Shown here: in pieces, positions 1 to 64,000 of the stretch
Position numbering within the stretch: position 1 is the stretch's first letter
Layout: each line of letters opens with the position of its first letter
Source of the DNA: Acidimicrobiales bacterium
Lineage (GTDB): Bacteria > Actinomycetota > Acidimicrobiia > Acidimicrobiales > Iamiaceae
Length of the DNA: 64,000 nt
Assembly: GCA_030447445.1 (NCBI GenBank)
Contig: JAUJOW010000008.1
Location: forward strand, 55,546-119,545
Direction: 5' to 3'
Program-made: the position numbers and the translations under genes
Notes under the pieces: model-generated
Database searches by the model: none
Seen by the model: only the letters and a program-made list of their open reading frames with translations
What the model was told of the DNA's origin: nothing

Positions 1-1
1 G

Positions 2-553
2 TGCGTGGTGTGGCACGCCGGGGCGAAGGGCGAGCTCCCGCCCGAGGCCGCGCACCACAACATCCACTTCGGCCAGGAGTGGGACGCCTCCTTCCGGGCC
101 GTCCTCCACGACGGGGTGCGCATGCCCGACCCGTCGATCCTCGTCACCGTGGCCACCGTCGCCTCCCGCGAGCAGGCGCCGCCGGGCGGCCACACCCTTT
201 ACGTGCTCGAGCCCACCCCCAACCTCGACGGCCGCGTCGACTGGACCCGCGAGCGCCATCGGGTGCGCGACGACCTGGCCCGGCGGGTGGCCGCCCTCGG
301 CTACCCGTCCGAAGTCGAGGTCGAGGACTTCGTCGACCCCAGTGACTGGGAGCGCCGGGGCATGGAGCGGGGCACCCCGTTCGCCCTGTCCCACGCCTTC
401 TTCCAGACCGGTCCCTTCCGGCCCGCCAACGTCGACCGGCGGGCTCCTGGCCTCGTGTTCGTCGGTTCCTCGACAGTGCCCGGCGTGGGGGTGCCGATGG
501 TGCTCGTGTCCGGTCGCCTCGCCGCCGAGCGGGTGGACCAGCTCGCTCGATGA
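2..553 (+). CDS. crtI: Phytoene desaturase CrtI, C-terminal part (5' end outside window)
   Basis: FAD-dependent desaturase converting phytoene to lycopene. Only about the last 183 residues are here; the reading frame is open at the window edge, so the Rossmann FAD motif lies upstream. The visible part has the family's C-terminal signature: HHNIHFG with a following W..SF segment near the start, and near the end GLVFVGSSTVPGVGVPMVLVSG, the region contacting FAD in CrtI-type desaturases (quoted here in two halves: GLVFVGSS and TVPGVGVPMVL). It overlaps crtB by 4 bp (ATGA), so the two are translationally coupled. Identification of the family is secure; the exact product (lycopene, not neurosporene) is inferred from the downstream cyclase genes. 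Confidence 0.9.
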   Translation, partial: CVVWHAGAKGELPPEAAHHNIHFGQEWDASFRAVLHDGVRMPDPSILVTVATVASREQAPPGGHTLYVLEPTPNLDGRVDWTRERHRVRDDLARRVAALGYPSEVEVEDFVDPSDWERRGMERGTPFALSHAFFQTGPFRPANVDRRAPGLVFVGSSTVPGVGVPMVLVSGRLAAERVDQLAR

Positions 554-1401
554 CGCTCGAGGAGTCCTACGCCCGTTGCCGGGCGCTCAACAAGCGCTTC
601 GGGACCACCTACTACTGGGCGACGTACGCGCTGCCCCGCGTCAAGCGCCACCACGTCCACGCCCTGTACGCGTTCTGCCGCTACGCCGACGACATCGTCG
701 ACGACCTCGGTCCGGTACCGGTCGAGGTGCGGGAGAAGACGCTGACCGGCTTCGGTGACCGCTTCTTCGCCGACCTCGACGCCGGTCACAGCGACGACCC
801 CGTGCTCAAGGCGGTGGTCCACACCGTCCGGGCCTTCGACGTGGACCCCGCCGCATTCGCCCGGTTCCTCGGGTCGATGGCCATGGACCTCACCGTGGAG
901 CGGTACGAGACCTTCGCCGACCTGCGCCGCTACACCGACGGCTCCGCCGCCGTGATCGGCGAGATGATGCTGCCGATCCTGGAACCGTTCGACCCGGCCG
1001 CCGCCCGCGGTCCGGCCCGGGACCTCGGCGAGGCGTTCCAGCTCACGAACTTCCTTCGCGACGTCGCCGAGGACCTCGATCGAGGCCGGGTCTACCTCCC
1101 CCAGGAGGACCTGCGCCGCTTCGACGCCACCGCCGCGCTGGCCGCGCGCACCGTGACGCCCGGGTGGGCCGCCCTCATGGGCTTCGAGATCGAGCGCACC
1201 CGGGCGCTGTACCGGTCCGTCGACGCCGGCCTGGCGCTCCTCCCACCGTCCTCGCGCCGGTGCATCCGGGCCGCCCGGGTGTTGTACGCCCGCATCCTCG
1301 ACGTCATCGAGGCCAACGGCTACGACGTCTTCTCCCAGCGGGCCACCGTGCCCACCTGGCGGAAGGCGGCGGTGGTGGCCAAGGCGCTCACCCCGATCTG
1401 A
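550..1401 (+). CDS. crtB: Phytoene synthase
   Basis: Condenses two geranylgeranyl diphosphates into phytoene, the first committed carotenoid step. The 283-residue length is normal. The first Asp-rich motif ADDIVDD is at residues 46-52, just after YAFCRY. The second conserved block (QLTNFLRDVAEDLDRGRVY) contains the second Asp motif that binds diphosphate through Mg2+. The start ATG overlaps the crtI stop by 4 bp. crtZ follows convergently after 16 bp, with no room for a separate terminator. No geranylgeranyl diphosphate synthase is visible; it is probably upstream of the window. Confidence 0.93.
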   Translation: MTLEESYARCRALNKRFGTTYYWATYALPRVKRHHVHALYAFCRYADDIVDDLGPVPVEVREKTLTGFGDRFFADLDAGHSDDPVLKAVVHTVRAFDVDPAAFARFLGSMAMDLTVERYETFADLRRYTDGSAAVIGEMMLPILEPFDPAAARGPARDLGEAFQLTNFLRDVAEDLDRGRVYLPQEDLRRFDATAALAARTVTPGWAALMGFEIERTRALYRSVDAGLALLPPSSRRCIRAARVLYARILDVIEANGYDVFSQRATVPTWRKAAVVAKALTPI

Positions 1402-1417
1402 GGGGCGCTCGAGTTGG

Positions 1418-1921
1418 TCAGGCGCCCGCGGGGGCCGGACGGCGGCGGCGCACCGGCGGCAGGGGGTCGCGCTCGACCGAGCGGGCTCGCTCCCACAGCT
1501 CGGCCGGCACCACCGGCACCAGGAACCCGTAGGGCTCGCCCCCCCACAGGTGGTGGATGCGGTGGGCTTCGCGAACCCGGCGCATCCAGCGACCGCCGGG
1601 CACGGGCACCCAGGGCAGGCGGCGGTGGATGCAGATGTCGTGTACGTAGAGGTAGGCGGCGCCGTACAGCGTCACGCCGGCGGCCACGGCGGTCAGCCCG
1701 CCGAGGCCGGGCACGGCGCTACCGGCGGCGAAGGCCACGATGGTCACCGCTGCCATCACCACCGGGTACAGGTCGTTCGCCTCGAACGGGGTCCGGCGGG
1801 TGCGGTGGTGGCCGCGGTGCCAGCCCGAGCCCACGCCGTGCATGACGAACCGGTGTGCCAGGTAGGCCACCGGCTCCATGAGCAGGAAGGCGACCAGGGC
1901 GACGAGGATCGAGGTCAACAC
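1418..1921 (-). CDS. crtZ: Beta-carotene hydroxylase (CrtZ type)
   Basis: Membrane di-iron hydroxylase that adds 3-hydroxyls to beta-rings, giving cryptoxanthin and zeaxanthin. The four histidine clusters of the fatty-acid-hydroxylase/CrtZ family are all present: HRFVMH, HRGHH, HDICIH and HRIHH, interleaved with hydrophobic segments. At 167 residues it is close to other bacterial CrtZ proteins. The start is GTG at 1921, 12 bp after the crtYd stop, so it is the last gene of a crtYc-crtYd-crtZ unit on this strand. Ring hydroxylation is an inference from family membership and from the adjacent beta-cyclase. Confidence 0.88.
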   Translation of the reverse strand: MLTSILVALVAFLLMEPVAYLAHRFVMHGVGSGWHRGHHRTRRTPFEANDLYPVVMAAVTIVAFAAGSAVPGLGGLTAVAAGVTLYGAAYLYVHDICIHRRLPWVPVPGGRWMRRVREAHRIHHLWGGEPYGFLVPVVPAELWERARSVERDPLPPVRRRRPAPAGA

Positions 1922-1933
1922 GGCGGGCCGAGC

Positions 1934-2254
1934 CTACCGTCGCACCTCTCGGCCGCGGCCGGCGTGGTCCCAGAGCAGCATGACGAGGGTGAGCAGGGCG
2001 ATGCCGAACGGGAAGTCCTCGACCGGGATGTCCAAAGGGAAGCGCCACGGTGTCTTCTCGTCGGCGTTGTAGAGGACGATCGGGGCCGAGAGCTTCGTGA
2101 GCCAGCCGTCGACCAGGACCATGAAGAAGAGGTTGATGGCCATGGCGATCCAGTAGGCCCGGTCCCGGAACAGGCCGGTGCGGAGCCAGCGCAGCTCGAC
2201 CACGACGACCGCGGCCAACCCCAGGAGCGAGGCGGCGGTGTACTCGGGGATCAC
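1934..2254 (-). CDS. crtYd: Lycopene beta-cyclase subunit, heterodimeric (CrtYd)
   Basis: Second subunit of the actinobacterial heterodimeric lycopene cyclase. The 106-residue product has three hydrophobic helices and the lycopene-cyclase-domain motif FPLDIPVEDFPFG. The PVED/PVEE motif is shared with CrtYc and with fungal and archaeal cyclases. The GTG start at 2254 overlaps the crtYc stop as GTGA. An upstream extension in the same frame to about 2623 is only a read-through of crtYc's antisense composition and is not part of the gene. Confidence 0.88.
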   Translation of the reverse strand: MIPEYTAASLLGLAAVVVVELRWLRTGLFRDRAYWIAMAINLFFMVLVDGWLTKLSAPIVLYNADEKTPWRFPLDIPVEDFPFGIALLTLVMLLWDHAGRGREVRR

Positions 2255-2604
2255 CGGGGCGACGACCCGCCGCCCCGGCCTCGAGGCGCCCCCAGCCGGC
2301 TGAGCCCCCAGCGCACCGCTTCCAGGCTCAACAGGCCACAGACCGGGATGACGAGGAAGAAGGCGAGCTCCTCCACGGGCAGGTCGAACGGGAGCAGCCA
2401 CCCGGTGGTGTAGCGGGGGCTGTAGCGCCAGTGCTCCCTGGCGATGGCCACGATGTCCCACACCGTGAAGAGGGCCACGGGGAGCCACATGGCGGCCAGC
2501 AGACGCCGGGGCCGGCGGTACACCCGCGCCCGCAGGACGAACTCGAGCGGCAAGGTGATGGCGAGGCACAACCCCATCAAGAGCAGGTACTGGAAGCGGT
2601 CCAT
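2251..2604 (-). CDS. crtYc: Lycopene beta-cyclase subunit, heterodimeric (CrtYc)
   Basis: First subunit of the heterodimeric lycopene cyclase, which converts lycopene to beta-carotene with its partner CrtYd. The 117-residue integral membrane protein has three hydrophobic stretches and the motif FDLPVEELAFF typical of the lycopene cyclase domain. It is the first gene of the minus-strand carotenoid unit (crtYc-crtYd-crtZ), convergent to crtI-crtB. Split cyclases of this kind are known from actinobacteria, which supports the taxonomic placement of the window. Confidence 0.9.
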   Translation of the reverse strand: MDRFQYLLLMGLCLAITLPLEFVLRARVYRRPRRLLAAMWLPVALFTVWDIVAIAREHWRYSPRYTTGWLLPFDLPVEELAFFLVIPVCGLLSLEAVRWGLSRLGAPRGRGGGSSPR

Positions 2605-2699
2605 CCGCCGACCACAGTGCCATGGCCCCTCAGGGCCCAGAGGCCTTGGACCGGATGTCTTGACCGGATGCCTTGAAGATCGGCGCCGGCTGCCGCTGG

Positions 2700-3929
2700 A
2701 TGGAGGTGCGTCGCCTGCTGTCCGCCACCGCCGCCGTCGTCCTCCTGGGAGCGCTGGCCGCCTGCCAACCCCCAGAGGACGTCGTGTTCACCGGCCACGG
2801 CTTCGGGCACGGCAACGGGATGGGCCAGTACGGCGCGTACGGCTACGCCGTCGACGATGGCTGGTCGACGACGCAGATCCTCGACCACTTCTACGGCGGG
2901 ACCCGCACCGCCACCCTGACCACGAACCGCGATCAGCGGGTGTTCCTCACCGCCTCGCAGGGCCGGGACCTGGTGGTGTACCAGCCCCGGCGGCAGATGG
3001 GGGTGGTGGGGTTCGGGAGCGAGCGGTTCACGTCGGTCCGCATCGCCCGGGTCGACGCCGACCGATTCCAGGTCTGGACCGCCACCGCCGCCGGGTGCAC
3101 CTCCACCGGCGACTGGCAGGACCGGGGCCTGCGCACCGCCGCCGAGCTGGTGGTCGTGCCCACCGCCCCCGCCGTGACCGCCGACGACCTGCTCCAGCAC
3201 TGCGGCTCGAGCGGTACCCGCTACTACCGCGGCAGCCTCCTGGCCGTGCAGGCGCGGGGCTCGATCATCACCGTCAACCTGGTCGACACCGAGAGCCTGA
3301 TCCGGGGGGTCGTGCCTCGCGAGGTACCGCCGTCGTGGGCCGACGCCGGTAGCGGTCGGGGAGCGGCCGTCGTAGGGGCCCAGGCCGTCGCCGCCCGGTC
3401 CTACGCGCTGGCCGGTGACACCCGTTGGGCCCCGTACGCCACCACCTGCGACTCGGCGACGTGCCAGGCCTACGGCGGCCACGGGTTCCGGGCCCACGGT
3501 TCGTCGGTGGTGCAGCGCAACGAAGACCTCCGCACCGACCGGGCCGTGGCCGACACCGCCCGACAGGTCCGCCTCCGCCCCAACGACACCGTCGCCCGCA
3601 CCGAGTTCGCGACGTCCTCGGGGGGGTGGACGGCCGGTGGCGCGTTCCCCGCCGTTCCCGACGACGGCGACGACACCGCCATCAACTCCTACCACGACTG
3701 GACCTTCACGATCACCCGGTCGGCCCTCGAGGCCAAGTTCGACCAACGCCAGGGCGTCGACGTCGGGACCTACGAGGGCACCGACATCCTGTCCCGCAAC
3801 GGGCTCGGGGCCGAGGGTGGGCGGGTCCTGAGCGTCCGGGTGCGGTTCACCGCCCTCGACGTGACCATGACCGGTGACCAGCTCCGGCTGCTGCTCGGGC
3901 TCCGATCGAACTGGTTCAGCGTTCGGTAG
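2700..3929 (+). CDS. SpoIID/LytB-domain lipoprotein
   Basis: Secreted cell-wall-associated protein of the SpoIID/LytB family, whose characterised member SpoIID cleaves denuded glycan strands. The ATG at 2700 gives a basic n-region (MEVRR), a hydrophobic core and the lipobox LAAC, so it should be a lipoprotein. An upstream TTG in frame would spoil this signal peptide. GFGHGNGMGQYGAYG follows the lipobox and is typical of actinobacterial members. The SpoIID core is recognisable in RGVVPREVPPSW, GAQAVAARSYAL and the Cys pair in TTCDSATCQAYGG. No sporulation genes are nearby, so a vegetative wall-remodelling role is inferred. Its 3' end overlaps the next gene by 14 bp, tail to tail. Confidence 0.82.
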   Translation: MEVRRLLSATAAVVLLGALAACQPPEDVVFTGHGFGHGNGMGQYGAYGYAVDDGWSTTQILDHFYGGTRTATLTTNRDQRVFLTASQGRDLVVYQPRRQMGVVGFGSERFTSVRIARVDADRFQVWTATAAGCTSTGDWQDRGLRTAAELVVVPTAPAVTADDLLQHCGSSGTRYYRGSLLAVQARGSIITVNLVDTESLIRGVVPREVPPSWADAGSGRGAAVVGAQAVAARSYALAGDTRWAPYATTCDSATCQAYGGHGFRAHGSSVVQRNEDLRTDRAVADTARQVRLRPNDTVARTEFATSSGGWTAGGAFPAVPDDGDDTAINSYHDWTFTITRSALEAKFDQRQGVDVGTYEGTDILSRNGLGAEGGRVLSVRVRFTALDVTMTGDQLRLLLGLRSNWFSVR

Positions 3930-4092
3930 CCCTGCGAACGGACCTGTCGAGGTGGGTCTTGACCGCGCCGAGCTGGGACAGCAGCTCCTGGCGTTGGACC
4001 TGGGCCTTCTGGAAGGCGATGAGGCCGAGGCCCACCGTGACGTAGACGGCGTCCTGCAGGGTCTTGGCGAGGTCTTCGGCGAGGGCCGGCAT
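3916..4092 (-). CDS. Small conserved hypothetical protein (58 aa)
   Basis: Function not recognised. The ATG at 4092 is chosen because AGGAGT lies 8 nt upstream on the minus strand. The product MPALAEDLAKTLQDAVYVTV... is amphipathic, with a weakly hydrophobic centre (VTVGLGLIAF) followed by a Gln/Arg-rich helix and a basic tail. It looks like a short coiled helical protein, somewhat phasin-like, but I cannot assign a family. It is convergent with the SpoIID-like gene and divergent from the glycosyltransferase. Confidence 0.6.
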   Translation of the reverse strand: MPALAEDLAKTLQDAVYVTVGLGLIAFQKAQVQRQELLSQLGAVKTHLDRSVRRATER

Positions 4093-4142
4093 CGGTGACT
4101 CCTTGACGTGGCTGGGTGCCCGATCCGCAACCAGGGCCACGG

Positions 4143-4148
4143 TACCCT
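4143..4148 (+). promoter_or_regulatory. -10 hexamer TACCCT for a leaderless transcript
   Basis: TACCCT ends 9 nt before the GTG start at 4158, which would put the transcription start at or next to the start codon. There is no Shine-Dalgarno sequence in the gap. Confidence 0.45.
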
Positions 4149-4157
4149 CGACCCATC

Positions 4158-7100
4158 GTGAGCACTCGAGATCCCGGCTCCGTGGCGCCCCCCGAGCCCA
4201 CCGGGACCCATCGGCCCGAACCGCCGGCCCCCGCCGTGCCGCCGGTGGTGGCGGTGGTGGTCACCCACGACCCGGGACCCTGGCTCGACGAGTCGTTGCG
4301 ATCGCTCGCCGACCAGACCTACCCCGGCCTGTCGGTGCTCGTGGTCGACGCCGCCAGCGGCACCGATCCCACCGCCCGCATCGCCGAGGTGCTGCCCCGG
4401 GCCTACGTGCGCCGCCTCGACGACAACCCCGGTTACGGCGCTGCCACCAACCAGCTCCTCGGCGCCGTCGAGGGAGCGGCCTTCTACCTGCTGTGCCACG
4501 ACGACGTCGCCCTGGAGCCGGGCGCCGTGCGGGCCATGGTGGAGGAGGCCTTCCGCTCCAACGCCGGCGTGGTCGGGCCCAAGTTGGTGGGCTGGGACGA
4601 CCCGGCGCAGCTCCGCCAGGTCGGGGCCATGATCGACAAGACCGGCGTCCGGGCGCCGCTGGCCGAACCGGGCGAGCTCGACCAGCAGCAGCACGACGCC
4701 GTGCGGGACGTGTTCGTGGTGCCGGGGGGCTGCACCCTCGTGCGGGCCGACCTCTTCCACGCCGTCGGCGGGTTCGACGAGGCCATCTCCTTCGTGGGCG
4801 AGGACCTCGACCTCTGCTGGCGGGCTCACCTGGCGGGGGCCCGGGTGATCGTGGCCCCCGCCGCCCGGGTGCGCCACCTCGAGGCGCTGGGCCGGCGCCG
4901 CCCCGATGACGACCGCCGGCTCCAAGACCGCCACCGGCTGCGGACCGTCCTCACCTGCTACGGGCCCTGGCACCTCGTGCGGGTCCTCCCCCAGGCGGTG
5001 TTCGTCACGTTGATCGAGGCGCTCCACGCCGTGGCCGCCGGTGACGGCCGCCGGGCCGGGGCGGCGATCGGGGCGTGGACGTGGAACCTCCGCCGGTTGG
5101 GGGAGCTGCGGGCCAGGCGGCGAGACGTCGCCAGGGTGCGCCAGGTCCAGGACGCCGAGGTGCGTGAGCTCCAGGTCCGAGGGAGCGCTCGGGTCACCGG
5201 CTACGTGCGGGGCCGGCTCGACAAGGGTGACGAGCGCCTGGCCGCCGTGAGCCGGGCCGGCCTCGACCTGGCGGGGAGCTTCAGGGCCCGCTCGAGCACC
5301 GTGGCGGTGGCGGCGGCGGCCGTGGTCGGCCTGCTCGTGGCGGTGGGCTCTCGCAACCTGGTCCTCGGGCCCATCCCCGCCATCGGGGGCTTCGCCGCCT
5401 TTCCCGACGACCCCGGGGCCCTGTGGCACTCGTGGCTGTCGGGTTGGCGCACCGTCGGGCTCGGCTCCGACGCCCCCGTCCCCACCGCGCTGGGTGCCCT
5501 CGGCCTGGCCGGGTACGGCTTCCTCGGCGGGATGGGGCTCCTGCGAGCGGTGCTCATCGTCGGTCTCCTGCCGCTCGGCGCCCTCGGGGCGTGGTGGTTG
5601 GCCCGCCCCATCGGCTCGCTGCGGGCGGGCGTCGCCGCCTTCGTGGTCTACGCCGCCATCCCGGTCCCCTACAACGCGCTGGCCGGCGGGGCCTGGGGCG
5701 GACTCGCCCTCTACGCCGCTGCGCCGTGGATCCTCCTTGCCCTGGCCCGAGCCAGCGGCATGGCCCCGTACGGTCGCGACGACCTCGCCGGCGACTCACC
5801 GGAGGCGGCGGCCACCCCGCCATCTCGGACGCTCGGGCGCCAGATCCTGGCCCTCGGCCTGCTGCTCGGGGTGGTGGGGATGCTCGTCCCCTTCGTCGTG
5901 GTGGTGGCCCTGCTGGTGGCCGTGGCGCTGGCCGCCGGCTCGCTCTGCTGCGGGAGGCTCGGGGGCAGCCATCGGATCCTGGCCACCGCCGCCGGGGCCG
6001 GCCTGATGGCCGCGGTGCTCCACCTGCCGTGGACGACCGATCTCGTGCGACCCGACGGTGACTGGTCGGACTTCGTGGGGATCGGGGCCACCGACGGTGG
6101 TGCCATGTCGGTGGGCGACCTCCTGCGCTTCCAGTCCGGGCCCTTCGGGGCGCCGCCACTCGGATGGGCCTTCCTCGTGGCCGCCGCCCTGCCCGTGATC
6201 ATCGGCCGGGGCTGGCGGTTCGAGTGGGCGGTGCGGGCCTGGTTCCTGGCCTTGACCGGGTGGGGGGTGCCGTGGGCCGGTGAGCAGGGCTGGCTGCCCT
6301 TTCCGCTGCCCCCGCCCGAGGTGCTCCTGGCCCCCGCCGCCGTCGGGCTGGCGCTCGCCGCCGCCCTCGGCACGGCGGCCTTCGAGGTCGACCTGCCCGG
6401 GTACCGGTTCGGCTGGCGCCAGGCCGTGTCCTCGGTCGCCGCCGTCGCCGTCGTCGTCGGAGCCCTGCCCCTCGTCGCCGGGGTCATCGACGGCCGTTGG
6501 AAGATGCCGAGCAGCGACCTCAACCCCGCCCTGGCCGCCGTCCTGGCCAGCGACGGCCCCGCCCCCTCACGGGTCCTGTGGCTGGGAGCGCCCGAGGTGG
6601 TGCCGGTGGGCGGGCACCACCTCGACGCCGGGCTGGTCTACGCCGCCACCGACGGCCGGCCGGGCGTCGAGGCGCTCTGGGCGGGCTCTGCCGACGGCGC
6701 CACGGGCCTCCTGGCCGATGCCGTCGACCTGGCCGACGCCCGCCACACCAACCGGCTCGGCCAGCTGCTGGCCCCGATGGGCATCCGCTACGTGGTCGTC
6801 CCCGAGCGGTCGGCTCCGGCCGCCAACGAGACCCCCCGCCGCCCCCCGCCGGGGTCCCTGACCGCCCTCCTGGCCTCCCAGCTCGACCTCGAGCAGGTCG
6901 ACACCGACGATGCCCTGACCGTGTACCGCAACACGGCCTGGGTGCCGCTCGTGTCCTCCCTGCCCGCCGACGGCGCCCCCCGGGACGACTTCACCGACGC
7001 CCTCGGAGACGACCTGGCCGCCGCCGAGCTCGCCGTCGGCCGACGTCGCAGCCCCACCGCCTTCGACGGCCGGGTCGACCGGGCCGGTCCGGTGCTCTGG

Positions 7101-7508
7101 TCCTCGCCGTCCTCGCCCCGGTGGGAGCTTGAGGTGGACGGCCGCCCCGTCCCTCACCGCCAGCTGTACGGCTGGGCCAACGGCTTCACCGTGGAGCGAG
7201 CGGGCCCGGCCGCACTGCGCTACGACACCCCGACGTCGCGCCTGTTGCTGTGCGCCGCCCAGGTCGTGGTGTGGTTGGCGGCCATCGTGGCCCTCCGGGC
7301 CGTGACCCGCCGCCACGCCGGGGGGGCCACCGGGCGGCGCACCCGACGGCAGGGCCGGTCCCACGCCGACGCCGTGGTCCCGCCCACCGCCGTCGCCCTC
7401 CCCGCCGAGAACGCCGTCGAGCCACCGACGGCGGCGGCGCCGACCGGGGCGGGGAGCGCCGCCGGTCGACCGACGGCCGGTCGACCCACGGCCAGGGCGG
7501 GACGGTGA
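4158..7508 (+). CDS. Large membrane-anchored family-2 glycosyltransferase
   Basis: 1116-residue two-part protein. Residues about 30-260 form a GT2 (GT-A) domain with VVAVVVTHDPG at its start, the nucleotide-sugar motif CHDDVALEPG (DxD-like) and the acceptor-side motif FVGEDLDLCWRAHLAG. The remainder contains about ten or more hydrophobic segments and a soluble C-terminal region, ending in a low-complexity Ala/Pro/Thr tail. This architecture is common in actinobacteria for envelope polysaccharide or lipid-linked glycan assembly. The donor and acceptor are not predictable. The GTG at 4158 follows a -10-like TACCCT by 9 nt. It overlaps the DUF5719 gene by GTGA. Confidence 0.82.
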   Translation: MSTRDPGSVAPPEPTGTHRPEPPAPAVPPVVAVVVTHDPGPWLDESLRSLADQTYPGLSVLVVDAASGTDPTARIAEVLPRAYVRRLDDNPGYGAATNQLLGAVEGAAFYLLCHDDVALEPGAVRAMVEEAFRSNAGVVGPKLVGWDDPAQLRQVGAMIDKTGVRAPLAEPGELDQQQHDAVRDVFVVPGGCTLVRADLFHAVGGFDEAISFVGEDLDLCWRAHLAGARVIVAPAARVRHLEALGRRRPDDDRRLQDRHRLRTVLTCYGPWHLVRVLPQAVFVTLIEALHAVAAGDGRRAGAAIGAWTWNLRRLGELRARRRDVARVRQVQDAEVRELQVRGSARVTGYVRGRLDKGDERLAAVSRAGLDLAGSFRARSSTVAVAAAAVVGLLVAVGSRNLVLGPIPAIGGFAAFPDDPGALWHSWLSGWRTVGLGSDAPVPTALGALGLAGYGFLGGMGLLRAVLIVGLLPLGALGAWWLARPIGSLRAGVAAFVVYAAIPVPYNALAGGAWGGLALYAAAPWILLALARASGMAPYGRDDLAGDSPEAAATPPSRTLGRQILALGLLLGVVGMLVPFVVVVALLVAVALAAGSLCCGRLGGSHRILATAAGAGLMAAVLHLPWTTDLVRPDGDWSDFVGIGATDGGAMSVGDLLRFQSGPFGAPPLGWAFLVAAALPVIIGRGWRFEWAVRAWFLALTGWGVPWAGEQGWLPFPLPPPEVLLAPAAVGLALAAALGTAAFEVDLPGYRFGWRQAVSSVAAVAVVVGALPLVAGVIDGRWKMPSSDLNPALAAVLASDGPAPSRVLWLGAPEVVPVGGHHLDAGLVYAATDGRPGVEALWAGSADGATGLLADAVDLADARHTNRLGQLLAPMGIRYVVVPERSAPAANETPRRPPPGSLTALLASQLDLEQVDTDDALTVYRNTAWVPLVSSLPADGAPRDDFTDALGDDLAAAELAVGRRRSPTAFDGRVDRAGPVLWSSPSSPRWELEVDGRPVPHRQLYGWANGFTVERAGPAALRYDTPTSRLLLCAAQVVVWLAAIVALRAVTRRHAGGATGRRTRRQGRSHADAVVPPTAVALPAENAVEPPTAAAPTGAGSAAGRPTAGRPTARAGR

Positions 7509-9040
7509 CCCGCCGCTGGCCGGCCCTCGTGCTCATCCCCGCCCTGTTGGTGGCGGCGCTGGTCCACGACGGCGGCGACGACGCTGGCGGAGCGGGACGG
7601 GCCACCGCCGGGAGATCGGCCGGCGCCGTCGAAGACCGCTTCCGGGCCATGCCGGTGGCGGCCCCCCGAGGTGCCCTCACGGCGACGTGGTACTGCGCCG
7701 GTGGGACCGGCGTGGAGGGAGGCGGGGCCGACCACACCGTGGTCATCGCCAACGCCGGCACCGGCACGGCCACCGGCACCCTGACCGCCGTGCCCAGCCG
7801 GGGGGAGGCGGTCGAGGAGGCGGTGCGGGTGCCGGCCCACGGTCGGGTCGAGGTCCGCTTGGCCGAGGTGGTCAGCGCGCCCTACGTGGCGGCGCTGGTC
7901 GAGACCAGCGGCGGCACCGTGGCCGTCGAGCACCGCGTCGCCGGCCCCACCGGGGTGGACACCGCCGCCTGTGCCACCAGTGCCTCGGACCGCTGGTACT
8001 TCGCCTCGGGGTCCACCACCCGCGACGCCGACGAGGTGCTGGTGTTCTTCAACCCCTTCCCCGACGACGCCGTGGTCGACGCCAGCTTCGTCACCGAGGA
8101 AGGTCGGCGGACCCCGGACCTGTTCCGTGGCCTGCCCGTCCCCGGCCGGTCGGTGGTGGCCGTGCCGGTGACCCGCGAGGTCACCGTCGCCCGCCAGATC
8201 TCCACCACCGTGGCCGTGCGCAGCGGTCGGGTGATCGTCGACCGCATCCAGTCCTTCGACGGTCGGGGGGCGGCCACCACCGAAGCAGAGGCAGCCGCCG
8301 AGCCCTTCCGCCCCAAGGGCCTCACCGTGGCCCTGGGCGTGCCCCGGCCCGCGACCACCTGGGTCTTCCCGGTCAGCATGAAGGCCGACGGCGTGCACGA
8401 GCGCCTGGTGGTCTACAACCCGAGCGACGACCAGGCCGAGGTCGACGTGGCCGTCACCCTCGAAGAACCGCGCCGCAACGGCGAGGTCGATCCGTTCGAG
8501 TTGAGCATCGCCCCGCTGTCGTTCGCCGAGATCGACCTCGATGCCGAGGCCCGGGTGCCACCGGGTATCACGCACTCCACGGTCGTGTCGTCCACCAACG
8601 GGGTGGCCGTGGTGGCCGACCGGCTGGTGGCCACGCTGGCCCCGTTCCCGAGCACCGGTACCTCGGTCAGCTCTGGTTCACCCCTCGCCGCCACCGGCTG
8701 GGTCTTCGCCGACGGGGCCACGGTGCCAGGGCAGTCGGGGGTCCGCCTGGCCGTGTCGAACCCGACGGGGTCGGCGGTGCGGGTCCGGGTTCGAGCCTTC
8801 GGCGAAGGGGCGGTGGCCGTGGTGCGCGAGCTCGGCGGTGTGACGCTGGCCGCCGGCGCCCACCTGCAGGTCGAGGTCGGGGCGCGGGTCCAACAGGACG
8901 ACCTGTCGCTGCTCGTCACGGCCTCGGCTCCGGTGGCCGCCGAGCGGTTCCTGTTCGAGGTGGACGGCGGTGGTGGTTCCACGGCCATCGGCGTGCCCCT
9001 CCCCGGGGGGACGACGCTGGTGCCGCCCCCCACCGGCTGA
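7505..9040 (+). CDS. DUF5719 family exported protein
   Basis: 511 residues starting at a GTG that overlaps the preceding stop (GTGA). The N-terminus (RRWPALVLIPALLVAALV) is a signal or anchor helix, so the rest should be outside the membrane. The body has repeated beta-sandwich-like segments with WYCAGG near residue 65, VVIANAGTGTATG and later LVVYNPSDDQAEVDV, each rich in Val/Thr with Asn-Pro turns. This pattern matches the actinobacterial DUF5719 family, which is often encoded next to membrane glycosyltransferases. Its molecular role is unknown; an envelope or extracellular matrix role is inferred from the neighbours only. Confidence 0.75.
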   Translation: MTRRWPALVLIPALLVAALVHDGGDDAGGAGRATAGRSAGAVEDRFRAMPVAAPRGALTATWYCAGGTGVEGGGADHTVVIANAGTGTATGTLTAVPSRGEAVEEAVRVPAHGRVEVRLAEVVSAPYVAALVETSGGTVAVEHRVAGPTGVDTAACATSASDRWYFASGSTTRDADEVLVFFNPFPDDAVVDASFVTEEGRRTPDLFRGLPVPGRSVVAVPVTREVTVARQISTTVAVRSGRVIVDRIQSFDGRGAATTEAEAAAEPFRPKGLTVALGVPRPATTWVFPVSMKADGVHERLVVYNPSDDQAEVDVAVTLEEPRRNGEVDPFELSIAPLSFAEIDLDAEARVPPGITHSTVVSSTNGVAVVADRLVATLAPFPSTGTSVSSGSPLAATGWVFADGATVPGQSGVRLAVSNPTGSAVRVRVRAFGEGAVAVVRELGGVTLAAGAHLQVEVGARVQQDDLSLLVTASAPVAAERFLFEVDGGGGSTAIGVPLPGGTTLVPPPTG

Positions 9041-9075
9041 GCGTCCTCGGCCGCAGGTGGGCCACACTCGTTGGT

Positions 9076-9546
9076 GTGGAACGGGTGCTCGTCGCCGCCG
9101 CCCTGGTGGGTCTGGCCATCGCCGTGGCCGCGGTGCTGCGGCGCCGGAGCCCCACCGACCCGCCCACCCAGGCGGCGTGGACCGTGCCCGGCCAGGTCGA
9201 CCGCGGCGACTTCGACCGCCCCGAGGCGCCGTGGCTCGTGGCCGTGTTCAGCTCGGCGACCTGCCTGTCGTGTGCCGGCACCCGGGCCAAGGCCGAGCAG
9301 CTGGCCTCAGCGGCGGTGGTGGTGCAGGAGATCGACGCCGTGGAGCGGCGCAACCTCCACCAGCGCTATCGCATCGACGCCGTGCCCTGTCTGGTGATCG
9401 CCGACCACGAAGGGGTCGTGCGGGCCTCGTTCCTGGGCGAGCCGTCAGCGGCGGACCTGTGGGCGGCCGTGGCCGAGCTGCGCGAGCCCGGATCCACCCC
9501 GTCGGGCTGTGACCACGGCCGGGCCCACCACCACTCGTCGAGGTGA
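9076..9546 (+). CDS. Membrane-anchored thioredoxin-like protein
   Basis: 156 residues starting at GTG 9076, 35 bp after DUF5719. An N-terminal hydrophobic helix (VLVAAALVGLAIAVAAVL) is followed by RRR, giving an N-terminal anchor. A thioredoxin fold follows, with the redox motif CLSC in VFSSATCLSCAG, and the cis-Pro region DAVPCLVI, which carries an additional Cys before the cis-proline position. The C-terminus CDHGRAHHHSSR is His-rich and may bind metal. The Cys-x-x-Cys and anchor suggest thiol exchange at the membrane; topology was not tested. A strong hairpin block follows immediately. Confidence 0.75.
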   Translation: MERVLVAAALVGLAIAVAAVLRRRSPTDPPTQAAWTVPGQVDRGDFDRPEAPWLVAVFSSATCLSCAGTRAKAEQLASAAVVVQEIDAVERRNLHQRYRIDAVPCLVIADHEGVVRASFLGEPSAADLWAAVAELREPGSTPSGCDHGRAHHHSSR

Positions 9547-9561
9547 CGACGTCGGGCGAGC

Positions 9562-9688
9562 CCGAGGGGGCAAGTTTGCGGCCCCCCTCGGCCTCGAACG
9601 GTCCGGCTTCGCCGGTCGTTCGAGCAACGACGAGCGCGGCCGAAGGCCGCTCGATCAGGTTCGACCACCACCTTCGGTTGGTGGTCGA
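9562..9688. terminator. Cluster of four intergenic hairpins between convergent genes
   Basis: Four consecutive inverted repeats fill the gap between the thioredoxin-like gene and ftsH. They lie at 9562-9591 (CCGAGGGGGC arm), 9594-9623 (TCGAACG arm), 9632-9652 (GAGCGCGGCC arm, GAA loop) and 9661-9688 (TCGACCACCA arms around CCTTCGGT). None has a T-tract on either strand. They probably act as a bidirectional terminator or 3'-end stabiliser for the two convergent transcripts. Confidence 0.6.
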
Positions 9689-9691
9689 CGA

Positions 9692-11620
9692 TCAATCGAC
9701 CGAGGTGGACTCGGCCTGGACGGTCTCGGGGCTCTGGCCGTTGGAGCCCATGGCCACGAGGCGGCGGACCTCGGCGCCGTCGATGGTCTCGTGCTCGAGC
9801 AGACTGCGGGCCACCAGGTTGAGGCCGTTGCGGTGCTCGGTGAGCACCTGCCGGCAGCGCTCCTCGCAGTGCCGCAGGATGGTCTCGACCTCTTCGTCGA
9901 TGACCCGAGCGGTCTCGTCGGAGTAGTCGCGGGTGTGCATGAGATCCTCGCCCAGGAACACCTGGCCCTGGGAGCCCCACGCCATGGGCCCGATGCGGTT
10001 GCTCATGCCCCACTCCCGCACCATCTTCCGAGCCCGCTCCGTGCTCACCACGAGGTCGTTGTTGGCACCGGTGGACACCACGCCGAACACGAGCTGCTCG
10101 GCCACCCGCCCCCCCATGGCCACCACGATCGACTCCTCGAGGTAGTGCTGGTTGTAGCTGTGGCGGTCCTCGGCCGGGAGCTGCTGGGTGACGCCGAGAG
10201 CCATGCCGATCGGCAGGATCGACACCTTGTGCAGCGGATCGGCGTTCGGCAGCACGGCGGCGCAGACGGCGTGGCCACCCTCGTGGTAGGCGGTGAGCTC
10301 CTTCTCGGCGTCCGAGAGGGCCATCGACTCCCGGCGGGCGCCCATGAGCACCCGGTCCCGGGCGTACTCGAAGTCCTCCATGCTGATCTCGGCCGAGCCC
10401 CGACGCACGGCGGCCAGCGCTGCCTCGTTGACCAGGTTCGACAGCTCGGCGCCGCTCATGCCGGGTGTGCCCCGGGCCACGACGTTGAGATCGATGTCGG
10501 GGCCCATCCGCTTGCCCTTGCAGTGCACGCCGAGGATGGCCATGCGCTCGCTCTGCTCGGGCAGGGGCACCACGACCTGGCGGTCGAAACGCCCCGGGCG
10601 GAGCAGGGCGGGGTCGAGGATGTCGGGCCGGTTGGTGGCCGCCATCATCACGATGCCCTCGGTGGCCTCGAAGCCGTCCATCTCGTTGAGCATCTGGTTG
10701 AGGGTCTGCTCACGCTCGTCGTGCCCACCGCCGAGGCCGGCGCCGCGCTTGCGTCCGATGGAGTCGATCTCGTCGATGAAGATGATGGCCCGGCCGAGCT
10801 TGCGGGCGGACTGGAACAGGTCACGCACCCGGCTGGCGCCGACGCCCACGAACATCTCCATGAAATCCGAGCCCGACACCGACAGGAAGGGCACGCCGGC
10901 CTCGCCGGCCACGGCCCTGGCGATCAAGGTCTTGCCGGTACCCGGGGGGCCGACGAGGAGGATGCCCTTCGGGATCCGGGCGCCGATCTGGCCGAACTTC
11001 TCGGGGTACTTGAGGAAGTCGACGACCTCGCGGATCTCCTGCTTGACGCCGTCGTAGCCGGCCACGTCGGTGAACGTCGTACCGGGTCGCTCGGTGGAGT
11101 AGGTCTTCGCCCTGGAGCGGCCGATGGACATGATGTTGCCCATCTGGCCCTGGGCCCGGCGCTGCATCAGGTAGAAGAACCCCACCAACAGCATGACCGG
11201 CAGCAGGAACGGCAGCCACGTCTCGAGGAAGCCGGGCTGGGGCGTCGACGGCTTGATCTCGACGTCCTTCTCGGCCAGCAGCCGGCGGTCGACCTCGGAG
11301 AACTCGACGAAGCCGGTGGTGGTGAACTTGGAACCGTCGGTGCGCTCGCCCTCGATCTTGCCGCTGGCGTTGTCGAACTCGATCGACTCGACCTTGCCGT
11401 CACGCACCTGGTTGAGGAAGTCGGTGTAGGAGACCTCTTCGCCGCTGCCACCGCCGGCGAAGGTGCTGAGCGCGAGCACGCTCACGAACACGCCGAGCAG
11501 CACCCACAGGGACCACTTGGGCCACCCCTGATCGGTGCGGGACGGGCGGTTGGGACCCGAGCCCTGACCCCGGCCCGGAGGCGGCGGCGGGGGAGGAGGC
11601 TGCGGACCCTGCTGACTCAT
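9692..11620 (-). CDS. ftsH: ATP-dependent zinc metalloprotease FtsH
   Basis: Membrane-bound AAA+ protease that degrades misassembled membrane and short-lived cytosolic proteins. The 642-residue product begins with a Pro/Gly-rich cytosolic stretch, then a TM helix ([13 protein letters not shown]), a periplasmic loop and a second TM helix. The AAA domain has GPPGTGKT near residue 222 and the Walker [12 protein letters not shown]. The second region of homology lies around [16 protein letters not shown]. The peptidase has the zinc site HEGGH near residue 444. ATG 11620 is chosen because a TAGCAT -10-like hexamer lies 7 nt upstream; an in-frame ATG three codons earlier would overlap this hexamer. 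Confidence 0.95.
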
Positions 11621-11627
11621 GGCGTCC

Positions 11628-11633
11628 ATGCTA
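11628..11633 (-). promoter_or_regulatory. -10 hexamer TAGCAT for ftsH
   Basis: TAGCAT on the minus strand ends 7 nt before ATG 11620 with no ribosome-binding site between, the spacing expected for a leaderless mRNA. Confidence 0.45.
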
Positions 11634-11740
11634 GGTGCCGAGGTCTCGGTTGCGGGCACCGGGGGGGGGACCGGTCGAGGTGACCGTCGACGCACCGCAG
11701 CCACGCCGGGGGCATCCCCTGGCGGCGCGGCGGCCATCGG

Positions 11741-11746
11741 TACGCT
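11741..11746 (+). promoter_or_regulatory. -10 hexamer TACGCT for the DUF3499 gene
   Basis: TACGCT ends 7 nt before ATG 11754, with no Shine-Dalgarno sequence; fits the leaderless pattern seen across the window. Confidence 0.45.
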
Positions 11747-11753
11747 CGCCGCC

Positions 11754-11987
11754 ATGGCCCGCCGTTGCGCCCGCCCTGACTGCGCTGCCGCCGGGGCCAC
11801 CACGCTCATCTTCGACTACGGCCATGCCATCGTGTGGCTCGAGCAGCTCACCGAGGAGCTGGACCCGATGAACCACGACCTCTGCGATCGGCACGCCGAC
11901 TCGCTCTCGGTGCCGCGTGGGTGGCAGCTCCGCGACCGGCGTGCCGTCCCCGCCGTGGCGCTGTTCGGGTCGTCGATCGCTTCCTGA
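11754..11987 (+). CDS. DUF3499 family protein
   Basis: 77-residue protein starting MARRCARPDCAAAG. It has the family's Cys pattern, a CARPDC knuckle near the start and a DLCDRHADSL segment later, followed by PRGWQL. This arrangement of Cys-x4-Cys and Cys-x2-His suggests one zinc site. DUF3499 is an actinobacterial family usually found upstream of manB and the sugar-phosphate isomerase genes, as here, although several envelope genes intervene. Function unknown. Confidence 0.82.
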   Translation: MARRCARPDCAAAGATTLIFDYGHAIVWLEQLTEELDPMNHDLCDRHADSLSVPRGWQLRDRRAVPAVALFGSSIAS

Positions 11988-12054
11988 GCGCCGGTCAGCC
12001 ACCACCGGCCGGTCGGTAGGCTCCCCGCCGAACCCATCGCCACCGCCAGAGGCC

Positions 12055-12798
12055 ATGTCCGCCGCGCCGACCCCGTTCCCCGCCAGCGACACCGACCCCA
12101 GCGGCCCACCAGCGCCTCGGTGGGGCATAGGCGACGCCGTGCTCGGCTTCGTGGTGGCACTGGCATCGGCGGCGATCGGCGGGGCGTTCATCCTGGCCGC
12201 CACCGGCCACACCGACGCCGAGGACGTCCCCATCGGCGTGATCGCCCTCCTCCAGGCCACGCTCTGGGTCGGGCTGCTCGGTGCCCCCATCGTCGCCGGC
12301 CGCTACCGGGGCAACGGCGTGGTCCCCGACTTCGGGCTGCGCTGGCGCCCGATCGACCTGCTCGTCGGCCCTGCCGTCGGCGTGGCCTGCCAGTTCCTCC
12401 TCGTGCCCCTCGTGTCCTACCCGTGGGCCCGGCTGCTCGGCCGCGACCTCGACGACGTCTCGACCGCCGCCCGTGACCTCATCGACAAGGCCACCGATCC
12501 GCTGGGGGTGGTGCTGCTCGTGCTGATCGTCGTCATCGGGGCGCCGATCGTCGAGGAGCTGTTCTTCCGAGGTCTCGTCCAGCGGGCCGTCGGCCGTCGG
12601 TTCGGGCCGGGATGGTCCATCGCCGCCTCGTCGCTGCTGTTCGGCCTCGCCCACTTCCAGACCCTGCAGGCGCCGGCCCTCGTGGCGCTGGGGATCGTGC
12701 TCGGCCTGCTCGCCCACCGCACCGGCCGGCTCGGACCCGGCATCGCCACCCACATGGTCTTCAACGCCGCCACCGTCGCCATCCTCCTCCTGGTGTGA
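12055..12798 (+). CDS. CPBP family intramembrane metalloprotease
   Basis: 247-residue polytopic membrane protein of the CAAX protease/bacteriocin-processing (Abi) family. The three signature elements are present: EELFFRGL (glutamate pair plus Arg), FGLAHFQ and HMVFN near the C-terminus, which supply the catalytic Glu and His residues of the Rce1-like fold. The N-terminus is a Pro-rich cytosolic stretch. ATG 12055 is the first good start. TAGGCT at 12017 could be its -10 element. The stop overlaps the next gene's likely GTG start (GTGA). The substrate cannot be predicted. Confidence 0.82.
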   Translation: MSAAPTPFPASDTDPSGPPAPRWGIGDAVLGFVVALASAAIGGAFILAATGHTDAEDVPIGVIALLQATLWVGLLGAPIVAGRYRGNGVVPDFGLRWRPIDLLVGPAVGVACQFLLVPLVSYPWARLLGRDLDDVSTAARDLIDKATDPLGVVLLVLIVVIGAPIVEELFFRGLVQRAVGRRFGPGWSIAASSLLFGLAHFQTLQAPALVALGIVLGLLAHRTGRLGPGIATHMVFNAATVAILLLV

Positions 12799-15686
12799 CG
12801 GTTTCCGACGACCCCGCCGATGGCACCATGGGCCCCTCCATGGTGGACACCGCAGCCCTTCCCCGCACCGGTGACGGTGGTCGCGCCGGCGATCGGCTCG
12901 ACGAGCCGGCTCGGGCCGGCCGCTCGCCGTGGACGCCCTCGGTCCCCCTGGGCAAGGCCCACCTGCGGGCCGCCGGTGAGCGCATCGCCGCCGCCTCTCC
13001 CGAGACGTGGATCAGCCTGCTGGTGGTGGCGGCCAGCGCCGGGTGGGTGTTCTGGACCCTGCACCCCGACCTCCTGCTCACCGAGAACACACCCACCGGC
13101 GGCGACATGGGGGCCCACGTCTGGGGGCCCAACTACCTCCTCCACCACCTGCTGCCCCAGGCGCGGGTGACGGGCTGGTCGCCGGACTGGTACGCCGGGT
13201 TCCCCGCCTACCAGTTCTACATGGTGGTCCCGTCGCTCCTGGTCGTGGCCGTCCACGTCGGCGTGCGCAACATCGCCGTGGTGCCGGCGGTGGCCGCCGC
13301 CCTCGGCCTGGCCGCCTCGGGGTGGGTCGTCCCCGCCCTCGGCCGTTGGCGACGTCCGCTCCTCGTCGCCGGTCTCCTCCTCGCCCTGATGTGGGTGCCC
13401 GTGCCCTACGGGATCAGCTTCAAGCTCGTCACCGCCAGTGGGCTCGTCACGCTCCCCGTCGCCGCCTGCGCGTTCGGGAAGCTGTCCGACCTCCCCTTCC
13501 CCGTGCCGCCGGTGCTGGCGGTGGCCGCCCTGTTCTTCGTCTACAACCGCGAGCCGACCCTCAACAGCGGCACGGGCAACATCATCGGCGGCAACATGGC
13601 GTCGACGATGGCGGGCGAGTTCGCCTTCTCCATCAGCCTCAGCATCGCCGTCGTCTACCTCGGAGTGCTCGTGCGGGGGTTCCGCACCGGGCGACACCGG
13701 GCCGCCGCCGCCGGCCTGCTCGCCCTGTGCGGCCTGTGCCACCTCATCCCCGCCTTCTTCGCCCTCGTCGCCACCGCTCTCGCCCTCGCGGTCTGGCCGG
13801 GCCGGGCCCGTCTGCGCTGGCTCCTCCCCACCATGCCGGTGGCCGGGCTGCTCAGCGCCTTCTGGGTGCTCCCCTTCCTCGGCCGCAGCGACTTCGTCAA
13901 CGACATGGGCTGGGAGAAGCTGCCACAACCGGGGTCCACCGCCGCCGACGGATCCGAGCAGACGGTGTGGGACTACCTGGTCGCCGACGCCCTGCGGTGG
14001 CCGTTGGTCATCGCCGCCGTCGGCCTCGTCGTCGCCATCCTCCGGCGCCAACGCCCCGCCGTGCTGCTCGCCGCCTGCGCGGCCGTGGCCGGCGCCGCCT
14101 TCGTGTGGATCCCCCAGGCCCGCCTCTGGAACGCCCGCGTCCTGCCCTTCTACTACCTCGCTCTGTTCCTGCTGGGCGGTGTCGCCGTCGGCCTGGTGCT
14201 GCGCGAGGTGGCGGGTGCGGTCGCCCTCGCCCGTCGCCGGGAGCGGCCCGGTCCGGCCGTCGCCTCCGCCGGGGCCGTCGTCACCCTGCTGGCCGCCCTC
14301 GTCTTCCTCGGACTGCCCCTCGGACGCCTGCCCGGCGGGTCCTACGACGCCTCCGGGCAACCCACCTGGCTCGGGCTGACCCGTTCCTACCGCAACGACG
14401 TCCCTGGGTGGGCCGAGTACAACTACGCAGGGCTCGAGGGCAAGGAACCGGCCGGGCCGGGGGCGACCTTGCCCGAGGGCCAGGGGGGCTGGCCCGAGTA
14501 CCGCGACATCGTCGCTACCATGGACCGGCTCGGGGCCGATGCCGACCACGGCTGCGGTCGGGCCTTCTGGGAGTACGGCGAGGACCGGCTCGGCTCCTAC
14601 GGGACACCGATGGCCCTGATGATGCTGCCCTACTTCACCGACGGCTGCATCGGGTCGATGGAGGGCCTGTACTTCGAGTCCTCGGCCACCACGCCGTACC
14701 ACTTCCTCATGCAGTGCAGCCTGTCCGAGAAGGGCTCGTGCGCCCAGCGGGACCTCGCCTACGGCTCCTTCGACCTCGACCGTGGCCTCGACCAGCTCGA
14801 GCTGTTCGGGGTGAAGTACTACATGGCGTTCTCGACCACCGCCGTCGCCGCCGCCGACGCCAGCCCGCGCCTCACGCCGGTGGCCGCCTCGGGCCCCTGG
14901 CACGTCTACCGGTTGGCCGCCGGCGCCTCGGCGCTCGCCACCCCCCTCCAGTACGAGCCGGTGGTGATGGACGGCGTCGACGACGCCCAGGACGAGTGGC
15001 TCGACCCGTCGGCGGCCTGGTTCATGGCTCCCGACCGCTGGCCGGTGCCGCTGGCCTCCAGCGGCCCCGACGAATGGGCCCGGGTGACCCTGCCGGCGGC
15101 GCCCGAGCGGACCGATGACGGCACCGAGCGCCGCATCGGTGATCGCCCGCTGCCCGAGGTGCCCCGACGCGCCGTCCCGCCTGCGGTCGTCTCGGACATC
15201 AGCGCCGGAGACGACTCGCTCTCCTTCTCGGTCGACCAGGTCGGCACGCCGGTGCTGGTCAAGGCCAGCTACTTCCCCAACTGGGAGGTATCGGGCGCCG
15301 ACGGCCCCTACCGGGTCACCCCCAACCTGATGGTCGTCGTGCCCACCGCCAGGGAGGTGTCGCTGCACTACGGGCGGACCTCGCTCGACTGGCTCGCCCT
15401 GGTCCTCACGCTCGCCGGCATCGTGGGGTTCGTCGTCCTGGCCCGTCGCCCGCCGATCGCCATGCCGGTCCCCAGCCGCCGCCATCCGGAGGCGTCGCGC
15501 CGCTGGGAGGCGCCGCCGCCCACGGGCCCACCCTCTCTCGGGGTGCCCCCGCCCCCCGGGTACGGCCCACCGGTGCTCTTCGACCAGGACGCCGACGCCC
15601 ACCCCAACCCCGGAGGTCAGGTTCCCACCCCTCCACTCGCGCCGAACGACTCGTCGAGGCACGAGCCGCCACCCCACCCGCGGTGA
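12795..15686 (+). CDS. Large membrane protein, PTPS-related (6-pyruvoyl-tetrahydropterin synthase-related) family
   Basis: About 963 residues. The N-terminal two thirds hold roughly twelve hydrophobic segments with the family-typical GGDMGAHVWGPNYL after the first TM helix, DWYAGFPAYQFYMVVPS, and NREPTLNSGTGNIIGG. A soluble region follows, then a last TM helix and a Pro-rich tail. Despite the family name the fold resembles polytopic GT-C glycosyltransferase-like proteins, not a pterin enzyme. The GTG at 12795 overlaps the preceding stop; ATG 12828 or 12840 are alternatives. Cotranscription with a GtrA-GT2 gene and manB suggests a role in envelope glycan or lipoglycan synthesis. Confidence 0.7.
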   Translation: MTVSDDPADGTMGPSMVDTAALPRTGDGGRAGDRLDEPARAGRSPWTPSVPLGKAHLRAAGERIAAASPETWISLLVVAASAGWVFWTLHPDLLLTENTPTGGDMGAHVWGPNYLLHHLLPQARVTGWSPDWYAGFPAYQFYMVVPSLLVVAVHVGVRNIAVVPAVAAALGLAASGWVVPALGRWRRPLLVAGLLLALMWVPVPYGISFKLVTASGLVTLPVAACAFGKLSDLPFPVPPVLAVAALFFVYNREPTLNSGTGNIIGGNMASTMAGEFAFSISLSIAVVYLGVLVRGFRTGRHRAAAAGLLALCGLCHLIPAFFALVATALALAVWPGRARLRWLLPTMPVAGLLSAFWVLPFLGRSDFVNDMGWEKLPQPGSTAADGSEQTVWDYLVADALRWPLVIAAVGLVVAILRRQRPAVLLAACAAVAGAAFVWIPQARLWNARVLPFYYLALFLLGGVAVGLVLREVAGAVALARRRERPGPAVASAGAVVTLLAALVFLGLPLGRLPGGSYDASGQPTWLGLTRSYRNDVPGWAEYNYAGLEGKEPAGPGATLPEGQGGWPEYRDIVATMDRLGADADHGCGRAFWEYGEDRLGSYGTPMALMMLPYFTDGCIGSMEGLYFESSATTPYHFLMQCSLSEKGSCAQRDLAYGSFDLDRGLDQLELFGVKYYMAFSTTAVAAADASPRLTPVAASGPWHVYRLAAGASALATPLQYEPVVMDGVDDAQDEWLDPSAAWFMAPDRWPVPLASSGPDEWARVTLPAAPERTDDGTERRIGDRPLPEVPRRAVPPAVVSDISAGDDSLSFSVDQVGTPVLVKASYFPNWEVSGADGPYRVTPNLMVVVPTAREVSLHYGRTSLDWLALVLTLAGIVGFVVLARRPPIAMPVPSRRHPEASRRWEAPPPTGPPSLGVPPPPGYGPPVLFDQDADAHPNPGGQVPTPPLAPNDSSRHEPPPHPR

Positions 15687-16903
15687 CCGCCGCGTTGCGG
15701 CGCTTCGCCGCCATCGGGGCGATCGCCACGGCCGTCGACCTCGCCGTGCTGGTGGCGCTTGCCCGGGGTCTCGGCTGGCCGGTCGCCGCCGCCGACGCGG
15801 TGGCCATCGTCGCCGCCGCGTCGGTGTCCTACCTCGGCAACCGGGCCATCACCTTCGGTGGCGAGCCGTCGGTGCGGTGGGTGCAGTACCCGGCCACGTT
15901 CGTGGTCACCGCGGTGGTCGCCGGCCTGATCGACGTCGCCGTGCTGTCGGTGGCCGTGGGCGCCATCCATCCGGGCGGTGTGGCCGAGCTCGTGGCGGTC
16001 AAGCTCGTGGCCGTGGGGGTGGCGGCGCTGTTCCGGGTGCGGGTCTACCGCTCGGTGCTGTTCGAGGGGGTGCTGGCCGACCTCGGGGCCCGGGCCGACC
16101 GCCCACCACCTCCGGGCGAGGTCAGGCTCACGGTGGTGGTGCCCGCCTACGCCGAGGCCGACACCCTCGCCGCCACCGTGGCGCGCCTGCGGGCCGATCT
16201 GGCCGACGTGGCCGCCCACGGGGGCCTCGAGATCGTGGTGGTGGACGACGGCTCCCCGGACGGGACCGCCGACGCAGCGAGAGCGGCCGGCGCCGACCAG
16301 GTGCTGTCCCTCGGGCGCAACCGGGGCAAGGGGGCGGCGGTCCGGGCCGGGATGCTGGCGGCCCGGGGGCGTACGGTGGCCTTCACCGACGCCGACCTCG
16401 CCTACCCGCCGGCCCAGCTGCGCGAGCTCCTGGCCGGCGTGGAGGACGGGTGGGACGTCGTGGTCGGGAGCCGTCGCCACACCGGCACCACCACGCTGGT
16501 CCGGGCTCGGCGCCTGCGCGAGGTCGGTGGGCGGGTGATCAACCGCCTCACCCACGCCGTGCTCCTCGGTCACCACCGCGACACCCAGTGCGGGCTCAAG
16601 GCCTTCCGGTCCGATGTCGCCCGAACCCTGTTCGCCCGGACCCGCATCGACGGCTTCGCCTTCGACGTCGAGATCTTCCACCTGGTCGAGCGCTACCGGC
16701 TGTCGCTCACCGAGGTGCCCGTGCGGGTCGAGAACTCCACCCGGTCCACCGTGCGGGTGTTCCGCGACGGCACCCGCCTCGTGTTCGACCTGGTCCGGAT
16801 CCTGCGGGGCGGTCGCCAGGGCCGGTACGACCTCACCCCCGAGGAAGCCGCCGCCCTGTCCGGACGGGGCCGGGCCCACCCGACGCCGAGCCGCCTCCCG
16901 TAG
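15683..16903 (+). CDS. GtrA-GT2 fusion, polyprenyl-phosphate glycosyltransferase type
   Basis: 406 residues. Residues about 5-130 are a GtrA-like four-helix membrane domain (YLGNRAITFGG is the conserved loop). Residues about 150-390 are a GT2 domain related to dolichyl-phosphate glucosyl/mannosyltransferases: LTVVVPAYAEADTL, EIVVVDDGSPDGT, RNRGKGAAVRAGM, FTDADLAYPP (DxD) and DTQCGLKAFRSD. The domain order (GtrA first) is less common than the reverse. Probable reaction: transfer of a sugar from a nucleotide donor to polyprenyl phosphate, with GtrA assisting flipping. The start GTG overlaps the preceding stop by 4 bp. Confidence 0.83.
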   Translation: MTAALRRFAAIGAIATAVDLAVLVALARGLGWPVAAADAVAIVAAASVSYLGNRAITFGGEPSVRWVQYPATFVVTAVVAGLIDVAVLSVAVGAIHPGGVAELVAVKLVAVGVAALFRVRVYRSVLFEGVLADLGARADRPPPPGEVRLTVVVPAYAEADTLAATVARLRADLADVAAHGGLEIVVVDDGSPDGTADAARAAGADQVLSLGRNRGKGAAVRAGMLAARGRTVAFTDADLAYPPAQLRELLAGVEDGWDVVVGSRRHTGTTTLVRARRLREVGGRVINRLTHAVLLGHHRDTQCGLKAFRSDVARTLFARTRIDGFAFDVEIFHLVERYRLSLTEVPVRVENSTRSTVRVFRDGTRLVFDLVRILRGGRQGRYDLTPEEAAALSGRGRAHPTPSRLP

Positions 16904-16916
16904 GGTGACCGCAGCC

Positions 16917-18272
16917 ATGGACGTGCTCGATTCGATCTTCAAGGCCTACGACGTCCGCGGCACGGTCCCCGATCAGCTCGATGCCGGGCTGTGCCGGGCC
17001 ATCGGCGCCTCCTTCGCCCGCTTCGCCCTCGACCAGCCCGAGGGGGCCGGGCGCATCCTCGTGGGGCGGGACATGCGGTCCACCGGCGCCGAGTTCGCGG
17101 GCGCCTTCGCCGAGGGGGCCCAGAGCCAGGGTGTCGACGTGATCGACCTCGGCCTGGCCTCGACCGACCTCGTCTACTTCGCGTCGGGTCGGCTGTCGGC
17201 CCCCGGCGCCATGTTCACCGCCAGCCACAACCCGGCCCACTACAACGGCATCAAGTTCTGCCTCAGCGGGGCCAAGGCCGTGGGCCGTGACACGGGGCTC
17301 GACCGCATCAAGGCCTTGGTCCGGGCCGGCGTTCCCCCTGCACCCACCGAGCCGGGACGGCTGAGCGGGTTCGACATGCTCGACGACTTCGCCGCCCACG
17401 TCCGGTCGTTCATCGACACCGGCGTGCTGCAGCCACTCAAGGTCGTGGCCGACACCGCCAACGGCATGGGCGGCCTCGTGGTCCCGGCCGTCTTCGCCGG
17501 TCTCCCCTTCGAGCTCGAGGTGCTCTACGGCGAGCTCGACGGCACCTTCCCCAACCATCCCGCCGACCCCATCCAGGTCGAGAACCAGGCCGACCTCCGC
17601 AAGCGGGTGGTCGAGACGGGTGCCGACGTCGGGCTGGCCTTCGACGGCGACGCCGACCGGGTCTTCGTCGTCGACGAGACCGGCGAGCCCATCTCAGGTT
17701 CGACCACCACCGCCATCGTGGCTGCCGGCATCCTGGCCAAGGAGCCGGGCGCCACGGTCCTCCACAACCTCATCTGCTCCAAGGCCGTCCCCGAGGTGGT
17801 GCGGGAGTGGGGCGGCACGCCGATCCGCACCAAGGTCGGCCACTCGTTCATCAAGGAGGTCATGGCCGAGACCGGAGCCGCCTTCGGTGGCGAGCACTCG
17901 GCCCACTACTACTTCCGGGACAACTGGCGGGCCGACTCCGGCTTGATCGCCGCCATGCACGTTCTCGAGCAGCGTTGCCTGGCCGGCGTCGCGCTCTCCG
18001 AGGTCCGCCGCCCGTTCGACCGCTACGCCGCCTCCGGGGAGATCAACACCGCCGTCGACCACCCCCTCGCCGTCATCGAGCACGTGGCCGCCGCCTTCCC
18101 CGACGCCGACCAGGATCGCCTCGACGGCCTCACCGTCGACCTCGGCCGCTGGTGGTTCAACCTGCGCCCGTCCAACACCGAGCCGCTGCTTCGACTCAAC
18201 CTCGAAGCCCCCACCAGGGACGAGTGCGACACCCACGTCGCCGACGTCCTCCGACTCATCACCAAGGGGTGA
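16917..18272 (+). CDS. manB: Phosphomannomutase/phosphoglucomutase (ManB)
   Basis: Interconverts hexose 6- and 1-phosphates, supplying mannose 1-phosphate for GDP-mannose. The 451-residue protein has all alpha-D-phosphohexomutase motifs in order: catalytic Ser loop TASHNPAHYNGIKF, Mg2+ loop DGDADR, sugar-binding loop GEHSAHYYFRDNW and phosphate loop RPSNTEPLLRL. The start MDVLDSIFKAYDVRG matches the family. GTG 16905 is a less likely alternative. It is followed after 7 bp by Trm112 and then the SIS isomerase, an arrangement conserved in actinobacteria. Confidence 0.93.
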   Translation: MDVLDSIFKAYDVRGTVPDQLDAGLCRAIGASFARFALDQPEGAGRILVGRDMRSTGAEFAGAFAEGAQSQGVDVIDLGLASTDLVYFASGRLSAPGAMFTASHNPAHYNGIKFCLSGAKAVGRDTGLDRIKALVRAGVPPAPTEPGRLSGFDMLDDFAAHVRSFIDTGVLQPLKVVADTANGMGGLVVPAVFAGLPFELEVLYGELDGTFPNHPADPIQVENQADLRKRVVETGADVGLAFDGDADRVFVVDETGEPISGSTTTAIVAAGILAKEPGATVLHNLICSKAVPEVVREWGGTPIRTKVGHSFIKEVMAETGAAFGGEHSAHYYFRDNWRADSGLIAAMHVLEQRCLAGVALSEVRRPFDRYAASGEINTAVDHPLAVIEHVAAAFPDADQDRLDGLTVDLGRWWFNLRPSNTEPLLRLNLEAPTRDECDTHVADVLRLITKG

Positions 18273-18279
18273 CCCCACC

Positions 18280-18522
18280 ATGGCCCTCGACCCGCAGCTC
18301 CTCGAGATCCTCGCCTGCCCGGAGGACAAGGGACCGTTGCACTACTTCGAGGACGAGGACGCCCTCTACAACCCTCGTCTTCGGCGCCGCTACCACGTGA
18401 AGGACGGCATCCCGGTGATGCTCATCGACGAGGCCGAGGCGGTCGACGACACCGAGCACGACCGGCTGATGGCCAAGGCCGAGGCCGAGGGCATCACCCC
18501 CACCTTCGACCCCCGCACATGA
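18280..18522 (+). CDS. Trm112 family protein
   Basis: 80-residue Trm112-like protein. LLEILACPEDKGPLHYF and NPRLRRRYHVKDGIPVML are the two conserved blocks. The usual four zinc Cys are reduced to one (ACPEDKG), as in many bacterial UPF0434 members. Trm112 proteins activate methyltransferases in eukaryotes; the bacterial function is unsettled. It overlaps the SIS isomerase start by ATGA. Confidence 0.85.
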   Translation: MALDPQLLEILACPEDKGPLHYFEDEDALYNPRLRRRYHVKDGIPVMLIDEAEAVDDTEHDRLMAKAEAEGITPTFDPRT

Positions 18523-19604
18523 CGGCACCGGCCGGCACCGGCGGCCGGGCCGGCGACGCCACCGACCCCACCCGCAGGGGCATCGACACGCTCGGCATGT
18601 ACGACGCCGTCGCCGGCCTCCCCGAACAGGTCGAGCGGGCCGTCGAGGTGGCCCAGCACGTCGACGGCCTCCCCGACGGCGAACGGGTGGCCAACGTCCT
18701 GCTGCTCGGCATGGGTGGCAGCGGCGTGGCCGGCGACGTGATCGCCGCCGTGGCCCAGCAGTTCATGGCCGTGCCCGTGGTCGTGGCCAAGGGCTACGAC
18801 GCACCCTCCTTCGTCGCCCCCGACACCCTCGTGATCCCCCTGTCCTTCTCGGGCGACACCGAGGAGACCATCCAGGCCGCTCAGGAGGCGCAGGTGAACG
18901 GCGGGGCCATCCTCGCCGTGTGCAGCGGCGGGGCGCTGGCCGACCTGGCCGACGAGTGGGGAGCGGCCCGGCTCCCCGTCCCCGCCGACATACCGATGGC
19001 GCGGGCCGCCCTCGGTGCGCTGGCCGTTCCCCCGCTCGTCGCCCTCGAACGCATGGGCCTCTTCCCGGGCGCCCTGGAGTGGGTGGCCAAGGCCGTCGTC
19101 CAGCTCAAGCAGCGCCGGGACCAGCTCGTGGCCGACGCCAACCCGGCGGCCGAGCTGGCCCGCCGCATCGGTCGCACCCTGCCGGTGATCTACGGCGCTG
19201 GTGGCATCGGCTCGGTGGCCGCCTCCCGTTGGAAGACCCAGTGCAACGAGAACGCCAAGGTGCCGGCGTTCGCCGGCGTGGTCCCCGAGATGGGTCACAA
19301 CGACATCAGCGGCTGGGGTCAGCACGGCGACCTCACCCGGCAGGTGTTCCAGATGGTCCTGCTCCGCCACGACGAGGAGCACCCGCAGGAGAGCCGCCGG
19401 TTCGCGCTCGTGGCCGAGGTGCTGGACGAGGTGATGGGGGCGGTCCATACCGTGCGGGCCGAGGGCGACGGCGCCCTGGCCCAGCTCTTCGACCTCGTGC
19501 TGTTCGGCGACTTCCTCAGCTTGCACCTGGCCGGCCAGGAGGGGATCGACCCCGGACCGGTGTCGGCCGTCGACGACCTGAAGCGGGCCCTGGGCGAGCC
19601 CTGA
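18519..19604 (+). CDS. SIS-domain phosphoglucose/phosphomannose isomerase (TobH-like)
   Basis: 361 residues with two SIS domains. The first has LLLGMGGSGVAGDVI and the phosphosugar-binding VIPLSFSGDTEET; the second has YGAGGIGSVAASRWKTQCNEN and PEMGHNDISGW with the catalytic-base region. This is the bifunctional PGI/PMI architecture found downstream of manB in actinobacteria, where some members are annotated TobH. It probably supplies mannose 6-phosphate to ManB. Actual isomerase activity is inferred; several actinobacterial homologues have only been annotated by context. Confidence 0.78.
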   Translation: MTAPAGTGGRAGDATDPTRRGIDTLGMYDAVAGLPEQVERAVEVAQHVDGLPDGERVANVLLLGMGGSGVAGDVIAAVAQQFMAVPVVVAKGYDAPSFVAPDTLVIPLSFSGDTEETIQAAQEAQVNGGAILAVCSGGALADLADEWGAARLPVPADIPMARAALGALAVPPLVALERMGLFPGALEWVAKAVVQLKQRRDQLVADANPAAELARRIGRTLPVIYGAGGIGSVAASRWKTQCNENAKVPAFAGVVPEMGHNDISGWGQHGDLTRQVFQMVLLRHDEEHPQESRRFALVAEVLDEVMGAVHTVRAEGDGALAQLFDLVLFGDFLSLHLAGQEGIDPGPVSAVDDLKRALGEP

Positions 19605-19613
19605 CGGCCTGCT

Positions 19614-20303
19614 TCAGGCGTCGATCACCTCGGCCAGGCGGCGGTCGGCGATCCCGGCCAGCTCCCGGACCCGGCCCTCGTCGAAGGGGGCGGCCTCGAG
19701 GGTCTGCTGATCGATGCCTCCCACGCCGGACACACCGGCCACCACCTCACCGCGCTCCCAGTAGTAGCCCACACCCACAACGGTCACCTCGATCGGCGAC
19801 GTGAACTCGGATTCGAAGCGAACCTCGATGGCCTTGTCGCCCAGACCGTCGATCCGCTTCCCGGACAGGCGCAGCTCCCCGGTCAGCTCGTTCGAGTCGT
19901 ACGGCAGGACCGGGCAGGCCTCGACCACGTCGAGGAACGTGTCGACGCCGATCTCCACCTCCGAGCGCAGGTCATAGGAGTTCTCGATGCTGGACTCGTC
20001 GTCGTCGTCGTCGAAGGTCACCTTGGCGAGCGACTCGTCTCCGCCGTCCTCGAAGCGCTCCGCCACCTGCCGGCACCCCTCCGGGTAGTCGAACGCCTCG
20101 TCCAGACTCTTTACCTCCTCCTCCTCCTCCTCCTCACCGGTGACGTCCGCGTAGCGCTCACCCACGTCTTCGAGGGTCAGCAGCGCCCGCTGCAGCTCGG
20201 CCCGGGTCGGCGGCGGGGACGCGACGTCCACCCCGCACGCCGCCACGGTCGCCACCAGCACGGCGGCGACGACGAGCCGGGCCCCGACCGAGGGAGCGGT
20301 CAT
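19614..20303 (-). CDS. Putative lipoprotein with acidic low-complexity segments
   Basis: 229 residues, function not recognised. Signal peptide with lipobox VAACG (LVVAAVLVATVAACG) places it on the outer face of the membrane. Residues about 55-70 contain seven consecutive Glu residues and about 95-105 a run of Asp residues, both coded by near-perfect codon repeats. Two isolated Cys (EGCRQ and EACPV) could form a disulfide. The fold resembles actinobacterial sensor-type lipoproteins, but I cannot place it with confidence. It overlaps the thioesterase upstream by ATGA. Confidence 0.6.
   Translation of the reverse strand: MTAPSVGARLVVAAVLVATVAACGVDVASPPPTRAELQRALLTLEDVGERYADVTGEEEEEEEVKSLDEAFDYPEGCRQVAERFEDGGDESLAKVTFDDDDDESSIENSYDLRSEVEIGVDTFLDVVEACPVLPYDSNELTGELRLSGKRIDGLGDKAIEVRFESEFTSPIEVTVVGVGYYWERGEVVAGVSGVGGIDQQTLEAAPFDEGRVRELAGIADRRLAEVIDA
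20115..20135. repeat. Trinucleotide microsatellite, seven CTC units
   Basis: Seven exact tandem CTC triplets encode the Glu run of the lipoprotein on the minus strand (GAG x 7). Triplet repeats can change copy number without breaking the frame. Confidence 0.85.
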
Positions 20304-20779
20304 CCAGCTCCCGGTGATGGCTGGGGGCGGACCGAGTACACGAGCTGACCGGTGGCGGCCGGGTCACCGGCGGCGGTCCGCACCAAGGCCTCGCAGAACA
20401 CCACCGACCGGCCCCGGCGGGTGACCCACCCCTCGGCCACGGCGTCGGTGGCCCGCACCGCCCCGAGGAACTGGACGGACAGGCTGAGGGTCAGCATCTG
20501 GGGGAGGGCGTCGTAGGCTCCACCGATGGCCGGCACCACCACGGTGTCGATCATGGTGGCGATGGCGCCGCCGTGCACGACACCGGCGGGTTGGTCGAGC
20601 TCGGGCCGGTAGGGCAGGCGCAGGCGGGCGTAATCACTGCGTACCTCTTCGGTGACCAGACCGACCACCCGGGGGAAGTACACGGTGTCCCACCGCCCGA
20701 ACCGGGACCAGATCGCCGCCCGTTCTGGAGGCAGTTCGGCGAACGTCGACGGGTCGGGAGCAGTGACGAGGGCAGGCAC
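20300..20779 (-). CDS. PaaI-type hotdog thioesterase
   Basis: 159-residue protein of the PaaI/acyl-CoA thioesterase hotdog family. The signature GVVHGGAIATMIDT carries the HGG motif and the catalytic Asp, followed by SLSVQFLGAV. It should hydrolyse small or aromatic acyl-CoA thioesters as a homotetramer. GTG 20779 is preceded at 8 nt by TAGCGT, a leaderless-type -10 element. The next gene downstream is the acidic lipoprotein, by 4-bp overlap; the LLM oxidoreductase lies upstream on the same strand. Confidence 0.85.
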   Translation of the reverse strand: MPALVTAPDPSTFAELPPERAAIWSRFGRWDTVYFPRVVGLVTEEVRSDYARLRLPYRPELDQPAGVVHGGAIATMIDTVVVPAIGGAYDALPQMLTLSLSVQFLGAVRATDAVAEGWVTRRGRSVVFCEALVRTAAGDPAATGQLVYSVRPQPSPGAG

Positions 20780-20787
20780 TCAGACGC

Positions 20788-20793
20788 ACGCTA
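20788..20793 (-). promoter_or_regulatory. -10 hexamer TAGCGT for the thioesterase gene
   Basis: TAGCGT on the minus strand lies 8 nt before GTG 20779, without a ribosome-binding site. Confidence 0.4.
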
Positions 20794-20834
20794 CTGGCGC
20801 CACCGGTCAGCGCAGGTAGCTCTGGCGACGATGG

Positions 20835-21698
20835 TCAGAAGTGGGCGAGCACGTCGTCGGCGAAGCGGTAGACGCCGTCGATCTTCTGCTGGAGATCGTC
20901 GGTGAAGCCGCTGTAGAAGACCCACGGCATGGTGAGCAGATCGGTGACCCCGGCGTCTTCGGCCCGCCGGTAGCCGTCGACGTCGACGGCGTCGTTCGGT
21001 GAGCCGACCATGGCGAAGGGCTCGTCCTGGCGGCCCAGCTCGGCCCGGTGGGCGTCGATGCGGCGGCGGAAATGGCCCAGCTCCTCGGTGCTGGCGAGGT
21101 CGGAGATCCAGCCGTCGTGGCGGGCGGCCCGACGGAGGGCGGCGTCGGAGGTGCCGCCCACGTAGACCGGGACCGGCCCGGGTACCGGCGGGTTCATCTC
21201 CAGCCGGGGCACGTCGTAGGCCTCACCGTGGTGCTCGACCATCTCACCGGACCACAGCGCCCGGAGCAGGTCGAGCATCTCGTCGGCCCGCTTGCCCCGC
21301 CCTCCGAACGGCTGCTCCATGAGCTCGAACTCCTCTTGGCACCAACCCATGCCGACGCCGAGGGCGACCCGGCCGCCTGACAGCGCAGCGGCCGTGCTGA
21401 CCGCCTTGGCCACGAGGAAGGGGTTGCGCATCGGGAGCACGTAGACGTTGGTGAAGAAGCGCAGGCGCTCCGTGGCGGCGGCCATGGCCCCGATGGCCAC
21501 CCACGGATCGAGCCACGGCGTGAACGCCTCCCACCGGCGGGACCCGTCGGCGGTGTACGGGTACGGCGTGCGTAGCTCCTCCAGGTTCACCACGTGGTCG
21601 GAGCAGGCGATGGCGTGGTAGCCGGCGTCATCGGCCGCTCGCGCCACCGGCACGTAGTGGTCAGGGGGGCTGAAGGCGGCGCCGATGCTGAACCTCAC
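20835..21698 (-). CDS. LLM-class F420-dependent oxidoreductase
   Basis: 287-residue luciferase-like monooxygenase-fold oxidoreductase. It starts [14 protein letters not shown]. The family core is visible as [51 protein letters not shown], and [21 protein letters not shown] near residue 190 (given here in conserved blocks). Actinobacterial members of this branch normally use F420, not FMN; that is family knowledge and not visible in a single residue. GTG 21698 has GGAGGGAT upstream. The promoter region contains a perfect KstR-type operator, linking it to lipid/steroid catabolism. Confidence 0.83.
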
Positions 21699-21754
21699 CG
21701 GGGGATCCCTCCGTCGATGCGCCTCGGGGGCTGGTGCCCGGACATGGCTCAGAC

Positions 21755-21768
21755 TAGAACACGTTCCA
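21755..21768. promoter_or_regulatory. KstR-like operator TAGAACACGTTCCA
   Basis: The 14-mer fits the KstR consensus TNNAACNNGTTNNA at all fixed positions. It overlaps TAGTCT (minus strand, plus coordinates 21751-21756), a likely -10 for the LLM oxidoreductase gene, so binding would block that promoter. ahcY starts 144 bp away on the other side. Confidence 0.65.
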
Positions 21769-21801
21769 ATGTGGTGGTGGGGCCGGTCGCCGGCCATCGG
21801 C

Positions 21802-21911
21802 TAGGATCACGAGGTCGCCCGCCGGGCGGCTCGGGCTGTCATGGGTGGGCCAGTTGGCCCCAGCCCCACAACCCACAGGCCGATGCCGCCTGTGCCGACG
21901 CGGAGGAACCC
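21802..21911 (+). promoter_or_regulatory. ahcY promoter and structured leader
   Basis: TAGGAT at 21802-21807 is a plausible -10. About 100 nt of leader follows, with a GCCCGCC/GGGCG hairpin and TGGGT...ACCCA complementarity, ending in GGAGGAA before ATG 21912. I could not match it to the SAH or SAM riboswitch cores. Confidence 0.3.
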
Positions 21912-23384
21912 ATGACCATCGCCCACCCTGACGGCGTCGACGCCCTCGACGCTGTCGACCACAAGGTCGCCGACCTCTCGCTGGCCGCCTTCGGCCGCAA
22001 GGAGATCGAGCTGGCCGAGCACGAGATGCCCGGCCTCATGGCCACACGGGCCGAGTTCGCCGACGACCAGCCGCTGGCCGGCGCCCGCATCACCGGCTCG
22101 CTGCACATGACCGTCCAGACCGCTGTGCTCATCGAGACCCTCGTCGCCCTCGGGGCCGAGGTCCGGTGGTGCAGCTGCAACATCTTCTCCACCCAGGACC
22201 ACGCCGCCGCCGCCGCCGTGGTCGGCCCCGACGGCACACCGGACGACCCGAGGGGGGTGCCCGTCTTCGCCTGGAAGGGCGAGACGCTCGAGGAGTACTG
22301 GTGGTGCACCGAGCAGGTGCTGCGCTGGCCCGACGGCGGCGGTCCCAACATGATCCTCGACGACGGCGGCGACGCCACGTTGCTCGTGCACAAGGGCACC
22401 GAGTTCGAGAAGGCCGGCGCCGTGCCCGAAGCCACCGAGGACGACTCCGAGGAGTGGAAGGTCGTGCTGTCGGTGCTCGCCCGATCGCTGCAGGAGGACG
22501 ACACCCGCTGGACGGCCATCGGCGGCGGCGTCCGGGGCGTCACCGAGGAGACCACCACCGGCGTGCACCGGCTGTACCAGATGCACGAAGCCGGCACCTT
22601 GCTGTTCCCGGCCATCAACGTGAACGACTCGGTCACCAAGTCCAAGTTCGACAACCTCTACGGCTGCCGCCACAGCCTGCTCGACGGGATCAACCGGGCC
22701 ACCGACGTGATGATCGGCGGCAAGGTCGCCGTCATCTGCGGCTACGGCGACGTCGGAAAGGGTTGCGCCCAGTCGCTGCGAGGCCAGGGCGCCCGGGTGA
22801 TCATCACCGAGATCGACCCGATCTGCGCGCTCCAGGCGGCCATGGAGGGCTTCCAGGTGACGACCCTCGAGGACGTGATCGACACCGCCGACATCTTCAT
22901 CACCGCCAGCGGCAACTTCAACATCATCACCGCCGAGCACATGGGCCGGATGAAGCACCAGGCCATCGTGGGCAACATCGGGCACTTCGACAACGAGATC
23001 GACATGGCCGGCCTGGCCCGCATGAGCGACGTGCAGCGGGTGAACGTCAAGCCTCAGGTCGACGAGTACGTGTTCCCCGACGGGCACTCGGTCATCGTCC
23101 TGGCCGAGGGACGGCTCTTGAACCTGGGGTGTGCCACCGGCCACCCGAGCTTCGTGATGTCGAACAGCTTCACCAACCAGGTGATGGCCCAGATCGAGCT
23201 CTTCGGTCGGGCCGACGCCTACCCCCTCGGCGTCTACACGCTGCCGAAGAAGCTCGACGAGAAGGTGGCTCGGCTCCACCTCGACGCCCTCGGCGTGCGC
23301 CTCACCAAGCTCACCGATGCCCAGGCCGACTACCTCGGCATCCCCGTCGACGGTCCCTACAAGCCCGACCACTACCGCTACTGA
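21912..23384 (+). CDS. ahcY: S-adenosylhomocysteine hydrolase
   Basis: NAD-dependent cytosolic enzyme that cleaves S-adenosylhomocysteine to adenosine and homocysteine, relieving product inhibition of methyltransferases. The 490-residue protein is the long actinobacterial form. Motifs: [16 protein letters not shown] near the start, [13 protein letters not shown], the substrate Lys/Asp region [16 protein letters not shown]-binding [10 protein letters not shown], and HYRY at the C-terminus. ATG 21912 is preceded by a good GGAGGAA. Its place after the manB/isomerase block matches the order in other actinobacteria. Confidence 0.97.
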
Positions 23385-23517
23385 GTCCTTTCGAGCGTGC
23401 GTCGACGTCCGCTTTCCGGCCTTGTTGTCAAGGGGTCCGCGCACACTGAGGCCCGACCGCCCCGTGGCGTGACCAGTAGCCTGCGGCGCTCGCCACGGAA
23501 CCGGAGGAGCCCGCAGC

Positions 23518-24372
23518 ATGGAGTCGGTCGACGGGAAGGTCGCGGTGGTTACCGGCGCCGCGTCGGGGATCGGTCTCGGCCTGGCCCAGCGCTTCGCGAA
23601 GGAGGGCATGCGGGTGGTGCTGGCCGACATCGAGGAGGAGGCGTTGGCGCAGGCGGTCGGGGACGTCGTCGGCACCGGGGCCGAGGCCATCGGTGTGCGC
23701 ACCGACGTGTCCGACGCCGGGGAGGTCGACGCCCTGCGGGACGCCGCCGTCGAGCGGTTCGGCACCGTCCACGTGGTGTGCAACAACGCAGGGGTGGCCG
23801 GCGGCGGCCTCCTCTGGGAGACGTCCCTGGAGGACTGGCAGTGGGTGCTCGGCGTGAACCTGTGGGGCGTGGTGCACGGCGTTCGCTCCTTCGTGCCCCT
23901 GTTGCGTGAGCAGCGCGAGGGCCACGTGGTCAACACCGCCTCGATGGCCGGCCTCACCTCGCCGCCGTTCATGGGCGTCTACAACGCGTCGAAGCACGCC
24001 GTGGTCACGCTGTCCGAGACGCTGTTCGCCGAGCTGGCCATGGAGCAGAGCCCGGTCGGTGTGTCGGTGCTGTGCCCGGGGTGGGTGAACACCCGCATCC
24101 ACGAGTCCGAGCGCAACCGGCCCGAGGACCTGCCCGGACGCATGCCGCCCGAGGGCGCGACCGACGACACGCCGGCGATGCGGGAGCTGTTGGCCGGGTT
24201 CCTCGCCGCCGGCTTGGACCCTGCCGACGTCGCCGACATCGCGCTCGACGCCGTGCTGCACGAGCGCTTCTACGTGCTGACCCACCCGGAGTGGAAGCCG
24301 ATGATCGCTCGGCGGGTCGACCAGATCGTCAACGACCAGGCCCCGAACCTGGCGTTCCTGCCGTCGGAGTGA
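23518..24372 (+). CDS. Short-chain dehydrogenase/reductase (SDR)
   Basis: 284-residue classical SDR. The NAD(P) motif TGAASGIG is at about residues 12-19, Asp38-type NAD preference is suggested by ADIEEE after beta-2, NNAG follows beta-4, and the catalytic YNASK with upstream Ser (TASMAGL) is complete. Substrate unknown. ATG 23518 has GGAGGAG upstream. The 133-bp gap after ahcY has no obvious terminator. The 3' end overlaps the YczE-like gene by 44 bp, tail to tail. Confidence 0.85.
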   Translation: MESVDGKVAVVTGAASGIGLGLAQRFAKEGMRVVLADIEEEALAQAVGDVVGTGAEAIGVRTDVSDAGEVDALRDAAVERFGTVHVVCNNAGVAGGGLLWETSLEDWQWVLGVNLWGVVHGVRSFVPLLREQREGHVVNTASMAGLTSPPFMGVYNASKHAVVTLSETLFAELAMEQSPVGVSVLCPGWVNTRIHESERNRPEDLPGRMPPEGATDDTPAMRELLAGFLAAGLDPADVADIALDAVLHERFYVLTHPEWKPMIARRVDQIVNDQAPNLAFLPSE

Positions 24373-25003
24373 CCACGGCCGCGTGCGCCTCGCGCTCGGA
24401 CATCGACAGGTGCCCGAGGGAGAGCTGCACCAGCGGACCGATGGCCATGGCGAACACCAGCGTGCCCACACCGACGGTGCCCCCCAGAGCCCAGCCGCCG
24501 AGCAGGGCGGTCAGCTCGATGGCCGTGCGGACGAGGCGCAGTGAGTGGCCCCGACGGGCGATCCCGGTCATGAGCCCGTCACGAGGGCCCGGGCCGAGCC
24601 GCGACCCGATGTAGAGACCGGAGCCGATCGCGGTCAGGACCACCCCGGCCAGGAGCATGGCCCAGGCCGACGGCCAGGCCCCGGGCTCGGGCAGGCGGCC
24701 GATGAGGAGGTCCATCACCGTGCCGATGATGAGCGCGTTGAGGATGGTCCCCACGCCGGGACGTTCCCGGAGCGGGACCCAGGCGAGGAGGACCACGAAG
24801 CCGGTGGCCACCGTGACCACCCCGATCGGCGCGCCGAGGCGCTCGGACACCCCCTGGTGGAACACGTCCCACGGGTCGAGGCCGAGGTCGGCTCGCACGA
24901 GCGCCGAGAAGCCGATGCCGCACAGGACCAGACCGACCACGCAGCGCACGAGCCGGCGCCGGTCGTCGGTCGAGGACATGAAGGCGACGACCGACCGGTG
25001 CAC
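24329..25003 (-). CDS. YczE/YitT-like integral membrane protein
   Basis: 224-residue polytopic protein of the YczE family. GIGFSALVRADLGLDPWDVFHQG near the N-terminus contains the conserved LG-PWD element, and GSRLGPGPRDGLMTGIARR is the second conserved loop. There are about five TM segments. Function is unknown; family members were linked to transport or to secondary metabolism in Bacillus only by context. GTG 25003 is favoured because TAGTCT lies 8 nt upstream; ATG 24979 is the alternative. Confidence 0.75.
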   Translation of the reverse strand: MHRSVVAFMSSTDDRRRLVRCVVGLVLCGIGFSALVRADLGLDPWDVFHQGVSERLGAPIGVVTVATGFVVLLAWVPLRERPGVGTILNALIIGTVMDLLIGRLPEPGAWPSAWAMLLAGVVLTAIGSGLYIGSRLGPGPRDGLMTGIARRGHSLRLVRTAIELTALLGGWALGGTVGVGTLVFAMAIGPLVQLSLGHLSMSEREAHAAVVTPTAGTPGSGPGR

Positions 25004-25011
25004 GACGGGCG

Positions 25012-25017
25012 AGACTA
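25012..25017 (-). promoter_or_regulatory. -10 hexamer TAGTCT for the YczE-like gene
   Basis: TAGTCT on the minus strand ends 8 nt before GTG 25003, consistent with leaderless initiation. Confidence 0.4.
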
Positions 25018-25053
25018 TCGGCGTGCCAGCGCGCCTCCTGGGGGTTTCGGTCG

Positions 25054-25974
25054 GTGGGCGGTGACCACACGCACTCCCACATCCGGGCCTCGGATCCTCG
25101 ACCGGGCCGGCGCCACAAGCGTCGGTTGTCGGCGGCGCTCGTGCTACTCGCCGTGTTCATGGTGGTCGAGGTGGCGGCCGGGCTGGCCACCAACTCCCTC
25201 GCCCTGCTGTCCGATGCCGGCCACATGCTCACCGACGTCGCCGGGCTCGCCATGGCCCTGGCCGCCATCCACCTGGCCGACCGCGGCCCGGCCCACCCCA
25301 GCCGCACGTTCGGCCTGTACCGGCTCGAGATCCTGGCCGCACTGGCCAACGCCGTGCTGCTGTTCGGGGTGGCCGTGTTCGTGGTGGTCGAAGCCGTCCG
25401 CCGGTTCGACGACCCACCCGAGGTGCTCGGCGGCCCGATGCTGCTCGTGGCCGTCGCCGGCCTCGCCGCCAACGTCGTGGCCTTCCTCCTGCTGCGGGAG
25501 GGGTCCAGGGAGAGCATCAACGTCGAGGGGGCCTACCTCGAGGTCCTGTCCGACGCCGTGGGGTCGGTGGGCGTGGTCGTCGCCGCCGTCGTGCTGCAGA
25601 CGACCGGATGGTCCGCCGTCGATCCCCTCGTCGGCGTGGTCATCGGCCTGTTCATCCTTCCCCGCACCGTTCGGCTCGGCGCCAGGGCCCTTCGCATCCT
25701 GGTCCAGGCCGCTCCGGCCGGTCTCGACCTCGAAGCGGTCCGCACCGAGCTCGGCGCCATCCCGGGCGTGGTCGACGTGCACGACCTCCACGTGTGGACC
25801 CTGACCTCGGACATGGACGTGGCTTCGGCCCACGTGATGGTCGCCGCCGGCACGGACGCCCACGGCGTCCTCGACCAGGCCCGGACCTTGCTCCGGGACC
25901 GCCACCGCATCGACCACGCCACCGTCCAGGTGGAGCCCGACACGCACGAAGGCTGCCACGAGGTGTCGTGGTGA
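25054..25974 (+). CDS. Cation diffusion facilitator (zinc-type efflux transporter)
   Basis: 306-residue CDF antiporter exporting Zn2+ or a similar divalent ion. A His-rich N-terminus (GGDHTHSH) precedes six TM helices. The metal-binding motif in TM2 is SDAGHMLTD and its TM5 partner is LSDAVGSVG. The cytosolic C-terminal domain has VHDLHVWTLTSD, typical of the ZitB/CzcD branch, and ends in HEGCHEVSW. The start is GTG 25054. The gene is divergent from the YczE-like gene, with 50 bp between starts. Zn specificity is inferred from the TM motifs. Confidence 0.9.
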   Translation: MGGDHTHSHIRASDPRPGRRHKRRLSAALVLLAVFMVVEVAAGLATNSLALLSDAGHMLTDVAGLAMALAAIHLADRGPAHPSRTFGLYRLEILAALANAVLLFGVAVFVVVEAVRRFDDPPEVLGGPMLLVAVAGLAANVVAFLLLREGSRESINVEGAYLEVLSDAVGSVGVVVAAVVLQTTGWSAVDPLVGVVIGLFILPRTVRLGARALRILVQAAPAGLDLEAVRTELGAIPGVVDVHDLHVWTLTSDMDVASAHVMVAAGTDAHGVLDQARTLLRDRHRIDHATVQVEPDTHEGCHEVSW

Positions 25975-26010
25975 TCGCTGACCGTCACAGGGCCTGGGGA
26001 CGATCGAGGG

Positions 26011-26640
26011 GTGTTCCTGCCCGCCACCTGCCCCGTGTGCGCCCGGCCGGGGCCCGCCCCCTGTCCCGGCTGCATCGCTGACCTCCGACCGGCGCCAGCG
26101 TTGCCCCCGCCCGTCGGCCTGACCGCCTGCCCCGCCCTCGTCGCCTACGACGGCGCCGGCCGTGAGCTGCTGGCCCGGCTGAAGTACCGCAACGCTCGAG
26201 CCGCTCTGGGGTGGCTGGCCGAGGGCATGGCTGCCCTCGTCGGTGCCGACGCCGGCGGGGAGGGCATCGACGTCGTCACCTGGGCACCGACCACGACGGC
26301 ACGGCAGCGCCGCCGGGGCTTCGACCAGGCCGAGCTCTTGGCCCGCCGGGTCGCTCGCCACCTCGGTCGCCCGTGCCGCCGCCTGCTGGTCCGGGTGCCG
26401 GGGCCGCCCCAGACCGGGCTCGGCCGGGGCGAGCGACGGGCCGGTCCCCGGTTCTCGGTGGCGCCCGGCGTCACCGGCCGACCGTTCCGGCGGGTGCTGG
26501 TGGTCGACGACGTGGTGACCACCGGCGCCTCGCTCACCGCCGCCGCCACCGCGCTGTTGACCGGTGGGGCGATCGAGGTCAGGGCCGTCGCCGCCGCCCG
26601 AACCCCCCGCCACCGCAGCGACGCCCGCCGTCGCCGTTGA
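26011..26640 (+). CDS. comF: ComF family phosphoribosyltransferase-like protein
   Basis: 209 residues. An N-terminal zinc finger (CPVCARPGPAPCPGC) is followed by the ComF core: LLARLKYRN, WAPTTTARQRRRGFDQAELLAR, QTGLGRGERRAGP, and the PRPP-binding loop VLVVDDVVTTGASL. ComF proteins act in DNA uptake in competent bacteria, but in actinobacteria the gene lies upstream of hpf and secA, as here, whether or not competence is known. The GTG start at 26011 is 36 bp after the CDF gene. Confidence 0.9.
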   Translation: MFLPATCPVCARPGPAPCPGCIADLRPAPALPPPVGLTACPALVAYDGAGRELLARLKYRNARAALGWLAEGMAALVGADAGGEGIDVVTWAPTTTARQRRRGFDQAELLARRVARHLGRPCRRLLVRVPGPPQTGLGRGERRAGPRFSVAPGVTGRPFRRVLVVDDVVTTGASLTAAATALLTGGAIEVRAVAAARTPRHRSDARRRR

Positions 26641-26700
26641 CCCGGCCGTCTACGATCGCTCGAACCGACGAAGGTTCGGCCGATGGGTGGAGGTGCCCTG

Positions 26701-27342
26701 GTGGAGGTCAGCGTGAGCAGCCGTCACACCGAGGTCCCGGAGCACCTTCGTCGGGTGGCCGAGGACAAGATCGGACGGTTGAGCCGGTTCCTCGACGGCA
26801 TGGACCGGGCCGAGGTCCACTTCTCGGAGCACAAGAACCCCCGCATCGTGGAGAAGGAGATCTGCGAGGTCACCCTCGAAGGGCACGGGCACCACGTCCG
26901 TTGCAAGGTTGCCGCCCCCGACGGCTTCGTCGCCGTCGACCGGGCCGTCGAGAAGCTCGAGCACCAGCTCCACAAGCTCAAGACCAAGCTGAAGCGGCGC
27001 TACAGGGGGAACGCCCGGCCATCGGCGCCGGCCGACACGGCGGCGGCCGGCCCGCCACCGGGCCGCACGGCACCGGGCCGCACGGCACCGTCCGGGACGA
27101 CCTCGTCACCGGTCGTCGCCGGCGATGACAGCGGCGACGGGCGGGCCAGCGGCGGCGGGCTGCGCATCGTGAAGTCCAAGCGCTTCGCGTCGGTCCCCAT
27201 GACCCCCGAGGACGCCGTCCAGCGCATGGACCTGCTCGGCCACGGGTTCTTCTTCTTCACCAACCTCGACACGCATCGGGCGGCGGTCGTCTACCGCCGA
27301 GAGGACGGGGACGTGGGCCTCATCGACGAGGAAGAGGGGTGA
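26701..27342 (+). CDS. hpf: Ribosome hibernation promoting factor, long form
   Basis: 213-residue long HPF that joins 70S ribosomes into inactive 100S dimers. The N-terminal RaiA/YfiA domain (VEVSVSSRHTEV to LKTKLKRRY) is separated by a Gly/Pro/Ala-rich linker, containing a short GRTAP repeat, from the C-terminal dimerisation domain (IVKSKRFASVPMTPEDAV, FFFFTNLDTHRAAVVYRR). GTG 26701 is favoured by GGAGG 7 nt upstream; ATG 26683 is possible. TACGAT at 26651 and a small hairpin at 26661-26678 lie in the leader. Confidence 0.93.
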   Translation: MEVSVSSRHTEVPEHLRRVAEDKIGRLSRFLDGMDRAEVHFSEHKNPRIVEKEICEVTLEGHGHHVRCKVAAPDGFVAVDRAVEKLEHQLHKLKTKLKRRYRGNARPSAPADTAAAGPPPGRTAPGRTAPSGTTSSPVVAGDDSGDGRASGGGLRIVKSKRFASVPMTPEDAVQRMDLLGHGFFFFTNLDTHRAAVVYRREDGDVGLIDEEEG

Positions 27343-27376
27343 CGTCGAGCCGGCGGCCACGGGCGGCGGGTGGGAG

Positions 27377-28063
27377 GTGAGCACGGGCGACGACGGCACC
27401 GATGGGATCACCGTGCTCGTCTGCGATGACCACGCCGTGTTCCGCCGTGGCCTGATCATGGTCCTCGAGGACGAGCCCGACATGCGCGTGGTCGGTGAGG
27501 CCGCCGACGGTGACGCCAGCGTGGCCAAGGCCACCGAGCTCGTCCCCGACGTCATCCTCATGGATGTGCGCATGCCGGGGACGGGCGGCATCGAGGCTGC
27601 TCGCCGCATCGCCGAGCTGGTGCCCCTCACCCGCATCCTGATGCTCACCGTGAGCGACGAGGAGGACGACCTCTACGAGGCCGTCAAGGCCGGGGCGTCG
27701 GGCTACCTCCTGAAGGAGATCTCCATCGAGGAGGTGGCCGGCGCCGTGCGGTCGGTGATGGACGGCAACAGCCTCATCACCCCATCGATGGCGGCCAAGC
27801 TCCTCACCGAGTTCACGGCGCTGGCCCGCCAGGCCGACGCCAAGCCCACCGCCGGCCCCGCGCCCCACCTGACCGAGCGGGAGCTCGAGGTGCTGCGCTA
27901 CGTGGCTACCGGTCGCACCAATCGGGAGATCGCCGAGGAGATGTGCATCGCCGGCAACACGGTGAAGAACCACGTCCGCAACATCCTCGAGAAGCTGCAC
28001 ATGCACTCACGGATGGAGGCGGTCATGTTCGCCGTGCGCGAGAACATCATCGAGATCGACTGA
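27377..28063 (+). CDS. NarL/LuxR-family response regulator
   Basis: 228 residues. The receiver domain has the acidic pair DDH near residue 17, phospho-acceptor Asp in VILMDVRMPG and the conserved Lys in YLLKEI. The C-terminal LuxR HTH is LTERELEVLRYVATGRTNREIAEEMCIAGNTVKNHV (in conserved blocks). No histidine kinase is adjacent, so it is an orphan here. GTG 27377 follows GGGAGG closely. It sits between hpf and secA, so a stress or growth-phase role is possible but not shown. Confidence 0.88.
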   Translation: MSTGDDGTDGITVLVCDDHAVFRRGLIMVLEDEPDMRVVGEAADGDASVAKATELVPDVILMDVRMPGTGGIEAARRIAELVPLTRILMLTVSDEEDDLYEAVKAGASGYLLKEISIEEVAGAVRSVMDGNSLITPSMAAKLLTEFTALARQADAKPTAGPAPHLTERELEVLRYVATGRTNREIAEEMCIAGNTVKNHVRNILEKLHMHSRMEAVMFAVRENIIEID

Positions 28064-28107
28064 CGGCCCGACGGCCGGCTGCCGGCGGCCGGCCGGGAGC
28101 CCGCCGG

Positions 28108-28113
28108 TACACT
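28108..28113 (+). promoter_or_regulatory. -10 hexamer TACACT for secA
   Basis: TACACT ends 10 nt before ATG 28124 with no ribosome-binding site between. Confidence 0.4.
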
Positions 28114-28123
28114 CGAATCCCTC

Positions 28124-30843
<2,720 letters not shown>

Positions 30844-30961
30844 GACGGGGCCGAGGCGACGAGTCCGGAGTCGGCGGGTCGCCGCCGGCACTCACCGTGC
30901 AGCCACGGCCGAAAACCGGACGCCACGGCACGGTCAAGGCGCCGGGTCGGGCGCTGGCCGC

Positions 30962-32686
30962 TCAGAGCGCAGCGGAGCCGTGGTCGAGGCGGATGAGCCG
31001 GTCGGCTCGGTCGAGGACCTCTTGGCGGTGGGTGACCACGAGGACGGTGGCGTCGCCGCTCGTCGCCACGAAGAGGCGGTCCCAGAGCACGGCCTCGGTC
31101 TCGACGTCGAGGGCGCTCGAGAGGTCGTCGACCACGAGCAGCTCGGGTCGGCGGACGAACGCCCGGGCGGCGGCGGTGCGCTGTACCTGGCCGCCGGAGA
31201 GGCGCACGCCCTTGGGCCCGACCACGGTGGCCAGGCCCTCGGGCATCTCGGCCACGTCGTCCTCGAGGCAGGCCAGCCGCAGCGCCTCGTCCAGGGCGGC
31301 GTCGTCCACGCCGAGCAGGATGGTGTCGGCCAGCGTCTCACTGAACAGCCGTGGCACCTGGGGCAGGTAGGCCACCCGCGGCGGCACGAGGAAGGTCGAC
31401 GGCTCGTCGACCCTGACCCCGTTCCAGTGCCGAGTCCCCTCGTCCACGGGGACGAGGCCGAGCAGCGCCCGCAGCAGGGTGGACTTGCCCGAGCCGACCG
31501 GCCCGGTCACCGCCGTGAACGAGCCCCGTTCCAGGGTGAGGTCGAGGCCCTCGAGGCCGCCGCCGGGGAAGCGCACGGCGAGGCCGCGCACGTCGAGGCG
31601 CCGGAGACGGGTGTCGCCGCGCCGGTGGTCGGGACGATCGACGGGTACGGCCGGGAACGGCCCGGGGCCGCGCCGCAGGCTGGTGGCCACGGGGGCGACG
31701 AAGAAGTCCGGTTCGGGCTCGGGGAGCAACTCGGCCAACCGCTCCACCGACACCTCGGCCTGGCGGGTGTAGGCACCGACTCGGCCGAACCACCGGGGGA
31801 GCGACGCCAGCACGACGATGTAGGTGGTGAAGAGACCCAGGTCGCCGACGGTGAAGTCACCCCGCCGGATGGCCGGCGCCACGAGCAGCAGGGCCAGCCC
31901 GATGCCGAGGTTGCCGGTGGCCCCCGAGAGGGTCTGCACGAGCTGCGTGCCCACCTCGTCGCGCCGGGCGGCCCGAGCCCGGGAGGCGCCCAGCTCGGTG
32001 AAGCGGCGCTCCACGGCCGCCTCGGCGCCGGCCGTCTTGACGGCGGTGATGGCGCCGTAGGTGTCGCCGATGAAGCCGGTGACCGCAGCGGTCGCCTCCC
32101 GGGCCGCCCGTCGCCATGCCCGGAGGCGGGGCCCGAGCCAGTGGGCCAGCCACAGCACGGCCACCACCGGGAGCGCCACGGCGACGGTGACCCGGAGGTC
32201 GATGCTGGCCATGATCCCCACCGCCAACCCGGCGGCGACGGCGGCGCCGGAGATGTCGAGCCAGACGTCGAGCACCAGGGCCAGGTCCTGGCAGTCGTCG
32301 CGGAACCGGCTGACGGCGTCACCGGGGGAGCGGGGCAGGCGCCCGGCGGTGGGCCCGGGGTCAGAAGCCAGGGAGCGCAGGAGGTTGAGGCGGGGCACGG
32401 TGTGCCAGGCCACCCAGACGCCGTGCCACTGCACGGCGGCGAAGAGCAGCTCGATCCAGCGGCCGACCTCGAGCGCCCCCAGCACGACCAGCAGGGTCCA
32501 GACCGAGGCTCCGTCGCCGTCGGCGCCGATGTTGTCGAGGATGGCCTTGAGCAGCAGGCCCACCGGGATGGGTACGGCCCAGAAGAGCACCCAACCGATC
32601 CAGGAGATGGCGTAGGCGACGGGCTCTCGCCGCAGCAGCTGCCACGCCACCCGCACGCTGCTCGACCGGGACGCGGTCGCCGTCAC
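30962..32686 (-). CDS. ABC exporter half-transporter B (degenerate Walker B)
   Basis: 574 residues: an N-terminal six-helix exporter domain, then an ATPase domain. The Walker A is GPVGSGKST and the signature LSGGQVQR is canonical, but the Walker B reads LLVVDDLSSALD, so the catalytic Glu is replaced by Asp. The switch His is present (VTHRQEV). GTG 32686 overlaps the stop of the partner gene (GTGA). With its partner it should form a heterodimeric exporter with one active and one degenerate ATP site. Substrate unknown. The 118-bp gap to the convergent secA shows no clear terminator. Confidence 0.88.
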   Translation of the reverse strand: MTATASRSSSVRVAWQLLRREPVAYAISWIGWVLFWAVPIPVGLLLKAILDNIGADGDGASVWTLLVVLGALEVGRWIELLFAAVQWHGVWVAWHTVPRLNLLRSLASDPGPTAGRLPRSPGDAVSRFRDDCQDLALVLDVWLDISGAAVAAGLAVGIMASIDLRVTVAVALPVVAVLWLAHWLGPRLRAWRRAAREATAAVTGFIGDTYGAITAVKTAGAEAAVERRFTELGASRARAARRDEVGTQLVQTLSGATGNLGIGLALLLVAPAIRRGDFTVGDLGLFTTYIVVLASLPRWFGRVGAYTRQAEVSVERLAELLPEPEPDFFVAPVATSLRRGPGPFPAVPVDRPDHRRGDTRLRRLDVRGLAVRFPGGGLEGLDLTLERGSFTAVTGPVGSGKSTLLRALLGLVPVDEGTRHWNGVRVDEPSTFLVPPRVAYLPQVPRLFSETLADTILLGVDDAALDEALRLACLEDDVAEMPEGLATVVGPKGVRLSGGQVQRTAAARAFVRRPELLVVDDLSSALDVETEAVLWDRLFVATSGDATVLVVTHRQEVLDRADRLIRLDHGSAAL

Positions 32687-34425
32687 CCGACGGCCTCGGG
32701 GCGCCGACCGAGCCGGAGGGCGCGGCCGTACCGGCTGTCGGGGTCGCCGGCCAGGTCGTGGCGCGACCCGTGCTCGACCACCCGCCCGTGGTCGAGGACG
32801 ATGATCTCGTCGGCCCGGTCGAGGGTGGCGAGCCGGTGGGCGATCACCACCACCGTCCGGCCGGCCAGGAGCCGGTCGACGGCGGCGGTGATGCGGGCCT
32901 CGGTGGCGGGGTCGAGCCGGCTCGACGCCTCGTCGAGCACCACCAGGCCGGGGTCGGCGAGGAAGACCCGGGCGAAGGCCAGGAGCTGGCCCTCGCCGGC
33001 CGAGAGCGTGTCGGTGCCCTCGAGCACCGTGTCCAGGCCGTCGGGCAGGCCGGCCAGCCAGCCGTCCAGGTCGACGGCGGCCAACACCTCGGCCAGGCGT
33101 CGATCGTCGGCCGGGATGGCGCCGAGCATGGTGAGGTTGTCCCGCACCGAGGCCCGCAGGAGCTCGACCTCCTGGGTGACGATCCCCACCCGGCGCCGCA
33201 GCTCGGCGATGGTGGCCGCTCGCACGTCGACCCCGCCGACCCGTACGGCCCCCTCGGTCACGTCCCAGAACCGCAGCAGCAACCGGCCGAGGGTGGTCTT
33301 GCCACTGCCGGTCCGGCCCACCACCCCGAGCACGGTGCCGGCAGCGAGGTGCAGGTCGATCTCGGCCAGCACGGTGCGCCGGTCGCCGTAGGCAAAGGTC
33401 ACGCTGTCGAGATCGACGGTGAGTGGGCCCTCGGGGATCGGGGTGCCGGGCCCGTCGACGATGGAGGGCCGGGTGGCCAGGAGCCGTGACGCCCGCCGGG
33501 CGCCGGCCGCCGCCTTCTGGAGCTCGCGCATCTGCTCGGCGATGTGCTCGAGCGGTTGCCGGATCATCTGGGAGAAGCGGAACAGCACCAGCACCGAGCC
33601 GATCGACATCTGGTCGCCGCGGAACAGGTACACGCCGAGCGCGAGGGTGAGCGCCGAACCGGCCGAGAAGGCGATGCCGGCGGCCACGTAGGCACCGTCG
33701 CCCTTGAGCGAGGCCCGCCGGGCCGCCCTCCACCACCGCGCCGAGTGCTCGTGCAGTCGGTGGAGCGCGTAGCGCCCGGCCCCGTTGGCCCGGAGGTCCT
33801 CGAGGCCTCCGAGACGCTCCTCCAGGTCGCCGTAGAGGCGGCCGAGCACCTCGCGCTCGTCGTCGTGGGCGGGTACGGCGGCGGTCCGAAGGCGCACCAT
33901 GAGCGCTGCCGCCACCAGCGTGGCCGCCCCGATCAGGAGGCCGGCCCGCCAGTCGATCACCAGTGAGACGACGAAGACGCCGCTCAACAGCACGGCGTTG
34001 CCGAGCAGCTGCAGCACGGCGGTGGAGGCGAACTTGGTCAGCGCGTCGATGTCGCCGTCGATGCGCTCGATGAGCACGCCGGGGCTGTGCTCGCCGTGCC
34101 ACGCCAGCTCGAGGCCGAGCGCGTGGCGGGCGAGGTCCGTGCGCAGGCGGTTGCCCATCCGCCACGCCATCCGCACCGACCGCCAGGCCACGAGGAGCTG
34201 CAGGGCGTCGGCGCCCACGGCCACGGCGAGGAAGGTGCCGGCGATGGCCAGGAGGGACGAGACGGGCTGTCCGGCGGCGGCGCTGTCGACGAAGCGCCCG
34301 ATGAGCACCGGCCCGGCCACGGGCAGGAGCATGGCGACGACGAGGACCGCCACCAGCGCGGCGACGCGGAGGCGCTCGGGCCGCAGGTACGCGGCGAGGA
34401 GATGGGGTTGGGCGGGCTCGGTCAT
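32683..34425 (-). CDS. ABC exporter half-transporter A (degenerate signature)
   Basis: 580 residues with the fused TM-ATPase layout of bacterial multidrug-type exporters. Walker [10 protein letters not shown], Walker [12 protein letters not shown] and switch His (IAHRLATLD) are canonical, but the signature LSGGQ is replaced by LSAGEGQ. The defects complement those of the downstream partner: the active site would use this protein's Walker A/B and the partner's signature. ATG 34425 lies 75 bp from the divergent prfB. TACCGT, 14 nt upstream of the start on the minus strand, may be the -10. Confidence 0.88.
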
Positions 34426-34499
34426 GGCAAACCGGAGCGACGGTACGCAGGGACCGTCACCGCAGACGAGCGGTTTGCCGGTGGGGCAGACTCGATGAC

Positions 34500-35610
34500 G
34501 TGCGGGACTTCACCGACGACCTCGACGCGCTCCGTCGTCGCCTCGCCGAGGCCGCCGGCTACCTGAAGGTCGACGAGCTGCGGGCCCGCCGCCCCCAGCT
34601 CGAGGTGGAGGCGTCACGCCCCGACCTGTGGGACGCCCCCGACGCCGCCCGCCGGGTCACCGCGGAGCTGCGAGCGGTGGTCGACGACCTCGATCGCTTC
34701 GACGCCCTCGCATCCCGCCTCTCCGACGCCGAGACGCTCTTCGAGCTCGGCCGGGAGGAGGGCGACGACTCCGTCGAGCCCGAGATCGAGGCCGCCGTGG
34801 CCGCGCTCGACGGCGACCTCGCCAGCCTGGAGCTGCGGTCGTTGTTCACCGGCGAGCACGACGACAGCGACGCCATCTGCGAGGTGCAGTCCGGAGAAGG
34901 GGGTGCGGACGCCCAGGATTGGGCCAACATGCTGCTGCGCATGTACCTGCGCTGGTGCGAGCAGCGGCGCTTCGACACCGAGCTGGACGAGGTCTCCCCC
35001 GGATCCGAGGCCGGCCTCTCCTCGGCCACCTTCCTGGTGAAGGGCCGCCACGCCTACGGCTTGTTGCGCTCCGAGCACGGCGTGCACCGGCTGGTGCGGA
35101 TGTCGCCGTTCAACGCCCAGGGCAAGCGCCAGACCGCCTTCGCCGCCCTCAAGGTCACCCCCTTCCTTGACGAGGTGCCCGACATCGACATCGACGAGAA
35201 GGACCTGCGCATCGACACCTACCGGTCCTCGGGGGCCGGTGGCCAGCACGTCAACGTCACCGACTCGGCGGTACGCATCACCCACGTGCCCACCGGCATC
35301 GTGACCTCCTGCCAGAACGAGCGCAGCCAGCACCAGAACAAGGAGCGGGCCATGCAGATCCTCGCCGCCAAGCTGGCCGACCGCCAACGCCAGGAGCGCG
35401 CGAAGAGGAGCTGTCGACCATCCGGGGCGAGCAGCGCTCGGTGGGCTTCGGCAGCCAGATCGGTCCTATGTGATGCAGCCGTACCAGATGGTGAAGGACC
35501 TGCGCACCGAGCACGAGACCGGCAACGTCGATGGAGTCCTCGACGGCGACCTCGACCCGTTCATCGAGGCCTACCTGCGCTGGGAGCGCACCCGCTCACT
35601 CGCTCACTGA
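34500..35610 (+). CDS. prfB: Peptide chain release factor 2 (two single-base frameshifts in this sequence)
   Basis: RF2, which recognises UGA and UAA. The first frame (GTG 34500) holds the N-terminal domain, [15 protein letters not shown] and the GGQ loop [18 protein letters not shown]. It then breaks after QRQERA near 35403, is restored as [19 protein letters not shown], and breaks again near 35460 before [14 protein letters not shown]. Adding one base at each point gives an uninterrupted 370-residue RF2 ending at 35610. These breaks are near codon 300, not at the early programmed-frameshift site used by many prfB genes, so they are probably sequence errors. Confidence 0.9.
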
Positions 35611-35616
35611 ACCCGC

Positions 35617-36195
35617 TCAGGCGGCGGCCGGCGCGGGGTGCCGATCCCACCAGACGTCCAGATCCTGCTCGACCACCGGGACGCCCCGGGCCAACGCCCA
35701 CTCCCGCACCGGGGCCAGCACGGCCTCGCCCCGGGGAGCCAGCCGATCGATGGGGTGGGCGCCGCCCATCCGGAACGCCGACGTCGTGTAGGTCAGCGCC
35801 GGGACGCCGACCGGCAGCACCTCACCCCGGCGGCAGACGGCCAGGCCGAGCGACCGGCCCGACCGGCCCTGCCACCCCTCGTCCCGCCCGAAGGCGATCA
35901 CCTCGTCCCAGCCGATGTGGACCACTCCGGTCAACCGGCCGATGTGCACCCCCTCGGCGTCGAGCTGCAACCGGTGCCGGGCGGGAGCGACGACCACGCC
36001 GAGACCCGCTCCCGCGCTGGCGCCGACGACGATGCCCACCCAGCCCCACGATCCCGCCACGAGCGTCAGCGCCACGCCGCCCACGAGGGCACCGATCCGG
36101 GCGGCGTCGACCACGAGCTGGCGTGACGCCGGCCACCGGCTGCGCACCACGACGGGGGCAGGGTCCATCGGGCTGGCTTCGGGAACGGGCATCAT
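35617..36195 (-). CDS. Putative membrane protein with PH-like domain
   Basis: 192 residues, family not firmly assigned. ATG 36195 has GGAGG about 10 nt upstream. After a short cytosolic segment there are two TM helices ([15 protein letters not shown] and [18 protein letters not shown]), then a beta-rich domain beginning [24 protein letters not shown], which resembles bacterial PH-like domains of small membrane proteins. It lies on the opposite strand between prfB and ftsE, interrupting the usual prfB-ftsE-ftsX order. Confidence 0.6.
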
Positions 36196-36281
36196 CGGCT
36201 GGTACCCTCCCACCTTCGGCGGGGGTGGCGTCCCGTCCGCCCCGCGTCCCAAGCTCCGCCCTCGTTCAGGTCGCCACCCGC

Positions 36282-36959
36282 ATGATCAGGCTCGATTCGG
36301 TCACCAAGGTCTACAAGGGCGACGTCGTCGCGCTGAAGGACGCCTCGTGCAACATCGGCAAGGGCGAGTTCGTCTTCGTGGTGGGACCGTCGGGCTCGGG
36401 CAAGTCGACCATGATCCGCCTGCTCAACAAGCAGGAAGGGCCACAAGCGGGCCGCATCTACGTGGCCGGCAAGGACATCGCCGAGCTGTCGAGCTGGAAG
36501 GTGCCCTTCCTGCGCCGCAACATCGGCTGCGTCTTCCAGGACTACAAGCTGCTCCCCAACAAGACCATCTACGAGAACGTGGCCTTCGCCCTCGAGGTGA
36601 TCGGGCGACCCGGCCACGTCATCAAGACCCAGGTGCCGGCCATCCTCGAGCTGGTCGGCCTGTCAACCAAGCACCGCAACTACCCCGAGGAGCTCTCCGG
36701 CGGAGAGCAGCAGCGGGTCTCGATCGCCCGGGCCTTCGTCAACCGGCCCCTCATCCTCCTCGCCGACGAGCCGACCGGCAACCTCGATCCCGCCACGTCG
36801 GTCGGCATCATGCGCCTCCTCGATCGCATCAACCGCACCGGCACCACGGTCCTCATGGCCACCCACGACCGCTCCATCGTCGACAGCATGCGGCGCCGGG
36901 TGATCGAGCTCGATCGCGGCACGATCATCCGCGATCAGGCCCGCGGTGTCTACGAGTAG
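36282..36959 (+). CDS. ftsE: Cell division ATP-binding protein FtsE
   Basis: 225-residue ATPase of the FtsEX complex, which controls peptidoglycan hydrolases at the septum. It has Walker [10 protein letters not shown], the Q-loop VFQDYKLLP, signature LSGGEQQR, Walker [12 protein letters not shown] and switch His ATHDRSIV. The start is ATG 36282. ftsX follows 9 bp later. In many actinobacteria smpB follows ftsX; here smpB is 21 kb away. Confidence 0.97.
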
Positions 36960-36968
36960 GGCTCGCCG

Positions 36969-37862
36969 ATGGCGCTGAACCTCGACTACGTGTTCCGGGA
37001 GACCGGCACGAACCTGGTCCGCAACGTCGGGCTCACCGTCGCGTCGATACTCACCGTGGCCATCGCCATCGTGCTCGTCGGGGCCTCGTTCGTGATCCGC
37101 ACCGGCGTGGCCAACGCCACGCTGCAGTTCCAGGGCGGCATCGAGCTGATCGTCTTCATGGACCCCGACATCCGCACCACCCAGCGGGAGGCCATCGAAC
37201 GGTCCCTCGACGACAACCCCGAGGTGGAGCGGTTCACCTACGTGAACCAGCGGGAGGCCTTCGAGGAGTTCAAGGTCCTGTTCGAGGACTCGCCCGAGAT
37301 GATCGAGAGCGTCGAGCCCGAGCTGTTGCCGCCGTCGTTCAAGGTGGTGCCGGTCAACCCCAACGCCGCCTCGGTCAGCTCGTTGGCCGATCAGTACGAG
37401 GGCGACGCCGGCGTCAAGGACGTGGTCAGCGCCGACGACACGATCCGGACCATGCAGGAGCTGTTCCGGTTCGTCAGCGTCATGTGCGTGGTGGTGGCCG
37501 GGGTGGCGGCGGTGAGCGCCATCGTGCTCATCTTCAACACCATCAGGGTGGCCATGTTCGCCCGCCGCCGCGAGATCGAGGTGATGAAGCTGGTCGGTGC
37601 CACCAACTGGTTCATCCGGGTGCCGTTCATGTTCGAGGGGCTTATCCAAGGGTTGACCGGCAGCGTGGCCGCCGTCGGTGCCATCTACCTCGGCAACAAC
37701 CTCCTGACTGACCAGCTCGAGAAGAAGGGCATCGCGCTCCTGGCCAACTTCGCCGTGCCGTCCGGGGAGCTGTTCGGGCTCGCCGTGGCGCTCCTGATCG
37801 TCGGCTCCCTGGTCAGCGTGGTCTTCTCGGGTATCGCCGCCAGCCTCTACCTCGACGTGTGA
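36969..37862 (+). CDS. ftsX: Cell division protein FtsX
   Basis: 297-residue integral membrane partner of FtsE. One TM helix near residue 30 (LTVASILTVAIAIVLVGASFV) is followed by a large extracellular domain that contacts wall hydrolases or their adaptors, then three TM helices with the FtsX-family motif RREIEVMKLVGATNWFIR between helices 2 and 3. The stop overlaps the DtxR-family gene as GTGA, so the regulator is translationally coupled to it. Confidence 0.96.
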   Translation: MALNLDYVFRETGTNLVRNVGLTVASILTVAIAIVLVGASFVIRTGVANATLQFQGGIELIVFMDPDIRTTQREAIERSLDDNPEVERFTYVNQREAFEEFKVLFEDSPEMIESVEPELLPPSFKVVPVNPNAASVSSLADQYEGDAGVKDVVSADDTIRTMQELFRFVSVMCVVVAGVAAVSAIVLIFNTIRVAMFARRREIEVMKLVGATNWFIRVPFMFEGLIQGLTGSVAAVGAIYLGNNLLTDQLEKKGIALLANFAVPSGELFGLAVALLIVGSLVSVVFSGIAASLYLDV

Positions 37863-38533
37863 TCCCCGAGAACGGCAGGCTGCAGCTGTCGAAGTCGGAG
37901 CGGGAGGCGCTCAAGTCCGTCTACCGCCTCACCACCGACGTCTCCGTGGCCCACACCGGCGACCTGGCCGAGTCGCTCGGCATCAGCCCCGGTACGGCCA
38001 CCACCACGGTCAAGCGGCTGGCCGACCGAGGCCTCGTCGACTACACGCGCTATCGCGGGGTCGAGCTCACGACCACCGGCCGCATCGCCGCCGTGTCCGC
38101 CATCCGACGGCACCGCATCGTCGAACGGTTCCTGGCCGACATGCTGGGCTACGCGTGGAACGAGGCCGATCGCCTGGCCGGCTCCTTCGAGCACGATCTG
38201 CCCCAGGAGGTGGAGGATCGCATCTTCCTGGCCCTCGACCGGCCCCGCACCTGTCCCCACGGCTTCCCCATCCCCGAGCCCGAGACGCTCGACATCCCGG
38301 CCATGCCGCCGCTGTACGCGCTCGAGCCGGGTGACGTGGCCGTGGTGGCGGTACCGGGCTCCACCGACCCGCAGGTGGTGGCCTTCCTCGACACCCTCGG
38401 GCTGCGCCCGGGGGTCATCGTCGAGGTCAAGGAGAAGCACCCCTTCGACGGGCCCCTCGTGCTCGTGGTCGACGGCCACGACCGCACCCTCGGCGCCACC
38501 GTCGCCCTCCAGGTGTTCGTCCAGAAGAGATAG
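37859..38533 (+). CDS. DtxR/MntR-family metal-dependent transcriptional regulator
   Basis: 224 residues with the three-part DtxR layout: N-terminal winged HTH (VAHTGDLAESLGISPGTATTTVKRLADRGLV in blocks), a dimerisation and metal-binding domain (RRHRIVERFLADMLGY, EVEDRIFLALDRPRTCPHG with the Cys-Pro-His-Gly metal element), and a C-terminal SH3-like FeoA domain. It senses Fe2+ or Mn2+; which one cannot be told from sequence. Coupling to ftsX by overlap is unusual and may only reflect gene packing. A hairpin block follows. Confidence 0.9.
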   Translation: MIPENGRLQLSKSEREALKSVYRLTTDVSVAHTGDLAESLGISPGTATTTVKRLADRGLVDYTRYRGVELTTTGRIAAVSAIRRHRIVERFLADMLGYAWNEADRLAGSFEHDLPQEVEDRIFLALDRPRTCPHGFPIPEPETLDIPAMPPLYALEPGDVAVVAVPGSTDPQVVAFLDTLGLRPGVIVEVKEKHPFDGPLVLVVDGHDRTLGATVALQVFVQKR

Positions 38534-38540
38534 TTTCGCT

Positions 38541-38673
38541 CTCGCTCGGTCGCTGCGCTCCCTCCGCTCGAGCGAGCTGATGGCGCCGGCCTTCGGCCGG
38601 GTCCGTCCCTTGTCGGCCGACCGGCCAAGCCGATCGGCCGACGTCGGGGGGAACCGCCGGAGCCGTTCCCCCC
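38541..38673. terminator. Cluster of four intergenic hairpins between convergent genes
   Basis: The 186-bp gap between the DtxR-family gene and the P450 gene contains inverted repeats with arms CTCGCTCG (38541-38548 and 38569-38576), CCGGCC-TTC-GGCCGG (38586-38600), GTCGGCCGA/TCGGCCGAC (38612-38642) and GGGGGGAAC/GTTCCCCCC (38646-38673). No T-tract. It resembles the block at 9562-9688 and probably ends both transcripts. Confidence 0.6.
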
Positions 38674-38719
38674 GAACCCCCCTGGCCCGGCGGGGAACTG
38701 ACGCTCGGCGGTCCGTCGG

Positions 38720-39961
38720 CTACAGCGACAGGGCGAGCTCGTCGAGGCCGCGGAGGATGATGCGGCCGTTCCAGCGGGGCTCGGCGGCCAGCTCGAGGTG
38801 GTCGAAGCGGCGGACGAGCGCGCCGATGGCGATGCGGCCCTCGAGCCGGGCCAGGGCGGCGCCGAGGCAGTGGTGCACGCCGCTGCCGAACGAGACGTGG
38901 TGGGAGGCGTCGGTCCGGTCGAGGCGGAGCTCGTCGGCGTCGGGACCGAACTTGGCTTGGTCGCGGTTGGCGGCGCCGAGCCCGGTCATCACGAAGTCCC
39001 CCGGCTCGACGCGGTGGCCGTCGAGGTCGAGGGCCTGCAGCGCGATCCGCCGGGAGAACTGCACCGGGCTGTCGTAGCGGAGGAGCTCGTCCACGGCGGC
39101 GGCGTCGAGGCCCGGCTCCCGGCGGAGCCGGTCGAGCTGGTCGGGGTGGCGGACGAGGGCGAGGGTGCCGTTGCCGATGAGGTTCACGGTGGTCTCGTGG
39201 CCGGCCAGGTAGAGGAGCACCACGTTGTCGATGAGCTCCCGCTCGGAGAGCACGTCGCCGCCCTCCTCGGCTCGCAGCAGGGCCTGGAGGAGGTCGTCGT
39301 CGTCGGGTCGGCCCCGCTTCCAGGCGATGGCGGCGGTGACCACCTCGGTCATGTGGTCGGAGGCGTCGAAGATGGCTTCGGCGTTGGCGAGCGCGAGGAC
39401 GGGATCGAGGGCCTGGGTCAGGGTGTGGGACCAGTGGCGCAGTGCGTCGCGGTCGCCCTCGGGCATGCCCAGCATCTCGCTGATCACGGCGAAGGGCAGG
39501 GGGAAGGCGAGGTCGGCGATCGCGTCCAGGTGCCCGTCCCCCCTGGCCACGACGGAATCGAGCAGCTCGTCGACCAGGGCCTCGATGCGGGGGCGGAGCC
39601 GCTCGACGGTGCGGGGGGTGAACGCCTTGGACACCAACCGGCGGAGCCGGGTGTGGTCGGGCGGGTCGATGTTGAGGATGGCCCGGGTGCCCCGCTGGGC
39701 TCGCTCCCCGGCGGCCTCGACGAAGGCGGCGTCGCGCCGCGGTGTGGTGGCGTTGCGGTCCTCCACGCTCGTGGTGGGATCCCGCAGGAGCTGGTGCACC
39801 GTCTCCCAGCGGGTCACCAGCCACGGCCCGAACGCGGTCCGCTGCACCGGCGCCGCTTCCCGGATGGCGGCGTACTGAGGGTAGGGGTCCTCGTAGAACC
39901 CCGGCGCGAACGGATCCAGCCCCGGGAGCGGTGCGGTGTCGGTGCCGATCTCCTCACCCAT
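38720..39961 (-). CDS. Cytochrome P450
   Basis: 413-residue soluble bacterial class P450. The I-helix oxygen-activation motif is AGHETT, the K-helix ExxR is ELLR within VDELLRYDSPVQF, and the haem-ligand Cys lies in FGSGVHHCLGAALARLE. ATG 39961 is preceded 7 nt upstream by TAGGGT (leaderless pattern). No ferredoxin or reductase gene is adjacent. It is divergent from the Ltp2-like thiolase and shares an intergenic inverted repeat with it, which suggests a joint role in steroid or lipid oxidation. Confidence 0.9.
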   Translation of the reverse strand: MGEEIGTDTAPLPGLDPFAPGFYEDPYPQYAAIREAAPVQRTAFGPWLVTRWETVHQLLRDPTTSVEDRNATTPRRDAAFVEAAGERAQRGTRAILNIDPPDHTRLRRLVSKAFTPRTVERLRPRIEALVDELLDSVVARGDGHLDAIADLAFPLPFAVISEMLGMPEGDRDALRHWSHTLTQALDPVLALANAEAIFDASDHMTEVVTAAIAWKRGRPDDDDLLQALLRAEEGGDVLSERELIDNVVLLYLAGHETTVNLIGNGTLALVRHPDQLDRLRREPGLDAAAVDELLRYDSPVQFSRRIALQALDLDGHRVEPGDFVMTGLGAANRDQAKFGPDADELRLDRTDASHHVSFGSGVHHCLGAALARLEGRIAIGALVRRFDHLELAAEPRWNGRIILRGLDELALSL

Positions 39962-39968
39962 CACCGCC

Positions 39969-39974
39969 ACCCTA
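39969..39974 (-). promoter_or_regulatory. -10 hexamer TAGGGT for the P450 gene
   Basis: TAGGGT on the minus strand is 7 nt before ATG 39961. Confidence 0.4.
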
Positions 39975-39989
39975 GCCACTGCGCAACAG

Positions 39990-40008
39990 TTTGCACTTAC
40001 CGTGCGAA
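39990..40008. promoter_or_regulatory. Inverted repeat TTTGCAC-N5-GTGCGAA, operator candidate
   Basis: A 19-bp near-palindrome (6 of 7 arm positions match) lies between the divergent P450 and thiolase genes, with a further half-site-like GCGCAA just upstream at 39981. Position and size fit a TetR- or GntR-type operator for both promoters. Confidence 0.45.
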
Positions 40009-40037
40009 CAGGTGCCGGGGGCCGACGCTCGGCCTGG

Positions 40038-40043
40038 TAGAAA
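40038..40043 (+). promoter_or_regulatory. -10 hexamer TAGAAA for the thiolase-like gene
   Basis: TAGAAA ends 6 nt before ATG 40050; no Shine-Dalgarno sequence. Confidence 0.35.
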
Positions 40044-40049
40044 CCAGCG

Positions 40050-41231
40050 ATGCCGGACCGGACGCTGCGGGGCCAGGCGGCGATCGTCGGTGTGGCCGAC
40101 GCCGCCTCGGCCGACGGCACGTTGGCCGGGACCGTCCGCCGCCTGCAGGGGCAGATGATCGCCGAGGCCCTCGACGACGCCGGCCTGGCCCTTGGCGACG
40201 TCGACGGCCTCTTCGTCAACGACTCCCCCGGGTGGGCACCGTCGCTCGAGCTGGCCGAGTACCTGGGGATCGCGCCCCGCTGCACCGACTCCACCCAGAC
40301 CGGCGGGTCCAGCTTCGAGGTCCACGTCGAGCACGCCGCCGCCGCCATCGCCGCCGGGCTCTGCGACGTGGCCGTCACCGTCTACGCCGCCACCCCTCGA
40401 TCCGACCGGGCCCGAGGCGGCGGCTACCGCAGCGGCCAGACCGTCGGCGCCACGGCCACCGCCGAGTGGGAGCTGCCCTACGGCTTGCGCATGCCGCTCG
40501 GCGCCTACGCCCTCGCCGCCGCCCGCCACATGCACGCCTTCGGCACCACGTCCGAGCAGCTGGCGCGGGTCGCTGTGGACGCTCGCCGCTGGGCGGCGAT
40601 GAACCCTCGGGCCCGCCTGCGGGAGCCGATCACCGTCGACGACGTGCTCGCCTCGCCGCTCCAGGCGTCGCCCCTGCGCACGCTCGACTGCTGCCTGGTC
40701 ACTGACGGAGCCGGGGCGGTGGTCCTCACGAGCGCCGACCGGGCCCGAGACCTGCGCCGGCCGCCGGTGTTCGTGCTCGGGGCCGGCACCTGCCACACCC
40801 ACGCCATGATCAGCCAGATGCCCGACCTGACCGTCACCGGCGCCACCGTCTCGGGGGCGCAGGCCTTTGCCATGGCCGGCCTCGGGCCGACCGACGTGGA
40901 CGTCGTGCAGCTCTACGACTCGTTTACCATCACCGTGGCCCTGCTGCTCGAGGATCTCGGCTTCTGCCCGAAGGGCGAGGGCGGCCCCTTCGTGGCCGAA
41001 GGGGTGCTCGGCCCGGGCGGCTCGCTGCCGGCCAACACCACCGGCGGGGGATTGGCCTACACCCACCCCGGCCAGTTCGGCATCTTCCTGCTCGTGGAGG
41101 CGGTGCGCCAGCTCCGGGGCGAGGGCGGCGACCGGCAGGTCGAGGGGGCCGAGGTGGCGCTGGCCCACGGCAGCGGCGGTGTCCTGTCGGCCATGGCCAC
41201 CGTCGTGCTCGGCACCGAGGCCACGCGATGA
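40050..41231 (+). CDS. Thiolase-fold protein of the SCP2/Ltp2 aldolase type
   Basis: 393 residues of the SCP2-thiolase family. The usual nucleophilic Cys is absent: the position reads QTGGSSFEVHVEHAAAAIAAG. The C-terminal half has QLYDSFTITVALLLEDLG and TTGGGLAYTHPGQFG, with Tyr residues where Ltp2-type steroid side-chain aldolases keep functional tyrosines. Family knowledge: Ltp2 works only in complex with a DUF35 protein, and such a gene follows here by ATGA overlap. Retro-aldol cleavage of a steroid or other beta-hydroxyacyl-CoA is therefore the best inference; simple thiolysis is unlikely. Confidence 0.78.
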   Translation: MPDRTLRGQAAIVGVADAASADGTLAGTVRRLQGQMIAEALDDAGLALGDVDGLFVNDSPGWAPSLELAEYLGIAPRCTDSTQTGGSSFEVHVEHAAAAIAAGLCDVAVTVYAATPRSDRARGGGYRSGQTVGATATAEWELPYGLRMPLGAYALAAARHMHAFGTTSEQLARVAVDARRWAAMNPRARLREPITVDDVLASPLQASPLRTLDCCLVTDGAGAVVLTSADRARDLRRPPVFVLGAGTCHTHAMISQMPDLTVTGATVSGAQAFAMAGLGPTDVDVVQLYDSFTITVALLLEDLGFCPKGEGGPFVAEGVLGPGGSLPANTTGGGLAYTHPGQFGIFLLVEAVRQLRGEGGDRQVEGAEVALAHGSGGVLSAMATVVLGTEATR

Positions 41232-41695
41232 AGGAGGCCACGAGGTTCGAGCCGCCCGAGTCGGTGGCCGGGGCGCCCTTCTGGGCGGCGACACGAGATC
41301 GGCGGTTCGTGCTGCCGTGGTGCGTCGCCTGCGGTCGCCCGCACTGGTTCCCCCGCGACCTCTGCCCCCACTGCCTGGCCACCGAGCTCGAGTGGCGGGA
41401 GGCATCGGGCCGGGGTCGGGTGTACTCGGTCAGCGTCATGGCGAAAGCGGCCAACCCGGCGATGGCGGGACGGGAGCCCTACGCGGTGGCGCTGGTCGAC
41501 CTCGCCGAGGGTGTGCGCATGATGACGAACGTCGTCGGCATCGCTCCCGACGAGGTGACCGTCGGCGCACCGGTGACCGTCACCTGGGAGCGACTCGGCG
41601 ACGGCCGCCACCTCCCCCTGTTCCGACCTTCCACGGCGCCTGGCACAATGGACAGCCCCGCTCCCCCCGGGGCGTCTTCGAGGAGCAACGCTTGA
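41228..41695 (+). CDS. DUF35 OB-fold protein with zinc ribbon
   Basis: 155 residues. The N-terminal rubredoxin-like zinc ribbon is CVACGRPHWFPRDLCPHC, followed by the OB-fold domain (GRGRVYSVSVMAKAANPAM, YAVALVDLAEGVRMMTNVVG). DUF35 proteins bind acyl-CoA and act as obligate partners of Ltp2-type aldolases or thiolases. It overlaps the upstream thiolase-like gene (ATGA) and the downstream carD start (TTGA), so all three are coupled. The last 25 residues are low-complexity. Confidence 0.85.
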   Translation: MKEATRFEPPESVAGAPFWAATRDRRFVLPWCVACGRPHWFPRDLCPHCLATELEWREASGRGRVYSVSVMAKAANPAMAGREPYAVALVDLAEGVRMMTNVVGIAPDEVTVGAPVTVTWERLGDGRHLPLFRPSTAPGTMDSPAPPGASSRSNA

Positions 41696-42224
41696 GCTTC
41701 AAGGTCGGTGATCGCGTCGTGTACCCGCACCACGGCGCAGCCATCATCAAGAAGAAGGAGAAGCGCGAGTCCTTCGGTGAGAAGCGGGAGTACCTGGTGC
41801 TGCAGATGGTGCACGGCGAGCTCACGCTGCGGGTCCCGGTCGACAAGGCCGAGGAGGTCGGGATGCGCCCCCCCATCAGCGAGGCCGACGTCGAGGACCT
41901 CTTCCGGCTCATCGCCAAGCGGGACGTGCGGGAGCCGGCCAACTGGAGCCGCCGGTTCAAGAACCACCAGGAGAAGATGAAGTCGGGCGACGTCTACCAG
42001 GTGGCCGGTTCAAGAACCACCAGGAGAAGATGAAGTCGGGCGACGTCTACCAGGTGGCCGAGGTGGTCCGGAACCTGGCCCTCCGTGAGAAGGGCAAGGG
42101 CCTGTCCACGGCCGAGAAGTCGATGCTCGAGCGGGCCCGCAGCATCCTCGTGTCCGAGCTGAGCTTCGCCCTGAACGTCAGCGAGGAAGAGGCGCTCGAC
42201 AAGCTGACCGCCGGCCTGGTCTGA
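41692..42224 (+). CDS. carD: CarD-family RNA polymerase-binding regulator, disrupted by a 53-bp duplication
   Basis: CarD stabilises the open complex at rRNA and other promoters and is essential in mycobacteria. The TTG at 41692 overlaps the preceding stop and has GAGGAG upstream. The RNAP-interaction domain (FKVGDRVVYPHHGAAII) and the helical DNA-binding domain (WSRRFKNHQEKM, ALREKGKGLSTAEKSMLERA) are recognisable. A tandem 53-bp duplication at 41954-42059 shifts the frame, so the first frame ends early. Removing one copy gives an uninterrupted 159-residue CarD ending KLTAGLV. As read here the gene is broken; an assembly artefact is most likely. Confidence 0.85.
41954..42059 (+). repeat. Two perfect tandem copies of a 53-bp unit inside carD
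   Basis: Copies at 41954-42006 and 42007-42059 are identical. Both are preceded by GCC, so the junction can slide by 3 bp. The unit length is not a multiple of three. Confidence 0.95.
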
Positions 42225-42241
42225 GCCGGCGAGGCCGGCCA

Positions 42242-43102
42242 CTACGGCCGGTCGAACGACCCGTCGCCGACCCGGGCCGCCGCCAGCGTCCGCGCCGTCG
42301 GTGTCTTCAGGTCCTTGGCCAGGCCGAGGAAGCTGAGCAGCTTGATCCCGTAGTAGGTCGGGTCGAGCTCCCACCAGAAGAACCCGTTGCGGGCCGACGC
42401 CTGGTAGTGGTGGTGGTTGTTGTGCCAGCCCTCACCGCCGGTCCAGAGGGCGATCAGCGCCGAGTTGCGGCTGGTGTCGGCGGTGGCGTACCGGCGGCGG
42501 CCCATGACGTGGGCCAGGGAGTTCACCGTGAAGGTGCCGTGCCAGCACAACACGGTGGACCACACGAAGCCGACCACGAGGCCCGACCAACCGGCGACGA
42601 GGAAGCTGGCCACGGCGAGGGTCCACGGCGGGATCCAGTCGTGCTTCGTGAGGAAGCGGAGCTCGGGGTACTTGGCGAAGTCGCGGATGGCGTCGGGGTC
42701 CCAGGCGCTGTGCTTGTCGCAGAGGATCCAGCCGACGTGGCTCCACCAGAAGCCCTTCTGCGGCGAGTGCACGTCGTCGGCGGTGTCGCTGGTGCGGTGG
42801 TGGTGGCGGTGGTGGGCGGCCCACCAGAGCGCACCCTTCTGGGCCGCGGTGCCGCCGCCGAAGGCCATGACGAACTGCATCACCCGACCGAGCTTGTAGC
42901 TGCGGTGGGAGAAGTAGCGGTGGTAGCCGGCGGTGATGAACCACATGCGTCCCAGGTAGAGCACGGCGCACAGCACGAGAGCCTTCGCACTGACGCCGGT
43001 GAACACGGCGGCCAGGCAGAGGGCGTGGACGAGGAAGAAGGGGACCGACGTGGCCCAGTTGATGCGCTCGTCGGGGGCGCGAGCGATGCCGTGCAGCTTC
43101 AC
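42242..43102 (-). CDS. Acyl-CoA/acyl-lipid delta-9-type desaturase
   Basis: 286-residue membrane di-iron desaturase inserting a double bond into fatty acyl chains. The three His boxes are HRYFSH, HRHHH and HNNHH, with four TM segments between them. No cytochrome b5 domain. The start is GTG 43102, with TAGGCT 7 nt upstream. A perfect 20-bp palindrome covers that hexamer, so a repressor could shut the promoter. Regiospecificity (delta-9) is inferred from overall similarity to actinobacterial stearoyl-CoA desaturases. Confidence 0.9.
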   Translation of the reverse strand: MKLHGIARAPDERINWATSVPFFLVHALCLAAVFTGVSAKALVLCAVLYLGRMWFITAGYHRYFSHRSYKLGRVMQFVMAFGGGTAAQKGALWWAAHHRHHHRTSDTADDVHSPQKGFWWSHVGWILCDKHSAWDPDAIRDFAKYPELRFLTKHDWIPPWTLAVASFLVAGWSGLVVGFVWSTVLCWHGTFTVNSLAHVMGRRRYATADTSRNSALIALWTGGEGWHNNHHHYQASARNGFFWWELDPTYYGIKLLSFLGLAKDLKTPTARTLAAARVGDGSFDRP

Positions 43103-43109
43103 CGGCCGC

Positions 43110-43131
43110 AGCCTACCGACCGGTCGGTAGG
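43110..43131. promoter_or_regulatory. Perfect 20-bp palindrome overlapping the desaturase -10 element
   Basis: CCTACCGACCGGTCGGTAGG at 43112-43131 is its own reverse complement. On the minus strand it runs into TAGGCT (43110-43115), 7 nt before GTG 43102. The ACCGACCGGTCGGT core resembles TetR-family operators. Confidence 0.65.
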
Positions 43132-43149
43132 CAGCAGGTCCGACCGGTG

Positions 43150-45501
<2,352 letters not shown>

Positions 45502-45523
45502 GTGCCGGCCTCCTTCTCAGAAA

Positions 45524-45575
45524 GTTGAATGGTGAACGATATCTGCAACCGTTCCGATTCCGTTTCTATTTCAAC
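45524..45575. promoter_or_regulatory. AT-rich divergent promoter region with inverted repeats
   Basis: This stretch is clearly less GC-rich than its surroundings. It holds GAACG-N11-CGTTC (45534-45554), nested inside GTTGAA (45524) and TTCAAC (45570). The nested repeats lie between lon and marR and could be an autoregulatory MarR operator. Exact -35/-10 elements are not clear. Confidence 0.4.
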
Positions 45576-45596
45576 TACCCGGGCACACTCCTGCTC

Positions 45597-46061
45597 GTGG
45601 TCCGGCCACTGAGCGAGGGTGAGCAGGCGACGTGGCGGGTGGTGCTCTCGGCCAGCGTGCTGCTCGTCGAGCGGCTCGACCGGGAGCTCCAGGAGGCTCA
45701 CGGCCTGTCCCTGTCGGAGTACCAGGTGCTGGCCCACTTGGCCTCGGTCCCGGCGCGGGGGCTGCGCATGCGGGAGCTGGCCGATCGGGCCCTGATGTCC
45801 AAGAGCCGGCTGACCCACGTGGTCAACCGGCTCGAGGCCGGCGGCCTGGTCGTCCGCGAGCGGTGCGCCGCCGACCGGCGGGGCCTCAACGCCGTCCTCA
45901 CGAGGCGGGGCCAGCGGTTGGTCCAGCTCGCCGCCGCCACCCACGTACACGGCGTGCGCCGCCACCTGATAGAGGTCCTGCCCCGCCGGGATGTGGTGGT
46001 CGTGACCCGAGGCCTGAGCCACGTCGTCGACCACCTCCTCGACGACCGGGCCGGCTGCTGA
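45597..46061 (+). CDS. MarR-family transcriptional regulator
   Basis: 154 residues with the winged-helix MarR fold: LSLSEYQVLAHLASVP, recognition region LRMRELADRALMSKSRLTHVVNRLEAGGLVVRE (in blocks) and the wing DRRGLNAVLTRRG. The GTG at 45597 is chosen because the sequence upstream is AT-rich promoter-like DNA. It is followed by the methyltransferase gene after 46 bp, so it may control the accessory region. The ligand is unknown. Confidence 0.82.
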   Translation: MVRPLSEGEQATWRVVLSASVLLVERLDRELQEAHGLSLSEYQVLAHLASVPARGLRMRELADRALMSKSRLTHVVNRLEAGGLVVRERCAADRRGLNAVLTRRGQRLVQLAAATHVHGVRRHLIEVLPRRDVVVVTRGLSHVVDHLLDDRAGC

Positions 46062-46107
46062 TCCGGGCCGGTCCTCTACAGTCGTTCGCGGTTCGGGAGG
46101 TGATCAG

Positions 46108-46767
46108 GTGGATTCTGCTGACGTCAGAGCCTTCTTCGAAGCGGTCTCGGCCGACTGGGACGAGATGCGTTCGAGCTTCTACAACGAGGCGGTCATCGAC
46201 AGTCTCGCCCAGCACAGCCGAGCCGAGCGTTCGATGGCGGTGGTGGATGTGGGTACGGGCACCGGCTTCGTCGCTGCGGGGCTCGCACCGGCGGTCGGGC
46301 GAGTCCTCGGTGTCGACTCGTCCCCCGCCATGTTGTCCGTGGCCAGAGAGAACCTGGGGGCGCTCGGCGTGGACAACGCCGAACTGGTCCAAGGCGACAT
46401 CGGCCGGATCCCGTTCGCCAGCGCCACTGCCGACGCCGCCGTGGCCAACATGGTGCTCCATCACGCGCCGGAGCCGTCGAGCATGCTGGTCGAGATGGCT
46501 CGGGTGACCCGGCCCGGCGGTTGGGTTGCCATCACCGATGAGGTCGAGCACCCCTACGAGTGGATGCGCACGGAACAGGCCGACATCTGGCTGGGGTTCG
46601 CGGAGGCCGAGATCGCCGGGTTCTTCGCCGATGCCAGGCTGGTCGAGTACGGCTACGCCTCACTCGGGATGCAATGATGCATCCACTCCAAGACCTCGGT
46701 CGAGGTCGCAGAGATAGGCATCTTCGTCGCGTGGGGCAAGGTCAGCGACCCAGAAGGTAGGCCATGA
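46108..46767 (+). CDS. SAM-dependent methyltransferase, candidate selenoprotein with in-frame TGA
   Basis: Class I SAM methyltransferase; motif I is VVDVGTGTGF, with VDSSPAMLSVA and NMVLHHAPEP following. The GTG start has GGGAGG upstream. At 46675-46677 the frame meets TGA after SLGMQ, but the same frame continues with CIHSKTSVEVAEIGIFVAWGK, matching the C-terminus of this family, where a Cys-Cys pair precedes an ISIFVA-like strand. TGA thus sits where the first Cys is expected. The continued frame ends at 46767, exactly overlapping the next ATG (ATGA). A GGTC-loop hairpin follows the TGA. Selenocysteine (219 residues) is the best reading; a plain stop or a base error is possible. Confidence 0.75.
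46692..46707 (+). promoter_or_regulatory. SECIS-like hairpin downstream of the in-frame TGA
   Basis: GACCTC-GGTC-GAGGTC forms a 6-bp perfect stem with a GGUC loop, beginning 14 nt after the TGA; the loop begins 20 nt after it. The E. coli fdhF SECIS also presents a GGUC loop at a similar distance (18 nt). CTC/GAG can extend the stem below a 3x3 internal loop. Confidence 0.55.
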
Positions 46768-47472
46768 AGCTCGGCATCGTGGGCAAGGGTGGCGTGGGCA
46801 AGACGACGGTCTCGGCGTTGATCGCGGAGGCCTACGCCAGTCGAGGCGAACGAGTCGTCGCCATCGACACCGATTCGAACCCCAACCTGGGCATCTCCCT
46901 CGGCCTCGGGGCCGTCGACGCCGAGGCGGTGCCCGTCGTCCCCCGCAGCGTCGTGGCCGGTCCGGGCGCCGGGCTCGAGGGCGGCGAGCTGCTCTCCACC
47001 TACGGCAGGGAGACTCCCGCCGGGGTCAGCTTGCTGTCGGCCATGCGGGTCGACCAGGCCGGCGCCGGGTGCACCTGCGGTAGCCACGCCGCGGTGCGCG
47101 GCATGTTGCGCGACGTCCTCGACGACGAGGCCGATGTGACCATCGTCGACATGGAGGCGGGCCTCGAGCACCTCAGCCGCTCCGGCGGGACGCTGGCGTA
47201 CGCGGACGTCCTGCTGGTCGTCATGGAACCAAGTCGCAAGTCGGTGCTCACCGCCGCCCGGACCGTCGCCCTGGCCGACGAGCTGGGCATCCCTCGCTGC
47301 CTCGGCGTCGGCAACAAGGCTCGGCTTCCCGAGGACGCAGCCTTCTTCACCGAGGCGTGCGGAGACCGATCGAGCCGGCACCGGGGTGGTCGGAGCGGAG
47401 GCCGGCGCGGCGAGGGCCGCCGTGTCCGACCTGGTGGAGCGCCTGGACGGGCTCTCCCTACGAACCAGCTAG
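46764..47472 (+). CDS. CooC-type nucleotide-binding metal-insertion ATPase 1 (internal deletion)
   Basis: CooC/NifH-related P-loop ATPase; CooC drives nickel insertion into CO dehydrogenase. It has the deviant Walker A GKGGVGKTT, switch region DTDSNPNLG, the CxC metal motif in GCTCGSH and Walker B VDMEAGLEHL. The frame fails after FFTEAC near 47360 and resumes as DRAGTGVVGAEAG, ending SLRTS at 47472. Compared with its paralogues about 18 residues (about 53 nt) are missing there. ATG 46764 overlaps the methyltransferase's extended stop. Its tail overlaps cooC2 by 15 bp, convergently. Probably intact in the organism. Confidence 0.75.
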
Positions 47473-48186
47473 GAGTGGCGCCAGCCCGGTGAGGGCCCGC
47501 ACCGCCGGCGAGTCGGGCGACGCATCGAGAGGAGCGGTGTCGGCGCGGTCGGCGGCCGGGATGGCGTCGTCCTCGGGTATCACCAGCACCGTGCGTCCGG
47601 AGAGGGTGCGCTCCACCGTGTCCCGGTCGGCCTCGTCGAGGACCCGGTTGGCAACGATCACGATGGGTCCCGCCGTGTGCTCCTCGGCGAGGCGGGCGGC
47701 CCTCGACGCGACCTCGAGCGACTTCACCGTCGGGTCGGTGACCACTACGACGGCGTCGACCTTGGTCTCTCCGAGGCGGGTGAGCGTGCCGATCCCGGCC
47801 TCGAAGTCGGCGACCACGGTGGTGTCCTCAGCGATGTCGAGTCCGAGCAACTGCTCGGGGAGACCCCGCATCACGGGCAGCCGAAATCGGGGTCCTCGAT
47901 CTTGGAGACCATGGCGAGGCGGACGCCGTCCGGGGGCGTCGACGCCGAAGCGGGCCACGATGTCGTCCCACGAGCGGGCGTGCTCGACGCCGTCGCCGAC
48001 GCCGTCCCTGAGCGAGAGCAGCGCCTCGGTGGCGTCCATGCCCACGCCGAGAGACAGGCCGAGGTTGGGATTGGTGTCGCAGTCCAGCGCGACGACTGGC
48101 TGACCGGTCCGGGCGAGGGTGCGGGCGAGGACCGCGGCGGTGGTGGTCTTGCCTGCTCCACCCTTGCCCACGACGGCGATCTTCAC
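47458..48186 (-). CDS. CooC-type ATPase 2 (two compensating frameshifts)
   Basis: 242-residue paralogue with Walker A GKGGAGKTT, DCDTNPNLGLSLGVG and VADFEAGIGTL. Between about 47880 and 47936 the frame is shifted: one extra base in the C run (minus strand) near 47932-47936 and one missing base near 47880. Read in the shifted frame this segment is PDGVRLAMVSKIEDPDFGCP, then VMRGLPEQLLG. The CxC motif of CooC1 and CooC4 is reduced to a single Cys. GTG 48186 overlaps the cooC3 stop (GTGA). The last gene of the long minus-strand unit. Confidence 0.72.
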   Translation of the reverse strand: MKIAVVGKGGAGKTTTAAVLARTLARTGQPVVALDCDTNPNLGLSLGVGMDATEALLSLRDGVGDGVEHARSWDDIVARFGVDAPGRRPPRHGLQDRGPRFRLPVMRGLPEQLLGLDIAEDTTVVADFEAGIGTLTRLGETKVDAVVVVTDPTVKSLEVASRAARLAEEHTAGPIVIVANRVLDEADRDTVERTLSGRTVLVIPEDDAIPAADRADTAPLDASPDSPAVRALTGLAPLLAGS

Positions 48187-48941
48187 GGCGCCTCCTTGGT
48201 CAACGCGCCGAGGAGCGAGCCTACCGCCTCGACGGCCGGTGAGGCCGGGGACAGGTCGAGCAGTGGCACGCCGGCCCGCTCGGCCGCCGCCAGCGCCGGA
48301 TCACGGGGCACGAGCCCGACGACGCGAAGACCGCTGAACCGGGCGAGCTGTTCGGCGTCGCCAGAGTCGAGGGCCTTGTTGGCGATGGCGACGACCACCT
48401 GGCCTCCATCGTCGCCACCGGCGAGGCGGGCGAGGCCGGCGGGCTGAGAGCATCGACGACGGCGTGGCCTCGGCCACCACCACGATCACGTCAGCGAACC
48501 GGGCCCAGCCGAAGAAGGCCTGCCGGGTGCCGCCGGGGAGATCGCCGACGAGGTGCAGGTCGGTCTCGGCCAGCTCCCGCACGATGGCGCGGAACGCCTG
48601 CTGCGACGGCGCGACGGCGCGGACGTGGCCCCGCAGCTTGCCGAACTGCAGGAGACGGACACCGTCGGGTCCCTCGGGGGCGTACCGCTCGACCGCTTCC
48701 ATCGCCGTCATCCCGGCCCGCAACCGCCAGGTGCTGTCGGGATCGTCGCCGACCTTCTCGACCAGCTCCGGGGAGCGGCGCATCGGTGCTCGGCACCCCG
48801 AGCGAGAAGGCCAGCCCCTGGGAGCGGGTCGCTGTCGATGGCCACGACCGGCCGGCCGGTGGTCCGGGCCAGCAGGCGGCAGAACGTACCGGCGATGGCC
48901 GACTTGCCCGCTCCTCCCTTGCCTACGAACGCCACGCGCAC
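48183..48941 (-). CDS. CooC-type ATPase 3 (three single-base frameshifts)
   Basis: Paralogue starting VRVAFVGKGGAGKSAIAG (GTG 48941). One extra base in each of the G/C runs near 48815-48818, 48770-48773 and 48433-48440 shifts the frame three times, so net frame is kept. The corrected protein continues IDSDPLPG, VEKVGDDPDSTW, LLQFGKLRGHVRAV, DLPGGTRQAFFGWARFAD and VVAIANKALDSGDAEQ. It has no CxC motif and DLPGGT instead of the DxE-type Walker B, so it is the most divergent of the four. The stop overlaps cooC2. Confidence 0.65.
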
Positions 48942-49721
48942 GTCGACCACCCTGCCACGCACGCGTCAGGGTCCGGCGCTCCCACGGCGTCGAGCAGGTC
49001 GGCCACGGCGGCGACGACCGCCCCGTCGGCGTCGTCGTCGAGCAGGGCCGGGCCCGGCGATCGGCGTCGACCACGGCGTCCGAGAAGGGCACCTCGGCGA
49101 TGCTCGTCAGGCCGTGGCGGTCGCAGAACTCGGCGACGGCCACGCCGTCAGCCGGCGAGCGCACCTTGTTCACGACGACGACGGTGTGGGTCGAGGGCAG
49201 CTCGGCGGCGAGGTCGGCCAGGCGCCGTGTCGCCTCGAGCGAGCGGTAGTACGGCTCGGTCACGAGGACGAGCAGGTCGGCGAAGCGGGCGGTGCCACGG
49301 CTGATGTGCTCCGGCGACGCCTCGAGGTCGACCACGGCGAGCGTGTCGGGTGCCTCGCCGAGGTCGGCGAGCACGGCGCTGACGGCGGCGTGGGCGGAGC
49401 AGAGGCAGCCCTCGCCGGCGTGGGCAGGGCACCCATGACCAGCAGCCGGACCCCGTCGGGCGCCACCGTCCCGTGGGCGGCCAGGACGTCGTCGACGGCG
49501 GCGGTGAGGCTCGGTCCCGTGAGCTTGCGGGACACGGCCGCCGCCGGGATGCCCGCCAGGGCGGCGGCCGCCGACGGGACCACACCGAGCGCCGCCGCCA
49601 GGTTGGGGTTGCTGTCGGCATCGATGGCCACCACCGGCGTGCCCCGCCGGCCCGCGAGGCGAGCCAGCGTGGCGGCGATGGTGGTCTTGCCGGCGCCCTT
49701 GCCGGCGAAGGCAACCCTCAT
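48923..49721 (-). CDS. CooC-type ATPase 4 (frameshifts, shortened P-loop)
   Basis: Paralogue starting MRVAFAGKGAGKTTIAATLA; the P-loop lacks one Gly of the family's GKGGxGKT, probably another small deletion. It keeps IDADSNPNLAAALG, the CxC motif GCLCSAH and VDLEASPEHISRGT. Single missing bases near 49414 and near 49055 explain the frame changes; adding both gives about 266 residues, ending at a TAG at 48923. ATG 49721 overlaps the PadR stop (ATGA), and its 3' end overlaps the cooC3 start by 19 bp. Confidence 0.68.
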
Positions 49722-50086
49722 CGAGGCCGTCGCAGCGGTCCGAGGACGCCCTCGGCCCGGTCGACGAGCCGGCCGAGGAGGTCGACGGTCGCCCGGATCG
49801 ACTCGATCTCGGTCTCGAGGGCGTGGCGGCCGGTGGCCGTGAGGATGTAGGTCCGCCGGGGTGGTCCGGACGAGGAGTCCTCCCACCACGACTCGAACAG
49901 GCCGTGCTGCTCCATCGTCCGCAGCGTCCGGTAGATGCCCCAGGGTCGGCCACGCGGATGCCGGCCTCCCGCACCTGCTCCAACAGCTCGTACCCGTGGG
50001 TGGGGCCGGGGCCACCAGCACGAGCAGGACGGCGCGCGAAGGTACGACCGCGGCAGACCTCGCTCGCTCGGCTCGTCGACGGTCAT
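49718..50086 (-). CDS. PadR-family transcriptional regulator (three single-base deletions)
   Basis: Small winged-helix regulator. The frames, joined by adding one base at about 50028, 50007 and 49947, read MTVDEPSERG, SYLRA, VLLVLVAPAP, THGYELLEQVREAGIRVADP, GIYRTLRTMEQHGLFESWW and a dimerising C-terminal helix (TEIESIRATVDLLGRLVDRAE). This is the complete PadR layout with the HGYELL and GIYRTLRTME signatures. Corrected length is 123 residues. ATG 50086 overlaps the upstream regulator's stop, and its own stop overlaps cooC4. It may sense the metal or substrate handled by this unit. Confidence 0.72.
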   Translation of the reverse strand: MTVDEPSERGLPRSYLRAPSCSCWWPRPHPRVRAVGAGAGGRHPRGRPWGIYRTLRTMEQHGLFESWWEDSSSGPPRRTYILTATGRHALETEIESIRATVDLLGRLVDRAEGVLGPLRRPR

Positions 50087-50487
50087 CTCCGCCCACCGTG
50101 GTCGTGGCGGCGGCGCTGGGTCACGCAGGCCTCGGCCTCGTCGGCCGACATGTGGCACCAGCAGTCGTCGCTGCACTCGCCGTGGGTTGGCCGCATGAGA
50201 TCGGCGAAGGCGAGGGCGAACTCCATGCCCCCCTCTTCCAGGCCGCGGTCCGACAACGTGTACCAGGTGCCGTCACGGTGCAGGTAGCCCTCCTCGACGA
50301 GCCGGTCGAGGTAGGAGGTGCCGACGCTGGCGTCGACGCCGAGGAACCGCTCGATCAGCGGCGGATCCACCACGTCGCCGAAACCTTCACCCCGCAGCCA
50401 GTACATGACCTGCAGGATCTCGCTGCGCCAGTACATGGCCCGCAGCGTCTCGGACTTGGGCGGACCGGGCTCGGACATGTTGGCCAT
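50083..50487 (-). CDS. Small helix-turn-helix-like protein with Cys/His tail
   Basis: 134 residues, family not recognised. The first 90 residues look like a winged helix: SETLRAMYWRSEILQVMYWLRGEGFGD, VDASVGTSYLDRLVEEGYLHRDG, WYTLSDRGLEEGG (in blocks). The C-terminal segment HGECSDDCWCHMSADEAEAC holds four Cys and two His in 20 residues, followed by a basic His-containing tail (RRRHDHGGRR). This could be a metal-sensing or metal-handling tail. Start ATG 50487, stop overlapping padR. No frameshift is apparent in this gene. Confidence 0.6.
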   Translation of the reverse strand: MANMSEPGPPKSETLRAMYWRSEILQVMYWLRGEGFGDVVDPPLIERFLGVDASVGTSYLDRLVEEGYLHRDGTWYTLSDRGLEEGGMEFALAFADLMRPTHGECSDDCWCHMSADEAEACVTQRRRHDHGGRR

Positions 50488-50550
50488 TCGATCTCCCCTT
50501 CTCCGGCGTTCTGCACCGGTAGATGCAAGCTGCCAAGAGCGGAGAGGAAC

Positions 50551-52240
50551 CTACTTGCTCGGACGGATCTCCACACCTTGGTCGAGTCCGGTCACGAGGA
50601 CGCGCTTGTTGAGCGGTGAGCCGTAGAAGCCGGCGTTCGGGGTGTAGGACCACTGGTCGAAGGCGGCCTTGCGGAAGACCAGGAAGGGGGTCGGGTAGTA
50701 GAGGTGGAGGAAGGGCAGGTCCTTGGCCACGATCTCCTGCATCCGGGCCAGGATCCGTCGACGCTCGTCAGCATCGTCGAACTTCACCAGCTGTTCGTCG
50801 GCCAACCGGTCGAACTCCTTGTTCGAGTACCCGCGGGCGCTGTGGAAGAACGTCTGGTCGGTCCTCGAGGAGTACAGGGTGCGCATGTAGTTGGGGTCGC
50901 CGCTCAAGTTTCCGTAGAGCGTGATGGCCATCTCGTAACCGCCGCCGGTCATGGTGGCCACCGCCGCCCCGAAGTCCGCCGACTCGACGTCGAGCTCGAC
51001 GCCGACGGCATCGAGGTTGGCCGCCACCAGGTCGACCACGGCCGAGGCGTCGGCGTTGACCAGCAAGGGGAAGCGGAGGGGTCGCCCCTCACGGTCCCGG
51101 CGGGGACCCTCCCCACCGGTCCTGCGGTAGCCGGCCTCGTCGAGCAGACGGTTGGCGGCCTCACGGTCGAAGGGGTACTGCTCGACGTCGACGTGGAACG
51201 GGTGGTCAGGAGGGAGGAACCCGGGGTTGCCGGGCTCGCCCTGGCCACCGAGGAGGCGCTCGACGATGTCGGCCCGGTCGATGGCCAGGGCACAGGCCCG
51301 GCGGAACCGGAGGTCGGTCAGGGCCCCGCCCTTCTCCTGGTTCCAGTACAGGGTGACGGTCAGGTCGAGCGGACCCTCGAGCACGCCGTACGCGGGGTCG
51401 TCCCGAAACGGGGCCAGAGCGGCCGGCGCCCCCCCCGGTCACCTGGGGGCCGCCGGCGTCGAGCTCACCGGCGAGAAGGCCGTTCAGCTCGTCGCCGACC
51501 GGGCGCAGCTCGAGCCGCTTCACGAAGGGCCGCCCGAGGAAGAACCGGTCGTTGGCGTCGTAGAGGTAGGCACCGTCGCCCGAGGAGTAGGACTCGAGCC
51601 GGTACGGGCCGGTGCCCACCAGCACCTCGGGGTCCTGGGCGGCTGGGGCGGCGTCGATCGACGACCAGATGTGCTTCGGCACGATCGGTACCCGGCTCCC
51701 CACCGCTTCGGCGAAGGTGACCGCCGGCTTCTCCAGACCGAAGGCGACGGTTCGCTCGTCGGTCTTCTTCACCGTGGCGATGTCCTGGGGTCGGGCGATC
51801 ACGAACGGGGGGAGCGTCTGGGCCGCGAAGTAGTCGAAGGTGAAGACCACGTCGTCGGCGGTCAACGGGCGGCCGTCGTGCCACCGCGCGTCGTCGCGCA
51901 GCTCGAAGGTGTACGTCAGACCGTCCGGGGACCGCTGGTAGCGAGACGCCAGCCAGGGGACCAGCTCCCCGGTGGCATCGACGAGGAGCAGGGCGTCGTA
52001 GATGTAGCTCATCCGGAAGTAGCCGGGCCCGACGAAGTACACGAAGGGGGAGGGGAAGCCGAAGTCGCCACCCGGCAGCCGCAGGGTCGGGCGGGGAACC
52101 GGCTTCAGTGAGCTCGGATCGTCGCCCGGCCCGAGCAGCGTCGTGGTCCCCGAGGACGACTCGCCACCGCCGCTGCAACCCCCGAGGGCCACCGCCCCCG
52201 CCGCTCCCAGGGCGGAGAGCAGGAACGCCCGTCGATCCAT
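50551..52240 (-). CDS. Peptide/nickel-family ABC substrate-binding lipoprotein 1 (one frameshift)
   Basis: SBP_bac_5-family extracellular binding protein. The N-terminus MDRRAFLLSALGAAGAVALGGC has twin Arg and a lipobox, so it is a likely Tat-exported lipoprotein. The first frame extends to ELDAGGPQVTGG; the second begins LEGPLDLTVTLYWNQEKGG and ends at 50551. An eight-base C run at 51429-51436 has one base too many; removing it gives 562 residues. Family motifs include LTADDVVFTFDYF and VGTGPYRLESY. It is clearly paralogous to binding protein 2. The transported ligand is unknown. Confidence 0.82.
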
Positions 52241-52245
52241 GCCGA

Positions 52246-52896
52246 TCACGCTCGACCCCGCTCCGCCCGTGGCGGCGGCGACGCCACCGGCCTCCGTCCG
52301 GCCAGAGCGTCCTCGAAGCAGGGCAGGCACAGCTCTCGGCCGTCGAGCCGGCGCACGCGGGTCTCCATGGTGGGTTCGTCGCAGGTGGCGCAGTTGACAG
52401 AGGTGAACACGCGGGCCGGAGGGGGAGCCTCGACGTCGACCTCCCGGACGTCGTACAGCTCCTGCAGGGGAGCGGCGAGGATGCGCTCGGACCGTTCCTG
52501 GTGGGAGGCCAGGAACCGGTCCCGCTCTTCGGGGCTGGCTGTGCCGGTGCGGACCTTGGCGAAGAGCGCCATCCACTCCGGATCCTTCGGTCCCCACCCG
52601 TCGGGACGGGTGCTGACCCGCACCGCTCGGCCGTCGGAGCGGCGTACGAACGTGTAGGCGTTCTTCCCGTGGTCCCGGTGCACCAGGTTCCCCTTGCCGA
52701 AGGTGCAACCGGTCAGGAACTGGATGGCGTCCACGCCGCACATGTCTGTCTCGACGATGGCCACCACCTCCTCGTCGCCGGCGTGGCGACCGATCCGTTC
52801 GAGGGCCACCTCGGCGGCCCGGACGCCCATGGCCAGGCCCGGGCACATGTGGCCGTGGAACGCCACCACCCGCTCCAGCTCTGCTCGATCGATCAT
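52246..52896 (-). CDS. FmdE-family protein with C-terminal zinc finger
   Basis: 216 residues. The N-terminal FmdE domain (named after formylmethanofuran dehydrogenase subunit E) has FHGHMCPGLAMGVRA and ETDMCGVDAIQFLTGCTFGKGNL, which supply the conserved His/Cys ligands. The C-terminal four-Cys finger is NCATCDEPTMETR...ELCLPCFEDAL. FmdE proteins also occur outside methanogens near metal or cofactor transport genes. ATG 52896 has AAGGAGAG upstream. It lies between the two binding-protein genes. A role in receiving or trafficking the imported metal or cofactor is inferred from context. Confidence 0.83.
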   Translation of the reverse strand: MIDRAELERVVAFHGHMCPGLAMGVRAAEVALERIGRHAGDEEVVAIVETDMCGVDAIQFLTGCTFGKGNLVHRDHGKNAYTFVRRSDGRAVRVSTRPDGWGPKDPEWMALFAKVRTGTASPEERDRFLASHQERSERILAAPLQELYDVREVDVEAPPPARVFTSVNCATCDEPTMETRVRRLDGRELCLPCFEDALAGRRPVASPPPRAERGRA

Positions 52897-52939
52897 GGTG
52901 AGCTCTCCTTCGGTCGGTGCACGCAGCTCGGACGGGTGC

Positions 52940-54646
52940 TCATTCGGTGGGGCGGATCTCGGTGCCCGAGGGCACCCCGGTGACGAAGACCTGCTTGTTG
53001 ACCACCCCGACCGGGAAGCCACCGGGGGTGAAGTACCACGAGTCGAGCACCGCCCTCCGGTACACGAGGAAGACGGTCGAGTAGTACAGGGGCAGCACAG
53101 GGACGTCCCGGGCCACGATCCGCTGCATCTCGGCCACGAGCCGCTTCCGCTCGTCCCGATCGAACGTCGAGCGCTGTCGAGCGGCGAGATCGTCGAGCTC
53201 CGGGTCGACGTAGCCGTCGGCGTGATCGAGGCCCGGCTCCACCCTCGAGGAGTAGATGGTGCGGAGGTAGTCCGGGTCGCCGTTGAGCCCCGGTGCGCTC
53301 GGGCCGGGGTAGAGGGTGATGGCCATCTCGTAGGCGCCGGTGACCTTGCTGGCGAACAGTTGGGGCCCGAGCTCGACGGCCTTCGTGTTCAGCTCGATCC
53401 CCACCGCTTCGAGGGCCCCGGTCACCAGCTCGGCCAAGGGCGCCAGGGTGTTCGGGAACAGCAGCTCGAAGCGCAGCGGCTCGCCGTTGCCGTCCTCCCG
53501 GGTGGCGTCGCGGCTCGGCCGCCGGTAGCCGGCGTCATCGAGAAGCCGCTCGGCGGCGTCCCGGTCGAAGCGATACTGCTCGACCTCGGCGTGGAAGGGG
53601 TTGGTGGGCGGCAGGAAGCCGGGGTTCCCGGGCAGTGCGTTGCCGCCGGCCAGGCGGTCGGCCAGGTCTCCGGTGTCGATGGCCCGCGCGCAGGCCCGGC
53701 GGAACCGCACGTCGGCCAGGGCTCCCCCCTTGGCCAGGTTGAAGTACAGGGGGAAGGTGAAGGCGCCCTCCTCCTCGATGACCTCGAAGCTGTCGTCGGC
53801 CAGGAACGGGGCCAACGTGGCCGGACGCACCCCCTCCACCTCGAGGGAGCCGCCGGCGTCGATCTCGTCGGCGAGGAGGGCGGTGAAGGCGTCGCCCACC
53901 TCCGCCATCTCGACCCGTTCCACGAAGGGCGGGCCGAGGAAGTAGTCGTCGGAGGCCGAGTACAGCAGCGGTTCTCCGTCCCCCTCGTAGGACTCGAGCC
54001 GGTAGGGCCCGGTTCCCACCAGCAGCTCGGTGTCCTGGGCGGCGGTGGCATCGTCGACCGACGACCAGATGTGCCGGGGCACGATCGGGAGCGCTCCGGC
54101 CACCCGCTCGGGGAAGGTGACGGCCGGTTCCTCGAGGCGGATCTCCACCGTGCGCCCGCCCATCGCTCGAACCCCGGCGACGCCGTCGGGCCGGGCCACC
54201 ACCACCGGTGAGACAAGCTGGTCGGCCGAGTACTCGAACGTGAACACCACGTCCTCGGGGGTCAACGGGCGCCCATCGTGCCAGCGGATGCCCTCCCGCA
54301 GCTCGAAGGTCCACGTCGAGCCGTCGTCCGAGCGCTCGAAGCGTCGGGCCAGCCAGGGCAACAGCCGTCCGGTGGCGTCCTTCCAGAGGAGCGTGTCGTA
54401 GAGCAGGCTCATCTGGTAGTAGCCGATGCCGGCGGCGTACGCGAACGGTGAGGGGAACCCGAAGGCCCCACCGGGCAGGCGAACCGTCGGCCGGGGTGCC
54501 GGCTCGAGGGAGCTCATGTCCACGCTCGTCGCCGGCCGGGTCGACCGGCGCTCGGAGCGGTCCCCGCCGCTGCACCCGCCCAGGACGACGGCACCGGCCA
54601 CGCCCAGGCTCGAGAGCAGGAACGCCCTCCGGTCAAAGGTCGCCAT
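52940..54646 (-). CDS. Peptide/nickel-family ABC substrate-binding lipoprotein 2
   Basis: 568-residue SBP_bac_5-family protein, complete. It starts MATFDRRAFLLSSLGVAG with a twin-Arg motif and lipobox LGGCSGG. Core motifs: LTPEDVVFTFEYS, VPRHIWSSVDDA, LLVGTGPYRLESYEG and RFRRACARAIDTGDLADRL. It shares these positions and the overall length with binding protein 1, so the pair arose by duplication. It overlaps the ATPase gene upstream by 14 bp. The ligand could be a peptide, an opine-like metallophore or a nickel chelate. Confidence 0.88.
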   Translation of the reverse strand: MATFDRRAFLLSSLGVAGAVVLGGCSGGDRSERRSTRPATSVDMSSLEPAPRPTVRLPGGAFGFPSPFAYAAGIGYYQMSLLYDTLLWKDATGRLLPWLARRFERSDDGSTWTFELREGIRWHDGRPLTPEDVVFTFEYSADQLVSPVVVARPDGVAGVRAMGGRTVEIRLEEPAVTFPERVAGALPIVPRHIWSSVDDATAAQDTELLVGTGPYRLESYEGDGEPLLYSASDDYFLGPPFVERVEMAEVGDAFTALLADEIDAGGSLEVEGVRPATLAPFLADDSFEVIEEEGAFTFPLYFNLAKGGALADVRFRRACARAIDTGDLADRLAGGNALPGNPGFLPPTNPFHAEVEQYRFDRDAAERLLDDAGYRRPSRDATREDGNGEPLRFELLFPNTLAPLAELVTGALEAVGIELNTKAVELGPQLFASKVTGAYEMAITLYPGPSAPGLNGDPDYLRTIYSSRVEPGLDHADGYVDPELDDLAARQRSTFDRDERKRLVAEMQRIVARDVPVLPLYYSTVFLVYRRAVLDSWYFTPGGFPVGVVNKQVFVTGVPSGTEIRPTE

Positions 54647-56426
54647 CAGGCAGGTCCTCCTCGGGTACGGCCGCTCGGGCAGGGACGGCCTCCTCCAGTG
54701 CGAACGCCGGCGCCGCCTCGATGAGCCGCTGGGTGGTGACGCTCACCGGCGTCGACGACACGAGGTGCGACGGCCCCTCCTCGACCACCCGGCCAGCGTC
54801 GAGCACGACGATCCGGTCCGTGACCTTCCGCACCACGGCCACGTCGTGGGAGACGAACACCAGGCCCAACCCCATCTCGACCTGGCGCTCCCGCAGGACC
54901 ACCATGAGCCTGGCCTGCTCGGAGGCGTCGAGCATGGCCGTGGGCTCGTCGGCCACCAACACCTTCGGTTCCGCGACCAGGGCGCGGGCCAGGGCCACCC
55001 GTTGCAGCTGGCCACCCGACAGCTCGTGGGTGCGGGCCGACAGGAAGGGCCCCGAGGCCGGGAGCCCCACACCGTCGAGCGCCTCGGCCACGGCCGCCTC
55101 GGCCGGCGACCGGCGGTGGTCGGCCCGACCATCCCCGCCCTTCGACACGTCGAGCGGCTCGCGCACGAGCTCCTCGACGGTGAGGCGGGGGGAGAGGGCG
55201 TCCCACGGGTCTTGCATGACGAGCTGGATGCGCCGGCGGACAGCTCGGGCCTGACCCCGCCACGACGTCGGCAGTGGGGTGCCCTCGAGGGTGATCCGCC
55301 CGGCGTCGGGAGACAGGTGGCCGGTGAGGATGCGGGCCAACGTGGTCTTGCCGCTGCCGGAGGGACCGACGATGCCGACCGACTCACCCTCCCGGAGCTC
55401 GAGGGACACGCCGTGCAAGGCCGACACCACGTCCTGTCTTCCGGGTCCTCTTCCGCGGTACGTCTTGGTCACCGCCTCGGCGGCCAGCAGCAGCTTCAGC
55501 CCGCCGAAGTGGCACGCCACCAGCCGGCCCCGGGAGGATCTCAGCGCGGGGTGCTCCTCCCAGCACACCGGCTCGGCCTGGGTGCAGCGTGGGTGGTAGG
55601 GGCATCCCGACGGCACCGCCCGGGGATCGGGGGGCCGCCCCCGGATGGGGCGCAGGTCCCTCGTGGTCGTCATGACCGGGTAGGCGTTGACCAGGGCCCA
55701 GCTGTAGGGGTGGGCCGCCTCGGAGACGACACGGGACGTCGCGCCTGTCTCCATGGCCTCACCGGCGTAGAGGACCATGGACCGCGACGCCAGTCGGGCA
55801 GCATCGGGCAGGTCATGGGAGATCACGACCAGCGCGAAGCCCCGCTGGTCGGCCAGCTCCCGTACCCGTCCGACCAACTCGTTCCTCGTCGTCGGGTCGA
55901 GACCGGCGGTGGGTTCGTCGAGGACCACCAGCGGGGGGTCGAGGGCCAGGACCATGGCCAGGGCGGCCCGGCGTCGTTCCCCACCCGAGAGCTCGTGGGG
56001 ATAGCGGTCGAGGAGGGTGGGGTCGAGCAAGACCTCCTCGGCCAGCGCGGTGGCGCGACGGCGGGCCGGCCCGCCCCCGAACCCGCGGCGTTCTCGAAGG
56101 GGCTCGGCCACCTGGGCTCCCACGGTGGTGACCGGGTTGAACGGCGCTCCCTGCAGGGCGAGGGCGACGGTCGACCACCGCAGCGCCCGCAGGAGGTCGG
56201 GGGCGGCGCCCAGCAGCTCCTTGCCCTCGACCCGCACGCTGCCCTGGGCCTCGGGTGGCTGCACCAGACCGGCCAGGCACAGCGCCAGCGTCGACTTGCC
56301 GGCGCCGCTCTCGCCCACGACGGCGAGCGACTCCCCCTGTTCGAGGGTGAAGCTCACCCCTCGGAGGGCCTCCACCTCTCCGCCGAAGCACACCTGCAGA
56401 TCCGCGACCTCCAGCAGTGGCGTCAC
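54633..56426 (-). CDS. Fused DppD-DppF-type ABC transporter ATPase
   Basis: 597-residue protein with two ATPase domains in tandem. Domain 1 has GESGAGKST, LSGGERRRAAL and VVLDEPTAGLDP; domain 2 has GPSGSGKTT, LSGGQLQRVAL and LVADEPTAMLD. Between them lies the oligopeptide/nickel ATPase C-terminal element SGCPYHPRC...CWEEHPA with Cys residues typical of DppD/OppD. Start GTG 56426 overlaps the dppC-like stop (GTGA). It energises import through the two upstream permeases. Confidence 0.9.
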   Translation of the reverse strand: MTPLLEVADLQVCFGGEVEALRGVSFTLEQGESLAVVGESGAGKSTLALCLAGLVQPPEAQGSVRVEGKELLGAAPDLLRALRWSTVALALQGAPFNPVTTVGAQVAEPLRERRGFGGGPARRRATALAEEVLLDPTLLDRYPHELSGGERRRAALAMVLALDPPLVVLDEPTAGLDPTTRNELVGRVRELADQRGFALVVISHDLPDAARLASRSMVLYAGEAMETGATSRVVSEAAHPYSWALVNAYPVMTTTRDLRPIRGRPPDPRAVPSGCPYHPRCTQAEPVCWEEHPALRSSRGRLVACHFGGLKLLLAAEAVTKTYRGRGPGRQDVVSALHGVSLELREGESVGIVGPSGSGKTTLARILTGHLSPDAGRITLEGTPLPTSWRGQARAVRRRIQLVMQDPWDALSPRLTVEELVREPLDVSKGGDGRADHRRSPAEAAVAEALDGVGLPASGPFLSARTHELSGGQLQRVALARALVAEPKVLVADEPTAMLDASEQARLMVVLRERQVEMGLGLVFVSHDVAVVRKVTDRIVVLDAGRVVEEGPSHLVSSTPVSVTTQRLIEAAPAFALEEAVPARAAVPEEDLPDGDL

Positions 56427-57273
56427 CCTTGCACCCGGCGGTTGAACCGGGGCTCGAGGCCGACACCGACGAACGTGAAGCCGAGCACGGCCAGGGTGAT
56501 GGCAAGCCGGCGGGGAGGACCCACCACGTCCACAGCCCACTGAAGTAGATCCCCTGTGTGTCGAGGGCACGGTTGAGCATCAGCCCCCAGCTCACGTCGG
56601 TGGGATCCCCGAGGCCGAGGAAGGCCAGGGCGGCCTCGATCCCGATGGCGATCCCCGACCAGGTGACGAAGCCGACGACGAGGAAGGGGGCCAGGGCGGG
56701 GACGAGGTGGCGCCGGCACACGTACAGCGGCCCGCTCCCGAAACCCCGGCTGGCGGCGATGAAGCCGCGGGATCGAAGGCTGAGGGTCTGGCTGCGCAAC
56801 AGTCGGGCCACGGGTGGCCACCCGATGATCCCGATGACGAGGATCACCACCGCCCGGTTCGGGCCCGCCAATGAGCCGACCAGGATGAGCAGGGGAAGGA
56901 CCGGGAGGGCCAGGAACACGACCCCCACTCGAGAGACGACCCTGTCGACCGTCCCCCCGATGAGGGCGGGGACCACACCCAGCAGGGCCCCCAGCACGAC
57001 GACGAGGGAGGCGGTGCCCACGGCGACCACCAGCGAGGCGCGCGTCCCCCAGATCACCTGGGAGAGGATGTCCTGACCGATGTCGTTGGTGCCCAGCAGG
57101 TGCCGGCCCGACGGGCGTTCCAGCGAGTCGCCGGTCAGCTCCCGAGGGTCGTAGGGCGAGAGCACCGGAGCGAAGAGGGCGACCGCAGCGAGGGCGGCGA
57201 GCACGGTGAGGCCCACGATGAGCAGCGGCGAGCGCCGGTCGGGTTGCTCGCTGCTCCGCGGTTCCTCGGTCAT
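56423..57273 (-). CDS. DppC-type ABC permease (one frameshift)
   Basis: Inner-membrane permease with an N-terminal TM helix, then the BPD_transp_1 domain. The DppC-type start motif GTNDIGQDILSQVIWGTRASL is present, and the EAA-like loop is in FIAASRGFGSGPLYVCRRHL. Near 56508 one base is missing: the frame changes from WTWWVLPA to LAITLAVLGFTFVGVGLEPRF. Adding it gives 283 residues ending RRVQG at 56423. It overlaps the dppB-like gene by ATGA. Confidence 0.85.
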
Positions 57274-58247
57274 CCGGTGGTCCTCGGGTCGAGCCGGCGA
57301 TAGAGCAGGTCGGCCAGCGCGTTGACGGAGACGACGATGATCGTGGTCACGAGGAAGCAGCCCTGGATGACCGGGTAGTCGCGTGCCCCGATCGAGTCGA
57401 ACAGCAGCCGCCCGATGCCGGGGTACGCGAACACCCGCTCCACCAGGATGGCGCCGGTCACCGCGAAGCCAAGTTGGATGGCGGTCAGGCTGACCACCGG
57501 CAACAGCGCGTTGCGGGCGGCGTAGCGGTACTTCAGTCGGCGCTCGGGCAGGCCCTTGGCTCGGCCAAGGAGCAGGTAGTCGGCGCCGAGCTCGCTGACC
57601 ATGCCCGCCCGCATGACCAGGTAGTGGCCGGCGGCCAACCCGACGGCGAGCACGGTGGCGGGCAGGACCAGATGATTGGCAACGTCGTTCACCTGTCCGA
57701 TCAGGCTGAGCTCGGCGAAGCGGTCGCGGGCCCCGGCCAGCGGGAACCAGTTGAGCTTCACGGCGAAGACGAACAAGGCCAGCGACCCGAGGAGGAAGGT
57801 GGGGAACTCACGCAACCCGAGGAACAGGGCGAGCAGGCCACGATCGACCGGCCGCGCCCTGCGCCAGCCGGCGTGGACGCCGGCGATGAGACCCACCGCG
57901 GTGGCCACGGCCGTGGCACTCCCCACGAGGAGCAGCGTCCAGGGCAGGCGGGCCAGCAGGGCGTCGCTCACGGGTGCGTTCGTCCGGATCGAGACGCCGA
58001 GGTCGCCGCGCACCAGTCCGGCGAGGTACCGGCCGTACTGGACCGGGAGCGACCGGTCGAGGCCGTAGTACTCGGCGAGGTCCGCCCGCGTGTCCTCGTT
58101 GTCGATGTATTCGGTCGAGCTGCGGCTGAGGAGCGCATCGATCGGATCCCCGGGCATGGCACGGGGAAGGAAGAAGTTCAGGGTGACGAGGAGGAAGACG
58201 GTCGCCAGGTATGACATGGCCTTGACCAGCCACGACCCTCGACGCAT
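57270..58247 (-). CDS. DppB-type ABC permease
   Basis: 325-residue permease, first gene of the transporter unit. N-terminal TM helix, then FFLPRAMPGDPIDALL typical of DppB/NikB, six TM helices and the EAA-type loop YLLLGRAKGLPERRLKYRYAARNALLP. C-terminal ERVFAYPGIGRLLFDSIGARDYPVIQG is strongly conserved in the family (given as one block of conserved segments ERVFAYPGIGRLL and ARDYPVIQG). ATG 58247 lies 95 bp from the end of ssrA; the promoter of the whole minus-strand unit should be in this gap. Confidence 0.92.
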   Translation of the reverse strand: MRRGSWLVKAMSYLATVFLLVTLNFFLPRAMPGDPIDALLSRSSTEYIDNEDTRADLAEYYGLDRSLPVQYGRYLAGLVRGDLGVSIRTNAPVSDALLARLPWTLLLVGSATAVATAVGLIAGVHAGWRRARPVDRGLLALFLGLREFPTFLLGSLALFVFAVKLNWFPLAGARDRFAELSLIGQVNDVANHLVLPATVLAVGLAAGHYLVMRAGMVSELGADYLLLGRAKGLPERRLKYRYAARNALLPVVSLTAIQLGFAVTGAILVERVFAYPGIGRLLFDSIGARDYPVIQGCFLVTTIIVVSVNALADLLYRRLDPRTTG

Positions 58248-58341
58248 CCTCCCTCCACGGCATGAGCACCGGGCCAGCGTCGGGACCCTACGCTCCCATC
58301 CGAGGCTGAGTAAGTGTGTGGTGCATCTAGCGCAGTTCGAG

Positions 58342-58718
58342 TGGAGCTGGAGGGAATCGAACCCTCGTCCGCCGAGCGGTCACCGACCGTGCTACGACCA
58401 TTCCCGAGCTCGCGCCTCTACGGTTGGCGCACCGCCGGGTCGGCTGCCCGTAGGCACCGCCGGGTCTCTCCCCGGTGTCGGTGGTCTTTCCCACCGTCAG
58501 CGGTCTCTCCCTGCTGTCCACCGCTACTTCTGTTGCCGGGCTGGAGCGGTCAGGCCCCGCGTGCCATTGCTGGTCGCGATGTCTCTCTGAGCCCGACTAG
58601 GTCAGGCGGCGAGAGCGAAGTCGCCATCGGCGCTTCTTTGGGTGCCCCGTTTAAGGAGTCTGAGCAACTCCGGTCGCACGAACGGCTTCCGGTCCCGACG
58701 TCGAAACCGGTCAGCCCC
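58342..58718 (-). ncRNA. ssrA: tmRNA (transfer-messenger RNA)
   Basis: 377-nt tmRNA on the minus strand. The 5' end is GGGGCTGACCGGTTTCGACG and the 3' part has a T-arm GAGGG-TTCGATT-CCCTC followed by CAGCTCC plus discriminator A; 5' GGGGCTG pairs with it (one G-U). The next bases are CTC, so CCA is not encoded and must be added. The tag frame ends ...GAC TTC GCT CTC GCC GCC TGA (stop at 58602-58604), giving DFALAA. Resumption at GCC 58631 would give ADGDFALAA, but the resume codon is not certain. smpB lies just upstream on the same strand. It rescues stalled ribosomes. Confidence 0.95.
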
Positions 58719-58803
58719 TTGTCAATGAGCTTCGCTCGCCGAGGCGAGCCGACCAAGGATACCGGCTGGCCCCGTCCGGCCCGGCCCACCGGTCCAGCCC
58801 GAA

Positions 58804-59286
58804 CTACTCGGAGCCCTTGGCGCCGCGGACCATGGCCCGCCGCGCTTCCCGGTCAGCCTCCCTCTGGGCGATCACCTGGCGCTTGTCGTACTGGCGCCGG
58901 CCCCGTCCGAGACCCAGCTCCAGCTTGCAGCGACCGTCGGAGAAGTACAGCGACAGGAGCACGAGGGTCAGCCGCTCCTGGTCGAGCCGAGCCCGCAGCG
59001 CGTCGATCTGCTTGCGGTGCAGGAGCAGCTTGCGATCCCGGTCGAGAACGTGGCCGCCCTGCACGGCGGCGTGGGAGTAGGGGGCGATGTGCAACCCGAC
59101 CAGCCACACCTCGTTGCCGATCAGCCGGGCGTAGGCATCGGACAGCTGCACCTTCGACTCCCGCAGCGACTTCACCTCGCTGCCTCGCAGCACCAGGCCG
59201 CACTCCCAGGTGTCGAGGATGTCGTAGTCGCGCCGGGCCCGGCGGTTGGTGGCCACCACGCCGGTGGGGCGGCCCTTGGGGCTCAC
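58804..59286 (-). CDS. smpB: tmRNA-binding protein SmpB
   Basis: 160-residue partner of tmRNA. Core motifs: NRRARRDYDILDTWECGLVLRGSEVKSLRE, AYARLIGNEVWLVGLHIAPYS and the RNA-binding basic region RKLLLHRKQIDAL (in blocks), with a long Arg-rich C-terminal tail. GTG 59286 overlaps the tam stop (GTGA) and is preferred over an in-frame ATG at 59298. ssrA follows 85 bp downstream, so the two trans-translation components are genetically linked here. Confidence 0.95.
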   Translation of the reverse strand: MSPKGRPTGVVATNRRARRDYDILDTWECGLVLRGSEVKSLRESKVQLSDAYARLIGNEVWLVGLHIAPYSHAAVQGGHVLDRDRKLLLHRKQIDALRARLDQERLTLVLLSLYFSDGRCKLELGLGRGRRQYDKRQVIAQREADREARRAMVRGAKGSE

Positions 59287-60071
59287 CGCCGGCCCCACAG
59301 GAGGATGCGCTTGAACGGGTAGAAGAACGGCCGCCGGTCACCCAGCTCGGCGACGAGGCGGTCCCGATAGGTGGCCACGAAGCGCTCGTACAGGTCGGGG
59401 CCGAAGTGGGCGGCCATGCGGGTGAGCGACGTGCCCTTCGTCCACTCCACCACCTCCTCGGTGGACCGGAGGACGTGGCCGTAGACTTGGAGGCGGACGT
59501 GCTGTTCGGCGAAGCCGAGCTCGTGCAGCACCTCGGCGTACCGGACAGGGGTGAGCACGGAGCGCACCGGGTCGGTCGGGGGTGGGCCGTCGCCGGCATC
59601 GACGAACGGCGCCTCGGCGGCCACCTCGTCGATGAGCCGGTGCGACGGGTGGTCGGGGTTGGCGGGCACCTGCACCGCCAGCTGACCGCCAGGGCCGAGC
59701 AGCTCGGCCCAGCCGCCGAGCACCGTCTCGTGGTCGGGCAACCACTGCAGGGCGGCGTTGGAGAAGACCACGTCGACCGGTCCGTCGACGGTGCCGTCGA
59801 GGGCGCCGATGTCGGCCTCGACGAAGCGGAGGTGGCCAGCGGCGACCGCGGCCGCCCGCTCGAGCATGGCCGGCGACGCGTCGACGCCCACGGTGTCGGC
59901 GGCGTCGAGACGCTCGTGCAGCACCCGGGTGAGCCGGCCGGTGCCACACCCGAGATCGACCACCCGGCGGTGCCCGTGGCTCTGCACGAGGGCGAGGAGG
60001 TCGTGGAAGGGAGCGGTCCGCTCGGCCTTGAAGCGGTCGTACTGGTCGGGCTCCCAGGCATCGGCAGGCAT
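59283..60071 (-). CDS. tam: Trans-aconitate 2-methyltransferase-like SAM methyltransferase
   Basis: 262-residue class I SAM methyltransferase. Motif I VVDLGCGTGRLTRVL, motif II VGVDASPAML, and the Tam-like FSNAALQWLPDHE and QVPANPDHPSH blocks are present, as is ELGDRRPFFYPFKRILLWG at the end. These are characteristic of Tam, which detoxifies trans-aconitate by mono-methyl esterification. Other small-acid substrates are possible. Start ATG 60071, with a TAGAAG -10-like element 7 nt upstream; stop overlaps smpB. Confidence 0.8.
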   Translation of the reverse strand: MPADAWEPDQYDRFKAERTAPFHDLLALVQSHGHRRVVDLGCGTGRLTRVLHERLDAADTVGVDASPAMLERAAAVAAGHLRFVEADIGALDGTVDGPVDVVFSNAALQWLPDHETVLGGWAELLGPGGQLAVQVPANPDHPSHRLIDEVAAEAPFVDAGDGPPPTDPVRSVLTPVRYAEVLHELGFAEQHVRLQVYGHVLRSTEEVVEWTKGTSLTRMAAHFGPDLYERFVATYRDRLVAELGDRRPFFYPFKRILLWGRR

Positions 60072-60078
60072 AGGTCAG

Positions 60079-60088
60079 CTTCTAGCCT
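60079..60088. promoter_or_regulatory. Overlapping divergent -10 elements (TAGAAG minus, TAGCCT plus)
   Basis: In the 25-bp gap between tam and mec, TAGAAG (minus, 60079-60084) lies 7 nt from the tam ATG and TAGCCT (plus, 60083-60088) 8 nt from the mec GTG. The two hexamers share two bases, so initiation in one direction should exclude the other. Confidence 0.4.
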
Positions 60089-60096
60089 GGCCGGCC

Positions 60097-60513
60097 GTGC
60101 TGCGCATCCACGCCGGGGCCTACGCGGCCATGATCGGTCACGCCTACGACGGCTTCCCCGACGAGGCCTGCGGGCTGCTGGGCGGCCACCTCACCCGGGG
60201 CAGCGTCGACGTCTTCGTCGCCTGCCGCAACGTCGACGCCTCCAGCCGGACCTACTCGATCGGTCCCGACGGCTGGGCCGACGCCGACCGGCTCCTCGAC
60301 CCGCTCGGCCTCGAGGTGGTCGGCGTCATGCACACCCACACCCACACCGACGCCTACCCGTCGCCCACCGACGTCGACAAGGCCGACAACCCTCTCCTCG
60401 CCGGTTGGCACTACGTCATCGTGTCGCTCCGGGACGAGGCACCGGTCCTGCGTTCCTACGTCATCGACGACCGGAACATCGCCGAGGAGGCGGTTGTTCT
60501 CACCGGTCGGTAG
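60097..60513 (+). CDS. mec: Mec-like JAMM metallopeptidase
   Basis: 138-residue M67/JAB-domain zinc peptidase. The JAMM motif is MHTHTHTDAYPSPTDVD, which fits HxH-x7-S-x2-D, with the upstream Glu in DEACGLLGG. In mycobacteria Mec releases newly made cysteine from the sulfur-carrier CysO. The gene precedes cysM as in mycobacteria, but cysO, normally between them, is absent here. GTG 60097 follows TAGCCT by 8 nt. Confidence 0.87.
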   Translation: MLRIHAGAYAAMIGHAYDGFPDEACGLLGGHLTRGSVDVFVACRNVDASSRTYSIGPDGWADADRLLDPLGLEVVGVMHTHTHTDAYPSPTDVDKADNPLLAGWHYVIVSLRDEAPVLRSYVIDDRNIAEEAVVLTGR

Positions 60514-60517
60514 AATC

Positions 60518-60534
60518 CTTACTTCCCTAGTCGG
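60518..60534. promoter_or_regulatory. Rrf2/IscR-type operator candidate CTTACT-N5-AGTCGG
   Basis: The 6-5-6 layout and the right half-site AGTCGG match the type 1 IscR pattern YYGACT-N5-AGTCRR; the left half deviates by one base (CTTACT). It lies just before cysM in an AT-richer patch and could control cysteine synthesis through an Rrf2 regulator. Confidence 0.4.
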
Positions 60535-60550
60535 CTTTCCGGATGGCGCC

Positions 60551-61498
60551 GTGGCGGTCCATGACAGCGTGCTCGACCTGATCGGCAACACGCCGATGGT
60601 CGACATCAGCAAGCTGAGCCCGAACCCCCGCGTCCGCATCGTCGCCAAGCTCGAGGGTCAGAACCCCGGGGGGTCGGTGAAGGACCGGGCCGCCAAGTAC
60701 ATGGTCGAGGACGCCGAGAAGAACGGCATCCTCGAACCCGGCGCCACCGTGCTCGAGTCCTCCTCGGGGAACACCGGCATCGCGCTGGCGATGATCTGTC
60801 GCATGCGGGGCTACCGGTTCAAGGTGCTGCTGCCCGAGAACGTGTCGATCGAGCGCCGCCAGTCGCTCGAGGTGTGGGGGGCCGAGATCATCGACTCCCC
60901 GGCCAGCGAAGGGTCCAACGGGGCCATGCGCCGGGCCCAGGACATGGCCGCCGAGCACCCCGACTGGTTCTTCCCGTTCCAGTACGGCAACGCCGCCAAC
61001 CCCAAGGCCCACTACGAGGGCACCGGCCCCGAGATCTGGCGGGACTGCCCGGAGATCACCCACTTCGTGGCCGGGCTCGGCACCGCCGGCACCCTGATGG
61101 GCGTGGGCCGCTACCTGAAGGAGCAGCGCCCCGACATCAAGCTCTGGGCCATCGAGCCGCCGGCCGGAGAGATGGTCGACGGGTTGAAGAACATCGACGA
61201 GGGCTTCGTCCCGCCCGTGTTCGTCAACGGCGACGGCTTCGAGCTGCTCGACCGGCGGCTGATCGTGCGACCCCGGGAGTCGATCGAGTGGACCCGGCGG
61301 CTCACCGAGGTCGGCGTGTTCGCCGGCATCTCCTCGGGCGCCATCATGGCCGCCGCCGCCCGCTGCGCCGAGGAGATCGACGAGGGCGTCATCGTCACCA
61401 TCGTGTGCGACAGCGGCTGGAAGTACCTCAGCACCGGCGCCTGGACCGCCGACCTCGACGAGGTCGAGGCCCGAGCCAAGCGCATCATCTACTTCTAG
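60551..61498 (+). CDS. cysM: Cysteine synthase (CysM-type)
   Basis: 315-residue PLP enzyme. The PLP Lys lies in QNPGGSVKDRAA, the phosphate-binding loop is SSSGNTGIALA and the second glycine loop is VAGLGTAGTLMGVG. Next to mec it corresponds to mycobacterial CysM, which uses O-phosphoserine and thiocarboxylated CysO. With cysO missing here, sulfide or an unlinked carrier may be the sulfur donor. GTG 60551 is the first usable start after the operator-like sequence. Confidence 0.92.
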   Translation: MAVHDSVLDLIGNTPMVDISKLSPNPRVRIVAKLEGQNPGGSVKDRAAKYMVEDAEKNGILEPGATVLESSSGNTGIALAMICRMRGYRFKVLLPENVSIERRQSLEVWGAEIIDSPASEGSNGAMRRAQDMAAEHPDWFFPFQYGNAANPKAHYEGTGPEIWRDCPEITHFVAGLGTAGTLMGVGRYLKEQRPDIKLWAIEPPAGEMVDGLKNIDEGFVPPVFVNGDGFELLDRRLIVRPRESIEWTRRLTEVGVFAGISSGAIMAAAARCAEEIDEGVIVTIVCDSGWKYLSTGAWTADLDEVEARAKRIIYF

Positions 61499-61541
61499 GC
61501 CGGTTCGCCGAGGCGGTGGCGATCGCCGTGGTCGGTGAACC

Positions 61542-61618
61542 CGAGGGCCCCGACCCTCCGTTGCCGTGGTCGGGTCGACCCGAGGGCTCGCACCCTCGGT
61601 TTCCGAGGGCCCCGGCCC
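61542..61618. repeat. 77-bp intergenic repeat, left copy
   Basis: Matches 62875-62951 at 66 of 77 positions without gaps. It contains the hairpin CCCTCGG-TTT-CCGAGGG and a partial internal duplication (unit of about 38-39 bp beginning GCCGTGGTCGG). The 220-bp gap between cysM and the UPF0158 fusion holds nothing else recognisable. Confidence 0.85.
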
Positions 61619-61718
61619 ACAGCGTGGGCTCGCCGGTGGGCGAAATCGCATTGCGGGGCCATTCGAGGGAGCAACGATCTCCCGGGCGGAGGACGAGCGG
61701 CTCTGGTAGCAAGATCCC

Positions 61719-62495
61719 ATGCTCGAGCTCGAGGCGCTGGACCTCGACGACCTCTGCACGGCACTCGAGGACAACTCGTATGAGCATTCGTGGTGGTTCG
61801 ACCCTCGCTCCGGGGTGGTGCGCCTCCACGTGCCCGATGTCCACGACACCGATGGCGAGGACCTCCACGAAGCAGGGCTCGTGCGCATCGACCCCGTGCC
61901 GTCCAACGAGGCGTACGCCGACATGGAGGCCTTCGTGGCCCGGCTCGCCGACCGACGGGTGGCCGGGCGGCTCGAGCGGGCGCTCGGGGGGCGTGGCCCC
62001 TTCCGGCGGTTCAAGGATGAGCTGTACGACCATCCCGAGCTCCAACAGCAGTGGTATGCCTTCAAGGAGGCGCGCCTGCGACGTCGGGCGATCGAATGGC
62101 TGGCCGAGCTGGGTCTCGTCGCTGAGGGGGAGGCGCGACGGGCCATAGCCGAGCACGAACAGCCGTCAGCGGTGCACACCCACGGCAGCTCGCTGGCCGC
62201 TCGAGTGGCTGGAGACCTGCGGGAGCTCTACGCCGACCGACTGGTCGACGTGCTCGTGTTCGGCTCCTGGGCCCGTGGCGAGGCCGACGAGGAGTCCGAC
62301 CTCGACCTGCTCGTGGTGCTCGACGAGCTTGCTTCGCCGTGGGACGAGCTTCGCCACATGGACGAGTTGCTGTGGCGCCACACCGAGGAGAGCGGGATCG
62401 TCCTCTCCGCCCTCCCGGTGAGCCGGGCGGAGCTGGCGCGGCCGTCCTCGCCGGTGCTCCTGAGAGCGACCGCCGAGGCGGTTCCGGTCGGGTGA
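61719..62495 (+). CDS. UPF0158-nucleotidyltransferase fusion (MNT-type, antitoxin-like)
   Basis: 258 residues. Residues 1-140 match UPF0158: SWWFDPRSGVVRLHV, SNEAYADMEAFVARLADRRV, GRGPFRRFKDELYDHPELQQQWYAFKEARLRRRAIEWL (in blocks). Residues about 175-258 are a minimal nucleotidyltransferase with GSWARGEADEESDLDLLV, the GSxxRGxxxxxSDxDL signature. MNT proteins pair with HEPN toxins and in characterised systems modify the HEPN partner. An HEPN gene follows by GTGA overlap. The UPF0158 domain fused in front is unusual; it may add a binding or sensing function. Confidence 0.82.
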   Translation: MLELEALDLDDLCTALEDNSYEHSWWFDPRSGVVRLHVPDVHDTDGEDLHEAGLVRIDPVPSNEAYADMEAFVARLADRRVAGRLERALGGRGPFRRFKDELYDHPELQQQWYAFKEARLRRRAIEWLAELGLVAEGEARRAIAEHEQPSAVHTHGSSLAARVAGDLRELYADRLVDVLVFGSWARGEADEESDLDLLVVLDELASPWDELRHMDELLWRHTEESGIVLSALPVSRAELARPSSPVLLRATAEAVPVG

Positions 62496-62857
62496 GGAAG
62501 GGCGGCCTCCTGGCTCGGAGCCGTCAGGAACTTGCCGCCGCCCGCCTTCTCGTCCAGGGTGGCTTTGCCGCCCAGGGCATCTCACGCTCGTACTACGCAG
62601 CCTTCTACGCCGCCGAGGTCGCCCAGCTCGAACTGGGCAAAACCCGTTCGAAGCATTCGGGGGTGATCTCCGCGTTCATCCGGATCCGGGGTCTCGACGA
62701 GCGCACCGGCCGGCTGCTGCGCTCGCTCTTCGACCGTCGAGGCCAGGCCGACTACTCGATGGACCCGGTGCCCACAGAAGAGGGAGTCCGGGCGATCGAG
62801 GATGCTACGGCCGTCCTCGACGCTGTCGAGCAGTGGCTCGCCGAGCAGTCGGGGTAG
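62492..62857 (+). CDS. HEPN-domain protein (UPF0332-like, toxin candidate)
   Basis: 121-residue helical protein. ISRSYYAAFYAAEVAQLELG and RSKHSGVISAFIRIRGLDE are the UPF0332/HEPN core. The R-x-x-H in TRSKHSG is shorter than the classical HEPN RNase motif Rx4-6H, so RNase activity is uncertain. GTG 62492 overlaps the nucleotidyltransferase stop. Together they form a two-gene toxin-antitoxin-like module in the slot between cysM and murI, where mycobacteria carry a rhomboid gene. Confidence 0.8.
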   Translation: MRKGGLLARSRQELAAARLLVQGGFAAQGISRSYYAAFYAAEVAQLELGKTRSKHSGVISAFIRIRGLDERTGRLLRSLFDRRGQADYSMDPVPTEEGVRAIEDATAVLDAVEQWLAEQSG

Positions 62858-62874
62858 CTCGAACCCTCGGTTTC

Positions 62875-62951
62875 CGAGGGCCCCGATCCGCGGTTGCCGT
62901 GGCCGGGTCGACGCATGGGCTCGGACCCTCGGCTTCCGAGGGTCCCGACCC
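62875..62951. repeat. 77-bp intergenic repeat, right copy
   Basis: Direct-orientation partner of 61542-61618. It carries CCCTCGGCTTCCGAGGG at its right end, and another such hairpin (CCCTCGGTTTCCGAGGG, from 62864) overlaps its left edge. It begins 18 bp after the HEPN stop and ends 47 bp before murI. Confidence 0.85.
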
Positions 62952-62985
62952 GTCCGTGTGGCGCTCACCCCTGCCGGAGGGCACC

Positions 62986-62991
62986 TACCCT
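62986..62991 (+). promoter_or_regulatory. -10 hexamer TACCCT for murI
   Basis: TACCCT ends 7 nt before GTG 62999; leaderless-type spacing. It shows that murI has its own promoter downstream of the inserted module. Confidence 0.45.
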
Positions 62992-62998
62992 GGCAGGC

Positions 62999-63853
62999 GT
63001 GGCGAGCGGTCCCGGGGACGAGCGGGCGATCGGCATGTTCGACAGCGGTTTCGGTGGGCTGACGGTGGCCCGGGCCGTCATCGACCTGCTGCCCGACGAA
63101 CACCTCGTCTACGTCGGCGATACCGGTCGGTACCCGTACGGTCCACGGCCCCAGGGCCAGGTCCGGGACCTCGCCCACCAGATCGCCGGGTTCCTCGTCG
63201 ACACGCATGACGTGAAGCTGGTGATCGTCGCCTGCAACACCGCCTCGGCGGCGGCACTGGGCTCGCTGCAAGCCGAGCTGGCGGTCCCTGTCCTGGGCGT
63301 GATCGAGCCCGGCGTCCGCTCCCTCGTCGCCGCCACCCGGGCCGGTCGGGTCGGGGTGATCGGCACGGTCGGCACCATCGCCTCGGGCGCCTACCAGCGG
63401 GCCGTGGCCGACACCGGTGCCCCCGTCGAGCTGACCTGTGCCGCCTGCCCCGGCTTCGTCGAGTTCGTCGAGCGCGACGACACCGGGAGCGACCAGGTGC
63501 ACGTGCTGGCCGAGCGGCTGCTGGCCCCCGTCGTCGAGGCGAAGGTCGACACCCTGCTGCTCGGCTGCACCCACTACCCCTACCTGGCCCGGACCATCGC
63601 CGACGTGATGGGGCGCGACGTGGTGCTCGTCTCCTCGGCCGACGAGACCGCCTTCGAGGTCCGCGCTGCGCTGCTCGGCGAGGACGCAGGAGCAGACGAT
63701 GCCGGCGGTGGTGGCGTCGGCCGGCGGGTCCCCGGCCGCGGGCCGGCCCGCCACCGGTTCCTGTCCTCGGGCGACGTCGACTGGTTTCGGCGGCTGGGGT
63801 CCCGGCTGCTCGGGCCCGAGCTCGACACCGTCGAGCGCACCCCGTGGGCCTGA
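62999..63853 (+). CDS. murI: Glutamate racemase
   Basis: 284-residue cytosolic racemase making D-glutamate for peptidoglycan. Motifs: IGMFDSGFGGLTVARA (start), first catalytic Cys in VACNTASAAAL, second in LLGCTHYPYL, and the acidic/His residues around them. The C-terminus carries an extra Gly-rich insertion (ADDAGGGGVGRR). Start GTG 62999 follows a -10-like hexamer. It overlaps the following MBL-fold gene by 10 bp, as in other actinobacteria. Confidence 0.95.
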   Translation: MASGPGDERAIGMFDSGFGGLTVARAVIDLLPDEHLVYVGDTGRYPYGPRPQGQVRDLAHQIAGFLVDTHDVKLVIVACNTASAAALGSLQAELAVPVLGVIEPGVRSLVAATRAGRVGVIGTVGTIASGAYQRAVADTGAPVELTCAACPGFVEFVERDDTGSDQVHVLAERLLAPVVEAKVDTLLLGCTHYPYLARTIADVMGRDVVLVSSADETAFEVRAALLGEDAGADDAGGGGVGRRVPGRGPARHRFLSSGDVDWFRRLGSRLLGPELDTVERTPWA

Positions 63854-64000
63854 CCCTCACCATCCTGGGCTGCGACGGCACCTACGCCGGGCCGGACGGG
63901 GCGTGCAGCGGCTACCTCGTGCGCAGCGCCACCACCTCGGTGTGGATCGACGCCGGCTCGGGCACCCTCTCCGCCCTCCAGCGCCACATCGCCCTGGCCG
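63844..64000 (+). CDS. MBL-fold hydrolase, N-terminal part (3' end outside window)
   Basis: Frame open to the window end. The visible 52 residues (GLTLTILGCDGTYAGPDGACSGYLV..., then VWIDAGSGTLSAL) match the first beta-strands of RNase Z-like metallo-beta-lactamase proteins; in mycobacteria the gene after murI (Rv1339 position) encodes an MBL-fold cyclic-nucleotide phosphodiesterase. The His-rich metal motif lies beyond the edge. GTG 63844 is chosen; it overlaps murI by 10 bp. Confidence 0.75.
   Translation, partial: MGLTLTILGCDGTYAGPDGACSGYLVRSATTSVWIDAGSGTLSALQRHIALA

What the first reader, a model, noticed from the sequence alone, without database searches (positions are those of the whole stretch)
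46108..46767. Candidate selenoprotein: SAM methyltransferase with in-frame TGA coupled to a CooC-type ATPase
The methyltransferase frame meets TGA at 46675 but stays open and conserved afterwards (CIHSKTSVEVAEIGIFVAWGK). Three independent signs argue for read-through: the TGA aligns with the first Cys of a Cys-Cys pair remembered from this family; a hairpin with a GGUC loop lies 14-29 nt downstream, like the E. coli fdhF SECIS; and the extended frame ends in an exact ATGA overlap with the next gene, the same junction used throughout this window. If true, it would be a redox- or metal-active methyltransferase tied to a metal-insertion ATPase.
Basis: partly seen in the sequence, partly recalled or inferred. 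Interest (0 to 1): 0.9.

Follow-up and report, generated by a model that had tools for sequence, protein, structure and literature searches.

The report
New selenium-containing methyltransferase family of bacteria
A bacterial methyltransferase gene that annotation software ends at a TGA codon is very likely read through that codon as selenocysteine: relatives keep a stop codon exactly there, two of them carry TAG and have a selenocysteine tRNA with the matching CUA anticodon, and the enzyme would probably act on reactive sulfur compounds.

Summary
The TGA at 46675-46677 sits inside a frame that stays open for 29 codons. The own genome encodes SelA, SelD, a tRNA-Sec(UCA) and a SelB whose frame is interrupted. 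Of 120 listed homologues (the window's own included), 118 end exactly one residue before this codon. In the 11 close loci whose DNA I read the codon is TGA (9) or TAG (2), and all 11 stay open into the same tail. The two TAG carriers (Modestobacter, Blastococcus) have a tRNA-Sec with anticodon CUA; the eight TGA carriers tested have UCA. Natural Cys relatives exist, and a GGNC-loop hairpin is kept 11-14 nt downstream in all 11. A confident AlphaFold model shows the tail as the last strand of the fold. The ATPase link does not hold: 0 of 13 other loci have that ATPase beside the gene. Instead 6 of 11 carriers have an ArsR-rhodanese regulator within 2.5 kb, several with further sulfur genes; 0 of 72 control loci do. 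Inferred function: S-methylation of a reactive sulfur (or other soft) substrate. A 2026 inventory of 119 prokaryotic selenoprotein families lists none like it.

The parts
46096..46105 (+). ribosome-binding site GGAGGTGATC
   Evidence: read in the sequence; GGAGG 7 nt before the GTG start
46108..46767 (+). Sec-containing class I SAM methyltransferase gene, 219 residues, U190, stop TGA 46765-46767
   Evidence: open frame; Pfam Methyltransf_11 3.1e-24; AlphaFold pLDDT 93.3 with Cys standing for Sec
46675..46677 (+). TGA recoded as selenocysteine (residue 190)
   Evidence: TGA or TAG in 11 of 11 loci; codon matches tRNA-Sec anticodon in the 10 genomes tested; Cys in P0017 and in CC forms
46692..46707 (+). 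putative bacterial SECIS hairpin, stem GACCTC/GAGGTC, loop GGTC
   Evidence: 66 of 66 pair cells formed, no double change; in the minimum-energy fold of 10 of 11; six consecutive third codon positions invariant in 11 of 11
46678..46764 (+). 29-codon tail: end of the strand 178-193 and the strand 200-212 of the model
   Evidence: aligned to the C-terminal strand of homologues
46764..47492 (+). P-loop ATPase gene overlapping by ATGA; frame looks shifted near 47365; not a conserved neighbour
45525..46061 (+). MarR-type regulator gene upstream; not a conserved neighbour

Best explanation
The gene at 46108-46767 very likely encodes a selenoprotein: the ribosome would read the TGA at 46675 as selenocysteine, guided by the hairpin just downstream, to give a 219-residue SAM-dependent methyltransferase. 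Shown: a stop codon kept at this place, the frame kept open after it, the hairpin kept, Sec genes in the genome, the codon matched to the tRNA-Sec anticodon in the ten carrier genomes tested. Predicted by AlphaFold: the residues after the TGA form the last strand of the sheet; in class I methyltransferases this is beta7, lying between strands 5 and 6 (recalled topology), so a product ending at the TGA would probably not fold. Inferred: Sec190, near the end of beta6, lies at the substrate side of the sheet (topology recalled; no distance measured), and its selenolate would bind or orient a soft nucleophile such as sulfide, methanethiol or a persulfide for methylation by SAM, as part of a reactive-sulfur response run by an ArsR-rhodanese regulator. 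Some outlying relatives have a Cys-Cys pair at the same place. Confidence is about 0.95 for Sec insertion and about 0.4 for the sulfur substrate.
For: SelA 1.8e-98, SelB N-terminal part right after selA, SelD 4.0e-95, tRNA-Sec 68.3 bits, anticodon UCA. 118 of 120 listed homologues end at the codon before. 9 TGA and 2 TAG among 11 loci; the TAG pair has tRNA-Sec CUA, the 8 TGA carriers tested have UCA. The TAG pair nests in the Sec clade, and so does the one close Cys form P0017. Cys relatives. Six consecutive invariant third positions over the hairpin against a longest run of 2 in 184 upstream columns. Fold: pLDDT 93.3, pTM 0.90. Neighbours: ArsR-rhodanese within 2.5 kb in 6 of 11 loci, with DsrE and a Pyr_redox_2 flavoprotein (SQR-like, my reading) in L020, rhodanese, MBL-rhodanese and TauE in L023, rhodanese, MBL and MFS in L173; 0 of 72 distant-homologue loci and 0 of 9 sel loci. 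UbiE/UbiG-type enzymes of Actinomycetota methylate H2S and MeSH (PMC12904073, abstract and sections 2.2-2.4).
Against: No compensatory double change in the hairpin; L022's minimum-energy fold differs, and z-scores are weak outside the window. The own genome's SelB frame is interrupted (404 aa open; pieces in other frames), by assembly indel or decay. G517, a TGA carrier, shows no SelA (79% complete) but has tRNA-Sec. For the truncated database proteins I saw DNA only for the loci fetched. The 14 most distant relatives aligned have a gap, not Cys, at the position. 5 of 11 loci, the window among them, have no ArsR-rhodanese gene in the DNA held; L021 has an ArsR-LMWPc (arsenate-reductase-like) gene instead. 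No substrate is shown by any search.
Confidence: 0.88

Rival explanations
1. The gene ends at the TGA and the open frame behind it is chance or a leftover; the 189-residue protein is the product.
For: Database proteins end there (118 of 120 listed); TGA is a stop codon in table 11.
Against: Tail conserved at protein level in 11 of 11 loci, Cys forms read through, the codon is TAG in the two genomes whose tRNA-Sec is CUA, and the last strand of the fold would be lost.
Confidence: 0.03
2. A selenoprotein whose Sec binds arsenic or another metalloid: an arsenite-type methyltransferase.
For: Weak ArsM-type NCBIfam matches (NF008823, 79.6 bits); ArsR-LMWPc gene in L021 and an LMWPc gene in L174; the CCxxSxCG stretch in L025, L026 and L134 looks like a soft-metal site.
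Against: 79.6 bits is far under the 263-bit cut-off and covers only residues 44-147; the third Cys is absent from the Sec forms; the most frequent neighbour type is rhodanese-linked.
Confidence: 0.25
3. A selenoprotein in which Sec is a redox switch that turns the methyltransferase on or off under oxidative or sulfur stress, the substrate being an ordinary metabolite.
For: Sec is followed by Cys in 8 of 11 loci, so a selenenylsulfide between neighbours is conceivable; rhodanese-type regulators nearby.
Against: The second position is S, T or N in 3 of 11 and G in the Cys form P0017, so a pair is not required.
Confidence: 0.25
4. Methyltransferase plus downstream ATPase form a metal-insertion pair.
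For: ATGA overlap in the window.
Against: No relative of that ATPase beside the gene in 13 other loci; the ATPase frame looks shifted.
Confidence: 0.04

Closest known systems
Arsenite methyltransferase selenoprotein (NF008823) and its AhpD, DUF2284 and UXPK-star fusions
   Same: SAM methyltransferases that carry Sec (PMC13188914 Table 1)
   Different: window protein scores 79.6, 63.6, 52.9 and 56.5 bits against cut-offs 263, 510, 575 and 460; Sec motif GMQU near the C-terminus rather than UxxG; no fused domain found
MduS, methyltransferase double selenoprotein
   Same: Sec in a methyltransferase-domain protein
   Different: MduS has two Sec and CxxU; here one Sec and no CxxU
UAG-encoded selenoproteins of Geodermatophilaceae (FDH, UGSC protein, AhpC)
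   Same: tRNA-Sec CUA with matching TAG in the gene (PMC5330540, passages)
   Different: the passages read do not name a methyltransferase; here one gene family is seen with TGA, TAG and, in a protein record, Cys
MddH / MddM1 / MddM2 sulfide and methanethiol S-methyltransferases
   Same: small UbiE/UbiG-type enzymes, MddM1 210 aa, common in Actinomycetota (PMC12904073)
   Different: that paper's main text holds no 'selenocysteine'; homology to them was not tested because I held no sequence of them

Membership tests
Bacterial selenoproteins | Sec biosynthesis and decoding genes in the genome | tested here: met
   SelA, SelD, tRNA-Sec over cut-off; SelB present after selA but under cut-off and frame-interrupted, open over 589 or more residues in 6 of 6 relatives examined
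Bacterial selenoproteins | in-frame UGA conserved, with frame conserved after it | tested here: met
   11 of 11 loci, 9 TGA and 2 TAG
Bacterial selenoproteins | Cys homologues at the Sec position | tested here: met
   P0017, L025, L026, L134, and L076 by its second Cys; 14 more distant relatives have a gap
Bacterial selenoproteins | SECIS hairpin with G in the apical loop shortly after the codon (criterion recalled) | tested here: met
   stem and GGNC loop in 11 of 11; no compensatory change, so covariation is silent; one of 11 prefers another fold
Bacterial selenoproteins | selenium in the protein | not testable with these tools
   needs 75Se or mass spectrometry
tRNA-Sec(CUA)/UAG Sec coding (for L022, L023) | tRNA-Sec with CUA and TAG at the Sec site | tested here: met
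Arsenite methyltransferase ArsM (NF008823) | score over the curated cut-off | tested here: not met
   79.6 against 263 bits
MduS | two Sec residues, CxxU motif | tested here: not met
   one in-frame TGA before the final stop and no CxxU; features from PMC13188914 Table 1
Mdd S-methyltransferases | SAM-dependent methylation of H2S or MeSH | not testable with these tools
   needs an enzyme assay
Mdd S-methyltransferases | sequence homology to MddH, MddM1 or MddM2 | not tested
   their sequences were not held
CooC-type ATPase (neighbour) | match to a specific maturation-ATPase model | tested here: inconclusive
   generic CbiA/AAA_31/ParA Pfam hits, 21 NCBIfam matches all under their cut-offs

The most novel reading that the evidence does not exclude
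A widespread soil-bacterial selenoenzyme family in which selenocysteine sits at the active site of a SAM methyltransferase that methylates reactive sulfur (sulfide, methanethiol or persulfide), the same gene being written with UGA, UAG or a Cys codon according to the host's tRNA-Sec: a selenium-dependent step of terrestrial volatile-sulfur formation.
Probability: 0.35. Interest if true: 0.85.

Novelty: new variant of a known kind. Interest (0 to 1): 0.74.

Why it matters
It adds a selenoprotein family whose listed database copies are almost all cut short (118 of 120), so its C-terminus and its Sec are invisible to annotation. It is a natural experiment: one gene family with TGA in the eight UCA hosts tested and TAG in the two CUA hosts. 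If the sulfur reading is right, it would link selenium supply to reactive-sulfur detoxification and methylated sulfur gases, testable in the named Pseudonocardia, Modestobacter and Blastococcus strains.

Tried and rejected
Own-genome SepSecS: none, as expected for a bacterium with SelA. Rfam scan of 46500-46900: only sub-threshold matches, a SECIS_3 hit at 46502-46605 (21.6 bits, gathering 63) upstream of the TGA and a snoRNA at 46669-46722, both taken as chance. Region search for more Cys forms: 12 proteins, all already in the first list, none of them the Cys form P0017. Plasmid search: 3 hits, all under 60% identity, none covering 80% of the query. PDB by sequence and by fold: generic class I methyltransferases; CrArsM (rank 39), OvsM (rank 32 and below) and the S-methyltransferases TmtA and GtmA (ranks 31 and 33 of the second look) are in the lists; no substrate can be read from that.

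Wider searches for carriers: all 148 near relatives searched have some methyltransferase match, but apart from the window's own (100%) the best is 37% identical, 1.6e-29. At E 1e-35: 6 of 396 in the phylum, including the window's and one CC form; 5 of 39 in the family of G211, including that CC form; 2 of 112 and 2 of 390 in the families of the Modestobacter and Pseudonocardia genomes, starting genomes included. So the gene is patchy.

Literature: the listings of searches (4 to 20 rows each) show no title or abstract start that describes this family; they cover open-licence PMC papers only. PMC13188914: section 7 parts 1 and 2 of 3 read, passages elsewhere. PMC12013277: a term search of the main text gave no 'methyltransferase'. 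PMC10778597: passages. The groundwater selenoprotein survey (reference 66 of PMC13188914) and the original UAG-Sec paper (reference 56 of PMC5330540; recalled as Mukai 2016) were not read.

Full report
What is in the sequence. The frame from GTG 46108 meets TGA at 46675-46677, continues for 29 codons and ends at TGA 46765-46767, overlapping the next ATG as ATGA. It is a class I SAM methyltransferase (Pfam Methyltransf_11, 3.1e-24). Among the 25 best of 50 NCBIfam matches none reaches its cut-off; the best is ArsM-type at 79.6 bits against 263.

Sec machinery. The own genome (86% complete, 37 contigs) has SelA at E 1.8e-98, SelD at 4.0e-95 and tRNA-Sec at 68.3 bits with anticodon UCA. SelB follows SelA directly, but its match (207 bits) is under the cut-off of 242, and similarity to the open SelB of the L020 genome runs through more than one frame. 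In six relatives the SelB frame is open over 589 to 976 residues (stop-to-stop lengths). The frame also looks shifted in the ATPase beside the methyltransferase, so small assembly errors are the likely cause; decay is not excluded.

The codon across relatives. Of the 120 homologues listed (1087 found; P0002 is the window's own), 118 end exactly 29 residues after the start of WLGF, one residue before the TGA codon. The two others are P0017, which reads GMQ-Cys and the whole tail, and P0092, which runs on in an unrelated tail. I read DNA for 11 close loci: the window, L020-L024, L130-L133 and L160. Nine have TGA and two have TAG, in Modestobacter sp. DSM 44400 and Blastococcus sp. CT_GayMR16. 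All 11 stay open into a common tail ending in an IxIFxA strand, and differ in length and sequence after it.

Codon and anticodon change together. Ten of the 11 carrier genomes were searched for tRNA-Sec (not G937, which holds L160), and all ten have one. The eight TGA genomes (G000, G527, G528, G531, G211, G355, G517, G346) have UCA; the two TAG genomes (G529, G530) have CUA. ARAGORN labels the CUA ones 'tRNA-Pyl' from the anticodon; they match Rfam tRNA-Sec at 66.9 and 66.4 bits, gathering score 47. CUA tRNA-Sec in Geodermatophilaceae is known, with FDH, UGSC and AhpC as its selenoproteins (PMC5330540, passages). SelA was over cut-off in 23 of 25 genomes searched; the two without are G517, 79% complete, and G534, a Cys-Cys carrier. 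SelA is also present in Cys-Cys carriers and in genomes of the same family that lack the gene, so SelA alone is no discriminator.

Cys forms and tree. In a 60-row alignment the Sec position meets the first Cys of a pair in L025 and L026, the second Cys of the pair in L076, and the Cys of P0017; L134, added later, meets its first Cys; the 14 more distant relatives have a gap there. In a tree of 38 rows the four CC forms lie outside (100/99), while the TAG pair (85/71) and P0017 lie inside the Sec clade (the bootstrap had not fully settled).

Hairpin. GACCTC-GGNC-GAGGTC (GGCCTC in L160) starts 14 nt after the codon in nine loci and 11 nt in L024 and L160. All 66 pair cells form; two pairs vary by G-U only and none on both sides, so covariation is silent. 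It is in the minimum-energy fold of 10 of 11; L022 prefers another. The z-score is -3.29 for the window and between -2.20 and 0.29 for the rest. The better sign is at the codons: six consecutive third positions (columns 18 to 33 of A1) are invariant in all 11, against a longest run of two in 184 upstream columns, where 19 are invariant. Synonymous recoding keeps any such hairpin in 0.07-0.17 of trials per tail.

Fold. AlphaFold gives pLDDT 93.3 and pTM 0.90, with Cys standing for Sec. Residue 190 is near the end of strand 178-193, and strand 200-212 follows. That the second strand is beta7, lying between strands 5 and 6, and that the beta6-beta7 turn is on the substrate side, is recalled class I topology; I had no coordinates and measured no distance.

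Neighbours. The window's ATPase and MarR genes have no relative in 13 other loci, nine Sec forms and four CC forms (flanks of about 0.7 to 6 kb). An ArsR-rhodanese regulator lies within 2.5 kb in L020, L023, L024, L172 (G517), L173 (G346) and L174 (G937): 6 of 11 carriers. It is not seen in the window (64 kb), L021, L022, L170 or L171; L021 and L172 are short records. L020 adds DsrE and a Pyr_redox_2 flavoprotein, SQR-like in my reading. L023 adds rhodanese, MBL-rhodanese, a YgaP-type rhodanese and TauE and an MFS carrier. L172 and L173 have an MBL protein and an MFS carrier, L173 also a separate rhodanese; 'persulfide-dioxygenase-like' is my reading of the MBL proteins. Control: with 60% query cover asked for, none of 72 distant-homologue loci (791 kb), 9 sel loci or 19 own-genome loci has any of these genes. 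The 72 come mostly from other phyla, so the control is not perfect.

What it does. UbiE/UbiG-type enzymes MddM1, MddM2 and MddH methylate H2S and MeSH and are reported as common in Actinomycetota (PMC12904073: abstract and sections 2.2, 2.3 and 2.4 read). ArsR-type repressors that respond to sulfide are known (PMC9774590, passages). Together with the neighbours this makes S-methylation of reactive sulfur the best guess, at about 0.4; metalloid methylation and a redox switch remain open. The Sec step itself I hold at about 0.95.

Novelty. PMC13188914 (2026; 119 families) lists methyltransferase selenoproteins of the ArsM type with three fusions, MduS and a DNA-repair methyltransferase; none is described as a single Sec in a GMQU motif. 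The searches run are named under Tried and rejected; supplements and closed papers were not read.

Noticed in passing
window 46764-50000: Several P-loop (CbiA/ParA-type) ATPase genes lie side by side on both strands, at least one with a frame that looks shifted; an unusual cluster of unknown role.
   Followed up: partly
L161:8018-9776 (G000 C6): The own genome's selB, directly after selA, matches an open SelB through more than one reading frame; assembly indel or decay.
   Followed up: partly
window 52246-53022: FmdE domain joined to a dksA/traR zinc finger, beside SBP_bac_5-type ABC transporter genes.
   Followed up: no
L024:6568-6666, L160:1483-1572: In these two forms (genomes G531 and G937, one family) the codon-to-hairpin spacing is one codon shorter (11 nt) and the residue after Sec is Thr or Asn.
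   Followed up: partly
L022:6651-6654: The extended frame of the TAG form also ends in an ATGA overlap, with a DoxX-type gene.
   Followed up: partly
L020: The record is titled Acidobacteria, while the database cluster with the same protein (P0010) is named Acidimicrobiales; the record may be misnamed.
   Followed up: no
L021:1611-2294: ArsR domain fused to a low-molecular-weight phosphatase (arsenate-reductase-like) domain near the Sec methyltransferase.
   Followed up: partly
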